Assembly: GCA_945870205.1 (NCBI GenBank) | Contig: CAMBRI010000002.1 | Coordinates: 1-62,792 of the forward strand | Source: Sulfuritalea hydrogenivorans sk43H | Lineage (GTDB): Bacteria; Pseudomonadota; Gammaproteobacteria; Burkholderiales; Rhodocyclaceae | Direction: 5' to 3' | DNA: 62,792 bases | Shown here: positions 1 to 62,792 of the stretch, piece after piece | Layout: each line of letters opens with the position of its first letter | Numbering within the stretch: the first letter of the stretch is position 1 | The notes under the pieces: model-generated | What the model was told of the DNA's origin: nothing | Database searches by the model: none | The model's input: the letters and a program-made list of their open reading frames with translations, nothing else | Position numbers and translations under genes: made by a program

Positions 1-86
1 TCGCGATACACGGCCATCAGGTCTGCGCCGTGAGCGAGGCCGGCAGAGAGGCAGCCGGCGATCATCAGGGGAAGTACTTTCCTCAT
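1..86 (-). CDS. tolC: TolC-family outer-membrane channel, N-terminal fragment
   Basis: Only the first 28 codons lie in the window; the rest runs off the left edge. The ATG is at 86 and the peptide begins MRKVLPLMIAGCLSAGLAHG followed by ADLMAVYR. That is a Sec signal peptide followed by the 'DL..VYR.A' opening typical of mature TolC-family proteins, which form trimeric outer-membrane ducts for RND pumps. It lies 24 bases behind the rhodanese gene on the same strand, downstream of two RND pumps, which supports the role. The identification rests on a short stretch, so a related outer-membrane factor is possible. Confidence 0.6.
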   Translation of the reverse strand, partial: MRKVLPLMIAGCLSAGLAHGADLMAVYR

Positions 87-110
87 ACGGACTCCATGTT
101 CTTTCACGGT

Positions 111-434
111 TCAATACGTCGGCATCGCCGGATCAACATCCCTTGCCCAGGCGGCAACGCCGCCTTGTAGGTTGATGACGCTGGTGAAGCCCATTTGTTC
201 CAGATACATGCCGACCTGAAAGCTGCGTGCGCCGTGATGGCAGACCATGACGATATCCTCGTCGCGCTTCAACTCGTGATAGCGGGCGGGTACCCCGCGC
301 ATCGGCATCGATTGTGAGCCGGCAATGCGACAGGTCTCGAACTCCCATGGCTCGCGCACGTCGAGCAGCACCGGCTTTGACCTCTGCGCATCGTCGAGCC
401 ACTCCTTGAGCTGTGAGGCGGAAAGCTGGCGCAT
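111..434 (-). CDS. Rhodanese-like domain protein
   Basis: A single-domain rhodanese of 107 residues, probably a cytoplasmic sulfurtransferase carrying sulfane sulfur on its catalytic cysteine. The N-terminal half contains the LLDVREPWEFE motif, and the active-site loop CHHGARS puts the nucleophile at Cys65. This matches the CxxGxR loop of persulfide-forming rhodaneses, so the protein is likely active. There is no signal peptide or membrane segment. Its ATG lies 4 bases after the pcm stop, so the two are probably cotranscribed, with the tolC-type gene next. The physiological sulfur acceptor cannot be deduced. Confidence 0.88.
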   Translation of the reverse strand: MRQLSASQLKEWLDDAQRSKPVLLDVREPWEFETCRIAGSQSMPMRGVPARYHELKRDEDIVMVCHHGARSFQVGMYLEQMGFTSVINLQGGVAAWARDVDPAMPTY

Positions 435-438
435 GGGT

Positions 439-1098
439 TCAGAAAACGAAAGCCGGCGAAAGCTCGGCTTCGCGCAGCGGCGCCACTACGGTTTCGAACA
501 CCGCCAGGCGGCGGAACTCCGAACCCACCCGGCTATACAGCACTGCTTCCATGGCCGGAGCCGCGCCTTCGATGGCGAACAGCCGGCCACCGGGCTTGAG
601 CTGGTCGAGCAAGGCCTGCGGCACGGCATCGACCGCGCCCGAAACCATGATGGCATCGAAGGGTGCATGGGCGGGCAAACCTGCGAGCCCGTTGCCGACC
701 TCCACCGAAACATTCGTCGCCCCGGCGCGACGCAGATTCTCGCGCGCCGTCGCGGCCAGGCCCGGATCGATTTCCACCGACCACACATGATCGGCATGAG
801 CTCCCAGCAAGGCGGCCATATAGCCCGATCCTGTGCCCACTTCCAGGACGTTTTCATGTTTCTTCATCGCCAGCGTCTGCAGTGAAAGGGCCTCAACGAT
901 GGGTGCGAACATGCGGGCACCGTCGACCCCGCCAAGTGGAATCTGCGTATCCGCAAAAGCCAGGCGGCGATGGGCGGGCGGCACGAATTCTTCGCGCTTG
1001 ACCACGAACAGGACATCCAGGACGTCCGGATCCAGCACCTTGCCGGGTCGCAGTTGCTGCTCGATCATGTTGAAGCGGGCTTGTTCGAAATTCATCAT
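439..1098 (-). CDS. pcm: Protein-L-isoaspartate O-methyltransferase
   Basis: A cytoplasmic SAM-dependent enzyme of 219 residues that methylates isoaspartyl residues in damaged proteins and starts their repair. The sequence opens MMNFEQARFNMIEQQLRPGK. It has the SAM-binding motif I LEVGTGSGYMAALL at residues 85-98 and the acidic VEIDP motif shortly after, as expected for the PCMT family at this length. A GGAG Shine-Dalgarno lies about 5 bases before the ATG at 1098. The 62-base gap to the upstream RND gene holds a dyad and a possible promoter, so pcm may be transcribed separately from the pump operon. Confidence 0.92.
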   Translation of the reverse strand: MMNFEQARFNMIEQQLRPGKVLDPDVLDVLFVVKREEFVPPAHRRLAFADTQIPLGGVDGARMFAPIVEALSLQTLAMKKHENVLEVGTGSGYMAALLGAHADHVWSVEIDPGLAATARENLRRAGATNVSVEVGNGLAGLPAHAPFDAIMVSGAVDAVPQALLDQLKPGGRLFAIEGAAPAMEAVLYSRVGSEFRRLAVFETVVAPLREAELSPAFVF

Positions 1099-1113
1099 GT
1101 CTCCAGGAGATCT

Positions 1114-1133
1114 ATATTAGCACGCTCTAATAT
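1114..1133 (-). promoter_or_regulatory. Inverted repeat over the putative pcm -10 element
   Basis: Perfect 7-base arms (ATATTAG / CTAATAT) with a 6-base spacer lie between the second RND gene and pcm. The pcm-proximal arm read on the minus strand contains TAATAT, a good -10 box, with a weak GTTCTC 17 bases upstream. A protein bound here would cover the -10 and spacer, which suggests repression of pcm-rhodanese-tolC. The dyad and its position are seen; the binding protein is unknown. Confidence 0.4.
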
Positions 1134-1160
1134 TACGAGAACGCCGACAAGGGTGGGATT

Positions 1161-4100
1161 CTACGCTCCTGACGGGTTGCTCGTCGGCTCCCTGACGCGG
1201 AACCACGCCGCATACAGGGCCGGCAGAAACAGGCAGGTGAGCGCCGTCGCAACGATCAGGCCACCCATGATGGCCACCGCCATCGGACCCCAGAACACCT
1301 GCCGGGTCAGCGGAATCATGGCCAGCACCGCCGCCGCCGCGGTCAGCGTGATGGGACGGAAACGACGCACGGTAGAACCGACAATCGCCTCCCACTCACT
1401 CTTGCCGTCGGCCTCGTCCTGCTCGATCTGATCGACCAGGATCACCGAGTTGCGCAGGATCATGCCCATCAGCGCGATCACGCCAAGGTTGGCGACGAAG
1501 CCGTAGGGCACCTGGAACACCAGCAGCGCCAGCGTGACCCCGATCAGGCCCAGTGGCGCCGTAAGCAGGACCATGATGGTGCGGCTGATGCTCTGCAACT
1601 GGATCATCAGCAGGGTGATGACACCGACGATCATCAGCGGCACCACGGCCTTGATCGAATTTTCACCCTTGGCCGATTCCTCCGTCGAGCCGCCGACTTC
1701 GATGCGAAAGCCCGGTGGCAGCTTCGCCCGCAAATCGCCCAGTTGCAGGTCGATCTGCGCCGAGGCCGCCTGGGGCTGCAGGCTGCCGACGATATCGGCG
1801 CGAACTGTAATGGCCGGAATTCGATCGCGGCGCCAGATCAGGCCCTCTTCGAGCACCGGCACCAGGCGCGCCACCTGAGCCAGCGGAATATGGCGCCCGC
1901 TGGCGGAGGTGATATCGAGATCCGGCAATCGTGACAGCGTACGCGGATCGACTGAGTCTCCCATACTCGCATCGGTACCGCGTTCGGCCGCGGCGCGCCA
2001 GACCACATCAATCAGTTGGTCGTTCTCGCGGAACTGGGTCACCGTGGCGCCAACCAGCCAGCCCTGCAGGGTCAAGGCAACGTCCTGACTGGAGACGCCC
2101 AGCGCACGGGCGCGGGCCTGGTCGATCTCGACCCGGACCGACTTGACGCGATCATTCCAGTCGAAATTCACATTGCGCAGATTGGGATGGGCGCGCATCA
2201 GGGTGGAGATGCTTTCCGCGCCATCGCGCAATGCAGCCAGGTCTTCGCCAAGAATGCGGAACTGCACCGGATAGCCGACTGGCGGCCCGTTCTCCAGCCG
2301 CACCACGCGCAAGCGAAGATGCGACCAGGAGCCGTCAGCCGCGTCGAAGGCCGCCTCCAGGCGATTCTTCACGACTTCGCGCTCCTGCAGGCCCTTGGTG
2401 ACGATCACCATCTGTCCGAAGTTGTCGGCGAACAACTGCTGGTCCAGCGAGAGGAAAAAGCGCGGCGCGCCGTTGCCGATATAGGACGACCACGAAGCGA
2501 TGTTTTCATCCTTGCCGAGCAGGGCTTCGACACGTTTGACCTCGTGCTCGGTGGCCTTCAGCGAGGCCCCTTGCGGCAGCCAGATGTCGACCATGATCTC
2601 GGGCCGGCTCGCCGCAGGGAAGAACTGCTTTTGCACGCCCTTGTTGAAGGCGACCAGCGACAGCGCGAAGAAGCCGATGGTGGCGAAAATCACCAGCCAG
2701 CGATGGCGCAGGCACCACACCACGAGGGCACGGAAACGCCGATAGAAAGGCGAATCGTAAATGTCGCCGCCATGCCTTTCGGCAATAGCGCGCAGCTTGG
2801 CCGGATCGAGCAGCTTGTAGCCCAGCCAGGGCGTGAACACCACGGCCACGATCCAGGACACCAGCAGCGAGATGGTGACCACCTGGAAGATCGAGATGGT
2901 GTATTCGCCGGCGCCCGACTTGGCGAAGCCGACCGGGGTGAAGCCGGCTGCGGTGATCAGCGTCCCGGTCAACATCGGAAACGCCGTCGAGGTGTAGGCA
3001 AAAGTGGCGGCCTTGAAGCGGTCCCAGCCCTGTTCCATCTTCACCACCATCATTTCCACGGTAATGATTGCGTCATCGACCAGCAGGCCCAGCGAGATCA
3101 CCAGCGCACCCAGCGAAATCCTCTGCAGGTCGATGCCGAAGATCTTCATGGCGAAGAAGGTCATCGCCAGCACCAGCGGGATCGACAGGGCCACCACCGT
3201 GCCGGTGCGCCAGCCCAGGCTGAGGAAGGACACGGCGAGCACGATGAACATGGCTTCGCCCAGGGTGCGCACGAAGAGGTTGAGCGAGGTCTTGACGATC
3301 TGCGGTTGATCGAAGACCACGTGCACATCCATGCCGACCGGCAGGTCCTGCTGCAACTTCGTCATGGCGGCGGAAAGATTCGCGCCGAGGTCGATCACGT
3401 TGCCGCCGCGGGCCATGACGATCCCGAGCCCGATCGCATCGCGCCCGGCCACGCGCATGCGCGGCTGCGGCGGATCGACCAGGCCGCGGCTGACGCGCGC
3501 GATATCGCCCAGCCGGAACGTGCGCCCGGCGACGGAAAGGCTCGCCTCGCGCAAAGCGTCGACACTGTCGAAAGGCCCGGAGACGCGCAGTCGCACCCGA
3601 TCCGTTGCGGTTTCAACGTGACCCGCCGGCGCCACGGCGTTCTGCCGTTGCAGGGCGTCGAACACCTGAGTCGGCGCCAGGCCCATCGCTCCGAGCCGCG
3701 CCGGGCTCACGTCGATGTAGATCTTTTCATCCTGCACGCCGATCAGTTCGATTTTCTTCACGTCCTCCACGCGACGCAGTTCGCGCGCCAGGCGATCGGC
3801 TTCGCGGCGCAGGTCACCCATCGTGTAGCCGGTCTTGTCGTCACGCGCAGTCAGGGCGAATATCTTGATCTGCACGTCGCCGAACTCGTCGTTGGGAAAC
3901 GGTCCCTGCACGCCAGCCGGCAGCGTGTGGCGGATGTCGTCGAGCTTCTTCCTGATCTGACGCCAGGCTTCGGGCACTTCGGTCTTCGGCGTGTAGTCCT
4001 TGAGGATGACGATGGTCAGCGACTCGCCGGGTTTGGATGCCGTGCGCAACACATCGACCCATGGCGTCTCGGCCAGCTTCTTTTCGATGCGCTCGGTCAG

Positions 4101-4295
4101 TTGCTGCTCGACCTGCGAAGCAGACGCGCCCGGCCACAGGGTGCGCACCACCATGACCTTGAAGGTAAAGTCCGGATCTTCGGCGCGACCAAGTTGCAGA
4201 AAGGAAATGACGCCGCCGATCATGAACACGATGATCAGGTAGAGCACCATCGACTGGTGCCGCAGCGCCCACTCGGAAAGATTGACCTGCTTCAT
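1161..4295 (-). CDS. RND multidrug efflux permease (second pump)
   Basis: An inner-membrane proton-driven RND transporter of 1044 residues, full length for the AcrB/HAE family. The N terminus has the usual short cytoplasmic helix and first membrane segment, then the docking/porter domains. The paired aspartates of the proton relay lie in GLLVDDAIITVEMM, and the C terminus has the second six-helix set. It starts inside the stop of the adaptor gene (ATGA overlap at 4292-4295), so the pair is translationally coupled. It differs clearly in sequence from the other RND protein here, so this is not a recent tandem copy. Substrate cannot be predicted; multidrug export is the family default. Confidence 0.93.
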   Translation of the reverse strand: MKQVNLSEWALRHQSMVLYLIIVFMIGGVISFLQLGRAEDPDFTFKVMVVRTLWPGASASQVEQQLTERIEKKLAETPWVDVLRTASKPGESLTIVILKDYTPKTEVPEAWRQIRKKLDDIRHTLPAGVQGPFPNDEFGDVQIKIFALTARDDKTGYTMGDLRREADRLARELRRVEDVKKIELIGVQDEKIYIDVSPARLGAMGLAPTQVFDALQRQNAVAPAGHVETATDRVRLRVSGPFDSVDALREASLSVAGRTFRLGDIARVSRGLVDPPQPRMRVAGRDAIGLGIVMARGGNVIDLGANLSAAMTKLQQDLPVGMDVHVVFDQPQIVKTSLNLFVRTLGEAMFIVLAVSFLSLGWRTGTVVALSIPLVLAMTFFAMKIFGIDLQRISLGALVISLGLLVDDAIITVEMMVVKMEQGWDRFKAATFAYTSTAFPMLTGTLITAAGFTPVGFAKSGAGEYTISIFQVVTISLLVSWIVAVVFTPWLGYKLLDPAKLRAIAERHGGDIYDSPFYRRFRALVVWCLRHRWLVIFATIGFFALSLVAFNKGVQKQFFPAASRPEIMVDIWLPQGASLKATEHEVKRVEALLGKDENIASWSSYIGNGAPRFFLSLDQQLFADNFGQMVIVTKGLQEREVVKNRLEAAFDAADGSWSHLRLRVVRLENGPPVGYPVQFRILGEDLAALRDGAESISTLMRAHPNLRNVNFDWNDRVKSVRVEIDQARARALGVSSQDVALTLQGWLVGATVTQFRENDQLIDVVWRAAAERGTDASMGDSVDPRTLSRLPDLDITSASGRHIPLAQVARLVPVLEEGLIWRRDRIPAITVRADIVGSLQPQAASAQIDLQLGDLRAKLPPGFRIEVGGSTEESAKGENSIKAVVPLMIVGVITLLMIQLQSISRTIMVLLTAPLGLIGVTLALLVFQVPYGFVANLGVIALMGMILRNSVILVDQIEQDEADGKSEWEAIVGSTVRRFRPITLTAAAAVLAMIPLTRQVFWGPMAVAIMGGLIVATALTCLFLPALYAAWFRVREPTSNPSGA

Positions 4296-5341
4296 TTGGC
4301 GGTCGCTCGCCCAGCGACGCGCACTTTCTCACCCGCAGTCAGCAGATTCACTCCGGCAGCAACGATCTGCTCACCTCCCGCAAGGCCCCCGGTCACAAGC
4401 GCACCGGCATCGGTAAAGGCGGCAACGCTGACCCCCTGCAATTTCACCGTGTTGTCAGCGCCGACTATCCATACTGCAGGCTGATTGTCATGCTGGAATA
4501 CCGCCGTCAGCGGCACCACCAGATTGGTCGCGCCCGGCGCGCCGGTTGGGAAACGCACCGTGGCGGTCATTCCCAACGGCAGCAGCGGATCGGCATCCTT
4601 GAGGCTGACGCGTGCCGCAAACGTGCGTGTGACCGGATCAGCCACCGGGGAAATCTCCCGCAACCTTCCGGCCAGCGGCTTGGCCGTCTGGCCCGGAGTC
4701 GCCCAGAACCTAACCTCAGCCGCCTGTCCAAGCTTGAAGCTGCCGACCTCGCCTTCCGGCAGCGCGATGGCGATTTCACGGTCGCCATCGGGCGCCAGAC
4801 GGAACACCGCCTGACCGACGCTGACCACCTGCCCGGGCTCGGCCAGCACCTGGCCAATAACGCCGTTGCGATCGGCCACCAGCGTGGTGTAGGTGGCCTG
4901 GTTCTTCGCCAGCGAAGCCTGGGCTTCTGCCGCCTTGAAGCTCGTTTCGCGGGCGTCGAGGGCAGAAGCGCTGATGTAGTTCTTCGCTTTCAGATCCCTG
5001 TAGCGCGCCAGGTCGGCCGCTGCCAGCGCCTTCTGAGCCTCGGCCTGCGTTACCTGCAGGCCGGCGTCGGCCGGATCGAGGCGGGCCAGTACCTGACCGA
5101 CCTTGACCGCCTGGCCGAGGTCGGCACGGCGTTCGACGACCTTGCCGGCGACGCGAAAGCCCAGCGTGGTTTCAATGCGGGCACGAACTTCACCGCTATA
5201 GATGCGCTGCGTGCCGTCGAGCGCTGCATCGCCGACGCCGACCGTCAGGGTACGCACGAGCTTGGGCGCGGCGGGAGGCGGCGGCGCCTCACTGCAGCCG
5301 GCCAGGAGGAATGGCAGCAGAAAAAGCGGGGAAAGTTTCAT
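4292..5341 (-). CDS. RND efflux periplasmic adaptor lipoprotein (second pump)
   Basis: A membrane-fusion protein of 349 residues joining the RND permease to a TolC-type channel. The start at 5341 gives MKLSPLFLLPFLLAGCSEAP, a lipoprotein signal with lipobox LLAGC and acylated Cys16. It is followed by the barrel-sandwich hybrid split around a coiled-coil hairpin and a C-terminal beta-barrel. This start overlaps the preceding permease stop as ATGA, and extending further upstream would remove the lipobox. Both flanking junctions are ATGA overlaps, so adaptor and permeases should be made stoichiometrically from one mRNA. Confidence 0.92.
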   Translation of the reverse strand: MKLSPLFLLPFLLAGCSEAPPPPAAPKLVRTLTVGVGDAALDGTQRIYSGEVRARIETTLGFRVAGKVVERRADLGQAVKVGQVLARLDPADAGLQVTQAEAQKALAAADLARYRDLKAKNYISASALDARETSFKAAEAQASLAKNQATYTTLVADRNGVIGQVLAEPGQVVSVGQAVFRLAPDGDREIAIALPEGEVGSFKLGQAAEVRFWATPGQTAKPLAGRLREISPVADPVTRTFAARVSLKDADPLLPLGMTATVRFPTGAPGATNLVVPLTAVFQHDNQPAVWIVGADNTVKLQGVSVAAFTDAGALVTGGLAGGEQIVAAGVNLLTAGEKVRVAGRATAK

Positions 5342-8300
5342 GCGGAATCTCCGGTCGGCCCGGCAAAACGCCGGCGTAGCCATTGTGTGAAATCGTCGAG
5401 ATAGGTATAGATCACGGGTACCACGATCAGCGTGAGCATGCTGGAGGTCATGACGCCGCCGATGACCGCCTGCCCCATCGGTGCGCGCTGCTCGGCGCCT
5501 TCGCCCAGCGCCAGGGCCAGCGGAAGCATGCCGAAAATCATGGCCAGCGTCGTCATCAGGATCGGCCGCAGACGCACGCCTCCGGCAGCGACGACAGCGT
5601 CCCGCCTTGATTGCCCGGCCGCGATCCCATGGTTGATGAAGTCGACCAGCAGGATCGCGTTCTTGGTGACGAGTCCCATCAGCATCACAAAGCCGATGAT
5701 GGAGAAAATGTTCAGCGTGCTGCGACACACCACCAGTGCCAGGATCACGCCAACCAGAGACAGCGGCAGCGAGGCCATGATCGCCAGCGGCTGCAAGAAA
5801 CTGCCGAACTGCGAGGCCAGGATCAGGTAAATGAATATGACCGCGAGGGCCAGCGCCATTCCCGCAAAATTCACCGACTCGATCATGTCCTTGGTCGCGC
5901 CACCGATGCTCCATCGGTAACCGGGAGGCAAGTCCATCTCCTGCATCAGGCTGCGCATTTCTCGCCCGATGTCGCCTGCCGGGCGCCCCTGATTGTTGGC
6001 TGACACCAACACTTCGCGCGTCTGGTCCTTGCGGTTGATCTGGCTGGCGCCGAGCGCGCTACTGACGGTGGCAACGTCGGCCAGCCGGATCATGCGCGGA
6101 TTGCCATTGGCGTCGGGACGGCCGCTCGCGATCGGCAACCGGTTAAGGTCGGCGGCGGATTCGCGCGCCGCCGGCGGCAGCTTCACGGTAAGGTCGTAGA
6201 ACTGGTCGTCCGGACCGCGCCAGTTGCCCACCGCCTGGCCCGCCAGCAGCGGGCGCAAGGTCTGCGCCGCCTGGCCGACGCCAAGGCCGAGATCGCTGGC
6301 CAGTTCACGGTTGAACCGGATAGACAATTGCGGACGCGCGGCCTTGGTGCTCGATTCCAGATCGACCACGCCGGGCAAGGCGCCCACCTTGGCCATCACT
6401 TGTGCCGCAATGCGGTCAAGCACTGCGCGATCGGGACCCATCAGGCTCACCTGCAGGTTCTTGCCGGAAGACACCGCCTTGAAGGCGGCGACCTGGGTCA
6501 CTTCGATGCCGGCAATCTGCGCCAGTCGCTGACGTATCGGCTGGGCCAGCTCCTGCTGAGACATTGCGCGCTCCCTGCGCGGTACCAGTTGCACGAACAT
6601 GTTGACGGCATGCTTGCCGCGCGAGAAGCCGGTGTTGATGGTGGAATAGCTGTACTTCACCTCCGCAAACTCGTGCAGCGCCGCGTCCGCCTGGATCGCC
6701 TTGGTCTGGGTCAGTTCCAGCGAAGAGCCGACCGGCGTGACGAACTGCACCTGAAGTTCGTTGAGGTCCGCCTCGGGCACGAATTCCGAGCCCAGAAATG
6801 GCAGCAGAGCCAGCGCACCGACCAGGGATCCGACGGCGATCGCGAGCACGCTCTTGCGATGGTCGAGACTCCATGCCAGCAGCAGCTCGTAGCGTTTTTC
6901 GAGGCGTTGCGTGAATAGCGAGAACCAGTGCATCATGCGGCCCAGTGGCGAACGGCTGTGATGGCCTTCCGCCTCGGGATCGTGCCAGATGCTTGACAGC
7001 ATCGGATCCAGGGTAAAGCTGACGAACATCGAGATCAGCACCGCCGCCACGACCGTGACGCCGAACTGATGGAAGAAGCGGCCGATGATGCCGCCCATGA
7101 AACCCACCGGCAGGAATACCGCAACGATCGAAAAGGTGGTCGCCATCACGGCGAGGCCTATTTCCTGCGTGCCCTCAAGCGCGGCCTGGCGCGGCGGTGT
7201 ACCCATGGCAACATGGCGCACGATATTCTCGCGTACGACAATCGCATCGTCGATGAGCAGACCGACCGAGATCGACAAGGCCATCAGCGTCAGCACGTTG
7301 ATCGAGAAGCCGAAAGCGTAGATGAACAGCAGCGAGCCGATCAGCGAGATCGGCAGGGTGAGCCCGGTGATCACCGTGCTGCGCCACGAGGCCAGGAAGA
7401 GAAAGACAATCAGTATGGTCAGCGCCGCGCCTTCGATCAGCGTGATGCGTACGTCCTTGACCGAATTGCGGATGGACAGGGATGCGTCGCGAACGATTTC
7501 CAGCTTTACTTCCGGGGGCAATTCACCCGCCAGCCTGGTCACCATTTCGCGCACGCCATCGGCCACGGCAATCGTGTTGGCGCCCTGCGACTTGACGATG
7601 TCGACTGATAGGCCACGTTTGCCGTTGATCAGGGCAACGCTGAGTTCTTCGGCTTCTGCATCGGCAACATCGGCGACATCGCCCAGCGTCACCGGACGCC
7701 CGCCGCGGCGGGCCACGATCAAACGACGAAAATCATCCGTGGTGCCGGCGCGGCCGAGAATCTGCACCACCTGTTCGCGCCCCGAGCCGGAGACGCTGCC
7801 CACCGGCACCTCCTGGTTTTCGCTCTTCAGTGCGGCCAGAATCTGATCGGCGCCGACTTGCAAGGCTTCCATGTCGGCCGGCCGCAGCAAGACGCGCATC
7901 TCGCGCTTGACACCTCCCACCAGCGTGGCCTGGCCCACGCCGCGCACATTTTCCAGGCGCTTCTTGATGCGCTGGTCGGCCAGCGTGGTGAGTTCGCGCA
8001 GCGGCGTGCCGGTGGCAATCACCGCCACGGAAAGGATGGGCTGATCGTCAGGGTTGAAGCGGGTGACCTTCGGCTCCTTGATTTCGTCGCGAAAGCTCGG
8101 ACGCAAGGCGGCGATCTTCTCGCGCACATCCTGGGCGGCGACCTTTGGATCGGTCGACAAGTCGAACTCGACGATCACCAGCGACTGGCTCTCGAATGAG
8201 CGCGAGGAAAGAATGTTGATGCCGCTGATGGTATTTACGGCCTCTTCGATCGGACGCGTCACTTCCTCTTCGACGCTCTCCGGTGCCGCACCCGGGTAGT

Positions 8301-8448
8301 CGGTCTGGATTACCACCACAGGGAAGGCTACGTCAGGAAACTGTTCCACCGACAGACGCTGGGCCGAGAAAAGGCCGAGCACCAGCAGCGCCGCCATCAT
8401 CATGGTGGCGAAAACCGGATTGGCAATGCTGACGCGCGTGAACCACAT
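5338..8448 (-). CDS. RND multidrug efflux permease (first pump)
   Basis: A full-length RND permease of 1036 residues of the HAE1 type. It opens MWFTRVSIANPVFATMMMAA, has the porter-domain motif DYPGAAPESVEEEV, and carries the proton-relay aspartate pair in GLLIDDAIVVRENI near residue 400. It is an inner-membrane drug/proton antiporter working with the adaptor encoded 15 bases upstream. Its stop overlaps the start of the second adaptor. Two complete pumps therefore sit in one transcription unit under a single TetR-type repressor. Substrate range is unknown. Confidence 0.93.
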   Translation of the reverse strand: MWFTRVSIANPVFATMMMAALLVLGLFSAQRLSVEQFPDVAFPVVVIQTDYPGAAPESVEEEVTRPIEEAVNTISGINILSSRSFESQSLVIVEFDLSTDPKVAAQDVREKIAALRPSFRDEIKEPKVTRFNPDDQPILSVAVIATGTPLRELTTLADQRIKKRLENVRGVGQATLVGGVKREMRVLLRPADMEALQVGADQILAALKSENQEVPVGSVSGSGREQVVQILGRAGTTDDFRRLIVARRGGRPVTLGDVADVADAEAEELSVALINGKRGLSVDIVKSQGANTIAVADGVREMVTRLAGELPPEVKLEIVRDASLSIRNSVKDVRITLIEGAALTILIVFLFLASWRSTVITGLTLPISLIGSLLFIYAFGFSINVLTLMALSISVGLLIDDAIVVRENIVRHVAMGTPPRQAALEGTQEIGLAVMATTFSIVAVFLPVGFMGGIIGRFFHQFGVTVVAAVLISMFVSFTLDPMLSSIWHDPEAEGHHSRSPLGRMMHWFSLFTQRLEKRYELLLAWSLDHRKSVLAIAVGSLVGALALLPFLGSEFVPEADLNELQVQFVTPVGSSLELTQTKAIQADAALHEFAEVKYSYSTINTGFSRGKHAVNMFVQLVPRRERAMSQQELAQPIRQRLAQIAGIEVTQVAAFKAVSSGKNLQVSLMGPDRAVLDRIAAQVMAKVGALPGVVDLESSTKAARPQLSIRFNRELASDLGLGVGQAAQTLRPLLAGQAVGNWRGPDDQFYDLTVKLPPAARESAADLNRLPIASGRPDANGNPRMIRLADVATVSSALGASQINRKDQTREVLVSANNQGRPAGDIGREMRSLMQEMDLPPGYRWSIGGATKDMIESVNFAGMALALAVIFIYLILASQFGSFLQPLAIMASLPLSLVGVILALVVCRSTLNIFSIIGFVMLMGLVTKNAILLVDFINHGIAAGQSRRDAVVAAGGVRLRPILMTTLAMIFGMLPLALALGEGAEQRAPMGQAVIGGVMTSSMLTLIVVPVIYTYLDDFTQWLRRRFAGPTGDSA

Positions 8449-8463
8449 TTGGCTGATGTCCGA

Positions 8464-9576
8464 TCAGGAACCTGGCGTTGGTGCGATCGCGACCGGGGCG
8501 GCGAGCTTTACGGTCGCCCGGCTGCCGTCCTTAAGCGGGCCCAGGTTGTAACGCACGACACGTTCGCCGGCAGCCAGGCCCTCCGTAATCGCCACCCATT
8601 CGCCTTGCATGAGGGTCGTCCTGACCTGGCGACGCTGGAGTTTCTCGCCGGACAGTACGTAAAGAACCAGGGCGCCACCTTCCTCGCGTACCGCGCTTGC
8701 CGGCACGGCGACCCGCTGCTCGGTGACGCCGGCTGCCGCTTCGCCCTGAGCGAAAAGGCCGCCGCGCAGACGAGCGTCGCGGTTGTCGATCAGCGCATAG
8801 AGTTCGATGGTGCGCGATCCTGCGGCGGCCGACGGATTGATCCGCTCTATGCGGCCGGTGACTCTCAGGTCGCTGAGACCTTCGACGCCGAGTGTGATTT
8901 CGGCACCCGTCGACAGCCGCGCCGAGTCACCGGCCGCAACGCTGGCCGCCAGTTCGAGGCGGGAGATGTCGGAGATGGTCACGATCCGTCCGTCCACCGC
9001 CACGCGTTCGCCAGCCTGAACGATGCGGGCTGAAACGATGCCGTCCATGGTCGCCAGCAGCGTCGTATCGGCCAATGCCTTGCGGGCGACGTCGGCCGCT
9101 GCCTTTGCGGCATCCAGGCGCGCCTTGGCGGCATCGCGGTTGCCTGCCGTGGTGTCGTAGGCATTGGCAGAAATGAAGTTTTTTGCCAGCAGCGCAGCCT
9201 GGGTTGCCTGGTTCTTGTCAGCCACGCCCAGCGCGGCTTGCGCGGCCGCAACATCGGCCTCGGCGCCCGCCAAGCGCGCACGATAGTCGTTTGCATCGAT
9301 GCGACCGATGACTTGTCCGCTCTTCACCGTGTCGCCTTCGCGTACGGTCAGCGCCAGCACTTCCCCGGCGACTTTGGCTTTGACGGTGGCCTCGCGCCAT
9401 GGCCGCAGGGTGCCGGAAATCACTACCGTCGGCGTCATGGGCCGCAGTTCCGCGCCGACCAGGTCCGCAGCAGCAAATTCGAGTTGCGCCGTCGCGGCGG
9501 GGGCCGCAGGCGGCGCGCGATTGCAGGCAACCAGAGACAGGGCAGCGAGCGCAAGGACGAAGGGCAGCAGTTTCAT
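8464..9576 (-). CDS. RND efflux periplasmic adaptor lipoprotein (first pump)
   Basis: A membrane-fusion protein of 370 residues. It begins MKLLPFVLALAALSLVACNR, a lipoprotein signal with lipidated Cys18. The first half-lipoyl segment contains AKVAGEVLALTVREGDTVKS, then the alpha-helical hairpin with its TQAALLAKNFISANAYD region, and the second half-lipoyl/beta-barrel parts. Its ATG overlaps the tetR stop (ATGA, 9573-9576), so repressor and pump are coupled. It should bridge the RND permease encoded next to an outer-membrane channel, plausibly the tolC-type protein at the left edge. Confidence 0.92.
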   Translation of the reverse strand: MKLLPFVLALAALSLVACNRAPPAAPAATAQLEFAAADLVGAELRPMTPTVVISGTLRPWREATVKAKVAGEVLALTVREGDTVKSGQVIGRIDANDYRARLAGAEADVAAAQAALGVADKNQATQAALLAKNFISANAYDTTAGNRDAAKARLDAAKAAADVARKALADTTLLATMDGIVSARIVQAGERVAVDGRIVTISDISRLELAASVAAGDSARLSTGAEITLGVEGLSDLRVTGRIERINPSAAAGSRTIELYALIDNRDARLRGGLFAQGEAAAGVTEQRVAVPASAVREEGGALVLYVLSGEKLQRRQVRTTLMQGEWVAITEGLAAGERVVRYNLGPLKDGSRATVKLAAPVAIAPTPGS

Positions 9577-10220
9577 CGGACGGTTCCATGAGGGGGAGCG
9601 GCCATCAAGCCACCCAGCGTCAAGTCAAAATGGCTTTGCAGATAGGTCTGCGGATCGTGTGCCATGCCGCAGCATGCACCCAGCGAATAGCGCCAGATCA
9701 CAAGCATCAGCACCGGCGCAAAGATGACGTCGATGGCGGTTTCGACGTCGACCCTGCGAAATTCGCCTGAGGCGATGCCCCGCTGCAGCGTGCGCCGCAT
9801 CAGGTCGCGGCCGCGCACGATGACTGCATCGTGATAGTAGGTCGCCAGCTCGGGAAAATTGCCGGCCTCGCTGATCATCAGCTTGGGCACACCGGCCAGG
9901 GGGGTGTTGCCGATGTGCTGCCACCACTCACCGATCAGGGTCCGCAACAAGTCCGCCGTGCTGCCTTCGAAGCTGTCGACCAGGCCTGCGCCTTCTTCGA
10001 GTATGGGCACGATGCCTTCCTGGATCACCGATTTGAACAGCGCCTCCTTGCTGTCGAAGTAGAGATAGAGCGTTCCCTTCGACACGCCGGCACGCGCGGC
10101 GACATCCTCCAGCCGGGTGCCGGCGAATCCCTTTTCGACAAACAGTTCCAGTGCCGCGGCCATGAGCTCGGCGGGACGGGCTTCCTTGCGGCGTTGGCGG
10201 GGCGGTGTGACGGCTTCCAT
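9573..10220 (-). CDS. TetR-family transcriptional repressor of the pump operon
   Basis: A one-component regulator of 215 residues. The N-terminal helix-turn-helix is unmistakable (LEDVAARAGVSKGTLYLYFD, about residues 40-60, then SKEALFKSVI). The C-terminal helical part is the ligand/dimer domain, with the LGACCGMAHDPQTYLQSHFD type of ending seen in AcrR-like regulators. It is the first gene of the operon and its promoter carries a perfect palindrome, so autorepression and repression of both RND pumps is the straightforward model. The inducer is unknown. Confidence 0.92.
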   Translation of the reverse strand: MEAVTPPRQRRKEARPAELMAAALELFVEKGFAGTRLEDVAARAGVSKGTLYLYFDSKEALFKSVIQEGIVPILEEGAGLVDSFEGSTADLLRTLIGEWWQHIGNTPLAGVPKLMISEAGNFPELATYYHDAVIVRGRDLMRRTLQRGIASGEFRRVDVETAIDVIFAPVLMLVIWRYSLGACCGMAHDPQTYLQSHFDLTLGGLMAAPPHGTVR

Positions 10221-10235
10221 GCGAGCACTTTAATT

Positions 10236-10278
10236 ACTGACCGGTCAGTCACTATATAGATTAAGCGATTGACGTCAA
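10236..10278 (-). promoter_or_regulatory. tetR/RND operon promoter with palindromic operator
   Basis: On the minus strand a -35 TTGACG (10273-10278) and -10 TATAGT (10251-10256) are separated by 16 bases. Immediately downstream lies the perfect 14-bp palindrome ACTGACCGGTCAGT (10236-10249), covering the expected transcription start. This is a textbook TetR-type operator position for autorepression, 16 bases before the start codon. Confidence 0.75.
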
Positions 10279-10492
10279 GCCTCTCGACTCCGATTCGCTG
10301 TTTGGCGCCATGCAGCGCCGACTCGATCAGCGCGCAGCCTGACAGCGGCGCTGTGCCACGCTGAATGTCCACATCCGACGGATTGGTTTACGCGTTAAGC
10401 TCAACCGTTGCAGCCCCAAGGTACAACGCGCGCGACACGGCGGCGGCGCCAAATTCAACCAAGTCACCCGACGGCCAAACAAGGACACCGCC

Positions 10493-11533
10493 ATGCGAAT
10501 CGAAGAAGAACTCAAACTCGATTTCCAGGACGTATTGATTCGTCCCAAGCGCTCGACGCTGACATCTCGCTCCGAGGTCGACATTTCGCGCGATTTCGTC
10601 TTCCGCCATTCCGGGCAGTCCTACCACGGCGTGCCCATCATCGCCGCCAACATGGATACGGTCGGCACTTTCGAAATGGCCCGAGCACTGGGAAATTTCC
10701 AGCTGGCGACGGCACTGCACAAACATTACGAAGAGCGCGAGCTGATCGAGTTCTTCCAGGCCCTGCCTGAAGCATCGACCGTGTTTTATTCGATGGGCAT
10801 CACGCGCGAGGATTACGAAAAGTTTTGCCGTGTCAAACAGCAGGTTGGTAACAAGATTGCCTGCGTCTGCGTCGATGTAGCCAATGGCTACACCAAGTCC
10901 TTCGTCGATTTTCTCCAGCGCTTGCGCGAGAACTACCCGCAGATCACCATCATGGCGGGCAACGTCGTCACCGGCGAAATGACCGAGGAACTAATCCTCG
11001 ACGGCGCCGACATCGTCAAGGTCGGCATCGGCCCCGGCTCGGTCTGCACCACGCGCAAGATGACCGGCATCGGCTACCCGCAACTCTCGGCCGTCATCGA
11101 GTGCGCCGATGCCGCCCACGGCCTGGGCGGGCTGATCTGCGCCGACGGCGGCTGCACGTCGCCGGGCGACCTGGCCAAGGCCTTCGGCGGCGGCGCAGAT
11201 TTCATCATGCTCGGCGGCATGCTCGCCGGCCACGATGAATGCATGGGCGAAGTTGCAGAGCAGGATGGCGCGCGCAAGGTGCGCTTCTACGGCATGAGTT
11301 CGCGCACGGCAATGGACAAGCACGCCGGAGGGGTCGCCAACTATCGCGCCTCGGAAGGCAAGGAAGTGCTGCTCGACTACCGCGGCCCGGTCGAGAATAC
11401 CTTGCAGGAAATCCTCGGCGGTGTTCGCTCCGCCTGCACCTATGTCGGCGCCCACAAGCTGCGCGAGCTCTCCAAACGCACCACCTTCATCCGCGTCGCT
11501 CGGCAGTTGAACGAAGTCTTCGGCCAGTCCTGA
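10493..11533 (+). CDS. guaC: GMP reductase
   Basis: A cytoplasmic NADPH-dependent enzyme of 346 residues converting GMP to IMP and ammonia (purine salvage). It is a TIM-barrel protein of the IMPDH/GMPR family. The catalytic loop is [20 protein letters not shown] with the nucleophilic Cys in SVCTTR, followed by the [20 protein letters not shown] phosphate-binding region. Length matches the enterobacterial enzyme (about 347), and there is no CBS domain insert, which argues against IMP dehydrogenase. An AGGA ribosome-binding site lies 8 bases before the ATG. The esterase gene follows 5 bases after the stop. Confidence 0.95.
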
Positions 11534-11538
11534 CGGCC

Positions 11539-14153
<2,615 letters not shown>

Positions 14154-14245
14154 GAGTTTCCATCAGGACGCAAAGCGCTGGCGCTAAGGCACTGAGCTCC
14201 CCGGCGCTGCGCAATGGCTCTGTTAGCGACCAAACATCCGTCAAC

Positions 14246-14271
14246 AGCGAAAAAGTCGCAACTTTATCGCT
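14246..14271. promoter_or_regulatory. Imperfect 26-bp palindrome upstream of the AAA ATPase
   Basis: The dyad begins AGCGA and ends TCGCT, with 10 of 13 base pairs matching by eye. It ends 20 bases before the ATPase ATG. A -10-like TAAAAT (14280-14285) lies 6 bases before that ATG and no Shine-Dalgarno is present, so the mRNA may be leaderless and the palindrome would lie in the -35/spacer region as an operator. No good -35 is seen. The regulator is unknown. Confidence 0.4.
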
Positions 14272-14291
14272 GAAGTCGTTAAAATAGTCGC

Positions 14292-15425
14292 ATGAATCGT
14301 ATTCTCGACGATCTGATCGCGACCGATCTCGAACGCAAACTGGTGATTCTCACCGGCCCGCGCCAGGTGGGCAAGACCACGCTGGCGCGCAGCCTGATGT
14401 CCCGCTACACCCCTGCGCAATACCTGAACTGGGACATCGCCGATGATCGGGCGATACTGCAACGCGCCAGCTGGGATCGCCGCTCGCGTCTGCTGGTGAT
14501 GGACGAAATCCACAAGATGCCGGGCTGGAAGGCCTGGCTCAAGGGCGTCGCCGACGGGCGTGAACCACAACAGGCCCTGCTGGTGACCGGTAGCGCACGC
14601 ATGGACACCTTTCGCCAGAGTGGTGAATCGCTTGCCGGCCGCTACTTTGCCTGGCACCTGCATCCGATCGGCGTGCGCGAGTGGTGCGAGCACAGCGGAG
14701 CGACGCCGACCGATGCCCTGCGCCACCTGATGCGACGCGGCGGCTTTCCCGAAGCTTGCCTGGCCACCAGCGACGAACTGGCGGATCGTTGGCGCACCCA
14801 GTACTACACCGACCTGGTGCGCGAAGACGTATTGGAGTTTTCGCGCCTGCATGAAATCACGGCCATGCGCCTGTTTCTCGACATGTTGCGAGCACGTGTC
14901 GGCTCGCCGCTCTCGCTGGCGTCTATGGCCCGCGATCTGGCGGTTTCGCCCAACACGCTGAAGCGCTATCTCGACATTCTGCAGGCGCTGTTCATCGTTT
15001 TCGCGGTGCAACCCTGGCACCGCAATGTGGGTCGCGCCCTGCTGCAAGCGCCCAAGGTGTATTTCTTCGATACCGGGCTCGTCAGGGACGAGCCCGGTGC
15101 GCGACTGGAAAATGCCGTCGCGGCAATGCTTTTGCAGCATGCGCAGTTTCGCCGTGACGCCCGTGGCAGGGAAACCGGCCTGCACTACATCCGCACCAAG
15201 GATGGCGCCGAAGTGGATTTCGCCCTCAGCGAAGGGGGCGAACTGACGCAGCTGGTGGAATGCAAATACACCGACGCGGCATTGCATCGACCGCTAGCCC
15301 GCTTTGCCGGGCAGTTTGCGACCACCGAAGCCGTGCAACTGGTGGCGGAACTGCGCCAGGAAGAGCAGCGCGGCCCCGTCGCCATTCGTCGCGCCGGCGA
15401 CTGGCTGGCCGGGCTGTGCACATGA
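14292..15425 (+). CDS. AAA ATPase with DUF4143 C-terminal domain
   Basis: A protein of 377 residues of the COG1373 type. The N-terminal P-loop ATPase has Walker A GPRQVGKTT (residues 22-30), Walker B LLVMDE (67-72) and a sensor-like LLVTGSARMD. A winged-helix-like stretch (SLASMARDLAVSPNTLKRYL) precedes the DUF4143 region, which contains a PD-(D/E)XK-like pattern: VDFALSEG then QLVECKY. These stand-alone ATPases are common, patchily distributed accessory genes of unknown function; nuclease or toxin-related roles are only suggested. It overlaps the next gene as ATGA. No ribosome-binding site is visible, and a palindrome lies just upstream. Confidence 0.85.
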   Translation: MNRILDDLIATDLERKLVILTGPRQVGKTTLARSLMSRYTPAQYLNWDIADDRAILQRASWDRRSRLLVMDEIHKMPGWKAWLKGVADGREPQQALLVTGSARMDTFRQSGESLAGRYFAWHLHPIGVREWCEHSGATPTDALRHLMRRGGFPEACLATSDELADRWRTQYYTDLVREDVLEFSRLHEITAMRLFLDMLRARVGSPLSLASMARDLAVSPNTLKRYLDILQALFIVFAVQPWHRNVGRALLQAPKVYFFDTGLVRDEPGARLENAVAAMLLQHAQFRRDARGRETGLHYIRTKDGAEVDFALSEGGELTQLVECKYTDAALHRPLARFAGQFATTEAVQLVAELRQEEQRGPVAIRRAGDWLAGLCT

Positions 15426-15661
15426 ACTGCCGACCTGGCTGCGGCGCCTGCTGCATTGCGCCCTCGATCAGCACGCTGGGCAAGCCCGCCGGGGAACCCT
15501 GCGTGCACCTGACACCGGACTATCGCTGCACGTTGTTCGGCAGTTCGCGGCGCCCGGCCTGCTGTTCCGGACTGCAACCGTCGGGCGAAATGTGCGGCGA
15601 CGACCGCGATACCGCCCTGGCCTGGCTGGCTCGGCTGGAGGCGGCTACGGCCGCATGCTAG
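15422..15661 (+). CDS. YkgJ-family cysteine cluster protein
   Basis: A small protein of 79 residues rich in cysteine, beginning [17 protein letters not shown] and continuing with [20 protein letters not shown] and MCGD. The spacing matches the YkgJ/UPF0153 cysteine-cluster family, thought to bind a metal or Fe-S cluster, with no established reaction. Its ATG overlaps the stop of the ATPase gene (ATGA), so it is translationally coupled, although the two probably have unrelated functions. uppP begins 40 bases later. Confidence 0.82.
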
Positions 15662-15701
15662 ACTCGGCGCCCTTATCTGGGCCCCAATTTATTCTCTCGA
15701 C

Positions 15702-16526
15702 ATGGACTTCCACCCGCTGCTGCAGGCGCTGATTCTCGGCCTGGTCGAAGGCTTCACCGAGTTCCTGCCGGTTTCCTCCACCGGCCACCTGATCCTCGCT
15801 GGCGACTTGCTGCATTTCAATGACGAAAGGGGCAAGCTGTTCGAAATCGTGATCCAGTCCGGCGCGATTCTCGCCGTCTGCTGGGAGTACCGCGCACGCA
15901 TTGTGAAGGTATTCAGCACGCTAGGACACGATTCCGATTCGCAGCGCCTGCTGCGCAACATTGCAGTGGCCTTCGTGCCGCTGGCGGTGCTGGGCCTGCT
16001 TTTCGGCAAGGCGATCAAGCTCAACCTGTTCAACCCGGTCACCGTGGCGACCACCTTCATCCTTGGCGGCTTCATCATCCTCTGGGCGGAGCGACGCGAA
16101 CACGTGGTGCGCGTCGAACGGGTCGAGGACCTGAGCCTGATGGATGCCGTAAAACTCGGCCTGGCCCAGGCCTGCGCGCTGATCCCCGGCACCTCGCGTT
16201 CCGGCGCCACCATCATCGGCGGCCTGCTGTTCGGACTTTCGCGCAAGGCGGCCACCGAGTTCTCCTTTTTCCTCGCCATTCCCACCCTGCTGGCCGCCAC
16301 GGTCTATCAACTCTACAAGGAACGCCACCTGCTGGTGATCGACGATCTCGGCATGTGGCTCGTCGGCTTCGCCGCCTCCTTCGTCTCCGCCTTCCTCTGC
16401 GTGCGCTGGCTGTTGCGTTTCATTTCCAGCCACGACTTCACGATCTTCGCCTGGTACCGCATCGCCTTCGGCATCGTGGTGCTGGCAACCTGGCAATTCG
16501 GCTTGGTGGACTGGAGCAGTCCTTGA
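15702..16526 (+). CDS. uppP: Undecaprenyl-diphosphatase
   Basis: An integral inner-membrane enzyme of 274 residues that dephosphorylates undecaprenyl pyrophosphate to recycle the lipid carrier for peptidoglycan and other surface polymers; overproduction is linked to bacitracin resistance. The two signature motifs are present: [15 protein letters not shown] (residues 16-30) and the phosphatase-like [14 protein letters not shown]. About eight hydrophobic segments follow in the expected order and length is normal. A large inverted repeat follows the gene. Confidence 0.95.
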
Positions 16527-16539
16527 AATCAAGAACCTC

Positions 16540-16623
16540 ACCACAGAGACACAGAGGCGCAGAGAGAAACAGGTTCACGTTCTTGTTTATTTGCCGTTCT
16601 CTCTGCCTCTGTGTCTCTGTGGT
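16540..16623. repeat. Long inverted repeat (ACCACAGAGACACAGAG type)
   Basis: Left arm 16540-16568 and right arm 16597-16623 are complementary over 27 bases, apart from a 2-base insertion in the left arm, with a 28-base loop. The arms begin ACCACAGAGACACAGAGG and are purine/pyrimidine biased, unlike the flanking GC-rich genes. The element fills the gap between uppP and yqiA. It looks like a dispersed palindromic/MITE-like element, and as RNA would form a strong hairpin within a same-strand gene pair. Confidence 0.8.
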
Positions 16624-16641
16624 TCAAAGAGGTTTTGTTTG

Positions 16642-17205
16642 ATGATCCTCTACCTGCATGGATTCACCAGCGGCCCGCAGTCGAACAAAGCGCAAGCACT
16701 CGGCGCACGCATGCGTGAACGCGGCCTTGGCGACAAGTTCCTCAGTCCGCAATTGCCGGCCTCCCCGCAAGCAGCGATCGCGCTGGCGGAAGACCTGATC
16801 GCACGCCACGGCATCACCACGGTTGCAGGCTCATCGCTCGGCGGCTATTACGCGACCTATCTCGCCGAAACTCACGACCTCAGGGGGATGCTGGTGAACC
16901 CGGCCGTCGTCGCCCATCTCTCGCTGCAGAAATACATCGGCCCGCAACGCTGGCTATACAGCGGCGAGAGCTTCGATTTCACCATGGAGCACGTCGAGCA
17001 GCTGCGCGCCATCGCGATCCCGGTTCTCGCCAAGCCGGAGCGCTTCTGGCTGCTGGTCGAGGAAGGTGACGAGACTCTCGACTATCGCGACGCCGTGCGA
17101 CGCTACGCCGGCGCCAGGCATACCGTGCTGCCCGGCGGCGACCACAGCTTCACGCGCTGGAACGACTACCTCGACCCCATCATCGAGTTCGCCGGATTCA
17201 GGTGA
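16642..17205 (+). CDS. yqiA: YqiA-family alpha/beta-hydrolase esterase
   Basis: A cytoplasmic esterase of 187 residues. It begins MILYLHGFTSGPQSNKAQAL, typical of YqiA. The nucleophile elbow is GSSLGGYYATYLA, the oxyanion-hole region is the HGF near the N terminus, and the catalytic His is in GGDHSFTRW near the C terminus. The enterobacterial relative hydrolyses short acyl esters, and its cellular role is unclear. The ATG at 16642 directly follows the inverted repeat. The stop overlaps the GTG of the next gene (GTGA). Confidence 0.87.
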   Translation: MILYLHGFTSGPQSNKAQALGARMRERGLGDKFLSPQLPASPQAAIALAEDLIARHGITTVAGSSLGGYYATYLAETHDLRGMLVNPAVVAHLSLQKYIGPQRWLYSGESFDFTMEHVEQLRAIAIPVLAKPERFWLLVEEGDETLDYRDAVRRYAGARHTVLPGGDHSFTRWNDYLDPIIEFAGFR

Positions 17206-18125
17206 ACCATCCTGCCCTCACGCCGGAAAACACGCGGACCGGCATCATCACCGGGATCAGCGCCTACGCCATATGGGGCCTGGTGCCGCTCTTCTTCAAG
17301 CAGATCGCCGAAATTCCCGCCGTCGAGATCATCGCTCACCGCGTGGTCTGGGCCATGCTGCTGATGACGGCGCTGATCGGCTTCGGCCGCGGCTTCGGCG
17401 ACGCCCTGCGCATCGCGCGACAGCCGGCGCAGTTGGCGAAGATCGCGCTGGCCTCGGCGCTGGTGATCAGCAACTGGCTGACTTTCGTCTGGGGTGTGAA
17501 CAACGGCCACATCGTCGAAACCAGCCTCGGCTACTTCATTCTGCCGCTGCTCAATGTCGCCCTCGGCGTGCTGGTGCTGAAAGAGCGCATGCGCCGCCTG
17601 CAATGGGTCGCCGTGCTCTGCGCCACGATCGGTGTCGCCATCGAGGCCACACGCGCCGACGGCCTGCCCTGGATCGCGCTGGTGCTCGCTGGCACCTTTG
17701 GCGCCTACGGCCTGCTGCGGAAGCAGTTGCCGCTCGACGCCGCCAGCGGCCTGTTCCTCGAAACCATCTGCATGCTGCCGCCGGCGCTGGCCTGGCTGGG
17801 CTGGCTGGCGTATTCCGGGCAAGGCCACTTCGGCGGCAGCGGCGGGCTGGCGGCCAGCGACCTGCTGCTGATCGCCACCGGGCCGGTCACCGCGATTCCG
17901 CTGCTGCTGTTCGCCATCGCCGCACGACGCCTGCCGCTTTCCAGGATGGCCTTTCTGCAATACCTCGCGCCAACCATCGCCTTCCTGATTGGCGTTCTGG
18001 TTTATCACGAAGCACTCGACCTGCAGCGCATGCTGAGCCTTGCCGCGATCTGGGCCGGCCTCGCGATCTACAGCGCCGACCTGCTCAAGGCCGCCACGAC
18101 GCGAGCGGCGGAACCGCTGCCATGA
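17202..18125 (+). CDS. rarD: RarD/EamA-family permease
   Basis: An inner-membrane protein of 307 residues with about ten hydrophobic segments, of the drug/metabolite transporter superfamily. The opening ISAYAIWGLVPLFFKQI, then EIIAHRVVWA and SNWLTFVWGVNNGHIVETSL, are typical of RarD. The GTG start overlaps the yqiA stop and its stop overlaps the methyltransferase ATG, so the three are coupled. RarD homologues were named for chloramphenicol sensitivity; the true substrate is not known and cannot be read from sequence. Confidence 0.9.
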   Translation: MNHPALTPENTRTGIITGISAYAIWGLVPLFFKQIAEIPAVEIIAHRVVWAMLLMTALIGFGRGFGDALRIARQPAQLAKIALASALVISNWLTFVWGVNNGHIVETSLGYFILPLLNVALGVLVLKERMRRLQWVAVLCATIGVAIEATRADGLPWIALVLAGTFGAYGLLRKQLPLDAASGLFLETICMLPPALAWLGWLAYSGQGHFGGSGGLAASDLLLIATGPVTAIPLLLFAIAARRLPLSRMAFLQYLAPTIAFLIGVLVYHEALDLQRMLSLAAIWAGLAIYSADLLKAATTRAAEPLP

Positions 18126-18928
18126 GCTTCGACTCCGCCCAGTTCAAGCGGCTCGAGCGCGCCGGCTACGACCGCATCGGACCGCGCTATCTGGAGGCGT
18201 CCGCAAGCCGCGGTGAACTGCTCGCCGCCCTGATCAAGGCGGCCCGGCTGACACCGGGCCAGCGGGTGCTCGACCTCGCCAGCGGTCCCGGCCTGCTGGC
18301 ACGTGCCGCGCACGTTACGGTCGGAGACCGCGGCCTGGCCATCGCCAGCGACATCAGCACGAGTCAGCTCGCCTGCTGTCCCGATGTGCCCAGGGTTGCC
18401 GCCGATGGCGAGACGCTGCCTTTCGCCGATGCCAGTTTCGACCGTGTCTTGTGCGGGCTCGGCCTGATGTTCTTTCCCGATGACCAGGCCGCCTTGTGCG
18501 AAATGCGCCGCGTGCTGCGGCCGGACGGGCGGCTGGCACTTTCGGTCTGGGGGCGCGCGGAAGACGTGCCCCTGGTCGAAACGGCGCTGTCCTGCATGCG
18601 TCGCCTGTTGCCGCCACCCAAAGTGGCACGGCCCTCGATTTTTCGCTTTGGTGATCCCGACGAGTTGAGGCGCCGCCTCACCCGCGCCGACTATTGCGAC
18701 ATCACGATCGAACACCTGCGGCTTGCGATCGACTTCAGCGACGCAGCGGCCTACTGGCAGGGCTTTCTCGACCTGGCCGGCGGTGCGGCAGAGAGCCTGT
18801 CGCGGCTGCCGGATGCAAAGCAGCAAGCGTTCGCGTCTGCCGTAAGCGACGATCTGGCCCCCTACACAGTGGCTGGAGGCTATCGACTGACCAGTACCAT
18901 CCTGGTCGCCGCGGCCAGACCGGTATAA
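18122..18928 (+). CDS. Class I SAM-dependent methyltransferase
   Basis: A protein of 268 residues with a Rossmann methyltransferase fold of the Methyltransf_11/UbiE-like group. Motif I is VLDLASGPGLLARAA; then come ADGETLPFADASFDRVLCGL (motif II region) and MRRVLRPDGRLALSVWG (motif III). The C-terminal part is a less conserved cap likely to define the substrate, which cannot be named. The start overlaps rarD as ATGA. It is cytoplasmic, with no signal or membrane segment. Confidence 0.87.
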   Translation: MSFDSAQFKRLERAGYDRIGPRYLEASASRGELLAALIKAARLTPGQRVLDLASGPGLLARAAHVTVGDRGLAIASDISTSQLACCPDVPRVAADGETLPFADASFDRVLCGLGLMFFPDDQAALCEMRRVLRPDGRLALSVWGRAEDVPLVETALSCMRRLLPPPKVARPSIFRFGDPDELRRRLTRADYCDITIEHLRLAIDFSDAAAYWQGFLDLAGGAAESLSRLPDAKQQAFASAVSDDLAPYTVAGGYRLTSTILVAAARPV

Positions 18929-18977
18929 TCCGCCCCCTCGTTTCCTGCTCACTCCCCCACCCGGGGCGTTTCCCTCC

Positions 18978-20927
18978 ATGAATGTCCTGTTTGAAGAGGA
19001 CGGTGCTTTTCGTGCCGGCAGCGTGCTTGCCGACAACGTGGCTTCGTTGCAGATCGAGCTAGCCTCCGGCAAGCGCTCCAAGGTGAAGGCGGCCAATGTC
19101 CTGCTGCGCTTTGTCGCCCCGGCGCCCGGCGAGTTGCTGGACCGCGCGGAGGCCGAGGCCGAAGGCATCGACATCGATTTTCTTTGGGACGTCTGTAGCG
19201 AGCAGGAGTTCGCTTTCGAGGAGCTTGCCGCCGAATACCACGGCGCCAAACCGGACCCGGTGCAAGCGGCGGCAGTATTGCTGCGCCTGCATTCGGCGCC
19301 CATCCATTTTCATCGCAAGGGTCGCGGCCGCTTCCGCAAGGCACCACCCGAAATCCTTCAAGCCGCCCTGGCCGGACTGGAAAAAAAGCGCCTGCAGGCC
19401 GCAGCCATCGAACGCATGGTCGAAGAACTCCGCAACGGCCAACTGCCGATCGAGTTCGAGCCTCTCCTGACGCAGCTGATTTATAAACCCGATCGCAATC
19501 GCAGCGAGACCAAGGCCCTGGAAGCGGCCTGCGGCGAGACCGGAAAATCAGCGGCGCGTCTGCTGTTCGATTGCGGCGCACTGCCCTCGACCCACGACTA
19601 CCACCTCGGCCGCTTCCTGTTCGAGTTCTTTCCCGACAGCAAGGGAGGCACAGGCTTCCCCTATTTTGCAGCGCCCGGCGAACCGGTTGATTTGCCGGTG
19701 GCTACTGTCGCCGCATTCAGTATCGACGACGCGCAGACGACGGAAATCGACGACGCGTTTTCCGTCACGAACAAGCCGCAGGGCGGCTGGCGCATCGGTA
19801 TTCATATCGCCGCCCCGGGCCTGGGTTTCGCCCCTGATTCTGACCTCGGCCGCATCGCGCGCGAAAGGCTGTCCACGGTCTATATGCCGGGGCGCAAGAT
19901 CACCATGCTGCCGGAACAGATCGTGGAGCATTTCACGCTGGCCGCCGGACATACCGTCCCGGCCATCTCGCTTTACCTCGATGTCGCCACCGATTACCGC
20001 CTGCTCGGTCACGAGACGCGCCTGGAATGCGTTCCCATCGTCGCCAACCTGCGCCACCACGACATCGAACCGCTGTTCAACGAAACCACGCTGGCCACTG
20101 ATTTGCCGGACTTTCCCTGTCGGGATGAACTGAAGCTGCTCTGGGAGTTCGCCCAGGTGCTCGAAGCCGGACGCGGCAAACCCTCCGACAATGGCACCCG
20201 CAAGGACTACAACTTCAGCGTGGACTGGGATGCCGATAGCGGCATCGCCGCCGAACCCGGCAAGGGCCTCATCACCATCGGCGAACGCGCGCGCGGCAGT
20301 CCGCTCGATACGCTGGTTGCCGAACTGATGATCATGGCCAACACCACCTGGGGCGCCATGCTGCGCGATGCCGGCATCCCTGCCCTGTACCGCGTGCAAA
20401 CCGCCGGCAAGGTGCGCATGAGCACCGTCGCCGCGCCGCATGAAGGACTGGGCGTTGAATGCTACGCATGGTCGTCGTCCCCGCTGCGTCGCTACTGCGA
20501 CCTGCTCAACCAGTGGCAACTGATCGCCCTGCTGCAAAATGAGGCGCCATACTTCCCGCCGAAATCGGCCGACCTGCTGGCCGCCATGCGCGATTTCGAA
20601 CTGACCTATGCCGCCTACGCCGAGTTCCAGCGCGGCATGGAGCGCTACTGGTGCCTGCGCTGGCTGCTGCAGCGAGGCGAGGATTCGGTGTTCGGCCACG
20701 TCCTGCGCGAATCCCTGGTGCGGCTCGTGACGATTCCCCTGGTGCTGCGCGTGCCCTCGCTACCGGAGTCGCCGCGCGGCGCCAGGGTTCTGCTCGGCAT
20801 CGACGGCATTGACCTGCTTGACGCCGAAATACGCGGCAGATTCATCGAACTGGCCCCCGAATTGGCAGCCAATACCGGCCCTGATGCGGCCTTCGCCGCT
20901 GCAGAGGACGAGAATCCCGCGGAGTAA
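18978..20927 (+). CDS. RNB-domain exoribonuclease (RNase II family)
   Basis: A protein of 649 residues with the RNB catalytic domain, a processive 3'-5' exoribonuclease fold. The catalytic aspartate cluster is present in SIDDAQTTEIDDAF near residues 247-260, so the protein should be active. A winged N-terminal part precedes it. The C-terminal region looks shorter than in RNase R, without the long basic tail. It belongs to the divergent RNB group seen in betaproteobacteria rather than canonical rnb or rnr. tonB follows 13 bases later. Confidence 0.9.
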   Translation: MNVLFEEDGAFRAGSVLADNVASLQIELASGKRSKVKAANVLLRFVAPAPGELLDRAEAEAEGIDIDFLWDVCSEQEFAFEELAAEYHGAKPDPVQAAAVLLRLHSAPIHFHRKGRGRFRKAPPEILQAALAGLEKKRLQAAAIERMVEELRNGQLPIEFEPLLTQLIYKPDRNRSETKALEAACGETGKSAARLLFDCGALPSTHDYHLGRFLFEFFPDSKGGTGFPYFAAPGEPVDLPVATVAAFSIDDAQTTEIDDAFSVTNKPQGGWRIGIHIAAPGLGFAPDSDLGRIARERLSTVYMPGRKITMLPEQIVEHFTLAAGHTVPAISLYLDVATDYRLLGHETRLECVPIVANLRHHDIEPLFNETTLATDLPDFPCRDELKLLWEFAQVLEAGRGKPSDNGTRKDYNFSVDWDADSGIAAEPGKGLITIGERARGSPLDTLVAELMIMANTTWGAMLRDAGIPALYRVQTAGKVRMSTVAAPHEGLGVECYAWSSSPLRRYCDLLNQWQLIALLQNEAPYFPPKSADLLAAMRDFELTYAAYAEFQRGMERYWCLRWLLQRGEDSVFGHVLRESLVRLVTIPLVLRVPSLPESPRGARVLLGIDGIDLLDAEIRGRFIELAPELAANTGPDAAFAAAEDENPAE

Positions 20928-20940
20928 AATTGACGGGCTC

Positions 20941-21870
20941 ATGCCCAACCCGTCCAGCCTGCCACGCCTCTCCTGGCCTTCACTGCCCACCATCCCGCTG
21001 CCGGCGTTCCTCGCGGCAATGGATGCTCCGCGGCGCAACCTGACGCTGGCGATCGGCGCCTCGCTGCTGCTCCATGCCCTGCTGCTTGCCGTTCGCTTCA
21101 CGCCACCCGACTTCATCGACAAGGCACGTGAACGGGCGCTCGACGTCATCCTGGTCAATAGCAAGAGCAAGAGCCGACCCACCAAAGCGCAAGCCAAGGC
21201 GCAAACCAATCTCGACGGCGGCGGCAACACCGACCAGGACCGCCGCGCCACGACGCCGCTGCCGCCGTCTCCCAATACCAAGGAAGGGCGAGAACTGATC
21301 GAGGCGCAGCGCCGCGTCGCCGAACTCGAGGCCCAGGCACAGCAGCAGATGACGCGCCTGAAGAGCGAAAAGTCCGTCAGCACTGCCCGCGCCGAGAACA
21401 ACCCGACCCCGGCGCCCGAACCGCAGCGCTCCGGCACCGACCTTGCCACCAGCGCCATGGCCATCGCCCGCCTGGAAGGCCAGATCGCCCGCCAGATGGA
21501 GGAATACAACCAGCGCCCGCGCAAGAAATTCATCGGCGCCCGGGTCGAGGAGTACCGCTTCGCCCAGTACGTCGAGGATTGGCGGCAGAAGATAGAACGC
21601 ATCGGCAACCTGAATTATCCGGCGGCGGCCAGGGGGCGCCTTTATGGCAGCCTGGTGCTGACCGTGATCATCAAGGCCAATGGCGACCTGGAACGGGTTG
21701 AAGTCAGCCGTTCCTCGGGCCAGAGCCTGCTCGACGATGCCGCTCGGCGCATCGTGCAAATGGCGGCGCCCTATGCCCCCTTCCCCGAGTCGATCCGGCG
21801 CGACACCGACGTGCTGGAGATCACCCGCACCTGGACCTTTACCAACGCGGATCGTCTGCGGTCGGATTGA
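20941..21870 (+). CDS. TonB-like energy transducer
   Basis: A protein of 309 residues with one N-terminal membrane anchor (about residues 34-52), a charged, proline- and glutamine-rich periplasmic stretch with coiled-coil character (RRVAELEAQAQQQMTRLKSE), and a C-terminal TonB fold (YPAAARGRLYGSLVLTVIIK and QMAAPYAPFPESI). It should span the periplasm and couple the proton gradient to outer-membrane receptors, but no exbB/exbD or receptor gene is nearby. The start at 20941 was chosen because it puts the anchor at the N terminus just after the RNB stop. It may instead be a TolA/TonB-like factor for another process. Confidence 0.85.
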   Translation: MPNPSSLPRLSWPSLPTIPLPAFLAAMDAPRRNLTLAIGASLLLHALLLAVRFTPPDFIDKARERALDVILVNSKSKSRPTKAQAKAQTNLDGGGNTDQDRRATTPLPPSPNTKEGRELIEAQRRVAELEAQAQQQMTRLKSEKSVSTARAENNPTPAPEPQRSGTDLATSAMAIARLEGQIARQMEEYNQRPRKKFIGARVEEYRFAQYVEDWRQKIERIGNLNYPAAARGRLYGSLVLTVIIKANGDLERVEVSRSSGQSLLDDAARRIVQMAAPYAPFPESIRRDTDVLEITRTWTFTNADRLRSD

Positions 21871-21880
21871 GAGCGCCTTC

Positions 21881-22720
21881 ATGACTGACCGTTACGCCGT
21901 GTTTGGCAACCCGATCGGGCACAGCAAGTCGCCGCGCATTCATGCGCTGTTCGCCGCGCAGACCGGACAGGACATCAGCTACCAGGCGATCCTTGCCGAC
22001 CGGGAAGGCTTCGCCGCTGCCGTCAGCGCCTTCATCGCCGCACCGGGAGGAGCGGCCAGGGGCGCCAATGTCACCGTGCCCTTCAAGGAAGAGGCCTTTC
22101 GCCTGGCCACCCGGCGCACTCCCCGTGCCGAAGCTGCCGGCGCGGTGAATACCCTGAGCTTCGAAGCGGACAGCATTGTCGGCGACAACACCGACGGCGC
22201 GGGCCTGGTCCGCGACCTGAAGCACAATCTCGGCTGCGACCCGGCCGGTCGCCGCGTCCTGTTGCTGGGCGCCGGCGGCGCCGCACGCGGCGTAATCCTG
22301 CCGCTGTTGCTGGAGAACCCCGCCGAACTGGTGATTGCCAATCGCACCGAAGAAACGGCCGCGCGTCTCGCCCTGGAATTCGGCCGCCTGCCGGGCTGCG
22401 CGGTGATGGTCAAACCCGACGGTACCGGCTTCCCCAATCTCGCCGGACGGGCTTTCGACCTGATCATCAACGCCACCTCCGCCGGACTGAGTGATGCTTC
22501 GCTGCCCTTGCCGGCGTCCGTGTTTGCACCGCGCTGCGTCGCCTATGAGATGGTCTATGGCCGCAACACACCGTTCATGCTTCAGGCGCTGGCCAGCGGC
22601 GCGCGCGTTGCCGACGGCCTGGGCATGCTGGTGGAACAGGCCGCCGAGGCCTTCTTCGTCTGGCGCGCAGTGCGCCCGCGCACCGCGTCGGTACTCGCCG
22701 CCCTGAGGCCTGCCTCGTGA
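21881..22720 (+). CDS. aroE: Shikimate dehydrogenase
   Basis: A cytoplasmic NADPH enzyme of 279 residues reducing 3-dehydroshikimate to shikimate in aromatic amino-acid synthesis. Visible motifs are the shikimate-binding NPIGHSKSP, NVTVPFKEEAF with the catalytic Lys, EAAGAVNTL, and GDNTDGAGLVRDL with the catalytic Asp. The nucleotide-binding loop is LLGAGGAARGV, followed by NRTEETA. Length is normal. It is 10 bases behind tonB, and a dispersed repeat starts right after its stop. Confidence 0.96.
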   Translation: MTDRYAVFGNPIGHSKSPRIHALFAAQTGQDISYQAILADREGFAAAVSAFIAAPGGAARGANVTVPFKEEAFRLATRRTPRAEAAGAVNTLSFEADSIVGDNTDGAGLVRDLKHNLGCDPAGRRVLLLGAGGAARGVILPLLLENPAELVIANRTEETAARLALEFGRLPGCAVMVKPDGTGFPNLAGRAFDLIINATSAGLSDASLPLPASVFAPRCVAYEMVYGRNTPFMLQALASGARVADGLGMLVEQAAEAFFVWRAVRPRTASVLAALRPAS

Positions 22721-22793
22721 TATTTGAGCGCAGCGAACCGATCTGTCGCCCCCGCCCGGGCGGGGGTCGGGGGGTGGGGGCGTTCAATTCGCC
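22721..22793 (-). repeat. Dispersed GC-rich repeat, copy 1 (inverted)
   Basis: Read on the minus strand this 73-base stretch begins GGCGAATTGAA, passes through a C-run/G-run hairpin (CCCCCGCCCGGGCGGGGG), and ends with a TCGGTTCGCTGCGCTC-like tail. The same order of blocks is found at 23561-23663 and 53232-53335. It occupies the whole gap between aroE and mtgA. Confidence 0.7.
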
Positions 22794-22817
22794 CTTGCGT
22801 TGCTCGCAAGCGACGCC

Positions 22818-23516
22818 ATGAGGCCCGCACCGCGCTGGCTCAGATACGGGCTGGCGGCTGTCGTCGGCGTGCTTTTGCTCTGGCAGGGCTGGTACCTGGG
22901 CTGGGTGATCTGGTGGAAATGGGTCAATCCCGGCACCACCAGCTTCCAGAGCCAGCGCATCGACGAAGCCAGGCAGAAGAACCCGAAATTCGAACTGCGG
23001 CGCCAGTGGGTGCCTTACGAAAAGATATCGATTCATCTCAAGCGCGCGGTGATCGCCGCCGAGGACGACAAGTTCGTCGATCACGAAGGCTTCGACTGGG
23101 AAGGCATCCAGAAGGCCATCGAGAAGAACCAGAAGCACGGCAAGGTGGTGGCCGGCGGTTCGACCATCTCCCAGCAACTGGCGAAAAACCTTCTGCTGTC
23201 GCCCTCAAAGACTGCCCTGCGCAAGGCCGAGGAAGCCATCATCACGCTCTGGCTGGAACTGTTATGGGACAAGCGACGCATCCTCGAGGTGTATCTGAAT
23301 GTCGTGGAATGGGGCGACGGCGTGTTCGGCGCAGAAGCCGCGGCACGAAAGTATTACAACATTCCCGCGGCGCAACTTGGCGCGGAACAGGCTGCGCGCC
23401 TGGCTGTCATGTTGCCGGCCCCGCGCCGCTACGAACGCAATCCTTACTCGGCCTACATGAACGGGCGCACGCAACTGATTGTCGGCCGCATGCCCAGCGC
23501 CGAAGTGCCGCCATAA
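22818..23516 (+). CDS. mtgA: Monofunctional biosynthetic peptidoglycan transglycosylase
   Basis: A glycosyltransferase of 232 residues that polymerises lipid II into glycan strands at the inner membrane. One N-terminal membrane segment (YGLAAVVGVLLLWQGWYLGW) is followed by the GT51 domain. The catalytic Glu is in AAEDDKFVDHEGFD, with the second signature GGSTISQQLAKNLLLS and then RKAEEAIITLWLE and EVYLNVVEWG. Length matches MtgA and there is no penicillin-binding domain. The ATG at 22818 was chosen over an upstream TTG lying in the repeat tail. Copies of the dispersed repeat lie on both sides in opposite orientation. Confidence 0.94.
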   Translation: MRPAPRWLRYGLAAVVGVLLLWQGWYLGWVIWWKWVNPGTTSFQSQRIDEARQKNPKFELRRQWVPYEKISIHLKRAVIAAEDDKFVDHEGFDWEGIQKAIEKNQKHGKVVAGGSTISQQLAKNLLLSPSKTALRKAEEAIITLWLELLWDKRRILEVYLNVVEWGDGVFGAEAAARKYYNIPAAQLGAEQAARLAVMLPAPRRYERNPYSAYMNGRTQLIVGRMPSAEVPP

Positions 23517-23560
23517 CTTTCATGCAGATATCGGCACCCCTTAAGATGAAACACTCGAAC

Positions 23561-23663
23561 GGCGAATTGAAGGTCCGCCCCCCATCCCCCCCTCACGGGG
23601 GGCTACTGCTCGGCTCGCTTCGCTCGACTATCACCAATTACTCCGAACGCGTTATTTCACGCT
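23561..23663 (+). repeat. Dispersed GC-rich repeat, copy 2
   Basis: This 103-base element begins GGCGAATTGAAGGTCCGCC, has a CCCCCC-TCAC-GGGGGG hairpin, then a TCGCTTCGCTCG tail, and ends TTTCACGCTA. It is closely similar over its whole length to the copy at 53232-53335. It lies between mtgA and corA. Confidence 0.85.
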
Positions 23664-23705
23664 AAGCCGCGACGGCTACAATGGGAAGCCTCTCCAAGGA
23701 ACGCC

Positions 23706-25043
23706 ATGACTGAACCGACTACCGCCGAGCGCGACCCGACAGCACAGCCCGACGACGTGCAGGAAAGCCTGCGCGAAGTCCAAGTGTTGCTGGCGCGCCA
23801 GAAGCGGGTCGAGAATCTGGTACACCGTCAGGACATGCCGCGCCACGATCTGGTCGAAAACCTGGTTCACAAGCAGCATCTGGCCGAACTGCGCGGCAAG
23901 CTGGCGCAGATGGATTCTGCCCGCATTGCCCGCATCCTGGAAGCGCTGCCGCAGGACGAATGCCTGCTGGTATGGGAAATGGTGGCGCCGGAACGTGGCA
24001 GCGCGATTCTCGATGAGCTGTCCGAGGCCGTCAGCGAAACCCTCGCGGCGACCCAGACTTATCAACGAAAGCCAATAATGCTCAACGCATTCGAACTGGA
24101 GAACGGGCGCTTGCGGCAAATTCCCGTGGAAAGCCGCGAGGAACTTGCAGCGACCAAGCCGATCTGGGTGGACCTGATCGCGCCCTCGGGAGAAGAACGC
24201 AAGTGGATAGCTGAGATTTTCGATCTGATCCTGCCCGACATCGACGACCTGACCGACCTGGAAGAATCGGCCCGCTTCTACATCGAGGAAAACGGCGAAG
24301 TGCATATGCATTCGGACTTCCTGCTGGACAAGGAAGACGAATCACGCAACGTGACGGTGGCTTTCATCCTGCATCAGAACATCCTGTTCTCGATGCGCGA
24401 CGAGGAGCTGCCCGTATTCCGCCTGCAACGGCTGCGCGCCCGGATCCAGCCCGGCATGGTGTCGGAAGGCAAGGATGTACTGCTCGACCTTTACGCCGCC
24501 GATGTCGAATACTCGGCGGACGCGCTGGAAGACGTCTATGCCGAACTGGAAGCCGTCGGCAAGAAAGTGCTCAGCACCCAGATGACGGACGAAGAAGCCG
24601 GCGCCATCCTGGCCGACATCGCCCAGGAGGAAGACCTCAACGGCCGCATCCGGCGCAATGTGCTGGATACACGGCGTGCGCTGTCCTTCCTGATGCGCGG
24701 ACGGCTCCTGGCGCCAAACCAGCACGAGGACGCACGCGCGATTTTGCGCGACATCGAGTCGCTGGACGGACACACGGCCTTCATCTTCAACAAGATCAAC
24801 TTCCTGATGGACGCCGTCGTCGGCTTCATCAACATCAACCAGAACAAGATCATCAAGCTCTTTTCCGTGGCCTCGGTGGCGCTGCTGCCGCCCACCCTGA
24901 TCGCCAGCATCTACGGCATGAACTTCAAGAGCGGCTTCCCGGAACTGGAATGGCAGTACGGCTACCCGTTCTCGCTGGCGCTGATGCTGGTCTCGGTCGC
25001 TGTGCCGTTTACTATATTTCGTCGCAAGGGCTGGCTGCGTTAA
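23706..25043 (+). CDS. corA: CorA-type Mg2+ channel with MgtE_N-like N-terminal domain
   Basis: An inner-membrane protein of 445 residues. The C terminus carries the CorA hallmark YGMN just before the second of two membrane helices, with the acidic GFPELEW loop; a large cytoplasmic alpha/beta domain and long stalk helix precede it. Unusually, residues about 50-115 (HLAELRGKLAQMDSARIARI, EALPQDECLLVWEM, AILDELSEAV) resemble the helical-repeat N domain of MgtE, which senses cytoplasmic Mg2+ in that family. The protein is about 100 residues longer than minimal CorA. An AAGGA ribosome-binding site precedes the ATG. Its last 166 bases recur at 28649-28814. Confidence 0.9.
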   Translation: MTEPTTAERDPTAQPDDVQESLREVQVLLARQKRVENLVHRQDMPRHDLVENLVHKQHLAELRGKLAQMDSARIARILEALPQDECLLVWEMVAPERGSAILDELSEAVSETLAATQTYQRKPIMLNAFELENGRLRQIPVESREELAATKPIWVDLIAPSGEERKWIAEIFDLILPDIDDLTDLEESARFYIEENGEVHMHSDFLLDKEDESRNVTVAFILHQNILFSMRDEELPVFRLQRLRARIQPGMVSEGKDVLLDLYAADVEYSADALEDVYAELEAVGKKVLSTQMTDEEAGAILADIAQEEDLNGRIRRNVLDTRRALSFLMRGRLLAPNQHEDARAILRDIESLDGHTAFIFNKINFLMDAVVGFININQNKIIKLFSVASVALLPPTLIASIYGMNFKSGFPELEWQYGYPFSLALMLVSVAVPFTIFRRKGWLR

Positions 25044-25047
25044 TCCG
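24882..25047 (+). repeat. corA 3'-end direct repeat, left copy
   Basis: The last 54 codons of corA and 4 bases beyond its stop match 28649-28814 without indels, with 12 differences in 166 bases by eye. The two copies are in the same orientation and bracket the EAL/HDOD gene pair. Confidence 0.9.
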
Positions 25048-25059
25048 GGGCACGCGGCC

Positions 25060-27243
25060 TCAACCGATGGACAGCTTTTGGCCCTCGCGGATCATCCGCG
25101 CGAAATCATCCGCTGCGACGGGCGGGCTGAACAGGAAGCCCTGGAGTTGATCGCAGCCCAGGTTGCGCAGAAAAACCATCTGCTCGACGGTTTCAACCCC
25201 TTCGGCGACAATTTCCTGGCGCAATTGCTGGCCCATCGTGACGATGGCGCGAGCGATCGCGCAATCGTTGTCGTCGCCAGGCACACCGATGACGAATGAT
25301 CGGTCAATTTTCAGCGTACTGATTGGAAACTTTTTTAGATAGGCCAAGCTGGAATAGCCGGTACCAAAATCATCGAGCGACAAAGCCAATCCGGACGCAA
25401 CCAGTGCATTCATGATGGGGATCACGACTTCAGGCCCCTTCACCAACAAACTTTCGGTTATTTCAAGCTTGATCTGGGAAGCATCGACACGGTGCTGATC
25501 CAGGGTAGCCAACACGCGCTGCGGCAGGTTTTTGTCGAATTGCCTGGCAGACAGGTTTACCGCGACCGGTGGCACGGACAGCCCCTGATCTAGCCATTGT
25601 CTGACCTGCCTGCAGGCTTGGTCGAGCACCCAGGTCCCGATGTCGAGAATCAGTCCGGTTTCCTCCGCCACGGGGATGAACTTGGCGGGCGAGATCATGC
25701 CATTACTCGGATGCTTCCAGCGTATCAACGCTTCGGAGCCGACGATCCGCCCACTGCGCAGGCTAACCTTGGGCTGGTAATAGAGAAGCAATTCCTGCTG
25801 GACCAGCGCTTTCCTCAGCTCGCTTTCAAGAAGCAAGTGCTCCTTCGCCCGTTGATTCATCTCGGGACTATAGAAGAGGTAACCGGATTCGCCGCCCTTC
25901 TGGATTCGCTTTGTTGCCGAGTCGGCAAAGCGGATCAGCATGGTGGCGTCCTCCCCGTCTTCGGGATAGATCGCAATGCCTATGCTTGCGTCAATGTGCA
26001 GGCCATGGCCAGCGACGGAAAAGGGCTGCGCAAGCGAGTCCAAGAGTTTTTGGGCAACGATCGCACTGTGTTCGCGCTTCTGGATATTGAGCAGGGCCGC
26101 GACGAATTCAGTCCCGCCGACACGCGACAATATATCTTCGTCACGCAGCGCGGCGCGGAACCGCATGCCGACTTGGCGCAGCAATTCATCGCCGACTTCC
26201 TGACCGAGCGTATCGTTGATCGACGTGAATCTCTCGAGTTCGATGGCCAGCAGAGCGCCGTGGCTGTCCATCCGGCGTGCTGCGGTAATGGCCTGATCGA
26301 CGAGCTGCGTTAATAGCGTGCGATTTGGCAGACCTGTCCCCGTGTCGAAATTAACCAGCCGCTGCATACGCTCCTCGGCTGCGCGCTGGACCGAAATGTC
26401 GGAAAAGATCGAGAAAGCATGCGTGACATCGCCGTTCGCGCGCCTCACGACGCTGATTGATACCGACTGGGGGAAGGTTTCGCCGGTCTTGCGGCGCCCC
26501 GTGATCTCTCCCTGCCACGGTCCAGCTCCCCGCATGGCTTCCCTCACTTGGGTGCGGAAGCTTGTATCGTGCGCGCCCGAGCGCAGGAGATCCGGCGTCT
26601 GGCCAATGGCTTCTGCGGCGGTGTAGCCGGTGATGCGGGTAAAGGCAGAATTGACCGAAACGATATGTTCATTCGCGTCGGTTATCAGAATTCCCTGGTC
26701 GCTGTTCTCGATCACGCTGGCATGAAGATGGAGCGTCTCCTCGGTCGACATCCTTTCCGTGAGTTCTGACAAATGAGCAACAAGTCCAATGGTCCCGCCA
26801 TCCTCGTCATGAATCGGCGATAGCGACATCGCTGCCCAGAACTCCTCGCCGGACTTCTTCCGACGGCGCGCTTCGATCAAAGATCCGCCGTGATCGAGGA
26901 ATAACTCGGGTATTTCCGTCCCTTGTTGGTCGGGATCGCTCGCGTAGAGGAAAAGCACATGCTGTCCGATCGCCTCATCGGGTGAGTAGCCGAAAAGCCC
27001 TTGCGCACCTGCCGTCCAACCGACGATATAGCCGTCAATGTTCATCGTGATGATCGGTTCGTGCAGCTGGCTCAGGATCCTGGCGTGAACTTCCAGAATC
27101 GCCCCGGCCGGATCCGGCGCTTGCTGCTTGAGTCCGTCGATGATTCCCGCAATTTCAGCCAGGACCCCGTGCAGTTCTACGCCATGCAGCGACTTTGCCT
27201 GCTCGCACAATCGCAGGCATTCGGCAACGCGTTCTTCAAACAT
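25060..27243 (-). CDS. PAS-PAS-GGDEF(degenerate)-EAL c-di-GMP phosphodiesterase
   Basis: A cytoplasmic signalling protein of 727 residues from the ATG at 27243. Two PAS domains (about 56-165 and 175-290) are followed by a GGDEF domain (about 295-455) and an EAL domain (about 470-720). The cyclase motif is degenerate: SRVGGTEF has Thr for Asp at 376-380, and the usual DxLTGLPNR is DTGTGLPNR. The EAL motifs look complete: GSEALIRW (EAL at 504-506), NLSARQF, EITES, DDFGTGYSSL, KIDRSFV, EGVET and QGFLFS. It should hydrolyse c-di-GMP, with the GGDEF part perhaps as an allosteric site. It overlaps the HDOD gene upstream by 8 bases. Confidence 0.9.
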   Translation of the reverse strand: MFEERVAECLRLCEQAKSLHGVELHGVLAEIAGIIDGLKQQAPDPAGAILEVHARILSQLHEPIITMNIDGYIVGWTAGAQGLFGYSPDEAIGQHVLFLYASDPDQQGTEIPELFLDHGGSLIEARRRKKSGEEFWAAMSLSPIHDEDGGTIGLVAHLSELTERMSTEETLHLHASVIENSDQGILITDANEHIVSVNSAFTRITGYTAAEAIGQTPDLLRSGAHDTSFRTQVREAMRGAGPWQGEITGRRKTGETFPQSVSISVVRRANGDVTHAFSIFSDISVQRAAEERMQRLVNFDTGTGLPNRTLLTQLVDQAITAARRMDSHGALLAIELERFTSINDTLGQEVGDELLRQVGMRFRAALRDEDILSRVGGTEFVAALLNIQKREHSAIVAQKLLDSLAQPFSVAGHGLHIDASIGIAIYPEDGEDATMLIRFADSATKRIQKGGESGYLFYSPEMNQRAKEHLLLESELRKALVQQELLLYYQPKVSLRSGRIVGSEALIRWKHPSNGMISPAKFIPVAEETGLILDIGTWVLDQACRQVRQWLDQGLSVPPVAVNLSARQFDKNLPQRVLATLDQHRVDASQIKLEITESLLVKGPEVVIPIMNALVASGLALSLDDFGTGYSSLAYLKKFPISTLKIDRSFVIGVPGDDNDCAIARAIVTMGQQLRQEIVAEGVETVEQMVFLRNLGCDQLQGFLFSPPVAADDFARMIREGQKLSIG

Positions 27244-28228
27244 GAGCGTCACCTGCTGTCTCGGCAACCACGTCAAGCATCCACTCGATTGCGGCAATAC
27301 GAGTTTCGATGAACGCCGCATCAGAAATTCCGGCCCTGGCGAGATGCGTCGCTGCCAGCGAGGCATCTGCGTTCTCGGCCGCGATGACAATCGCCAGGAT
27401 GTTTCCGAGCTCACCCTCCATGCTCAGCAATGCCGCAGACAAGTCATCGCCGATATTCAGGGGCTTCAGAACTTCCCCGAGTGGCATGCCGAAGAGCACG
27501 CCAAGTAGCGAGAACATCCCTGTCATAAACGCCGACTCCTGATGCGCCCTGTCGAGCCCGGCCTCCCGCGCCAACAGTTCCATGCTGCGGGCGCGGATCG
27601 AAACCCGTGCAGTGAGCATTTGCGACCGCGGATCCTCCTTGTGCGCGGCAAACAAGACCAGATTGAGCCAGCGACGTAGCTGCTGCCGACCGAGAATCAG
27701 GATTGCCTGGGCGAAGCTCGTGATTCGCTTTCCGCCTCTGTTGAGCGAGTTGACCAGGCGCAGCAGGTGGTAAGACAACGATGGATCGTGGCGGAAGATC
27801 GCTTCGATTTCGTGCGTATCGGCATCCGCAGCTACGAGTTGCAGGAGTTGGAGTGCCAAGGCTCGTGAGGCATGCTGAGCGTTGCCGGGCTTCGGTGGCG
27901 GGCGCAAATACCAGGAGCCCGCAAGATAGCTGGCCTTGGCCGTCAAAGGCAGATCGCCCAAGTCATCGATCGTGCAAATCAAATCGTCAGCCACCACGAT
28001 ACAACCCGCTGCCTGCAGCGCCTCGGTCGTTTCGCCCGGAAGCCCGCTCCATTCACTTTCGGCAAGAACGCAAGGAATCCGCGCCGACAAGCCGGAGAAT
28101 GCCTCGCTGTTGCCCAGCAATACCGGCAGCGCCGTATCGGTCGCATTGATCCGCAAGTGCAAGGCGGCGGGCCGCAGTTTCCGGTCAGCCAGGACATTCA
28201 GAAACATGTATGTATGTGGTGAAGCCAC
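27236..28228 (-). CDS. HDOD-domain signalling protein with reduced EAL-like N terminus
   Basis: About 330 residues. The C-terminal two-thirds is an HDOD domain (ASRALALQLLQLVAADADTH, then IEAIFRHDPSLSYHLLRLVN and LLGVLFGMPLGEVL), a catalytically dead HD relative found in regulatory proteins. The N-terminal 110 residues have the length and pattern of the shrunken EAL module of YuxH-type proteins but keep no catalytic EAL residues. The GTG at 28228 is chosen because GGAG lies 5 bases before it; an ATG at 28240 adds four codons. It is the first gene of a pair with the EAL phosphodiesterase, suggesting a joint c-di-GMP signalling role. Confidence 0.8.
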   Translation of the reverse strand: MASPHTYMFLNVLADRKLRPAALHLRINATDTALPVLLGNSEAFSGLSARIPCVLAESEWSGLPGETTEALQAAGCIVVADDLICTIDDLGDLPLTAKASYLAGSWYLRPPPKPGNAQHASRALALQLLQLVAADADTHEIEAIFRHDPSLSYHLLRLVNSLNRGGKRITSFAQAILILGRQQLRRWLNLVLFAAHKEDPRSQMLTARVSIRARSMELLAREAGLDRAHQESAFMTGMFSLLGVLFGMPLGEVLKPLNIGDDLSAALLSMEGELGNILAIVIAAENADASLAATHLARAGISDAAFIETRIAAIEWMLDVVAETAGDAHV

Positions 28229-28240
28229 AGTTACTCCCAT

Positions 28241-28645
28241 TCAACTTGGCTGCGCAGCAAGATACCAATGCCCGTGCGCCGTGGGAAACTTCGATGGTCG
28301 GTCAACCGCTAAAATGACCATGAACTATCATATCAACTATGCTTCTTATGGGGGATCAACAGGTACTCGCTTACCTTTGAGCTACTTTTTGGCACCGATC
28401 GCCCATACTGCCTAAATCGAATGTCGTTGTTGATCGGTAAATCACGCAGAAAACTGCGGCAACTACGTAGGCGAGTTTAAAAACGGGCCGACGATACGGC
28501 GATTCTTGCATGCTTAATTGGAATGCAATCGAGACGGATCAACCCCGGGCATTGTTGGGCTTTTTATAAGGGCACTTTGCTGGCCTTGGTGATTTTGTAG
28601 TGTGAAGAAGACTACCCGAAAGGATATCGCACCGGAACAGGCTAT
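28241..28645. other. 405-base gap, AT-richer, no gene recognised
   Basis: The stretch between the HDOD gene and the corA fragment is visibly less GC-rich than its surroundings and holds no open frame with coding character. It probably contains the promoter of the HDOD/EAL pair on the minus strand. I saw no clear terminal inverted repeats, transposase remnant or attachment site. Confidence 0.5.
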
Positions 28646-28810
28646 TTACTGCTGCCGTCCACCCTGTTCGCGAGCATCTGCGGCATGAACTTCAAGAGCG
28701 GCTTCCCCGAACTGGAATGGCAGAACGGCTACCCGTTCTCGCTGGCGCAGATGCTGGCCTCGGTCGCGGTGCCGTTTACTATATTCCGTCGCAAGGGCTG
28801 GTTGCGCTAA
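28646..28810 (+). pseudogene. 3' fragment of a second corA gene
   Basis: In frame, the fragment reads LLPSTLFASICGMNFKSGFP and continues to FRRKGWLR and a TAA, matching the last 54 residues of the intact CorA at 23706-25043. It has no start and no upstream corA sequence. Of the 12 base differences about half change the amino acid (for example Tyr to Cys beside GMN), as expected for a non-functional copy. Its stop overlaps the gdx stop on the other strand, suggesting this is the resident site where corA once met gdx tail to tail. Confidence 0.88.
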
Positions 28811-28814
28811 TCCG
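28649..28814 (+). repeat. corA 3'-end direct repeat, right copy
   Basis: Direct repeat of 24882-25047, about 93 percent identical. Identity starts abruptly at CTGCTGCCG and continues 4 bases past the stop codon. Together the copies define a roughly 3.6-kb bracketed segment holding only the EAL and HDOD genes. Confidence 0.88.
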
Positions 28815-29124
28815 ATACGAGTTTCAGCCCGAGTATTCCGGCCACGATCAGGCCGATCGAAACCAGACGCGCCACTTCACGCGACTCGTCGAACAGCAGC
28901 ATGCCTAACACGGCGGTGCCGACGGCCCCGATTCCAGTCCACACCGCATAAGCCGTTCCCACCGGCAGCGTCTTCAGCGACCAGGCAAGCAGGATTACCG
29001 AGGCGACCATCGCGGCCAACGTCCATGCGCTCGGCACTACCCGGGTAAAACCGTCGGTGTATTTGAGGCCGATGGCCCAGGCGATCTCGCACAGGCCGGC
29101 GAGCAGCAGAACCGCCCAGGCCAT
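28807..29124 (-). CDS. gdx: Guanidinium exporter of the SMR family
   Basis: A four-helix small multidrug resistance protein of 105 residues, formerly SugE. It has the Gdx-type pattern [18 protein letters not shown] with the essential membrane Glu in CEIAW, and then [18 protein letters not shown]. It exports guanidinium ion against protons as an antiparallel dimer. The ATG at 29124 gives the family's usual length; another at 29145 would add seven residues. No guanidine riboswitch fits in the short gap to hemL, so it is probably cotranscribed with hemL. Its stop overlaps that of the corA fragment. Confidence 0.88.
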
Positions 29125-29159
29125 TCCCGCAGTCAGTACTGGCATGCGAACAGGCAGCG

Positions 29160-30437
29160 CTAGCTGGCCGCGAAGACTGCGTCGGCCGCCGCCAATGTGG
29201 CGGCAATGTCGGCATCGCTGTGCACCGCAGACACGAAACCGGCCTCGAAAGCCGAAGGCGCGAGATAGACGCCTGCATCGAGCATGGCATGGAAGAATCG
29301 GTTGAAGGCCTCCTTGTCGGACGCCATCACTTCGACATAGGACGTCGGCGGTTTGGCGGCGAAATAGACGCCGAACATGCCGCCCACCGCTTGCGCGGAA
29401 AACGTCACACCGCGTGTTTTAGCCGCTGCGGCGAGCCCTTCCACCAGCGCCCGCGTCCTCGCGGTCAAGACTTCATAAAATCCCGGTGCGGCGATCTTCT
29501 TCAGCGTCACCAGGCCCGCCGCGACCGACAGTGGATTGCCCGAGAGCGTGCCGGCCTGATACACCGGTCCCAGCGGCGCGATCTGTTCCATGATGTCGCG
29601 CCGACCGCCGAAGGCTCCCAGCGGCATGCCGCCGCCGATCACCTTGCCGAAGGTCGATAGGTCTGGCGTGATGCCGTAGAGACCTTGCGCCGACCCCGGG
29701 CCAACACGAAAACCCGTCATCACCTCGTCGAAGATCAGAACGGCTCCATGCCGCGTGCACATCTCGCGCATCGCGGCGAGGAATTCCGGTTTGGGCGCAA
29801 TCAGGTTCATGTTGCCGGCCACCGGCTCGACGATCACGCAAGCAATGGACTTGACGTGTTTGAGGAACGCATCCTTGAGACCCTGGGCGTCGTTGTAGTC
29901 GAGTACCAGCGTGTGCTTCGCCAGGTCGGCCGGCACGCCTGCCGACGAGGGATTGCCGAAGGTCAGCAGGCCGGAACCGGCCTTGACCAGCAGGCTGTCG
30001 CCATGCCCGTGGTAGCAACCCTCGAATTTGATGATCATGTCGCGTCCGGTGAACCCGCGCGCCAGCCGGATCGCGCTCATGGTGGCCTCGGTACCGGACG
30101 ACACCAGACGCACCATGTCCATGCTCGGTACCCGCTGCACCAGCAATTCGGCAAGTTCGACTTCGCCTTCCGTGGGTGCGCCGAAAGTAAGGCCTCTTGC
30201 AGCGGCTTCCTGCACGGCTCTCACGGTGTCGGCATCGGCGTGACCGAGGATCAGCGGGCCCCAGGAACCGACATAGTCGAGGTAGGACTTGCCGTCGGCG
30301 TCCCAGACGCGGGCACCCTCGCCGCGAGCGAAAAAGCGTGGTGCGCCACCAACGGAGCGAAACGCTCGCACCGGCGAATTAACGCCGCCGGGAATGGTTT
30401 TCTGGGCGCGGACAAAGAGTTCTTCGTTGCGAGTCAT
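29160..30437 (-). CDS. hemL: Glutamate-1-semialdehyde 2,1-aminomutase
   Basis: A PLP enzyme of 425 residues that forms 5-aminolevulinate from glutamate-1-semialdehyde in the C5 haem pathway. It has the N-terminal [16 protein letters not shown] motif, the PLP-binding [16 protein letters not shown] segment, and the Schiff-base Lys in [18 protein letters not shown]. The start at MTRNEELF gives the normal length (about 426). It follows thiE on the same strand, and gdx follows closely. Confidence 0.96.
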
Positions 30438-30487
30438 GAAAGATTCCTGTGAATCAAGAAATGCGTGCAAGGCACACGGTCAGTCGC

Positions 30488-31147
30488 TCAGGATGCCGGC
30501 CCTGCGCCATCTGGCTTTGCCGCCGGATTGAATAGCTGCTGATAGGCCTGCGCCCGTGCCTTGATGTCCATCGCATCGAACAAGTCGCTGACCACGGCCA
30601 GCATGTCGGCACCCGCGTCGATCACCTGCGGCGCATTGTCGAGCGAGATGCCGCCGATGGCGGCGACCGGCAGGCCGAAACGGCGGCGGGCCTCGCCCAG
30701 CAATTCCAGCGGCGCACGCACGGCGCCTGGCTTGGTGCGCGAAGGGAATACGCTGCCGAAAGCCAGGTAGTCGGCGCCCGCTTCTGCCGCCTCCTCGCCA
30801 CGCGCAAGCTCGTTGTAGCAGGAAACACCAAGAATGCGTTTCGGCCCGAGGGCATCGCGCGCCGCAGCCAGCGAACCGCCCGGCGCATCATCTCGCCCGA
30901 GATGGGCGCCGTCGGCGCCGATCTCCACGGCCAGCCAGACATCGTCATTGACGATCAGCTTGGCGCCCACTGCATGGCAGATGCGCAGCATCTCGGCCGC
31001 CTGGGCCCGACGCAGCGGGCGCGATGCCATCTTGTTGCGGTACTGGACAAACGGCGCGCCGCCGTCGAGTGCCGCCTTGACCAGCGCGGATAGTCGAGGC
31101 AGCAGGGGATCATCGGCAGTAACGGCGCACAGGCCCCTGATAATCAT
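30488..31147 (-). CDS. thiE: Thiamine-phosphate synthase
   Basis: A cytoplasmic TIM-barrel enzyme of 219 residues joining HMP pyrophosphate and thiazole phosphate to give thiamine phosphate. It shows FVQYRNK near the N terminus, LIVNDDVWLA, GADGAHLGRDD, the pyrophosphate loop around FGSVFPSRTKPGA, and AIGGIS near the C terminus. Length is normal. It lies 30 bases behind thiD, so the two form an operon that probably continues into hemL. Confidence 0.95.
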   Translation of the reverse strand: MIIRGLCAVTADDPLLPRLSALVKAALDGGAPFVQYRNKMASRPLRRAQAAEMLRICHAVGAKLIVNDDVWLAVEIGADGAHLGRDDAPGGSLAAARDALGPKRILGVSCYNELARGEEAAEAGADYLAFGSVFPSRTKPGAVRAPLELLGEARRRFGLPVAAIGGISLDNAPQVIDAGADMLAVVSDLFDAMDIKARAQAYQQLFNPAAKPDGAGPAS

Positions 31148-31177
31148 GTGGCGGCGTCCATCGCAAGCTGCAAGAAG

Positions 31178-32038
31178 TCAGGTTTCATCAGCTTCATCAT
31201 CCTCTTCCCGCGACCAGAACAGGCGGTCGGGAATGAATTGTCCCATGCCCGGACGAAAACCGGCAGCCAATGTGCGCCAGGTGTATTCCTGTGCGCCCAT
31301 GACCGCCTCGGCGAGATCGACGCCGCTGGCCAAATGTGCGGCGATGGCCGAAGCCAGCGTGCAGCCGGAGCCATGATAGCTGCCGGGCAGGCGATCCCAG
31401 CGATCGGTTCGCACCGCACCGTGGCTGCCGTAAAGCGTATTGATTACCTGCGGCGTACCCTCGTGAGTTCCCGTAACCAGCACATACTCACACCCGGCAT
31501 TGATCAGGCGATGGGCGCATTCCGCAAGGCCCGGCTCGAAGTGGCTGCCACCTTCCGCCTCGCAGATCTGCTGCACCAGGCGCCGGGCTTCAAGACTATT
31601 GGGCGTAAGCAGCGTCGTCTGCGGCAACAGCAGGCCGATCATGGCCTCGATCATTTCCTCGTCGGCGAACTGGTCGCCGCGCCCGGAAGCCAGCACCGGA
31701 TCGAGGATCACCGGAATATCGGGGTAGTCCGAGATTATTTCGGCAATCGCGGCAATGGCCTCGACGCTGCCCAGCATGCCAAGCTTGAAGGCCGCTACCG
31801 GCATGTCCTCGAGCAGTGCGCGCGCCTGATCGGCCACCCATTCGGCATTAATCGGCAACACCCCCTCGACACCCGCCGTGTCCTGCACCGTAAGCGCCGT
31901 GACCACCGTAAGCGGATGACAGCCAAGACTGGCCAAGGTCAGAATGTCTGCCTGCAAGCCGGCGCCGCCGGTCGGGTCGGATGCCGCAAATGTCAGCACA
32001 ATGGGTGGAGGCAGGTTGGCGGCGAGGGCAACAGTCAT
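31178..32038 (-). CDS. thiD: Hydroxymethylpyrimidine/phosphomethylpyrimidine kinase
   Basis: A ribokinase-fold enzyme of 286 residues that phosphorylates HMP to HMP pyrophosphate. It has the ASDPTGGAGLQADI substrate loop near the N terminus, DPVLASGRGDQ in the middle, and the anion-hole motif LPGSYHGSGCTLASAIAAHL with the catalytic region near the C terminus. It heads the thiD-thiE operon. No TPP aptamer was recognised in the 160 bases upstream. Confidence 0.95.
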   Translation of the reverse strand: MTVALAANLPPPIVLTFAASDPTGGAGLQADILTLASLGCHPLTVVTALTVQDTAGVEGVLPINAEWVADQARALLEDMPVAAFKLGMLGSVEAIAAIAEIISDYPDIPVILDPVLASGRGDQFADEEMIEAMIGLLLPQTTLLTPNSLEARRLVQQICEAEGGSHFEPGLAECAHRLINAGCEYVLVTGTHEGTPQVINTLYGSHGAVRTDRWDRLPGSYHGSGCTLASAIAAHLASGVDLAEAVMGAQEYTWRTLAAGFRPGMGQFIPDRLFWSREEDDEADET

Positions 32039-32202
32039 AAATATCCTGGCCCGACGCGGGATTGTCGGGCGACGAGCAGCTTGAGTTAATATCCCGCAAT
32101 TCTATCCGAAGGCATAGCGCCTCCCGGCCACTGTGGCGGGGCATTCCCTATTTGACACCGCCCCTGGCGCCGGCGCGCAGCGGCATAACCGACAGCTCTG
32201 CC

Positions 32203-32385
32203 ATGATGCCTGAACAGCCTTATTCCAGATGGATGTGCCTGATCTGCGGTTTCATCTATGACGAAACGGAAGGCCTGCCTGAAGACGGGCTTGCGGCGGG
32301 CACCCGCTGGGAGGAAATACCGCCCAACTGGACCTGCCCGGAATGCGGAGCACGCAAGGAAGACTTCGAAATGGTCAAAATCTAA
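32203..32385 (+). CDS. Rubredoxin
   Basis: A small electron-transfer protein of 60 residues holding one iron in four cysteines: CLICG near the N terminus and CPECG near the C terminus. Family residues such as WMCLICGFIYDE and GLPEDGLAAGTRWEEIP lie between them. The start at 32203 (MMPEQPYSRW) follows a divergent gap with thiD. The pil-chp cluster begins about 155 bases downstream, but a functional link is not evident. Confidence 0.93.
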   Translation: MMPEQPYSRWMCLICGFIYDETEGLPEDGLAAGTRWEEIPPNWTCPECGARKEDFEMVKI

Positions 32386-32448
32386 GTATGATTGCAGTTA
32401 ACAAAACCTGACCACAAGGTCGATGGGCGAAGGAGGCGACGGGGGAAT

Positions 32449-32544
32449 ATGAAAAGCGCGCAAGGACAGTTCTGCCGCAAACGGCTTGGTTTGCCGCCCT
32501 TGGTCGTCGTGATTGAAGTCTTGATCCAGCATGGAGTAACGTGA
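32449..32544 (+). CDS. Possible 31-residue leader peptide coupled to pilG
   Basis: An ATG preceded by GGGGGA opens a 31-codon frame (MKSAQGQFCRKRLGLPP...) whose stop overlaps the pilG GTG as GTGA. The ribosome-binding site and coupling are good, but the peptide resembles nothing I know and short frames arise by chance. It could be a translated leader controlling pilG. Confidence 0.25.
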   Translation: MKSAQGQFCRKRLGLPPLVVVIEVLIQHGVT

Positions 32545-32933
32545 GCGAGACACCCCAGCTTTCCGGCATCAAGGTGATGGTGATCGATGACTCGAACACC
32601 ATCCGCAAGACGGCGGAGATTTTCCTGCTTCAGGCCGGTGCTCAGGTAGTGCTCGCCGAGGACGGCTTTGATGCGCTGGCCAAGATTAACGATCACCTGC
32701 CCAACGTAGTGTTTTGCGACATCCTGATGCCGCGACTCGATGGCTACCAGACCTGCGCGCTGATCAAGAAGAACCCGAAATTCTCGGCCACGCCAGTAAT
32801 CATGCTGTCATCCAAGGATGGACTTTTTGACCGTGCACGCGGGCGCATGGTCGGTTCCGATGAATACCTGACCAAACCCTTCACCAAGGATAGTCTTCTG
32901 AAAACCGTTGCCGCACACGCTGCGCGCGGCTGA
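32541..32933 (+). CDS. pilG: Twitching-motility response regulator PilG
   Basis: A single receiver domain of 130 residues. It shows VMVIDDSNTIRKTAEIF with the acidic pair, the phosphoacceptor Asp in VVFCDILMPRLDG, and the switch Lys in YLTKPF. PilG is phosphorylated by the ChpA kinase and promotes type IV pilus extension through cAMP or other outputs. The GTG start at 32541 is supported by GGAG a few bases upstream. It is the first gene of the pilGHIJ-chpA cluster. Confidence 0.92.
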   Translation: MSETPQLSGIKVMVIDDSNTIRKTAEIFLLQAGAQVVLAEDGFDALAKINDHLPNVVFCDILMPRLDGYQTCALIKKNPKFSATPVIMLSSKDGLFDRARGRMVGSDEYLTKPFTKDSLLKTVAAHAARG

Positions 32934-32964
32934 GTGGGTTTTCCTTTTTAGCGAGCCAGTCACC

Positions 32965-33330
32965 ATGCCAATTAAAAAAATCCTGATCATCGACGACTCT
33001 CCCACCGAGCGCCACATCATGACCCAGCTTCTGCTGGGCGGCGGCTACGAAGTCAGCACCGCCGAAAGCGGAGACGAAGGCATCGCGCGTGCCAAGCAGG
33101 TCATTCCCGACCTGGTCATCATGGACGTGGTGATGCCCGGGACCAACGGCTTTCAGGCCACCCGCGCCTTGTCGCGCGACGAAGCGACCAAGAACATCCC
33201 CGTCATCATCTGCACCACCAAGAATCAGGAAACCGACAAGCTCTGGGGCATGCGCCAGGGCGCTCAGGATTACGTAACCAAGCCGGTGGATGGCCCAGCC
33301 TTGCTGGCCAAGATCGCCGCGCTCGGGTAA
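32965..33330 (+). CDS. pilH: Twitching-motility response regulator PilH
   Basis: A CheY-like receiver of 121 residues: ILIIDDSPTERHIM, phosphoacceptor Asp in LVIMDVVMPG, and YVTKPVDGPALL with the conserved Lys. The N terminus MPIKKILIIDDSPTERH is typical of PilH, which opposes PilG or drains phosphate in the Pil-Chp system. It starts 31 bases after pilG and ends 7 bases before pilI. Confidence 0.92.
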   Translation: MPIKKILIIDDSPTERHIMTQLLLGGGYEVSTAESGDEGIARAKQVIPDLVIMDVVMPGTNGFQATRALSRDEATKNIPVIICTTKNQETDKLWGMRQGAQDYVTKPVDGPALLAKIAALG

Positions 33331-33337
33331 GGACGCC

Positions 33338-33886
33338 ATGGCCAAGCGCATCAGCCTGCGCGAGTTCCAGCAAGGCCTGTCCGAACGACTGGTGTCGGCA
33401 CGGCGCGGCGAAGGGGCCCAGGCTCTGCTCGGCATCGAGTCGGGCGCCGATGAGCTTCCCGGCGGCAGCCACTGGCTGATCGACCTGGCCGACTCGGGCG
33501 AGGTCGCACCCCTGCCCGAACTCACCCCGGTGCCCCTGACCAAACCTTGGTTCGCCGGCATCGCCAACATCCGCGGTGTGCTCTACAGCGTAGTCGACTT
33601 TTCTGCCTGGCGCGGTGGCGCACCGACACCCTGCAATGCGCAGTCACGCCTGCTCCTGGTCGGTGCGCGGCACGGCATCAATAGTGCATTGCTGGTGCGC
33701 CGCGCGCTGGGACTGCGTCCCCAGTTGCAAATGCATGCGGCAGGCGATACCGGGGCCGGGGCCGACGCGGGCGAACCGGCGCCCTGGCTGGGCGGCCGCT
33801 TCAAGGACGCACAAGACATCATTTGGACCCAGTTGCGCATCCCGGCGCTGCTGTCCGACCCAAGCTACCTAGATATCGCTCTCTGA
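33338..33886 (+). CDS. pilI: CheW-like adaptor PilI
   Basis: A CheW-domain protein of 182 residues that should link the PilJ receptor to the ChpA kinase. The core WFAGIANIRGVLYSVVDFSAW matches the CheW beta-barrel pattern. The C-terminal half contains a glycine/alanine-rich insertion (GDTGAGADAGEPAP). It sits between pilH and pilJ in the standard order. It is cytoplasmic, with no membrane segment. Confidence 0.9.
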   Translation: MAKRISLREFQQGLSERLVSARRGEGAQALLGIESGADELPGGSHWLIDLADSGEVAPLPELTPVPLTKPWFAGIANIRGVLYSVVDFSAWRGGAPTPCNAQSRLLLVGARHGINSALLVRRALGLRPQLQMHAAGDTGAGADAGEPAPWLGGRFKDAQDIIWTQLRIPALLSDPSYLDIAL

Positions 33887-33908
33887 GCGTTCCGGAAAGG
33901 ACTGATCA

Positions 33909-35948
33909 ATGGCCTTCAAGTTTCCCTTCAAGTTACCAATGCTCGATCGCCGCAATCGGTCAGCACCCCTGCCGAGAGCGCCGGGAGCAGTCCCTGTGGT
34001 GGATCGCCGGGGCAAGGGCAAACTGCCCTTGATCGGGCATCTCGACATCCAGACCCAGCTCCGTATCCTCGGTACGATTTTTCTGATCAGCCTGCTGATC
34101 TCCATCGCCTCAATCTTCATGCAGGTTCAGGCGACAAGCCGCGGTACGACCTACCTGTCCATTGCCAGCAACATCCCCCCCCTGACCCAGCAGATTCCCA
34201 AAGCCGCGCAGAGCGCCATGCAGGGGCAGAAAGACGGTTTCGCGGAACTGCGCGAAGCCCGCGACAACCTTGGCAAATTGCTTGAAATCCTGCTCGAAGG
34301 CGGTGAGATCAAGGGCGTCAAGGTGTTGGCCACCAGTCTTGAAGCGCGGCCGGCCCTCGAAGCCTTGCGCGACACCTGGTACAAACAGAATGATGTCATC
34401 ACCCAATTGCTGGCGCAGGAGAACCGCTTTACCGCCATCAATCGTCTGGCCACTGAATCGGCTCGACAGGCTCAGGCGATGACCGAAGCGGCGGAAGCAG
34501 CCGGCGGCGGTTTGCCGCGGCTGACGGAGCGCATCCTGCGCGGATCCACCCAGCTGGCCTGGGCGCCCGGCTTCGACGAAAACATGGCTGCCCAACTGGC
34601 AAAGGATATTTCCAGCGGGCTGGAACTGGCCCCGGCCGAAACTCCACTGGCCAAGATCCTGAAGACAATGCAACCAGCCGCTGCCAGCCTCTCCGGAGAT
34701 CTCAAGCCCCTGTCCCGCGCGCGCACTGCCGGCATCAGTCTGATCAGCGGTTTTCGCAGCATGGCGGCCAGTGCCGAAGATCTGGTGCAGGCCTACGAAA
34801 AGGAAATCGCCGGGCACGATATCGCTTCTGTCTCGGCCGCCTTGTTCGGCTCGCTGGCCTTGCTGATGCTGGTGCTGATGGTCAAGTCCTTCAACGACGA
34901 GGGCCAGCGCCGCAGCAATGAAGCAGATCACCAGCGCCGCGTTGCGGAAGCGGAAAAAGATGCGACGCAAGGCGCCATTCTGCGTCTGATGAACGAAATG
35001 GGTGACCTCGCCGACGGAGACCTGACGGTGCGTGCGACGGTCTCCGAAGACATCACGGGTGCGATTGCCGACTCGGTCAACTACACCGTAGAAGAACTCG
35101 CTGTACTGGTGCGCCGCATCAACGATGCGGCCGTGCGCGTGACCAGCGCCTCGAACGCCGCGCAAAGCACATCCAATGACCTGCTCGCCGCCACCCAGGT
35201 GCAATCCACCGAAATCAGGAGCGCCAACGCGGCGGTGCTGGAGATGGCCAACTCGATGAAGACGGTTTCTTCCTCGGCCTTGGAGTCCGCACGAGTGGCG
35301 AACGCATCTCTCGAGGCCGCGCAGAAAGGTGCGGCGGCTGTGTCGAACTCGATTTCAGGCATGAATGAAATTCGCACCCAGATCCAGGAAACATCGAAAC
35401 GAATCAAGCGGCTTGGCGAATCCTCGCAGGAGATCGGCGAAATCGTCGAACTGATTTCGGACATTACGGAGCAGACCAACGTGCTGGCGCTGAACGCGGC
35501 GATTCAGGCGGCATCGGCGGGCGAGGCGGGGCGGGGCTTCTCGGTGGTTGCTGAAGAAGTTCAACGACTGGCTGAACGTTCCGGCGAAGCGACCAAACAG
35601 ATTGCCGCGATCGTCAAAACGATTCAGACCGACACGCACGATGCCGTGGCAGCCATGGAACACTCGACACAGGGCGTGGTGGAAGGGGCCAAGCTGTCCG
35701 ATGCCGCCGGCCAGGCGCTAAATGAAATCTCCAGCGTGTCGCAGGATCTGGCGCGCCTGATTCAGGCGATTTCAAGCGATACCCAGGCTCAGGCCGACAT
35801 CGCTACCAAGGTAGCCGACTCGATGCAGGACATTCTTCGAATTACCGGCCAGACCACCACCAGCACGCAAGAAACCGCCGTGTCGATTGGCGAGCTAACC
35901 GAGCTCGCTGTCGAATTGAAGGGTTCGGTCTCCGGCTTCAAGGTGTAA
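33909..35948 (+). CDS. pilJ: Twitching-motility methyl-accepting chemoreceptor PilJ
   Basis: A receptor of 679 residues with membrane helices at about 52-72 and 303-325 enclosing a periplasmic helical PilJ-type sensor region. A HAMP-like stretch ([18 protein letters not shown]) is followed by the signalling coiled coil. The hairpin tip ([20 protein letters not shown], then [14 protein letters not shown]) is highly conserved. It is expected to sense pilin or surface contact and control ChpA. A basic, proline-rich cytoplasmic N-terminal tail of about 45 residues precedes the first helix. Confidence 0.93.
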
Positions 35949-35955
35949 GGGAAAT

Positions 35956-36117
35956 ATGAAACTCAACGGGTGGCAGACGTCGGGTTCATCCGCGCGGGAG
36001 GCGCGGATTGTATCCACCCTCAGTTCCAAACCAGCGATCAGGATTGCTGGCCCTGGGGACCCGTCACAAACCGCAGCTGAAGCAACAGAAAACAATGGGC
36101 CATGGCGTGGTGAATAG
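35956..36117 (+). CDS. Possible 53-residue small protein between pilJ and chpA
   Basis: An ATG with an AAGGGA ribosome-binding site starts 8 bases after the pilJ stop, and the TAG is 6 bases before the chpA ATG, so the frame fills the gap exactly. The peptide begins MKLNGWQTSGSSAREARIVS and ends GPWRGE. There is no signal, membrane helix or known domain. Third-position GC (about 55 percent) is lower than in the neighbours, which argues against strong coding selection. It may be real, a decayed gene (pilK sits here in some species), or chance. Confidence 0.35.
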   Translation: MKLNGWQTSGSSAREARIVSTLSSKPAIRIAGPGDPSQTAAEATENNGPWRGE

Positions 36118-36123
36118 CTTTTC

Positions 36124-39100
36124 ATGAGTACAGATATCGATACCGGCCCACTGTCCTGGGTCAAAGGGGAAATCGACCTGGCACTGGAGCGTGCCGGGGT
36201 GAGTCTTGCTGCACACGCGACCAGTCCGACCGGCGGCGAACTGAAGAAGGCCCGTGCCGGCATGCACCAGGCGCATGGCGCCCTGGCCATCGTCGGCCTC
36301 GACGGAATCACTGAATTTGCCGATGCCATAGAGCAACTGCTGGCGGCACTCGAAGATGGAAAGGTGCCGGACGTCGAGGCCGCCATCGCCGCGGCACAAA
36401 GCGGGTTTGCCGCACTGCGCGGCTATCTCGACGATCTGATGGCCGGTCACCCCAACCAGCCGCTGAAGCTTTTTGCACCCTACCGCGCAATGACCGTGGC
36501 ACGGGGCCAACTAGCACCGGGGCCGGCCGCCCTATTTTTCCCCGACCTGACACAGCGCCCGCCGAAACGCGAGAAGGATGTCCCGCCGCTGACTCCCGAT
36601 GCGCTGGCAACAAGACTGAAAGCCGCGCGCCTGGGTTTTGAACGCGGCCTGCTGAAGTGGATCAAGAACGATCCCAAGGGAATCGCAGAGATGAAGATCT
36701 CGGTAGCCATGATCGAAATGACTCGCAGTACCCCCGCCGCACGAGCGTACTGGTGGGTCGCGCTTGGCGTGCTGGACGCGCTTGCTGCCGACGGACTGCC
36801 TGACCCAACCCAGGCAAAACTGTTTGCCATGCGCCTTGGCGCCCAGATCAAGAAACTCGTCGAGGGCCACACCGATGTAAGCGAGCAGTTGCTGCGCGAC
36901 GCGCTATATCTTGCGGCCTGCGCCACGGCGGGTAGCCAGGCGCTGGCAATCGTTCGCGCCGCCTACCGGCTGGATGGGATGGTGCCCACGGCGACGCCGT
37001 CCGAGACCGAAAGGCTGCTGCCGCATATTCGCCGTTTGCGCGAATTGCTGGCAACGGCCAAGGACGACTGGAACCACCTTTGTGCAGGTACCGCGGCGGC
37101 ACTGCCGCCCTTTCACGAACGCACAGCAAAGATCGCCGAGGAAGGGGCCGCAACAGGTCAGCCCGACTACGCGCGGTTGACGGCGGCCATTCTCCAGCAG
37201 ACCGATCAGTTGCGCCGCGATCCGACGCGCCACAACGATGTCATGGCACTGGAGATGGCCACGGCACTGCTGCTGGCCGAATCCGCACTGGAAAACTTCC
37301 AGACCCTGGATGCCGACTTCACACACTCGACCGATACCGTGGTCAGTCGTCTTGCCGCGCTCGGTCGCGGCGAAGAGCTCGGCATGATGGAATTGCCGCA
37401 TCTCGACGCTATGTCTCGCCGAGCCCAGGAACGACTCCTTCTGGAATCTGTCGCGCGCGAAATTCGCTCCAATCTCGGCGCCATCGAAACTACTCTGGAC
37501 GCCTACTTCCGCGACAACTCGCGTCAAGCCACCCTGGCCACGATCAAGCAGCCGGTGCGCCAGATTCAGGGCGCTCTGATGGTCCTCGGTCAGGACCGCG
37601 CCAACGCCGTGCTCGGAGAATGCGCACAGGCTGTCGAGCATTTCGCCGAGCCCGGCTTCAAGCCGCAGGCCGGCGATTTCGAAGAAGTGGCCAAGAAGCT
37701 GTCGGCACTGGGCTTTTTTGTCGCGCAGTTGCAGGGAGGTGCGGCCGATATCGACGCCATCCTTGCGCCGCCTCTCGTGGCAAAACCCGTCCGCGAGGAG
37801 CCCGAACCGGCTGAGCCTGTCGCGATGCAGCCCGCGCTGCCTCTGCCAGAAAAACAGTCCATTGGACTTGTAACCAGCATCGGATCGGCAGCCGCCTCAG
37901 CCACGCCGGAGGCCCCGGTGCCCGACATCCTTGCCGAAGAGGGTGAAGCGGCGGCTGACGAAGCCCTACCCGACTTCGAAGTGGAAGGTCTGGAAGCACC
38001 GCCCGAGCCGCCACCGGCTGCGGCGTCCGCAGCGATTGCAACCCCGGCCCCGTCGGCCGAGGCTTCGCGCCTGATGGACGCCAGCGAGGAAGATCTCGAC
38101 GCTGAGTTGCTCGGTATCTTCCTCGAGGAAGCCAACGAAGTCCTCGCCACCATCAACGAGCATCTGCCATTGCTGCATGCCGCGCCCAACGATCAGGCTT
38201 CGCTGGTCACCTTGCGGCGCAGCTACCATACGCTGAAGGGCAGCGGTCGCATGGTGGGACTGACCGACCTGGGCGAGGCCGGCTGGGCAGTGGAGCAGGT
38301 ACTGAATGCCTGGTTGCACGAAACCCGTGCCGCCACACCGGCCCTGCTTGAAATGCTCGACCACGCGGCCGAAATATTCAAGGTGTGGGTCGTGCAGCTC
38401 GAAAATGGCGGCGGCAGCCATTTCGACGATGCCGAATTGATCCGCCGCTGTCAGGCTCTGGGCGGCGCTGACGATGCAGAGGGCGGAACATCGGCAGCGC
38501 CTGCTGCAGCCCCCATCGCTGAGGCGCCTGCTGAAGCTGCACCGCCTGAAGAAGTGCCGCCTGAAGAAGCGCCACCTGAAGAAGCACCGCCTGAAGAAGC
38601 ACCGCCTGAAGAAGCACCGCCTGAAGAAGCACCGCCTGAAGAAGCGCCGCCTGAAGAAGCACCGCCTGAAGAAGCACCGCCTGAAGAAGCACCGCCTGAA
38701 GAAGCACCGCCTGAAGAAGCGCCGCCTGAAGAAGCGCCGCCTGAAGAGCTACCACCGCAGGAGGTCGCAACAGAGATCCGGCCTTCGGCAGACGTCGTAT
38801 CCTTCCCGACGCCTCCGCCCATCCGTGTCGGAGACGTGGAGATTGCCCCCACCCTCTACAATCTTTACCTCGACGAATCCCGCGATTACATTGCCACCCT
38901 GCAGGGCAGTCTCGGCCGGGAAGTTGTGCCGGGAGACGAGGTGATCCGTGCTGCCCACACCACGGCCAGTATTTCAGCGGCTACCGGCTTCATGCCGATT
39001 TCTACCCTGGCGCGCGCCCTGGAGAATGCGCTGGTGCGCATGTCATTGATGCAAGCCGTCCCGACTGACGCCCAACGATTTGTTTTTGCACGCTGCGCCG

Positions 39101-41688
39101 GCGCCCTCGAAGGAATGTTGGGCGCGGTTGCGGAACGTCGCATGCCGGGTGAAGAGTCAGCCCTCACGGCGGAAATCGAGGCCATGCAAGCGGGCGTCGC
39201 ACCATCCCTCGAACATCATGTCGAACCGGACCTGAAGCCAACTCCAGCGCCGGACACTGAAGCTTCTGAGCTTGCTGTACCGGAAGTCACCATCAGCGCG
39301 GCCGATCGTCGCGCGGCACGGATCGAAGACGAAATCGATCCGCAAATCCTGCCGCTCTTCCTTGAAGAGAGCTTGGATCTCATGCGAGAAATCGGTGAGG
39401 CCTTGCGCGAATGGCGGGCGGCACCGACCAGTCCCGAGATCGCGCGCACGCTTCAGCGTGCCCTGCATACGCTCAAAGGTAGCGCCCGAATGGCCGGCGC
39501 CATGGGCTGCGGCGAGTTGTTGCATGCCATGGAAGACCGCGTCGATCAGGCCACACGTATGAAGTCGGTGCAGGCGGCCACCATTGACGGGATGGAAACC
39601 TCCTATGACCGCGCCGCGATGCTGATCGAGTATCTGCGCAATCCAGACGCGGCGCGTCCGGAACAGGAGGAAGCGGAGCCGATTGCCGCGCGGCCCGATG
39701 TCTCTGTCGAATCGCAGCAGCCCGAGCCGCAAACCGAGAGGGAAATCGTCGCCACACCGGCAATGCATGCACCCGCCAAAGCCGAAGCTGCTCATGCTCC
39801 GACCTTCGTTCCCAGCCCGCAGGTACATCTGCGCGTGCGCGCGAATCTGGTTGACCAACTGGTCAATGAAGCCGGCGAGGTTGCCATAGCGCGAGGACGG
39901 ATCGAGGGTGAACTGCTGGCACTGAAAACATCCTTGCTTGAGCTCACGGAAAACGTGATTCGCCTGCGCAAGCAACTGCGCGAAGTCGAAATCCAGGCCG
40001 AATCGCAGATGCAATCCCAGCAAGCTCTTGCCAGCGAGCGCTCGCAGCAGTTCGATCCGCTCGAGTTCGACCGTTTCACGCGCTTCCAGGAAGTGGCGCG
40101 GATGATGGCCGAGAGCGTGAACGACGTCGCCACCGTGCAGCAAAACCTGATGCGCAACCTCGACCAGGCCAATGCGGCCGTGTTCGCGCAAGCGCGTCTC
40201 TCCCGGGAACTGTCACAGCGCCTGATGGGCGTGCGCATGGTCCCGTTTGAAAGCCTCGCCGAGCGCCTGCATCGCGTGGTGCGACAGGCCGCAAAGGATA
40301 CCGGCAAGCGCGCCAACCTGGACATCCGTCACGGCCAGACCGAACTCGACCGTTCGGTGCTGGACAAGATGGCCGGACCGCTCGAGCATATGCTGCGCAA
40401 CAGCGTCGCCCATGGCCTCGAAGATGGTGCCGGGCGTGCGGCGGCCGGCAAGGATCCAATCGGCCAGATCACCCTGTCGCTGGCACAAGAAGGCAACGAA
40501 ATCGTGGTCGCCATCGCCGACGATGGCGCCGGTCTCGATTTCGAACGCATACGCAGCCGCGCCATCGAACACGGTCTGCTCGCACCCGATGCAAATGCCG
40601 ACGAAGCAACCCTTGGGCAACTGGTCCTGCAGGCCGGTTTCTCCACGGCCAAGGAAGTCACGACCGTCGCCGGACGCGGGGTCGGCATGGACGTCGTCAA
40701 GAACGAGACGACCAGCCTCGGCGGGCGCATTGAAATATCGTCGGTCACCGGGCGTGGCGCGACTTTCCGCATCTACCTGCCGCTGACCCTGGCCGTCACT
40801 CAGGCGGTGCTGGTCACTGCCGGCAATCACCGCTACGCCATCCCGTCCTCGATGATCGAGCAGGCCACGGAACATAAACCCGATGCCGCGGTAAAGGTGC
40901 GCGCTACCGGCAGCACCGAGTGGCTGGGAAACCGCTATCCCTACCATTACCTGGCCGAACTGCTGGGCGAGAAAGACGCCATGCCGCCACCGCAGCGGCG
41001 GCACTGGATCCTGCTGATCAAGGGCGGGACCGAACGCGTCGCCCTGGAAGTCGATAGTCTTAGCCGCAATCAGGAAGTCGTGATCAAGGCGGTGGGGCCA
41101 CAGTTGGCCCGCGTACCAGGGCTGGCTGGCGCCACGGTGCTCGGCAATGGCGAGGTCGCACTGATCATCAACCCTGTGGCGCTGGCGGCCCGTGCCGGTC
41201 AGCGCGTGGCCGCACCGGTGCAGGTAACGGGCAGCCCGACAGAGTTGGAAACCGCGGCAGCACTAGAAGCCCCCGCAGAAGCGCCAGTTCCCGCAGTTGC
41301 CCCGACAGCCGCGGCGGCGGCCGCAGTAATGGTGGTCGATGACTCGCTTACGGTGCGCAAGATCAGCGGCCGGCTGCTGGCTCGCCATGGCTATCATGTG
41401 CTGACTGCCAAGGATGGCGTCGACGCACTCGAGCAATTGAGCGATGTAATGCCAGATGTCATGCTGCTGGACATCGAGATGCCGCGCATGGACGGCTTCG
41501 AACTGGCGCGCAACATCCGCGGCGACGCGCGCCTGAAGCATATCCCGATCATCATGATCACGTCACGAACCGCGGACAAGCACCGTCAGCATGCGGCGGA
41601 AATCGGCGTCAATCACTATCTGGGCAAGCCTTACGACGAAGATGACCTGCTGGCCTGCATCCGTGAAAGCCTCGAAAAAAAACCGTAG
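36124..41688 (+). CDS. chpA: Pil-Chp hybrid histidine kinase ChpA/PilL
   Basis: A giant CheA-type kinase of 1854 residues. After helical Hpt-like N-terminal segments comes an Hpt domain with YHTLKGSGRM (His702), then a 14-unit PPEEA linker (807-876). A degenerate Hpt (AAHTTASISAATGF) follows, and another Hpt with LHTLKGSARM (His1115). The catalytic part has LEHMLRNSVAHGLED (N box), ADDGAGLDFERI, GRGVGMDVVKN and GRGATFRIYLP. A CheW-like domain and a C-terminal receiver with Asp1783 in LLDIEMPRMDG complete it. It phosphorylates PilG/PilH to control type IV pili. Confidence 0.94.
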   Translation: MSTDIDTGPLSWVKGEIDLALERAGVSLAAHATSPTGGELKKARAGMHQAHGALAIVGLDGITEFADAIEQLLAALEDGKVPDVEAAIAAAQSGFAALRGYLDDLMAGHPNQPLKLFAPYRAMTVARGQLAPGPAALFFPDLTQRPPKREKDVPPLTPDALATRLKAARLGFERGLLKWIKNDPKGIAEMKISVAMIEMTRSTPAARAYWWVALGVLDALAADGLPDPTQAKLFAMRLGAQIKKLVEGHTDVSEQLLRDALYLAACATAGSQALAIVRAAYRLDGMVPTATPSETERLLPHIRRLRELLATAKDDWNHLCAGTAAALPPFHERTAKIAEEGAATGQPDYARLTAAILQQTDQLRRDPTRHNDVMALEMATALLLAESALENFQTLDADFTHSTDTVVSRLAALGRGEELGMMELPHLDAMSRRAQERLLLESVAREIRSNLGAIETTLDAYFRDNSRQATLATIKQPVRQIQGALMVLGQDRANAVLGECAQAVEHFAEPGFKPQAGDFEEVAKKLSALGFFVAQLQGGAADIDAILAPPLVAKPVREEPEPAEPVAMQPALPLPEKQSIGLVTSIGSAAASATPEAPVPDILAEEGEAAADEALPDFEVEGLEAPPEPPPAAASAAIATPAPSAEASRLMDASEEDLDAELLGIFLEEANEVLATINEHLPLLHAAPNDQASLVTLRRSYHTLKGSGRMVGLTDLGEAGWAVEQVLNAWLHETRAATPALLEMLDHAAEIFKVWVVQLENGGGSHFDDAELIRRCQALGGADDAEGGTSAAPAAAPIAEAPAEAAPPEEVPPEEAPPEEAPPEEAPPEEAPPEEAPPEEAPPEEAPPEEAPPEEAPPEEAPPEEAPPEEAPPEELPPQEVATEIRPSADVVSFPTPPPIRVGDVEIAPTLYNLYLDESRDYIATLQGSLGREVVPGDEVIRAAHTTASISAATGFMPISTLARALENALVRMSLMQAVPTDAQRFVFARCAGALEGMLGAVAERRMPGEESALTAEIEAMQAGVAPSLEHHVEPDLKPTPAPDTEASELAVPEVTISAADRRAARIEDEIDPQILPLFLEESLDLMREIGEALREWRAAPTSPEIARTLQRALHTLKGSARMAGAMGCGELLHAMEDRVDQATRMKSVQAATIDGMETSYDRAAMLIEYLRNPDAARPEQEEAEPIAARPDVSVESQQPEPQTEREIVATPAMHAPAKAEAAHAPTFVPSPQVHLRVRANLVDQLVNEAGEVAIARGRIEGELLALKTSLLELTENVIRLRKQLREVEIQAESQMQSQQALASERSQQFDPLEFDRFTRFQEVARMMAESVNDVATVQQNLMRNLDQANAAVFAQARLSRELSQRLMGVRMVPFESLAERLHRVVRQAAKDTGKRANLDIRHGQTELDRSVLDKMAGPLEHMLRNSVAHGLEDGAGRAAAGKDPIGQITLSLAQEGNEIVVAIADDGAGLDFERIRSRAIEHGLLAPDANADEATLGQLVLQAGFSTAKEVTTVAGRGVGMDVVKNETTSLGGRIEISSVTGRGATFRIYLPLTLAVTQAVLVTAGNHRYAIPSSMIEQATEHKPDAAVKVRATGSTEWLGNRYPYHYLAELLGEKDAMPPPQRRHWILLIKGGTERVALEVDSLSRNQEVVIKAVGPQLARVPGLAGATVLGNGEVALIINPVALAARAGQRVAAPVQVTGSPTELETAAALEAPAEAPVPAVAPTAAAAAAVMVVDDSLTVRKISGRLLARHGYHVLTAKDGVDALEQLSDVMPDVMLLDIEMPRMDGFELARNIRGDARLKHIPIIMITSRTADKHRQHAAEIGVNHYLGKPYDEDDLLACIRESLEKKP
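38542..38766 (+). repeat. 15-bp tandem repeat encoding PPEE(A/V/L) in chpA
   Basis: Fourteen in-frame units (38542-38751), mostly exact copies of CCGCCTGAAGAAGCA with a few third-position changes, followed by a degenerate PPQEV unit. They encode a stiff, acidic, proline-rich linker between Hpt domains. Near-identity of the units points to recent slippage, so copy number may vary between strains. Confidence 0.95.
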
Positions 41689-41742
41689 CTCACGACGTAC
41701 ATGGCAGCGACCCGCGCAATTCCCTGACTTGAGGACAAGTCC

Positions 41743-42228
41743 ATGACGCAGCATTCATCCGCGCGCCCTTTCAAGGTGCTTGGCATTCAGCAGATCGCCA
41801 TCGGTGGCACGTCGAAAGAGCGCCTGAAGAAGCTCTGGGTTGAAATGTTCGGCCTTGCAGTAACCGGCAATTACGTCAGTGAGCGCGAAAACGTGGATGA
41901 AGACATCACCGCGATGGGCAGCGGTCCCTTCAAGGTGGAAGTCGATCTGATGCAGCCCCTTGATCCGGCCAAAAAACCCGCGGTGCATGAACCGCCCCTC
42001 AACCATGTCGGCCTATGGATCGACGATCTGCCCCTGGCGGTGGAGTGGCTCACCGCACAAGGCGTGCGCTTCGCTCCGGGAGGCATCCGCAAGGGAGCCT
42101 CGGGTTACGACATTACCTTCCTGCACCCCAAGGCCAACGAGCAGTTCCCGATTGGCGGCGAGGGCGTGCTGATCGAACTGGTGCAGGCGCCTGCCGAAGT
42201 CATCGCTGCATTCGCGCGACTGGCCTGA
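41743..42228 (+). CDS. VOC-superfamily protein, possible methylmalonyl-CoA epimerase
   Basis: A protein of 161 residues with two beta-alpha-beta-beta-beta VOC modules. Relative to methylmalonyl-CoA epimerase the ligand positions look like [11 protein letters not shown] (Gln where His is usual), [10 protein letters not shown] (His kept) and [10 protein letters not shown] (Glu kept). Fold and length also fit glyoxalase-like proteins. The propionyl-CoA carboxylase/mutase operon 4 kb away lacks an epimerase, so this is a good candidate, but the His-to-Gln change and the distance leave doubt. It follows chpA by 54 bases. Confidence 0.75.
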
Positions 42229-42253
42229 CGACAGCGAGGCTACGCTTCCGTCC

Positions 42254-42304
42254 GGAGCGAGCTTGCTCGCGATTGGGTGACGGCATCGCGAGCAAGCTCG
42301 CTCC
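42254..42304. repeat. REP-like perfect inverted repeat between convergent genes
   Basis: Two perfect 20-base arms (GGAGCGAGCTTGCTCGCGAT and its complement, 42254-42273 and 42285-42304) are separated by 11 bases. The arm sequence resembles the REP elements known from Pseudomonas. It lies between two convergent genes and touches the last base of the cyclase stop, so it could end transcription from both sides although no long T-run follows. Confidence 0.8.
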
Positions 42305-44136
42305 TACCCCGCAAACACCCGGTAGCACCCTCGTCCGGCGTCTTTCGCGGCATACATCGCCTGGTCCGCGCGACGCAATAGTTCGGAGGGAGATAGTTCT
42401 CCGCCGGAGAACACCGCAACGCCTATGCTGCCGGTTATCTCCAGCGGCAAGCCGAGCACGCGCATCGGCTCGCGCAAGCTGGCAACAATCTTGTCCGCCA
42501 TGCGTTCTGCATCGGTGCCACTGCTGACCCCGGCCAGCACGACCGCAAACTCATCACCGCCGAGTCGCGCCACGGTGTCCACTTCTCGCACCGCCCCCCG
42601 GAAACGCTCCGCCGCGGCGCGTAGTACTTCGTCGCCGATGGCGTGGCCGTAGCCATCATTGATCGGTTTGAAGTGGTCGAGATCGATCAGCAGCAAGGCA
42701 ATCTGCCCGTGGCTGCGCCGCGCCTGCTGCATGGATTGCTCGAGTCGCGCGTCGAACAACAGTCGATTGGCAAGGCCGGTCAGTGGGTCGGTATGGGCCA
42801 GTGCCTGCAACTGGCGCTCGTTCTCGCGCAGCCGTGCGTTAGCCGCTTCCAGCTCCCCGGTGCGCTCTGCCACCCGCCGTTCGAGGCTCGCCTCGGAGCG
42901 CTGCAGGGCGGCCACCAGTTGCTGCTTGGTGGCCAGTGCTTCGCTCTGCGCCGCATCCTTTTCGCGCCGCAGGCCGTTGATCCGGTCCGCCAGGGCAAAA
43001 GAAAGCAGCAGCATTTCGAGTGCCGATCCCATCTGCATGGCGTAGAAACTGACAAACGTGGTTGGCAACACGTTCAGATTGCGCAGGCCGACCACCGCCA
43101 CACCCATCAGCAGCACGGTCCACGCCAGCAGGAAGGTTCGCGCGCCGGGCTGGCCGGCACGCCAGCAGCGCAGGCCGGCCAGCACCGCCACCACTGAAAA
43201 CGTGACGCCGGTCAGCGAAGTAAGAATGGCAGCCAGGCGATAGGGCGCGGCGAACGCCGCCATTATGCAGACGGCAAACAAAGCGGCAAGGCCGATCACG
43301 GCGCCGTCGAGCCGCGGCAGATTGCGTCGCGTCTCGAGAAAGCCACGGGTGAACAAGGCGCCGAAAAGGCCGGCCCCCGCGAAGCCGATGGTAAAGGCGA
43401 GATTGCCCCACACCGGCCAGTCGGGCCAGAGAAACTCGTTGCCCAGTCCGTTGAGCGAAAGCTGTCCGACGGCCATGCTGGTTGCGAACAGGACATAGGT
43501 CAGGTAGTTGTGATCGCGCAGCGAAAACCATAGCAGCAGGTTGTAGAGTGCCAGCGCCAGCAACATGCCGAAATAGGCCGACAGTACCGAATAGCTGGCG
43601 TGCGAATCCTGCCAGAAGGCGTCACCTTGCCACAAGCGCAGGGGAACCGTCAGCGTGCCTTCAGACACCACCCGCAACCAGACTGTGCTTGCGGCCGCGT
43701 CACCCAGATGCACCGGAAATACGAAGTTGCGATGCTCCAGCGGGCGCTGCGCGAAGGGCAGGCGATCGCCGGTACTCAGGTGCTCGCCGCCGGGGCCGAA
43801 GTATTCCACACTGTCCAGGGTGGGGAAAGCGACTTCCAGCAGCCAGTCACGCGGCGCGCCGGTGTCCGCTTCAAGTTCTACGCGCAACCACCAGGCAGAT
43901 GATGAATAGCCAAAATTGATCGCCTCGTCGCCCTGCACCTGCGACGGTCGAAAGTCGGCGCCGCGACGCTGGACATCGGCCAGCGACAAACGGCCGCTCG
44001 GATCTTCCAGTATCGCAACCTGGTTCGCCAGCGGAAACGAGGCGAGGCCTGGCACCAGGCGCACCGCGGCAAAGGTAGCGCCGATGTGGCACCACCAGCA
44101 GCACAACAGTAACAGCAGGGCAGGAATCCGCGGCAC
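42304..44136 (-). CDS. 7TM-DISM diguanylate cyclase
   Basis: About 610 residues. A signal peptide (PRIPALLLLLCCWWCHIG region) leads to a periplasmic DISM-type beta-sandwich domain, then seven membrane helices (7TMR-DISM_7TM), a coiled coil and a GGDEF domain. The cyclase signature is intact (LGGDEFAVVLAG), with HTDPLTGLANR at its start, so it should make c-di-GMP in response to an extracellular ligand. The GTG at 44136 is chosen because it puts the signal peptide at the N terminus; another GTG at 44205 would add 23 residues. No RxxD inhibitory site was recognised. Confidence 0.88.
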   Translation of the reverse strand: MPRIPALLLLLCCWWCHIGATFAAVRLVPGLASFPLANQVAILEDPSGRLSLADVQRRGADFRPSQVQGDEAINFGYSSSAWWLRVELEADTGAPRDWLLEVAFPTLDSVEYFGPGGEHLSTGDRLPFAQRPLEHRNFVFPVHLGDAAASTVWLRVVSEGTLTVPLRLWQGDAFWQDSHASYSVLSAYFGMLLALALYNLLLWFSLRDHNYLTYVLFATSMAVGQLSLNGLGNEFLWPDWPVWGNLAFTIGFAGAGLFGALFTRGFLETRRNLPRLDGAVIGLAALFAVCIMAAFAAPYRLAAILTSLTGVTFSVVAVLAGLRCWRAGQPGARTFLLAWTVLLMGVAVVGLRNLNVLPTTFVSFYAMQMGSALEMLLLSFALADRINGLRREKDAAQSEALATKQQLVAALQRSEASLERRVAERTGELEAANARLRENERQLQALAHTDPLTGLANRLLFDARLEQSMQQARRSHGQIALLLIDLDHFKPINDGYGHAIGDEVLRAAAERFRGAVREVDTVARLGGDEFAVVLAGVSSGTDAERMADKIVASLREPMRVLGLPLEITGSIGVAVFSGGELSPSELLRRADQAMYAAKDAGRGCYRVFAG

Positions 44137-44261
44137 GGCACGATCCGTTTGGAAATCTATGCAAATTCTATCCCATCGGAAACCGTCCCCGAGTCGACCG
44201 AGCACGGAAGTCGCGCATCACATATGTAGAATTCGCATCTTTCCTGCAAGCTGGAACGCTC

Positions 44262-45350
44262 ATGCTCTTTGACTCCTACGCCAACTCAGTCCTCGCGCTG
44301 GCGAACCGCATCGCCATGGCACCGATGACCCGCTGTCGTGCGGACCATGCGGACGCCGTGCCCAACGATATGATCAGGGAATACTACCGGCAGCGCGCAA
44401 GCGCCGGCCTGATTATCTCGGAGGGCTTGCCGGTATCGGATCGTGCGCGCGGCTACCTCAACACCCCCGGGCTGTGGAACGAGGCACAGGCCGCCGGCTG
44501 GAAACAGACCACCGATGCTGTACACGCTGAAGGCGGCAGGATATTTGCCCAACTCTGGCATTGCGGCCGCGTCGCGCACGCCGCGCTGCATGCCGACGGC
44601 AGTTCCCCCGCCGGGCCGTCCATCAGGCCGGCGGCGACGCAAACCATGATCCCCGGACCGGACGGCAAGCCCGTGTCGGCCGACTGCGGCCAGCCGCAGG
44701 CCCTGAGCATGCAGGAAATCCACGGTGTCGTGGATGAGTTTGCCCATGCCGCAAAGCTGGCCATGCAGGCCGGCTTTGACGGCGTCGAGATTCACGGCGC
44801 GAACGGCTACCTGCTCGATCAGTTTCGCTGCCCGCGGGTGAACAATCGCAGCGATGCCTACGGCGGCTCCCTGGCAAATCGCTACCGCCTGCTGCTGGAA
44901 GTCGTCGACGCAATAGCCGCCGAAGTCGGCCCCAAACGCGTTGCCGTGCGCCAATCGCCCTATGGCCCGGGCAACGACATGATTGTCGACCCGGAACCGA
45001 TGAAGACCTACCCCTGGCTGGCACGCGAACTGAATCGGCGCGATATAGGCTTCCTGCATATCTACTGCCAGACGGCGGACTGGATTCACGATGCGAGACA
45101 CTCGATGATGCCGGCATTGCGCGACGCCTTCCACGGCGCAATCATTGCCTGCGGCGGCTTCAAGACAACCCCAGCATGTGAAGCGATTCTCGGCCGCGGC
45201 CACGCCGACCTGGTCGCCATCGGCAAGCCCTTCATATCCAACCCCGATCTGGTCGAGCGCTTGCGCAGCGGCGCTGAACTTGCCCGTTGGGACAACCGGA
45301 CGTTTTATGCCAGCGGTGCGGCCGGATACGTCGATTACCCTGCGCTATGA
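44262..45350 (+). CDS. Old Yellow Enzyme-family alkene reductase
   Basis: An FMN-dependent NAD(P)H oxidoreductase of 362 residues of the NemA type. It shows NRIAMAPMTRCRA near the N terminus, the substrate-anchoring His/Asn pair in EIHGANGYLLDQF, and the catalytic Tyr motif NRSDAYGGSLANRYR. The C-terminal phosphate-binding part reads ACGGFKTTPACEAI and VAIGKPFISNPDLV. It is cytoplasmic. It should reduce activated C=C bonds of enones, nitroesters or quinones; the natural substrate is unknown. No repressor gene (such as nemR) is adjacent. Confidence 0.92.
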   Translation: MLFDSYANSVLALANRIAMAPMTRCRADHADAVPNDMIREYYRQRASAGLIISEGLPVSDRARGYLNTPGLWNEAQAAGWKQTTDAVHAEGGRIFAQLWHCGRVAHAALHADGSSPAGPSIRPAATQTMIPGPDGKPVSADCGQPQALSMQEIHGVVDEFAHAAKLAMQAGFDGVEIHGANGYLLDQFRCPRVNNRSDAYGGSLANRYRLLLEVVDAIAAEVGPKRVAVRQSPYGPGNDMIVDPEPMKTYPWLARELNRRDIGFLHIYCQTADWIHDARHSMMPALRDAFHGAIIACGGFKTTPACEAILGRGHADLVAIGKPFISNPDLVERLRSGAELARWDNRTFYASGAAGYVDYPAL

Positions 45351-45503
45351 ATGCGCCAGACCGGAATGTGGCGCGTCCCTGGCGGCCGGGAGGCTTCGGG
45401 GCCGTCTCATACGGCGTCGTGATATGCGCGTCTTTGACCGGTGAATTCAAGTTTCCCTACCGCGACCGTTAACGCTACAGTTCCCCACCAACACCAACAA
45501 CGA

Positions 45504-46325
45504 ATGACAACCATGACGACCAAGCCAATTTTCCGCCACTCCCCCCTTATCACTTTGACTGTAGCCCTCGCGCTGGCCGCATCAAGCCAGTCGGCACTGT
45601 CGTTTCAGCCGCTGATCACGGACGACACAGGCACCCAGGGCACCGGTGGCAACCAGCTGGAATTCGGCATGACCGAAGACAAGGCTGTCCAGGGCAGCAC
45701 CACGACCAAGACGCGCACCGTGCCGCTGACCTACACCCGAGGCGTGCTCGACACGCTGGATTTGTATGTCTCGGCCAGCTCGGTTCGAATCAACTCGACC
45801 AATACGGCTGCCAATGCCAGCGGCGGCGGCAATCCCGCTCTTGGCGGCAAATGGCGCTTCTACGAGAACGAATCGAGCAAGACCAGTCTCGGATTCAAGC
45901 AGGAGTTTCGCCTGCCGGTGAGCACCGCCAAGGAACGCCTTTCGCTCGGTGTAGGCAAAACATCTTCCAGCAGCACGCTGATCCTGACCCAGGAAGTGCC
46001 GTTCGGTGCCGTGCATGCCAACCTGTGGTCCTCGAGCGACCGCTATGAAGACACAAGCATAAATGCCAATGCGACGACGACGCGATTCTCGGTGGCTCCA
46101 GTGTGGGAAGTCACCGAGCAGTTCAAGCTGGCGCTGGACGGAGGTACTGAAACCCGCCGCACCAGCGCTGCCTCGACCCGCTCACGGACGCTGGAGTTTG
46201 GCGCGATCTATTCGCCCAACAAGAACCTGGATTTTGCTCTCGGCGTGATTCGCAAGGCCGACAATGCGACGGCCCAGACAGTAACTAACAGCGTCACCGG
46301 CGGCGTGACTTGGCGCTTCAAGTAA
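45504..46325 (+). CDS. Outer-membrane beta-barrel protein, phenol-degradation MetA-like
   Basis: About 273 residues with a signal peptide (LITLTVALALAASSQSALS) and a mature start FQPLITDDTGTQGTGGNQLE. This opening, and the alternating short beta strands ending in aromatic WRFK, resemble the Phenol_MetA_deg/transporter-like outer-membrane family. Function is unknown for most members; passive uptake is the usual guess. The start at 45504 (MTTMTTK) is a choice among several nearby ATGs. A 153-base gap precedes it with no clear promoter. Confidence 0.7.
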   Translation: MTTMTTKPIFRHSPLITLTVALALAASSQSALSFQPLITDDTGTQGTGGNQLEFGMTEDKAVQGSTTTKTRTVPLTYTRGVLDTLDLYVSASSVRINSTNTAANASGGGNPALGGKWRFYENESSKTSLGFKQEFRLPVSTAKERLSLGVGKTSSSSTLILTQEVPFGAVHANLWSSSDRYEDTSINANATTTRFSVAPVWEVTEQFKLALDGGTETRRTSAASTRSRTLEFGAIYSPNKNLDFALGVIRKADNATAQTVTNSVTGGVTWRFK

Positions 46326-46346
46326 AAGCGGCCCGCTACGCCAAAA

Positions 46347-46371
46347 AACAGGCACGCCTGGCGTGCCTGTT
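46347..46371 (-). terminator. Rho-independent terminator of the pcc/mutase operon
   Basis: A perfect 11-bp stem (AACAGGCACGC) with a 3-base loop is followed, in the minus direction, by a run of six T. It lies 50 bases after the pccA stop and also just behind the converging barrel-protein gene, for which it may act as a weaker terminator. Confidence 0.8.
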
Positions 46372-46380
46372 CGTTGGTTC

Positions 46381-46413
46381 TTCACTGTGCAGCTTGGTAA
46401 GCCGCACAGTGAA
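46381..46413. terminator. Second hairpin between convergent genes
   Basis: A perfect 10-bp stem TTCACTGTGC / GCACAGTGAA with a 13-base loop lies 8 bases beyond the pccA stop codon. There is no T-run in either direction, so it may be an mRNA 3'-end stabiliser working with the adjacent T-tailed hairpin. Confidence 0.5.
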
Positions 46414-46421
46414 ATATCGAC

Positions 46422-48407
46422 CTACTTGAAGCCGATGATGGCCTGATCCACCGCCAGGCTTTCACCCGGGGTGGCCAGCAGTTTTTCCACCACGCAGTCG
46501 CGCTCGGCCTTGAGCACGTTTTCCATCTTCATGGCTTCGATCTTGGCCAGGATCTCACCGGCTTTGACCTCCTGCCCCACGCTGACGGCGATCTGCGTCA
46601 GCAGCCCGGGCATCGGCGAGAGCAGGAACCTCGACATGTCGGGCGCCGCCTTGATCGGCATCAGCGCGCGCAGTTCGGCGGTACGCGCCGACATCACCTG
46701 CATGTCGGCCTGCACGCCCCAATGGAACAACCTATAGACCAGTCCGCGTCGCTCAACCTGCATGCAGATCGGCTGGCCGTTGAGCGTGCCCACGTACAAC
46801 GGGTCGCCGAATTGCCAGTGGGAACGCAGTTCATAGACTTCACCGGCAAAGCTCACATTCCAGCCTCCTTCCGCCGGCAGCACCTTTGTCTGATGCTGGC
46901 CGGTCGCGAGCAGTACGACAAAATCCTCGCCCGGCGTGAACTCATGCCCCGGCATCTGGCCGGAGATGGTCGCGTTGCGCGCCAGATACTGGCGATGAAT
47001 CGCCGCGGCGACTGCCACGAGCATCGCCGGGTCGGCATGCGGCACGTCGGCCGCATTGAAACCCTTGGGGTATTGCTCGGCGATCAGGCCGGTGTTGAAG
47101 TCTCCGGACAGGAAGCGCGGGTTCTGCATCAGCGCCGCCTGGAAGGCGATGTTGGACGCCACGCCGCGAATGACGAACTGGTTCAATGCATCGCGCATAC
47201 GCGCGATCGCCTGGTCGCGCGTCGCCGCATGCACGATCAGCTTGGCGATCATCGAGTCGTAGAACATCGAAATCTCGCCACCTTCATAGACGCCGGTATC
47301 GACGCGCACGCCGTGCACCTCGGGTGGTGGCAGGTACTTCACCAGACGACCGGTCGAAGGCAGGAAACCGCGGAACGGGTCTTCGGCATTGATGCGACAT
47401 TCCATCGCCCAGCCGTCGAGCTTGACCTGTGCCTGAGTGAAGGGCAACTTCTCGCCCGCCGCCACGCGGATCATCAACTCCACCAGATCGACGCCGGTGA
47501 TCAATTCGGTCACCGGGTGTTCGACCTGCAGGCGGGTGTTCATTTCCAGAAAGTAGAAGCTCTTGTCCTTGCCGACGACGAACTCGACGGTGCCGGCGCT
47601 CTCGTAATTCACCGCCTTGGCCAGCGCCACGGCCTGTTCGCCCATGGCGCGACGGGTAACCGGATCGATGAAGGAAGACGGCGCCTCCTCGATCACCTTC
47701 TGATGGCGACGCTGCAGGGAGCACTCGCGCTCGTGCAGGTAGATCGTGTTGCCGTGGGCATCGCCGATCAGCTGGATCTCGATGTGGCGTGGCTCCTCGA
47801 CGAATTTCTCGACAAAGATTCGGTCGTCGCCAAAGGCATTCTTTGCCTCGGTCTTGCAGGCGGCAAAACCTTCGCTGGCCTCCTTGTCGTTGTAGGCCAC
47901 GCGCAAGCCCTTGCCGCCGCCGCCGGCAGAGGCCTTGATCATCACCGGATAGCCAATGCCTTTGGCGATGTCCACCGCCTGCTCGGGCGTGTCGATCGCG
48001 GCGTTATGGCCGGGGATGGTATTGACCTTGGCTTCAATCGCCAACTTCTTCGAGGCAATCTTGTCGCCCATGGCCGCCATCGAGTAGTGCTTGGGGCCGA
48101 TGAAGATGACGCCACTCTCTTCCAGTCGTCGCGAGAACTCCGGGTTCTCCGAGAGGAAGCCGTAGCCCGGATGCACCGCCTCGGCGCCGGTCTCTTTGCA
48201 GGCAGCAATGATCTTGTCGATCGACAGATAGGATTCCTTCGAGGCCGGCGGGCCGATGCAGACCGACTCGTCGGCCATGCTCACGTGCATGGCGTCCTTG
48301 TCTGCCTCGGAATACACGGCGACGGTGGCAATGCCCATCTTGCGGGCGGTCTTGATGACGCGACATGCGATCTCGCCGCGATTGGCAATCAGTATTTTCT
48401 TGAACAT
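46422..48407 (-). CDS. pccA: Propionyl-CoA carboxylase, biotin-carrying alpha subunit
   Basis: A protein of 661 residues combining biotin carboxylase (MFKKILIANRGEIACRVI, the ATP loop KASAGGGGKGLRV, catalytic EMNTRLQVEHPVTE), a BT linker domain, and a C-terminal biotin carrier with the biotinylated Lys627 in EAMKMEN. With the beta subunit it carboxylates propionyl-CoA to methylmalonyl-CoA using bicarbonate and ATP. Context with the mutase and meaB favours propionyl-CoA over other acyl-CoAs. It starts 19 bases after the pccB stop. Confidence 0.93.
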   Translation of the reverse strand: MFKKILIANRGEIACRVIKTARKMGIATVAVYSEADKDAMHVSMADESVCIGPPASKESYLSIDKIIAACKETGAEAVHPGYGFLSENPEFSRRLEESGVIFIGPKHYSMAAMGDKIASKKLAIEAKVNTIPGHNAAIDTPEQAVDIAKGIGYPVMIKASAGGGGKGLRVAYNDKEASEGFAACKTEAKNAFGDDRIFVEKFVEEPRHIEIQLIGDAHGNTIYLHERECSLQRRHQKVIEEAPSSFIDPVTRRAMGEQAVALAKAVNYESAGTVEFVVGKDKSFYFLEMNTRLQVEHPVTELITGVDLVELMIRVAAGEKLPFTQAQVKLDGWAMECRINAEDPFRGFLPSTGRLVKYLPPPEVHGVRVDTGVYEGGEISMFYDSMIAKLIVHAATRDQAIARMRDALNQFVIRGVASNIAFQAALMQNPRFLSGDFNTGLIAEQYPKGFNAADVPHADPAMLVAVAAAIHRQYLARNATISGQMPGHEFTPGEDFVVLLATGQHQTKVLPAEGGWNVSFAGEVYELRSHWQFGDPLYVGTLNGQPICMQVERRGLVYRLFHWGVQADMQVMSARTAELRALMPIKAAPDMSRFLLSPMPGLLTQIAVSVGQEVKAGEILAKIEAMKMENVLKAERDCVVEKLLATPGESLAVDQAIIGFK

Positions 48408-48425
48408 GTATTTTCTCCCCAGCGC

Positions 48426-49958
48426 TTACAGCGGAATGTTCCCGTGCTTGCGCCAGGGATTCTTGATATCCTTGCCGCGCAACATGGCCAGACTGCGACA
48501 GACGCGCTTGCGGGTTTCATTGGGCATGATCACATCATCAATGAAGCCGCGCGCTCCCGCGACGAAGGGGTTGGCGAACTTGGCCTTGTACTCGGCTTCA
48601 CGTTCCTTCACCTTTACGGGATCGTTCTTCTCTTCGCGGAAAATGATCTCCACCGCGCCCTTTGGCCCCATCACGGCGATTTCCGCGGAGGGCCAGGCGA
48701 AGTTAACATCGCCGCGCAAGTGCTTGGATGCCATGACGTCGTAGGCGCCGCCGTAGGCCTTGCGCGTGATCAGGGTGACTTTCGGCACCGTGCATTCGGC
48801 ATAGGCATAAAGCAGTTTGGCGCCGTGCTTGATGATGCCGCCGTATTCCTGCGCGGTGCCCGGCATGAAGCCCGGCACATCGACCAAAGTGATGATCGGG
48901 ATGTTGAAGGCATCGCAAAAGCGCACGAAGCGGCCGGCCTTGATCGAGGACTTGATGTCCAGGCAGCCGGCCAGCACCATCGGCTGGTTGGCGACGATGC
49001 CCACCGTCTGGCCTTCCATGCGGGCAAAGCCGATCAGGATGTTCTTGGCATGGTCGGGCTGGATCTCGAAGAAGTCGGTGTCATCCACCATCTTCAGGAT
49101 CAGCTCCTTCATGTCGTAAGCCTTGTTGGCGTTATCCGGCACCAGCGTGTCGAGCGAGAAATCGAGGCGATCAGCCGGATCGAAGGTCTGCCGAACCGGC
49201 GGCTTCTCCTTGTTGTTGAGCGGCAGGTAATTGAAGAAGCGGCGCAACATCAGCAGCGCATCGACATCGTTCTCGAGCGCCAGGTCCGCCACGCCTGACT
49301 TGCTGGAATGCGTCACCGCACCACCGAGTTCCTCGGCCGTGACTTCCTCGTGGGTCACCGTCTTCACCACCTCGGGGCCGGTGACGAACATGTAGGACGA
49401 ATCCTTGACCATGAAAATGAAGTCTGTCATTGCCGGGCTATACACCGCGCCGCCCGCGCAGGGCCCCATGATCATCGAGATCTGCGGGATCACGCCCGAT
49501 GCCATGACGTTGCGCTGGAATACGTCAGCGTAACCGCCGAGCGCGGCAACACCCTCCTGAATGCGCGCGCCACCGGAGTCGTTGAGGCCGATCACCGGAC
49601 AGCCGACTTTCAGTGCGTGATCCATGATCTTGCAGATCTTCTCGGCGTGGGCTTCAGACAGCGCACCGCCGAACACCGTGAAATCCTGGGAGAAGACGAA
49701 CACCATGCGGCCGTTGATGGTGCCGTATCCCGTCACCACGCCGTCGCCCGGAATGTGGCTCTCGCCCATGCCGAAGTCGACACAGCGATGTTCCTTGAAC
49801 ATGTCCCATTCTTCGAAGGTGCCATCGTCGAGCAACATCTCGATGCGCTCGCGCGCCGTCAGCTTGCCTTTGCCGTGCTGCGCGTCGATGCGCTTCTGGC
49901 CGCCTCCCAGCGCCGCCCGACCGCGCTTTTCGTCCAACTGCTGAATGATGTCGTGCAT
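48426..49958 (-). CDS. pccB: Propionyl-CoA carboxylase, carboxyltransferase beta subunit
   Basis: A carboxyltransferase of 510 residues with two crotonase-like domains. The N half shows [20 protein letters not shown] and [16 protein letters not shown]; the C half shows [20 protein letters not shown] and [16 protein letters not shown]. It is typical of PccB in length and motifs. The ATG at 49958 is chosen for the strong GGAGG upstream. It transfers the carboxyl group from biotin to propionyl-CoA. The MeaB gene lies 23 bases upstream. Confidence 0.94.
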
Positions 49959-49981
49959 GGATTTACCTCCGATCAAACAAA

Positions 49982-50995
49982 CTAGAAAATGCGGCTGGCC
50001 AGCCCGAGCAGGCGCTGCGCCGCCGCAGTCGGCGTGGTGCTGCCGGCTTCAACGGAAACTACGAGTTCGGCCATGGCCGTCTTGACGGCGGGATGCTCGC
50101 GAAAGCGGCTGCGCAGCCCGGTATCGATTTGTTGCCACATCCAGGCCTGCGCCTGATGACGCCGCCGCGCTGCAAATTCGCCCGTGGCGAGCAAGGTGCT
50201 CTTGAATTGTTCGATGACCTGCCAGAAATCCGCCAGCCCGTCCCGGCGGGTGGCCGACAGCGTCAGCACCGGCGGATTCCAGTTGGGGGAGGCCGGATGC
50301 AGCATGGACAGCGCCGAGCGCATTTGCGCGGCAGCCAGTTGCGCCGCCGTCGGGTCGATGTCGGCTTTGTTGAACACGACGAGATCGGCAAGTTCCATGA
50401 TCCCCTTCTTGATCGCCTGCAGGTCGTCGCCGGCGTTGGGCAGCATGAGCAGCACGAAGGCATCGGTCATGCCCGCCACCGCAATTTCGCTTTGTCCGAC
50501 GCCCACCGTCTCGACGATGATGATGTCGTAGCCCGCTGCCTCGCACAGCAGCAGCGCTTCGCGCGTGTGCTCGGCAACGCCGCCCAGACTGCCGGACGAG
50601 GGCGACGGCCGAATGAAGGCCTCCGTGCGCTGCGAGAGCAGTTCCATGCGCGTCTTGTCGCCGAGAATCGACCCCCCGTGCACGCTGGACGAGGGGTCTA
50701 CGGCGAGTACCGCGACCCGATGTCCGCCCGCAATCAGGTACATGCCCAGCGCTTCGATGAAGGTCGACTTGCCGACGCCGGGGACGCCCGAGATGCCGAT
50801 GCGCATGGTTCGTCCGGTATGCGGCAATAGTGCGTCGAGAAGCCGTTCCGCCCGCTGTCGATGCTCGGTACGCGTCGACTCGACCAGGGTGATGGCCTTG
50901 GCCAGCGCACGGCGATTGCCGGCCAGAAGGCCATCGACCAGCGCCTTGTCAAGGTCATCCACGCCGGATTGGCCCAGTTCGGGCACGGGATGCAT
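49982..50995 (-). CDS. meaB: Methylmalonyl-CoA mutase-associated G-protein chaperone
   Basis: A GTPase of 337 residues of the MeaB/ArgK family. The P-loop is [17 protein letters not shown], then [20 protein letters not shown], the switch/Walker B region [14 protein letters not shown], and the base-recognition NKAD. It gates loading of adenosylcobalamin onto the mutase and protects it from inactivation. The start at 50995 lies 7 bases after the mutase stop, so the two are coupled; an upstream extension would run into the mutase gene. Confidence 0.94.
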
Positions 50996-51002
50996 TCCGT
51001 AT

Positions 51003-53168
51003 TCAGGCGGATGCCGGCAGGTGCGCGGCACGAATCGCCCGCAACACTTCATGGGCGCACTGGGGAATCGGTGTGCCCGGACCAAAGATGCCGGCGGCGC
51101 CGTCCTTGTACAACTGTTCGTAGTCCTGAGCCGGGATTACGCCGCCGACAAAGATCACGATATCGTTGGCGCCCTGCTCGCGCAGCGCCTTGACCAGCGC
51201 CGGCACCAGCGTCTTGTGGCCGGCGGCAAGCGTGGAAACGCCTATGGCGTGAACGTCGTTTTCGATGGCCTGCCGCGCCGCTTCGTCCGGGGTCTGGAAC
51301 AATGGACCAACATCAACGTCGAAGCCGAGGTCGGCGAAAGCCGTGGCGACGACCTTGGCGCCGCGATCATGCCCGTCCTGGCCCAGCTTGGCGATCATGA
51401 TGCGCGGCCGGCGTCCTTCGGCGGCAGCAAAGTTGTCGATGAGGTCGCGGATTTCCTTCATGGTGCCATCGTCGCCAAAAGCTGCACTATAGACGCCAGA
51501 CACGGTCTGCGTGGTGGCGCGATGGCGGCCATACACCGCTTCGAGGGCATCTGAAATTTCGCCGACGGTAGCACGCAGGCGGCTGGCCTTGATCGCCAGA
51601 TCGAGCAGATTGCCGCTCTTGTCCTTTGCTGCGGCTGTGAGGGCAGCAAGGGCGGCCGTCACTGCGGTGCTGTCGCGCGTGGCACGTATCTGCTTCAGGC
51701 GCACAATCTGGCCGTCACGCACGGCGTGGTTGTCGACGTCGAGCGTGTCGATCGCCGCCTCTTCTTTGAGCTTGTATTTGTTCACACCGACGATGACGTC
51801 CTGGCCCGAGTCGATGCGCGCCTGTTTCTGCGCGGCGCAGGTCTCGATCTGCAGCTTGGCCCAGCCGCTTTGCACGGCCTGGGTCATGCCGCCCATCTTG
51901 TCCACGTCTTCGATGATGCGCCAGGCTTCGTCGGCGATGTCCTGGGTCAGCTTTTCCATCATGTAGCTGCCGGCCCAGGGGTCGATCACGCTGGTGATGT
52001 GCGTTTCTTCCTGGATGATGAGCTGGGTGTTGCGCGCGATACGCGAGGAGAACTCGGTTGGCAGTGCGATGGCCTCATCGAGCGAATTGGTGTGCAAGCT
52101 CTGCGTGCCGCCGAACACCGCCGCCATGGCTTCGATGGTGGTACGCACCACGTTGTTGTAGGGGTCCTGCTCGGTCAGTGACCAGCCGGAGGTCTGGCAG
52201 TGGGTGCGCAGCATCAGCGACTTCGGATTCTTGGGCTTGAATTCGTTCATGATGCGCCACCACAAGAGGCGGGCCGCGCGCATCTTGGCGATCTCAAGAT
52301 AGAAGTTCATGCCGATCGCCCAGAAGAAGGACAAGCGGCCGGCGAAGGCATCGACATCCATACCCGAGGCCAGCGCGGTCTTCACGTATTCGCGGCCGTC
52401 GGCCAGCGTGAAGGCCAGTTCCAGCGCCTGCGTCGCGCCGGCTTCCTGCATGTGGTAGCCGGAGATCGAGATCGAGTTGAACTTCGGCATGTGCTGCGCC
52501 GTGTAGCCGATGATGTCGGCAATGATGCGCATCGAGGGTTCGGGCGGGTAGATGTAGGTGTTGCGAACCATGAATTCCTTGAGGATATCGTTCTGGATCG
52601 TGCCCGAGAGTTGCTCCTGCGCCACACCCTGCTCTTCGGCCGCCACCACGTAGCCGGCCAGGATGGGCAGCACCGCGCCGTTCATGGTCATCGACACAGA
52701 GACCTTGTCCAGCGGGATACCGTCGAACAGGATCTTCATGTCCTCGACCGAATCGATCGCCACGCCGGCCTTGCCCACGTCGCCCGTCACGCGTGGATGG
52801 TCCGAGTCGTAGCCACGATGCGTGGCCAGGTCGAAAGCTACCGAAACGCCCTGACCGCCGGCGGCCAGCGCCTGCCGGTAAAAAGCGTTGGAAGCCTCGG
52901 CGGTCGAGAATCCTGCGTACTGGCGGATGGTCCACGGCCGCACTGCATACATGGTGGCCTGCGGCCCGCGCAGGAAGGGCGCGAAGCCCGGCAGGGTATC
53001 TGCGTAGGGCAGGCCCTCGACATCTGCCTTGGTATAGAGCGGCTTGACGGTCAGACCCTCGGGCGTAACCCAGTTCAGTTTCGATACATCGCCGCCAGGC
53101 GCCGACTTTGCAGCTGCCTTGGTCCAGGCCTCGATCGAGGGAATGCTGACTTCCGGTGCCTTGCTCAT
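51003..53168 (-). CDS. scpA: Methylmalonyl-CoA mutase
   Basis: An adenosylcobalamin enzyme of 721 residues (single-chain, large-subunit type) converting methylmalonyl-CoA to succinyl-CoA. The N-terminal TIM barrel has [19 protein letters not shown] and the substrate region [15 protein letters not shown]. The C-terminal B12 domain has the base-off motif [11 protein letters not shown] (His ligand), GVSTLAAGH and [10 protein letters not shown]. The start [11 protein letters not shown] at 53168 has a GGAAGAG site upstream. It is first in the scpA-meaB-pccB-pccA operon, which feeds propionyl-CoA into the TCA cycle. Confidence 0.95.
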
Positions 53169-53231
53169 GTCTCTTCCTTTTCCTAACTTGCATGGTCGCC
53201 AAGACCACCCCAGCGCCACGAAATCGTTACA

Positions 53232-53335
53232 GGCAATTTGAAGGCCCGCCCCCCATTCCCCCCTCACGGGGGGCTACTGATTTGCTCGCTTCGCTCGGCT
53301 ATTGTCAGCCGCTCCGAACAAATTGTTTCACGCTA
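53232..53335 (+). repeat. Dispersed GC-rich repeat, copy 3
   Basis: A 104-base element closely matching 23561-23663: AATTTGAAGGCCCGCC, a CCCCCC-TCAC-GGGGGG hairpin, a TCGCTTCGCTCGG tail and TTTCACGCTA. It lies in the leader of the mutase operon (read on the minus strand) and just upstream of the gntR promoter. Confidence 0.85.
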
Positions 53336-53341
53336 GGGCTC

Positions 53342-53391
53342 TTGACTTCCTGACGAGGACGCATGATACTGCATCCATAATTATGAATGCA
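53342..53391 (+). promoter_or_regulatory. gntR promoter with 22-bp palindrome over the start codon
   Basis: TTGACT (53342-53347) and GATACT (53365-53370) are 17 bases apart, placing the transcription start near 53377, only about six bases before the gntR ATG at 53383. A palindrome at 53370-53391 (10 of 11 pairs match; core CATAATTATG) covers the start site and the ATG. No Shine-Dalgarno is visible. This suggests a near-leaderless message and autoregulation by the GntR protein. Confidence 0.6.
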
Positions 53392-54054
53392 AGACCTTCT
53401 TCACATATTCTTGTTGCCCCTGCCTTGTACGAACAGGTGGCAGAACGCTTGCGCACCCGAATCTACGCTCATGAGCTACCGCCGGGCGGCTGGATCGATG
53501 AGCAAGCGCTTGCTCTGGAATACGGTATCAGCCGCACGCCCCTGCGTGAAGCGCTGAAAGTACTGGCCGCCGAAGGTCTGGTGCTGCTCAAGCCGCGCCG
53601 CGGATGTTACGTGACCCAACTATCGGAACAGGACATAGACGAGGTCTTTCCCGTCATGGCCATGCTCGAGGGCCGGGTCGCCGAAGTCGCCGCGCGTCGC
53701 GCCACCAGCGCCGATCTTGCGCGCCTGGCCGACATTCACGAGGAACTCGAAAAGCATGCCGCGGCCAACAACGCCGACCGCTTCTTTGAAGCCAACCAGC
53801 GCTTCCACGCCGCCTTGCAGGAAATTGCCGGCAATCGATATCTCGCGCAACTGATCGACGATGCGCGCAAGGTGATCAAACTCACCCGCCGCGATTCCCT
53901 GCGACTGGAAGGCCGGCTCAAACAATCTCTCGAAGAGCACCGTGAAATCCTCGACGCCTTGCGCACAAAAGACACCGAGCGGGCAAGGCAGTCCATGCAC
54001 GACCACCTGCTGTCCGGACGTGCCGCCCTGGCACGCCTGGCGACGTCGAGCTGA
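53383..54054 (+). CDS. GntR/FCD-family regulator of the propionate operon
   Basis: A repressor or activator of 223 residues. The N-terminal winged helix contains LYEQVAERLRTRIYAHELPP and LALEYGISRTPLREALKVLA. The C-terminal all-helical FCD domain has histidines in RFHAAL, EEHREIL and MHDHLL consistent with a metal site. It is divergent from the mutase operon, so control of propionyl-CoA catabolism is the likely role; the ligand could be an acyl-CoA or organic acid such as methylcitrate. A palindrome overlaps its own start. Confidence 0.88.
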   Translation: MNARPSSHILVAPALYEQVAERLRTRIYAHELPPGGWIDEQALALEYGISRTPLREALKVLAAEGLVLLKPRRGCYVTQLSEQDIDEVFPVMAMLEGRVAEVAARRATSADLARLADIHEELEKHAAANNADRFFEANQRFHAALQEIAGNRYLAQLIDDARKVIKLTRRDSLRLEGRLKQSLEEHREILDALRTKDTERARQSMHDHLLSGRAALARLATSS

Positions 54055-54139
54055 ACCATTGGCGCTGGCGGAGTCGCTGCCGCCCACAAGCGTAGCTGAA
54101 TATCACCAGCCGGCGGCAATCGGACATCATCCAGCTAGG

Positions 54140-54616
54140 TCACGTGATCGGGAGCGAAGCAATGTCGAATTCGAGTACGGTCCACTCCCCGACATCGGGC
54201 GAACCGAAAGCGTGACGCTTGGAGCTTGTCCCGACAACGCGACAGCCCATGCGTTCGACCAACCAGCGGATGGTCCCGGGACGATCGGCCTCACTGCGCA
54301 CGGTGCGGATGCCACGCGCAAACATTCCTCGGCGCATTGCCAATATCAATTTTTCACCAATTCCACGGCAATGATAAGCGGGATCCACGCAAAAACTGGC
54401 GCCCTCGGCGAGGATCGGCGAATGAAGAATATAGCTACACACGCCGACAACACGATCACCATCGATCGCGACATATGCGTTGTCAATGGCGACTCCCGTT
54501 CGCTCCGGGACAGGTAAATCGGGCGAAGGCGCTACCGGAGCGATGTTCCAATGCGCGAGCAGCTTCATTACCTGCTCGAAGTCCGTCGGCTCCATTTTGC
54601 GAATCTCGATGGCCAT
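54140..54616 (-). CDS. GNAT-family N-acetyltransferase
   Basis: A protein of 158 residues with a GNAT fold. The acetyl-CoA pyrophosphate loop is visible in VDPAYHCRGIGEKLILAMRR (R/Q-x-x-G-x-G/A motif as CRGIGE), preceded by the beta-bulge strand VVGVCSYIL. The start at 54616 (MAIEIRKMEP) follows the PaaK-like gene by 10 bases, so the two are probably cotranscribed. Substrate unknown. Confidence 0.85.
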   Translation of the reverse strand: MAIEIRKMEPTDFEQVMKLLAHWNIAPVAPSPDLPVPERTGVAIDNAYVAIDGDRVVGVCSYILHSPILAEGASFCVDPAYHCRGIGEKLILAMRRGMFARGIRTVRSEADRPGTIRWLVERMGCRVVGTSSKRHAFGSPDVGEWTVLEFDIASLPIT

Positions 54617-54626
54617 GGCGGCAACC

Positions 54627-56009
54627 TCAGGGGGCGGGCTCATCGTCCGCGACAACCAGCGAAACGATATCCTCGAATTTCATGCTGGACGAGCGCGGAA
54701 TTTCTGCAACAGGTGTCAATGTCACAGCAAATGGAAAACCCAGCGCCTCGTGAATCGCCGTGACCATGGCACGCTCTTCGTCCGGGAGCAACACGCGCTC
54801 GGCGACGAAACGCGCTTCGACCGCACCTCGCACATGCTGGACGATCTGCAACTGCTGGATCGGCGCTATGCCGGCGTACCGTATTGCGGGCGTGCTCGGC
54901 CAAAACCGTTGGCCATCGGGCAGCACCAGCATGTTGCGGCTGCGGCCGAGGATACGCGTAAGCACCGGCAACCCTCGGCCGCAGCCGCATGGCGGACCCA
55001 CCTCGGCATAGTCGCCAAGCGCATAACGGAGCAACGGCATTGCGAAATTATGCAGCGTGGTAACGACAACGCGCCCGATTGCACCAGGAGGGCACGGTCT
55101 GCCCCGATCATCAAGGATTTCGATTAGAAGGTGCTCCGATTGCAGATGATAATGTTCATGCCCGGGGCATTGCAGCGCAATGTAGCCGACCTCCTCCGCA
55201 CTGTAAACATCGGCCACGCCCACGCCCCAGGCCTCGCGGCACATCGCGCGCAAATCCTGGGGCAGGGTTTCGCCAAAGGTACGCACTTCTCTCAGGCTGG
55301 GGAGCTTGACACCACCCGTGAGCGATAGCCTCGCCAGCTCGCGCAGGTTGGTAGGATGACTGAGCAGGTAATCGGGGTTGTGCTTCTGCAACCACTCCAG
55401 TTGGCGCGCGAGATCCGTGCGGATGTTAAGAACCGCGCTGGGTCCGGTAACAAACAGGGCATCGGTGGCAGGCCCCCAACCGGAATGTTCGCTATCGTCA
55501 ACGCGACTGCGGATCGCGCACAGCTTGCCGGCAAGGTCGCGGCGGTGCCACAAATGGTCGCGTAAGGTCTGCGCTAACCAGAACATAGTGTCGAGCTGGG
55601 TGCCAAACACTCGTACCGGCTCGCCGGTGGAACCCCCGCTCTTGTGTTCAACCAGCTGCCCATGTCCACGCGGTACCGCCTGCGACATCAGCGCCTCACC
55701 GTGTGTCTGAATGTCTCGGCGGGTAAGCAATGGCAGATGCGCGAATGCCGCGGGGTCTATGTCTTCACCCGGGTCAATACCCGTTGCGCTCAATCGGTCG
55801 CGGTAAAAAGGTACAGAATGCGCGACGTGCGCCAACACTTCCCGTAGCTGACGGAATTGTTTAGATTCAAGCTTCGCAAGCGGCCACCACTGGCTTTGCT
55901 CGAATTGGTACTGCAACGCGAGGAGCTCCGCGCCATTGGTTGAAGGGATGCCAGGCCAGTTGACGCCTGCAATCGCACTTTTCAGTTCGTAGTCGGCTAC
56001 CATCTCCAT
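54627..56009 (-). CDS. PaaK-like adenylate-forming enzyme
   Basis: A protein of 460 residues of the phenylacetate-CoA ligase/CapK group. The AMP-binding P-loop is visible in HKSGGSTGEPVRVFG. Further motifs are VRTFGETLPQDLRAM, DVYSAEEVGYIALQC and PLLRYALGDYAEVGP, and the C-terminal lid begins LTRILGRSRNMLVLPDG. The cysteines in CGCGRGLP are a family feature. It should activate a carboxylic acid with ATP. There is no paa cluster here and the sequence resembles the polysaccharide-linked subgroup, so the acid is unknown. A remnant of a related gene abuts its 5' end in the opposite direction. Confidence 0.85.
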   Translation of the reverse strand: MEMVADYELKSAIAGVNWPGIPSTNGAELLALQYQFEQSQWWPLAKLESKQFRQLREVLAHVAHSVPFYRDRLSATGIDPGEDIDPAAFAHLPLLTRRDIQTHGEALMSQAVPRGHGQLVEHKSGGSTGEPVRVFGTQLDTMFWLAQTLRDHLWHRRDLAGKLCAIRSRVDDSEHSGWGPATDALFVTGPSAVLNIRTDLARQLEWLQKHNPDYLLSHPTNLRELARLSLTGGVKLPSLREVRTFGETLPQDLRAMCREAWGVGVADVYSAEEVGYIALQCPGHEHYHLQSEHLLIEILDDRGRPCPPGAIGRVVVTTLHNFAMPLLRYALGDYAEVGPPCGCGRGLPVLTRILGRSRNMLVLPDGQRFWPSTPAIRYAGIAPIQQLQIVQHVRGAVEARFVAERVLLPDEERAMVTAIHEALGFPFAVTLTPVAEIPRSSSMKFEDIVSLVVADDEPAP

Positions 56010-56020
56010 GTATCAGGCAG

Positions 56021-56278
56021 TATAGCTTTGCCGCACTCAACCGCGTGATGGGGCGCTACCGCAATCTACTGACGCTGCCCGACGGGTCGCAACCCGGGGC
56101 GCTGCTGGGTTACAAGCAGCATCTTTGAAATATTGCGCCACTGGAACTCATGCAAGTGGTGCAGACCAGACTTGAGGAAATCACCCTTCACCTGGTCATG
56201 CCGCGCATGCTGAACGATTCCGAAATGACCGACTTGACCACCTTCATCCACGGCAACCTTGGCCATCCATTTCGCTGA
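56021..56278 (+). pseudogene. Remnant of a second PaaK-like gene (C-terminal lid)
   Basis: In one frame this stretch reads NRVMGRYRNLLTLPDGS, an in-frame TGA, then NIAPLELMQVVQTRLEEITL and LVMPRML, ending GNLGHPFR. It aligns with the C-terminal part of the intact PaaK-like protein on the other strand (RILGRSRNMLVLPDGQ, IAPIQQLQIVQH, ALGFPF). It lacks the N-terminal 75 percent, has no start and has an internal stop. The sequence differs substantially from the neighbour, so it is an old paralogue or a fragment of another gene. Confidence 0.75.
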
Positions 56279-56291
56279 TCCAGCGTTCGCC

Positions 56292-56327
56292 AAAGCAACA
56301 AGGCCCCTCACGGGGCCTTGTTGCTTT
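56292..56327 (-). terminator. Strong hairpin terminator behind the helicase gene
   Basis: A perfect 16-bp stem (AAAGCAACAAGGCCCC) with a 4-base loop lies 17 bases after the helicase stop in the minus direction. The 3' arm ends GTTGCTTT, giving a modest T-rich tail. It would also stop plus-strand transcription from the PaaK remnant. Confidence 0.75.
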
Positions 56328-56343
56328 GCTGCTGCCTCAGCGT

Positions 56344-57672
56344 TCAGCGATGCCGCTGGCCGCTGTGATGGCTGGCCGGCTTGGCAGCGCCGCCTCCGGA
56401 ACGGGCGGGGCGCGGGGCGCCGCTGCGGCCTCCGTTGCCGCTACGCGTGCGCGCCTGGGCCGGCTTCTGCGCCGGCGGGCGGCCGGCGGCTGGACGCGGC
56501 ACCGAGTTATTGTGTTGCGGCTCGAAGCCGGGCATGACCGACGTCGGGATCTCGCGCTTCAGCAGGCGCTCGATGTCGCGCAACTGGATGCGCTCTTCGC
56601 TGCTGACGAGACTCAAGGCTTCACCGCTGGCGCCGGCACGGCCGGTGCGGCCGATGCGGTGAATGTAGTCCTCGGGCACATTGGGCAGCTCGAAATTCAC
56701 CACGCGCGGCAGCTAAACGATGTCGAGGCCGCGCGCGGCGATGTCGGTCGCCACCAGCGCCGCCAGCTTGCCGGCCTTGAAATCGGCCAGCGCACGGGTA
56801 CGGGCGTTCTGCGACTTGTTGCCGTGCAGGGCGGCGGTACGCACGCCAGATTGCTCCAGCTTCCTGGCCAGTGCGTCGGAGCCATGCTTGGTGCGGCAGA
56901 ACACTAACACCTGATGCCAGCCGTGGGCGGCGAAGAGATGCAACAGCAGATCGCGCTTCTGGTCCTGGTCGACCTTGATCACCGAGTGCGAAACCAACTC
57001 GGCCGGCGCGTTGCGGCGCGCGACTTCGACCATGGCCGGGTCTTTGAGGACGGCATGGGCCAGTTCGCGCACTTCGGCGGCAAAGGTGGCGGAGAACATC
57101 AGATTCTGCCGGACTTTCGGCAACTTCTCGATGATGCGGCGGATGTCGCGGATGAAGCCCATGTCGAACATGCGATCGGCTTCGTCGAGCACCAGGGTCT
57201 GGACTTTCGACAGATCGACGGTGCGCTGGCCGAGGTGGTCGAGCAGGCGACCCGGCGTGGCGACAAGGATGTCGATACCGCGACGCAGGGTCTGGATCTG
57301 CGGGTTGATGCCGACACCGCCGAATACGGCGAGGCTGCGCAAGCCGGTATGGGCGCCATAGACGCGCACGCTTTCCAGCACCTGAGCGGCGAGTTCCCGC
57401 GTCGGCACCAACACCAGCACGCGCGGTGCGGTGTGGGTTACCTTTTGCAGCGGGCTGCCGGTCTGGCCAATGAGCGGGTTGGTGAGGCGTTGCAGGATGG
57501 GCAGCACGAAGGCTGCCGTCTTGCCGGTGCCGGTCTGGGCCAGGGCCTCGAGATCGCGACCGGCGAGGATGTGGGGGATGGCCTGTTGCTGAACAGGAGT
57601 GGGCGTGGTGTAGCCCTGCTCGCCAATGGCGCGCAGGAGCTCGGCCGAAAGGCCGAGTTCGGAGAACTGCAT
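56344..57672 (-). pseudogene. rhlE: RhlE-type DEAD-box RNA helicase interrupted by an in-frame amber codon
   Basis: The frame from the ATG at 57672 ([20 protein letters not shown]) carries all helicase motifs: Q motif, [11 protein letters not shown] (I), PTRELA (Ia), [11 protein letters not shown] (II), FSATF (III), and motif V ([12 protein letters not shown]). A TAG at 56713-56715 then interrupts it where Gln would fit (GLDIV[14 protein letters not shown]). The same frame continues through motif VI ([10 protein letters not shown]) and a basic glycine-rich tail to 56344. No frameshift is seen. One C-to-T change explains it: recent nonsense mutation, sequencing error or suppressed stop. Truncation would remove motif VI and so ATPase activity. 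AGAGG precedes the ATG. Confidence 0.85.
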
Positions 57673-57900
57673 GTTGATTACCTCTGAAGCCGACCCCCGC
57701 ATATGTGCAGGCCAATCTGGGCGGAAACTTCCATGGGGTGTAACCGTCGAGGGGACTGAGAGATGCTCTACGTCGCCCTTCAGGCACGACCGGCAGACTG
57801 GGGCGCGGTCGCTGAGGAGGTGAAGCGGGGCGGACTGTAACACAGCCCGCCCGCAAACCCCGGTTTTGTTTTGCGGGCTGCCCGCCGCCCGCGCGTGATT

Positions 57901-58065
57901 TCAGGCTTCCATCATGACGAAGTCGTTCTTTGCCACCCCGCAATCAGGGCAGACGAAGCTGTCCGGCACGTCGGCCCAGCGGGTGCCGGCGGCCAGGCCA
58001 TGTTCCGCATCGCCCGTTGCTTCGTCGTAAACCCAGCCGCAAACAATACATTGCCACTTTTTCAT
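57901..58065 (-). CDS. Rubredoxin
   Basis: A rubredoxin of 54 residues with iron ligands in CIVCG and CPDCG and the usual GWVYDEATGDAEHGLAAGTR segment. The start MKKWQCIVCG at 58065 has AGGAGATAGG upstream and gives the standard length. It is shorter than, and different from, the rubredoxin at 32203-32385. It sits 115 bases downstream of the bacteriohemerythrin gene on the same strand, which suggests an oxygen- or NO-related electron-transfer role. Confidence 0.94.
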   Translation of the reverse strand: MKKWQCIVCGWVYDEATGDAEHGLAAGTRWADVPDSFVCPDCGVAKNDFVMMEA

Positions 58066-58180
58066 CTTTCCTATCTCCTGCCAAATATAGTCAACACTAC
58101 CTGTTCGTGCTGCAACAGCATACAACATGGCCACAGCCGATATTATCGCGCCCGCGGTTACGCCAAAGCGGCGCGTTGGT

Positions 58181-58597
58181 TCAAGTCTTGCCTTGCGCGA
58201 TCAGAAACTCGCCGAACTTCCGATCGCTGGCTTCGATGTGCTCGATCAGCCAGCGGTAGAGAAACTGACTCAATTCGACCGCGACATATTTGTCTTCTAT
58301 CTCGATGCGCATTTCCATATCCCGTGCTCGCGACAGCAAGTGCTCATGCTGCTGTCGATGCGCCTCAAGATCGGGGTAGCCCGCCTGTTCCATCAGACCC
58401 TCCTCACTGGTGAAGTGGGTCGCGGTGTAATCGAGCAGTTCGGCGGCGGCGGCGCGGATCAGGCTCTGTGCCTTGTCATCCCTCGCTTCGAGGCTGTCGT
58501 AAACCCGCGCCACGATCTCGAACAGTTGCCGATGTTCCCGGTCTATCTGCTCGACGCCGACCTGGTACTTTGCATCGAATTGCGGCCGCTCATCCAT
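58181..58597 (-). CDS. Bacteriohemerythrin
   Basis: A four-helix, di-iron, oxygen-binding protein of 138 residues. The ligands are visible: His in IDREHRQLFEI, HFTSEEGLM, HRQQHEHLL, and the C-terminal WLIEHIEASD. It binds O2 reversibly and may deliver or scavenge it. It has no fused signalling domain. It lies 46 bases downstream of ubiT, consistent with membership of a low-oxygen gene group. Confidence 0.93.
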   Translation of the reverse strand: MDERPQFDAKYQVGVEQIDREHRQLFEIVARVYDSLEARDDKAQSLIRAAAAELLDYTATHFTSEEGLMEQAGYPDLEAHRQQHEHLLSRARDMEMRIEIEDKYVAVELSQFLYRWLIEHIEASDRKFGEFLIAQGKT

Positions 58598-58643
58598 GGC
58601 TCATGCTCCTCACTTGTTTCAGCACAACATGCGGGCCATACGC

Positions 58644-59117
58644 TCAAGTCTTGAGTAAGGTCGGGCGCATGCCCTGCCAGGAAACTTGTGGCCACTCGAG
58701 GGCATCGAGCATGTTCTTGACGCGCAGGCCGAGTTCGGTGTCGCCCTCGATCGAAAGGCTGCGATTGAAAAACAGGGTATCCGGGTCTTCCTGCCGGCTG
58801 ACCATCTGCAGGAAGGCCGACAGGCGCGCCGTGAAATGCAGGTCGGGCTTGCCGGTGGGGACGAAGACCGGCCGAAAGGCCCCGGCGTTATAGGTGAAGT
58901 CGGCCACCATGCCGGTGTCCAGCACCGTCACGCGAAACGAGCGCCCCTCCAGTTCCTGCAGGCTTTCCTCGGGCAGCACGCCCAGTTTCTTTGCGGCGTT
59001 CATGGCCAGTGCGAGGTTGAGCGAATGCGGCCATTGCGGCAGCCGCGCGCCCAGACGGGCCACCAGCGACGGCAAGGTGAACGGCGGTATCGTCGGAATG
59101 ATCAAACCATTTGCCAT
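58644..59117 (-). CDS. ubiT: Anaerobic ubiquinone biosynthesis accessory factor UbiT
   Basis: A protein of 157 residues with an SCP2 sterol-carrier domain (RVTVLDTGMVADFTY, GKPDLHFTARLSAFLQMVSR, then LSIEGDTELGL). UbiT binds polyprenyl ubiquinone intermediates and acts with UbiUV in the oxygen-independent pathway. The ATG at 59117 overlaps the ubiV stop; a GTG one codon earlier is also possible. It is the last gene of ubiU-ubiV-ubiT. Confidence 0.88.
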   Translation of the reverse strand: MANGLIIPTIPPFTLPSLVARLGARLPQWPHSLNLALAMNAAKKLGVLPEESLQELEGRSFRVTVLDTGMVADFTYNAGAFRPVFVPTGKPDLHFTARLSAFLQMVSRQEDPDTLFFNRSLSIEGDTELGLRVKNMLDALEWPQVSWQGMRPTLLKT

Positions 59118-60010
59118 CACAACTCCTCCAAAGCAGTTTGGTGCGCCGTACCGGCGCGACCGAACCAGAAACCATTGACCAGGCCGGCCGGTGCCCAGTT
59201 CTCGTCATCCACTTCAGCCTGACCGGCGCGTGAGCGGGCAAAGGCGTCGAGCACAGCGAAAGTATGCACCGGTTGCGGGCTGATGCGCACGGCGTCGATG
59301 CCCTGGGTGACCAGTTCCGGCATCTGCGCCAGCAGGCTATAGGTCTGCGCCGACATGGTCTGAATGCCGTTCAGCGTCAGAAAGGCCTGGGCTTCACGAG
59401 TGTTGACCAGCATGCCCTCCGGGTGGTCAAGGCACTTGAACTGGCAGTCGTCCTTGTTCAGGCCGTAGTAGCGCGCAGTGAAGCAGCGCGCCGAGAAGGC
59501 CAGCGGCAGCTTGCCGAAGGCGAACACTTCGGTTTCCATTCCGACCGGCCGACTGCTGTGCAAGGCCTCAATCACGCTGCCGGAAATCTCCAGCGGCGGC
59601 AGCCAGCGCTTGGCGCCCTGCGCGGCAAAGAAAGCCAGGGTCTGTTCGTTGTAGATGTTCAGGTGCGGCCCGGCGACGAAGCCGAGGCCATGGTCGCAGG
59701 CGATCTTGACCGCCCCGAGGTCGTTGGCCTCGATCATGCCGCCGGCATCGGCGATGAGGCGGCGCAGGGCTTTCAGGTCGCTCTCGGACTCGAGCAGGGC
59801 CTGGGCCGTGAGCACCACTTCCTTGCCGGCCTCGCGCAGATCCTTTGCCAGTCCGATCCAGTCCGCAGTGCGCAATTGCTGACGGCGCGAGCAAACCGCC
59901 TCGCCCAGATAGATGCGGTCGATCGCCGGATGCTGCGCTGCCTGGGCGTAGAACTCCATCACCTCGGCTTTCGGCCAAAAGAACAGCAGGGGCCCTAGCG
60001 TGATTTGCAT
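59117..60010 (-). CDS. ubiV: O2-independent ubiquinone hydroxylation protein UbiV
   Basis: A peptidase-U32-like protein of 297 residues. It opens [20 protein letters not shown], very close to known UbiV. Four cysteines expected to hold a [4Fe-4S] cluster are present: one in [10 protein letters not shown] and three in [11 protein letters not shown]...DDCQFKC. With UbiU it hydroxylates ubiquinone precursors without oxygen, using prephenate as the oxygen source in the E. coli system. The start at 60010 fits the family; another ATG at 60019 adds three residues. Confidence 0.9.
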
Positions 60011-61014
60011 CAACGCCATGGCCTGTTGTAGGCGCCCAGCGTAATTTGGGAACCTTCCGCGACCTTGCCCAGTTCGGCCGCCCAGACCGGTTTCACCTTG
60101 TAGCTTTGCGGTGACGCAATCGCTGCATCGAGCGCCTGGCGCAGATTGCGCGTGACTTGCGCGACATAGGTGGGGCTGCGCTGGCGGCCCTCGACCTTGA
60201 TCGCGGCGACCCCGATCCTGACTATCTCTGGCAGCATTTCCAGCACGTTGAGGCTGGCCGGCTCTTCCATGGCGTAATAGGTCTCGCCCTCGACTTCGAA
60301 GCGTCCCTTGCAGATGGTCGGGTAGCCGGCGTTTTCGTCATTAGCGTAGCGGTCAATCAGGATGCCGTTCAGTCGCACGTCCATTTCGTTCGGCTTCTTT
60401 TCCCATTGCACGTATTTGGCCGGCGAACAGGCGCCGACGGTATTGGGGGATTCGCCGGTGGCGTAGGAAGAGAGCCAGCAGCGGCCCTCGTTCATCACGC
60501 AGAGGCTGCCGAAACCGAAGACCTCGATGTCCACCTCGGTATTGCGGATCACGTTCTCCACCTGGGCCAGGGTCAATACGCGCGGCAGCACGGCGCGCTG
60601 GATGCCGAACTTTTCGCGGCAGAAATTGACGGCTTCGTAGCTGGTGGCCGAGGCCTGCACGGAGAGGTGGCGGCGCATGTCCGGGTAGGTCTGCGCGGCA
60701 TAGTCGAGCACGCCGGGGTCGGCGATGATGACCGCGTCTATGCCCAGTTTGGCGGCCGTATCGACCGATCGCGTCCAGTCGGCGAAACGGCCGGCCTGGG
60801 CGTAGGTGTTGATTGCCGCGAGCACCTTGCGCCCGCGCTGATGAGCGTAGCGAATGCCCTCGGCCAGGCTCTTGTCGTCGAAGTTCAGCCCGGCAAAATT
60901 GCGCGCGTTGGTGTCGTTGCGAAAGCCCAGGTAAACGTCGTCTGCGCCATTATCCACCGCCGCCTTGAGCGCCGCCAGGCTGCCCGCCGGACACACGAGT
61001 TGAGGTTTGACCAT
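60010..61014 (-). CDS. ubiU: O2-independent ubiquinone hydroxylation protein UbiU
   Basis: A U32-family protein of 334 residues. It starts [20 protein letters not shown] and continues with a [12 protein letters not shown] motif. Cysteines in [25 protein letters not shown] and [10 protein letters not shown] match the [4Fe-4S] ligands of UbiU. Its stop overlaps the ubiV start, so the heterodimer is translationally coupled. An FNR-type promoter lies 28-69 bases upstream, in agreement with an anaerobic role. Confidence 0.92.
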
Positions 61015-61041
61015 CAATGTCGCCCCAAAAGAGAGGGCGCG

Positions 61042-61083
61042 AGTGTAGACGAAACTTCCGAAAAATCAGTTGATCAGGGTCAA
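61042..61083 (-). promoter_or_regulatory. Class II FNR-type promoter of ubiUVT
   Basis: On the minus strand TTGACCCTGATCAA (61070-61083) matches the FNR/Anr half-site pair TTGAT-N4-ATCAA with one mismatch. A -10 TACACT (61042-61047) lies such that a start 7 bases beyond it puts the box centre at -41.5, the standard class II activator position. The start codon at 61014 follows about 20 bases later. Confidence 0.7.
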
Positions 61084-61094
61084 ACAAGCCCGAT

Positions 61095-61676
61095 TCAAGC
61101 CAGATCGCTGGTCAGCGACGCCTGCACCGGCAGAGACAACGCCCCAGTCGATGTAGTGTAGTGCGGGTGATCGACGCCGACGGACAGCGCCGCGCCGCCC
61201 TTGGCTGCCGCCACCATGCCGGCCGACAATTCGAAGCGCAGAAAATGCACAGCCGAGGTCTTTTGCTCGTTCTCGCGCTCGAGATCTTCGTCGGCAATCG
61301 CGAACACCGGGTCGAATCCATCGATGCGCACCCAGACGCGGTCCTCAACACCTTTTAGTTTTGCCAGCATCTCGCGCCGCTGGTTCTCCTCGGCGTATTC
61401 GATCTGCATGGTGACCTTGAAGTTGCTGCCGGTAGGCAGCAACGGAACATAGGATTCCAGTTCGTGCCGGATTCCGTCTTCCTCGAATATCTTTTCGACG
61501 CGAAGCATTTCCTGGATCTGGTAGCGGATCAGCAATTCGTTCTCGAAGATCAGCAGGATGTTTTCGCCGAGCTTGACGCGGCGCAGCTTTTTCTGTTCCA
61601 TGACCTCGGCCCGCATGGCGGGACGGGCCCGGGCATAGGCTTCGAGGGTCATCAGGGAATCACGGGTGATGGTCAT
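61095..61676 (-). CDS. DUF3501 family protein
   Basis: A protein of 193 residues of unknown function. It starts MTITRDSLMTLEAYARARPA and has the conserved LLIFENELLIRYQIQEMLRV stretch of the DUF3501 family, with a beta-rich C-terminal half. Such genes usually sit next to an Fe-S oxidoreductase and rubrerythrin, as with the oxidoreductase here. The ATG at 61676 is chosen for a GGAAAG site and family N terminus; one at 61688 adds four codons. It is cytoplasmic, with no cysteine motif. Confidence 0.82.
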   Translation of the reverse strand: MTITRDSLMTLEAYARARPAMRAEVMEQKKLRRVKLGENILLIFENELLIRYQIQEMLRVEKIFEEDGIRHELESYVPLLPTGSNFKVTMQIEYAEENQRREMLAKLKGVEDRVWVRIDGFDPVFAIADEDLERENEQKTSAVHFLRFELSAGMVAAAKGGAALSVGVDHPHYTTSTGALSLPVQASLTSDLA

Positions 61677-61688
61677 TGCGCTTTCCAT

Positions 61689-62792
61689 TTATTCGAGTCC
61701 GTAGGCAATTCTGAGCAGCGTGAGTGGATGCTGTTTTTCCTTCTTGCCGGCCGCGCCCGCTTCGTTCATGCCCTGCAGGATGTGGCGGCCGGCGATGGCG
61801 CAGTCGGAACTGACGTAGTCGGGTTCGTCCTTGGCCATGGCCTTGAACACCGGCTTGCCGATTTTCATCGACATTTCGTAATACTCTTCCTTGACGCCCC
61901 AGGTGCCGTCGTGGCCGGCGCAGCGCTCGACGGTATTGACCGTGGCGCCCGTCATCTTGAGCATTTCCTCGGTCTTCTTGCCGACGTTCTGCACGCGCGA
62001 ATGGCAGGGGATGTGGTACGACACCTTGCCCAGCGGCACCTTGAAGTCGGTCTTCAGCAGGCCGTCCTTGTTGCGCAGGACGAAGTACTCGAAGGGGTCG
62101 TACATGGCCTCCGATACGTCCTTGCAGCGTGCGTCTTCGGGGAACATCAAGGGAATCTCGCTCTTGAACATCAGCGTGCATGAGGGCACCGGCGTGACGA
62201 TGGCATAGCCGGCCTGGGCCAGTTCGTGCATCAGCGGGATGTTGCGTTCCTTGTATTTCTCCACGGTCTCAAGGTCGCCCAGTTCCAGCTTGGGCATGCC
62301 GCAGCAGGTTTCTCCCTGCACGATGCGGTAGGGGATCTCGTTGTGGTCGAGGAGTTTCAAAAGGTCGTGGCCGATGCCCGGCTCGTTGTAATTTACGTAA
62401 CAGGTAGAGAATACGGCCACCTTGCCGGGGCTCTTGGCGCCATCCCTGACCGGGTGGTTGTGGCTGGCGGCCGAGTCGGCGCGGAAGTTGGCCGAGTCGA
62501 ACTCGGGCAATTGACGGCGGGCGTCGACGCCGAGCGCCTTTTGCAGCACGGCGCGCGCCGGACCGAACTTGTTGGCGGCATTCACCACCTGCGCCACCAC
62601 GGGTATCGAGGACAGGGTGCCGACCAGTTCGGTAGAGGTCAGTAGCTTGTCGCGGAACTTCATCTTGCCGGTCTTGTACTGGATCGCCTTGGCGCGCAGC
62701 ATGGTGTGCGGGAAATCCAGATTCCACTCATGCGGCGGCACGTAGGGGCATTTGGTCATGTAGCAGACGTCGCACAGGTAGCACTGGTCGAC
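61689..62792 (-). CDS. GlpC/HdrD-like Fe-S oxidoreductase (5' end missing)
   Basis: The frame stays open to the window edge, so the N terminus lies outside; 367 codons plus the stop are visible. The visible start has a ferredoxin-type ligand set CYLCDVCYMTKCP, then two CCG-type domains (ETCCGMPKLELGD and ERCAGHDGTWG, with cysteines in FSTCYVNY and IPCHSRVQ), as in heterodisulfide-reductase/glycerol-3-phosphate dehydrogenase C subunits. It probably passes electrons between a flavoprotein and a quinone or thiol. It is followed directly by DUF3501. Confidence 0.87.
   Translation of the reverse strand, partial: VDQCYLCDVCYMTKCPYVPPHEWNLDFPHTMLRAKAIQYKTGKMKFRDKLLTSTELVGTLSSIPVVAQVVNAANKFGPARAVLQKALGVDARRQLPEFDSANFRADSAASHNHPVRDGAKSPGKVAVFSTCYVNYNEPGIGHDLLKLLDHNEIPYRIVQGETCCGMPKLELGDLETVEKYKERNIPLMHELAQAGYAIVTPVPSCTLMFKSEIPLMFPEDARCKDVSEAMYDPFEYFVLRNKDGLLKTDFKVPLGKVSYHIPCHSRVQNVGKKTEEMLKMTGATVNTVERCAGHDGTWGVKEEYYEMSMKIGKPVFKAMAKDEPDYVSSDCAIAGRHILQGMNEAGAAGKKEKQHPLTLLRIAYGLE

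Follow-up and report, generated by a model that had tools for sequence, protein, structure and literature searches.

The window, by which we mean the whole stretch of DNA that was analysed (bases 1-62792 of contig C2), belongs to an environmental-sample draft genome whose 391 contigs add up to 4.44 Mb, with an estimated completeness of 85.25% and an estimated contamination of 3.99%. On its minus strand lies a frame for an rhlE-type DEAD-box RNA helicase that begins with an ATG at 57672, ends at 56344 and is interrupted by a single in-frame TAG. The features of the locus are the following.

56344..57672, minus strand: frame of an rhlE-type DEAD-box RNA helicase, 442 codons with the internal TAG counted, from ATG to its normal stop (translation; Pfam; NCBIfam)
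56716..57672, minus strand: part before the internal stop, 319 codons, motifs I to V (Pfam DEAD 25-203; Helicase_C profile 2-81 of 110)
56716..56718, minus strand: codon 319, GTT (Val), a private change (codon comparison with same-genus orthologues)
56713..56715, minus strand: codon 320, in-frame TAG (sequence; translation; same-genus comparison)
56347..56712, minus strand: part after the internal stop, 122 codons, motif VI (HRIGRTGR) and basic tail (Helicase_C profile 86-110; RhlE profile 314-427)
56291..56328, minus strand: 17-bp perfect hairpin after the end of rhlE, probable terminator (fold -38.1 kcal/mol, z -6.69)

The part before the TAG matches Pfam DEAD with 170.5 bits, and the Helicase_C match is split by the TAG such that profile positions 2-81 are found before it and 86-110 after it (profile length 110). 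RhlE NF007882 is the best NCBIfam match for both pieces, the profile stopping at 311 and resuming at 314, and it should be mentioned that the scores of 444.5 and 107.7 bits for the two pieces are to be read against a cut-off of 743 which the intact relative L016 (583.4 bits) likewise fails to reach. The minus-strand sequence and its translation thus agree with the initial annotation that the TAG is in frame inside an rhlE-like gene, and the domain matches on either side bear out that the gene is split between motifs V and VI, the motifs being named here as we take them to run in this family, and that motif VI and the basic tail are still encoded past the stop. With 122 open and conserved codons after the TAG, and the top rank of this site in a coding-score scan described below, the interrupted yet conserved frame is more than chance. 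The gene resembles the RhlE helicases of Proteobacteria (NF007882; RhlE1/RhlE2, NF053711/NF053710) in that these are the best family on both sides of the TAG and in its basic C-terminal tail, but differs from them by the TAG before motif VI and by Val instead of Asp, a private change, at the codon ahead of the TAG. An uninterrupted frame through motif VI is absent here owing to the TAG at codon 320, and since motif VI is needed for helicase work, the truncated product should, as far as can be predicted from the sequence, be inactive as a helicase.

The hairpin behind the gene is very stable, and its proposed role as a strong terminator is plausible. The assignment is a prediction, and by its symmetry the structure would probably work on either strand. 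It is missing from the output of the promoter and terminator scan, probably because most of its T residues are part of the stem. DNA similarity extends to the hairpin in two of the eight relatives searched (G005 and G025) and ends at or inside the gene in the other six. Just past the hairpin, at about 56040-56278 on the plus strand, there is a short coding-like relic with an in-frame TGA at 56126, which by eye we take to resemble the end of a phenylacetate-CoA-ligase-like protein (GRYRNLLTLPDG...). The relic faces an intact frame at 54627-56009 that has a weak AMP-binding match (28.5 bits, cut-off 29.9), and the 49-residue piece of the relic past the TGA gave no Pfam match. Elsewhere, the plus strand of the window carries a 1854-residue frame at 36124-41688 that by eye resembles a chemotaxis-type hybrid kinase and in which the five residues EEAPP are repeated over a long stretch, and on the minus strand of L183, at about 12516-12678, a short frame ending after about 54 residues resembles the start of a Tn3-family transposase and is probably a transposon remnant.

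Comparison with relatives reveals that the TAG is not the only oddity of the site. Thirty same-genus genomes were compared, and codon 320 could be read in 26 orthologues with 85 to 96% amino-acid identity to the rhlE product, the codon count leaving aside two partial orthologues (G012, G014) and two genomes with more distant matches only (G009, G026). All 26 are open at codon 320, so the TAG is private, and its pattern is found in one of 31 genomes of the genus, namely its own. The codon specifies Ser in 24 of the orthologues (TCG in 14, TCC in 9 and TCA in 1), Gln in one and Ala in one; five more loci from named records read TCG, TCG, TCC, AGC and TCG, and were kept out of the count as some of them probably represent the same genomes. 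The preceding codon 319 is Asp in every one of the 26 (GAT 21, GAC 5) and Val (GTT) here. The notion that the frame is perfect before and after the stop therefore holds for the downstream part, which is open and conserved over its 122 codons, but not for the codon directly upstream. Relative to the commonest form in the relatives, GAT TCG (11/26), the GTT TAG found here takes no fewer than two base changes, at positions three bases from each other, and if the ancestor was GAT TCG both are transversions, whereas an ancestor with TCC (9/26) makes three changes necessary. The suggestion that Gln is plausible at this position and that a CAG turned into TAG fares poorly: we consider such an origin unlikely, because the usual residue of the genus is Ser and because the neighbouring codon is altered too. 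Three other residues of the product (68, 413 and 415) are private or nearly so, and all of these are in variable columns.

Past the stop there is no sign of decay. Over the first 55 post-stop codons the 26 same-genus loci, one of which is covered over 39 codons only, each show 7-22 synonymous and 1-4 amino-acid-changing differences, and because the downstream half has not decayed, the event would by this sequence comparison be either very young or not real. Of the earlier alternatives, very recent loss and base error are hence the ones left standing, with a private stop, no downstream decay and a 391-contig draft that is about 85% complete. What is seen here is the pattern of a recent pseudogene, namely a disabling change, little further decay and a gene that is intact in relatives, but this pattern is equally expected of a sequence error. 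Indeed both recent single-nonsense pseudogenes and draft base errors resemble the present case in having one private stop in an open, conserved frame without decay, and both differ from it in that two adjacent codons, not one, are changed here.

A full-length rhlE search was furthermore made of the order in a set holding one genome per species (300 genomes, its own included). Among the matches listed three other rows have one internal stop, all in one other genus, and when these were fetched with four relatives of that genus the first stop fell at residue 403, 405 or 413, which is past motif VI and the basic tail. They look like natural ends, and the idea that rhlE is interrupted repeatedly within the order was accordingly rejected for the matches listed.

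How unusual the paired change is can be judged from the conserved columns of the alignment. Up to codon 375 there are 319 columns at which 96% or more of the other rows agree, and codon 319 is the sole departure from them, codon 320 itself being outside this set on account of its Gln and Ala. Four further window genes, which we take to encode a PccA-like carboxylase, ThiC, methylmalonyl-CoA mutase and HemL, show 8 departures in 1861 such columns (2/505, 2/452, 1/589 and 3/315, respectively), none of them adjacent and none a stop, and the chance of an independent departure beside the TAG at this background rate is about 1%. We infer that codons 319 and 320 were probably changed jointly, by a single mutational event or a single error. 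The relatives, too, have adjacent departures: they are found in 4 of 26 rhlE rows, as two pairs each common to two genomes and for that reason probably inherited, and in 3/29 rows of PccA, 5/29 of ThiC, 2/29 of HemL and 0/28 of the mutase, for which one row was dropped as a distant match of less than 70% identity. Neighbouring changes are consequently no proof of error by themselves, and the argument from clustering is weakened. A template-switch donor of at least 7 matching bases was not found within about 2 kb of the site, and a second copy or gene conversion was dismissed as a source, there being no other close copy in the genome (next best match 58% identical).

Bacterial amber suppression or TAG recoding would likewise show an in-frame TAG with conserved coding sequence behind it, and a search was made for the means of decoding it. 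ARAGORN read all 34 tRNA genes located in the genome and none carries a CTA anticodon, this set being incomplete (genes for Tyr, Asp and Ile are not among the 34, and the genome is about 85% complete) such that absence is no proof. An amber-tRNA pattern gave 6 matches, none of which is a real tRNA, while the reversed control pattern gave 35. Release factor 1 (prfA) is intact, with 529 bits and no internal stop. TAG terminates 59 of 242 long frames taken from the window and 20 further stretches of 20 kb, a mechanical count that possibly includes the internal TAG of rhlE. The same sequence, 463 kb or roughly a tenth of the genome, was furthermore scanned for stops that have coding-like sequence on both sides in one frame. 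An initial coding-score scan yielded 10 sites with the rhlE TAG ranked first, and most of the other nine vanish once competing frames are compared; a version comparing competing frames gave 28 sites with the rhlE TAG among them, and an over-strict filter gave 6 and lost the rhlE TAG itself. By eye, 26 of the 28 are either usual boundaries between genes or short frames of doubtful standing, the exceptions being the rhlE TAG and the TGA at 56126, and no other conserved gene with a comparable break was seen among them over the 463 kb.

The idea that the TAG is read through to give a full-length helicase, be it by a suppressor tRNA, recoding or programmed read-through, can draw on the conserved downstream part and on the missing portion of the genome, where a suppressor could sit as the unseen Tyr, Asp and Ile genes may, but is in poor agreement with nearly everything else. 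Besides the lack of a CTA tRNA among the 34, the failure of the amber-pattern matches to be tRNAs and the intact prfA, the case departs from known suppression and recoding in that TAG is a widely used terminator and in that, as far as scanned, only this one conserved gene contains it in frame by eye. Moreover the TAG is not common to the relatives but confined to one of 31 genus genomes, and the loss of the invariant Asp of codon 319 is left unexplained, so that the second change argues against read-through as well. The suppressor read-through offered by the initial annotation, and the amber-suppressor tRNA to be looked for in the genome, are accordingly not borne out, and we regard read-through in any of these forms as very improbable. 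Still less probable is a decoding specific to this gene, whereby the full-length and the motif-VI-less helicase would both be made and the decoding tRNA would be encoded in sequence that the draft lacks. Equally improbable is that the gene has become two proteins that act together, the second restarting at GTG 56703 or 56700. These GTG codons do lie no more than 15 bases past the TAG, but they are ordinary Val codons in the relatives and by eye no purine-rich ribosome site precedes them; the cut furthermore falls within the Helicase_C domain, and such an arrangement is absent from all 26 same-genus orthologues that could be read.

We can therefore describe the locus as an ordinary and otherwise intact rhlE-type gene with one private local anomaly that ends translation before motif VI, and the choice is between an error of the draft and a fresh loss. 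An error of the consensus or assembly, stemming from collapsed or low-coverage reads, would have turned GAT TCG, the commonest form of the relatives, into GTT TAG by two base changes arising together, and we put its probability at roughly 0.48. In its favour is the source, a draft of 391 contigs that is about 85% complete and 4% contaminated; against it, the four other genes of the contig are free of an excess of odd changes, and since by eye there is also no second comparable break, the draft is not visibly error-ridden. The alternative, to which we give nearly even odds, is a real and very young inactivation of rhlE, in which one clustered mutation, either fixed or segregating, truncates the helicase before motif VI. 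The low background of odd changes in the region and the adjacent departures occurring in relatives are in agreement with such a loss, and the cell would tolerate it in view of its other DEAD-box helicases; three such genes, on C4, C57 and C119, score strongly against Pfam DEAD, and their products are 57, 41 and 37% identical to the rhlE product, respectively. According to a report on Pseudomonas syringae Lz4W (PMC10783127), disruption of rhlE leaves growth unaffected there, so that one bacterium at least can do without the gene, but the same report describes the helicases of that strain as functionally non-redundant. A fresh loss is likewise at odds with the 26 readable same-genus orthologues being open, meaning that the gene is normally kept, with the second change accompanying the stop in the adjoining codon, and with the absence of a departure at any other well-conserved column up to codon 375. 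It is because two adjacent codons are altered and no other well-conserved column departs that we lean, very slightly, towards an error of the draft.

Literature searches on assembly-error stops in metagenome-assembled genomes and on truncated RhlE without motif VI returned no paper matching all terms. The finding is of little importance beyond annotation. Left unchecked, the anomaly may lead to the genome being recorded as one without an rhlE helicase, or to the TAG being quoted as a hint of recoding. The gain is methodological, in that comparing the neighbouring codons with those of relatives exposes a second change which a single in-frame stop would otherwise hide.
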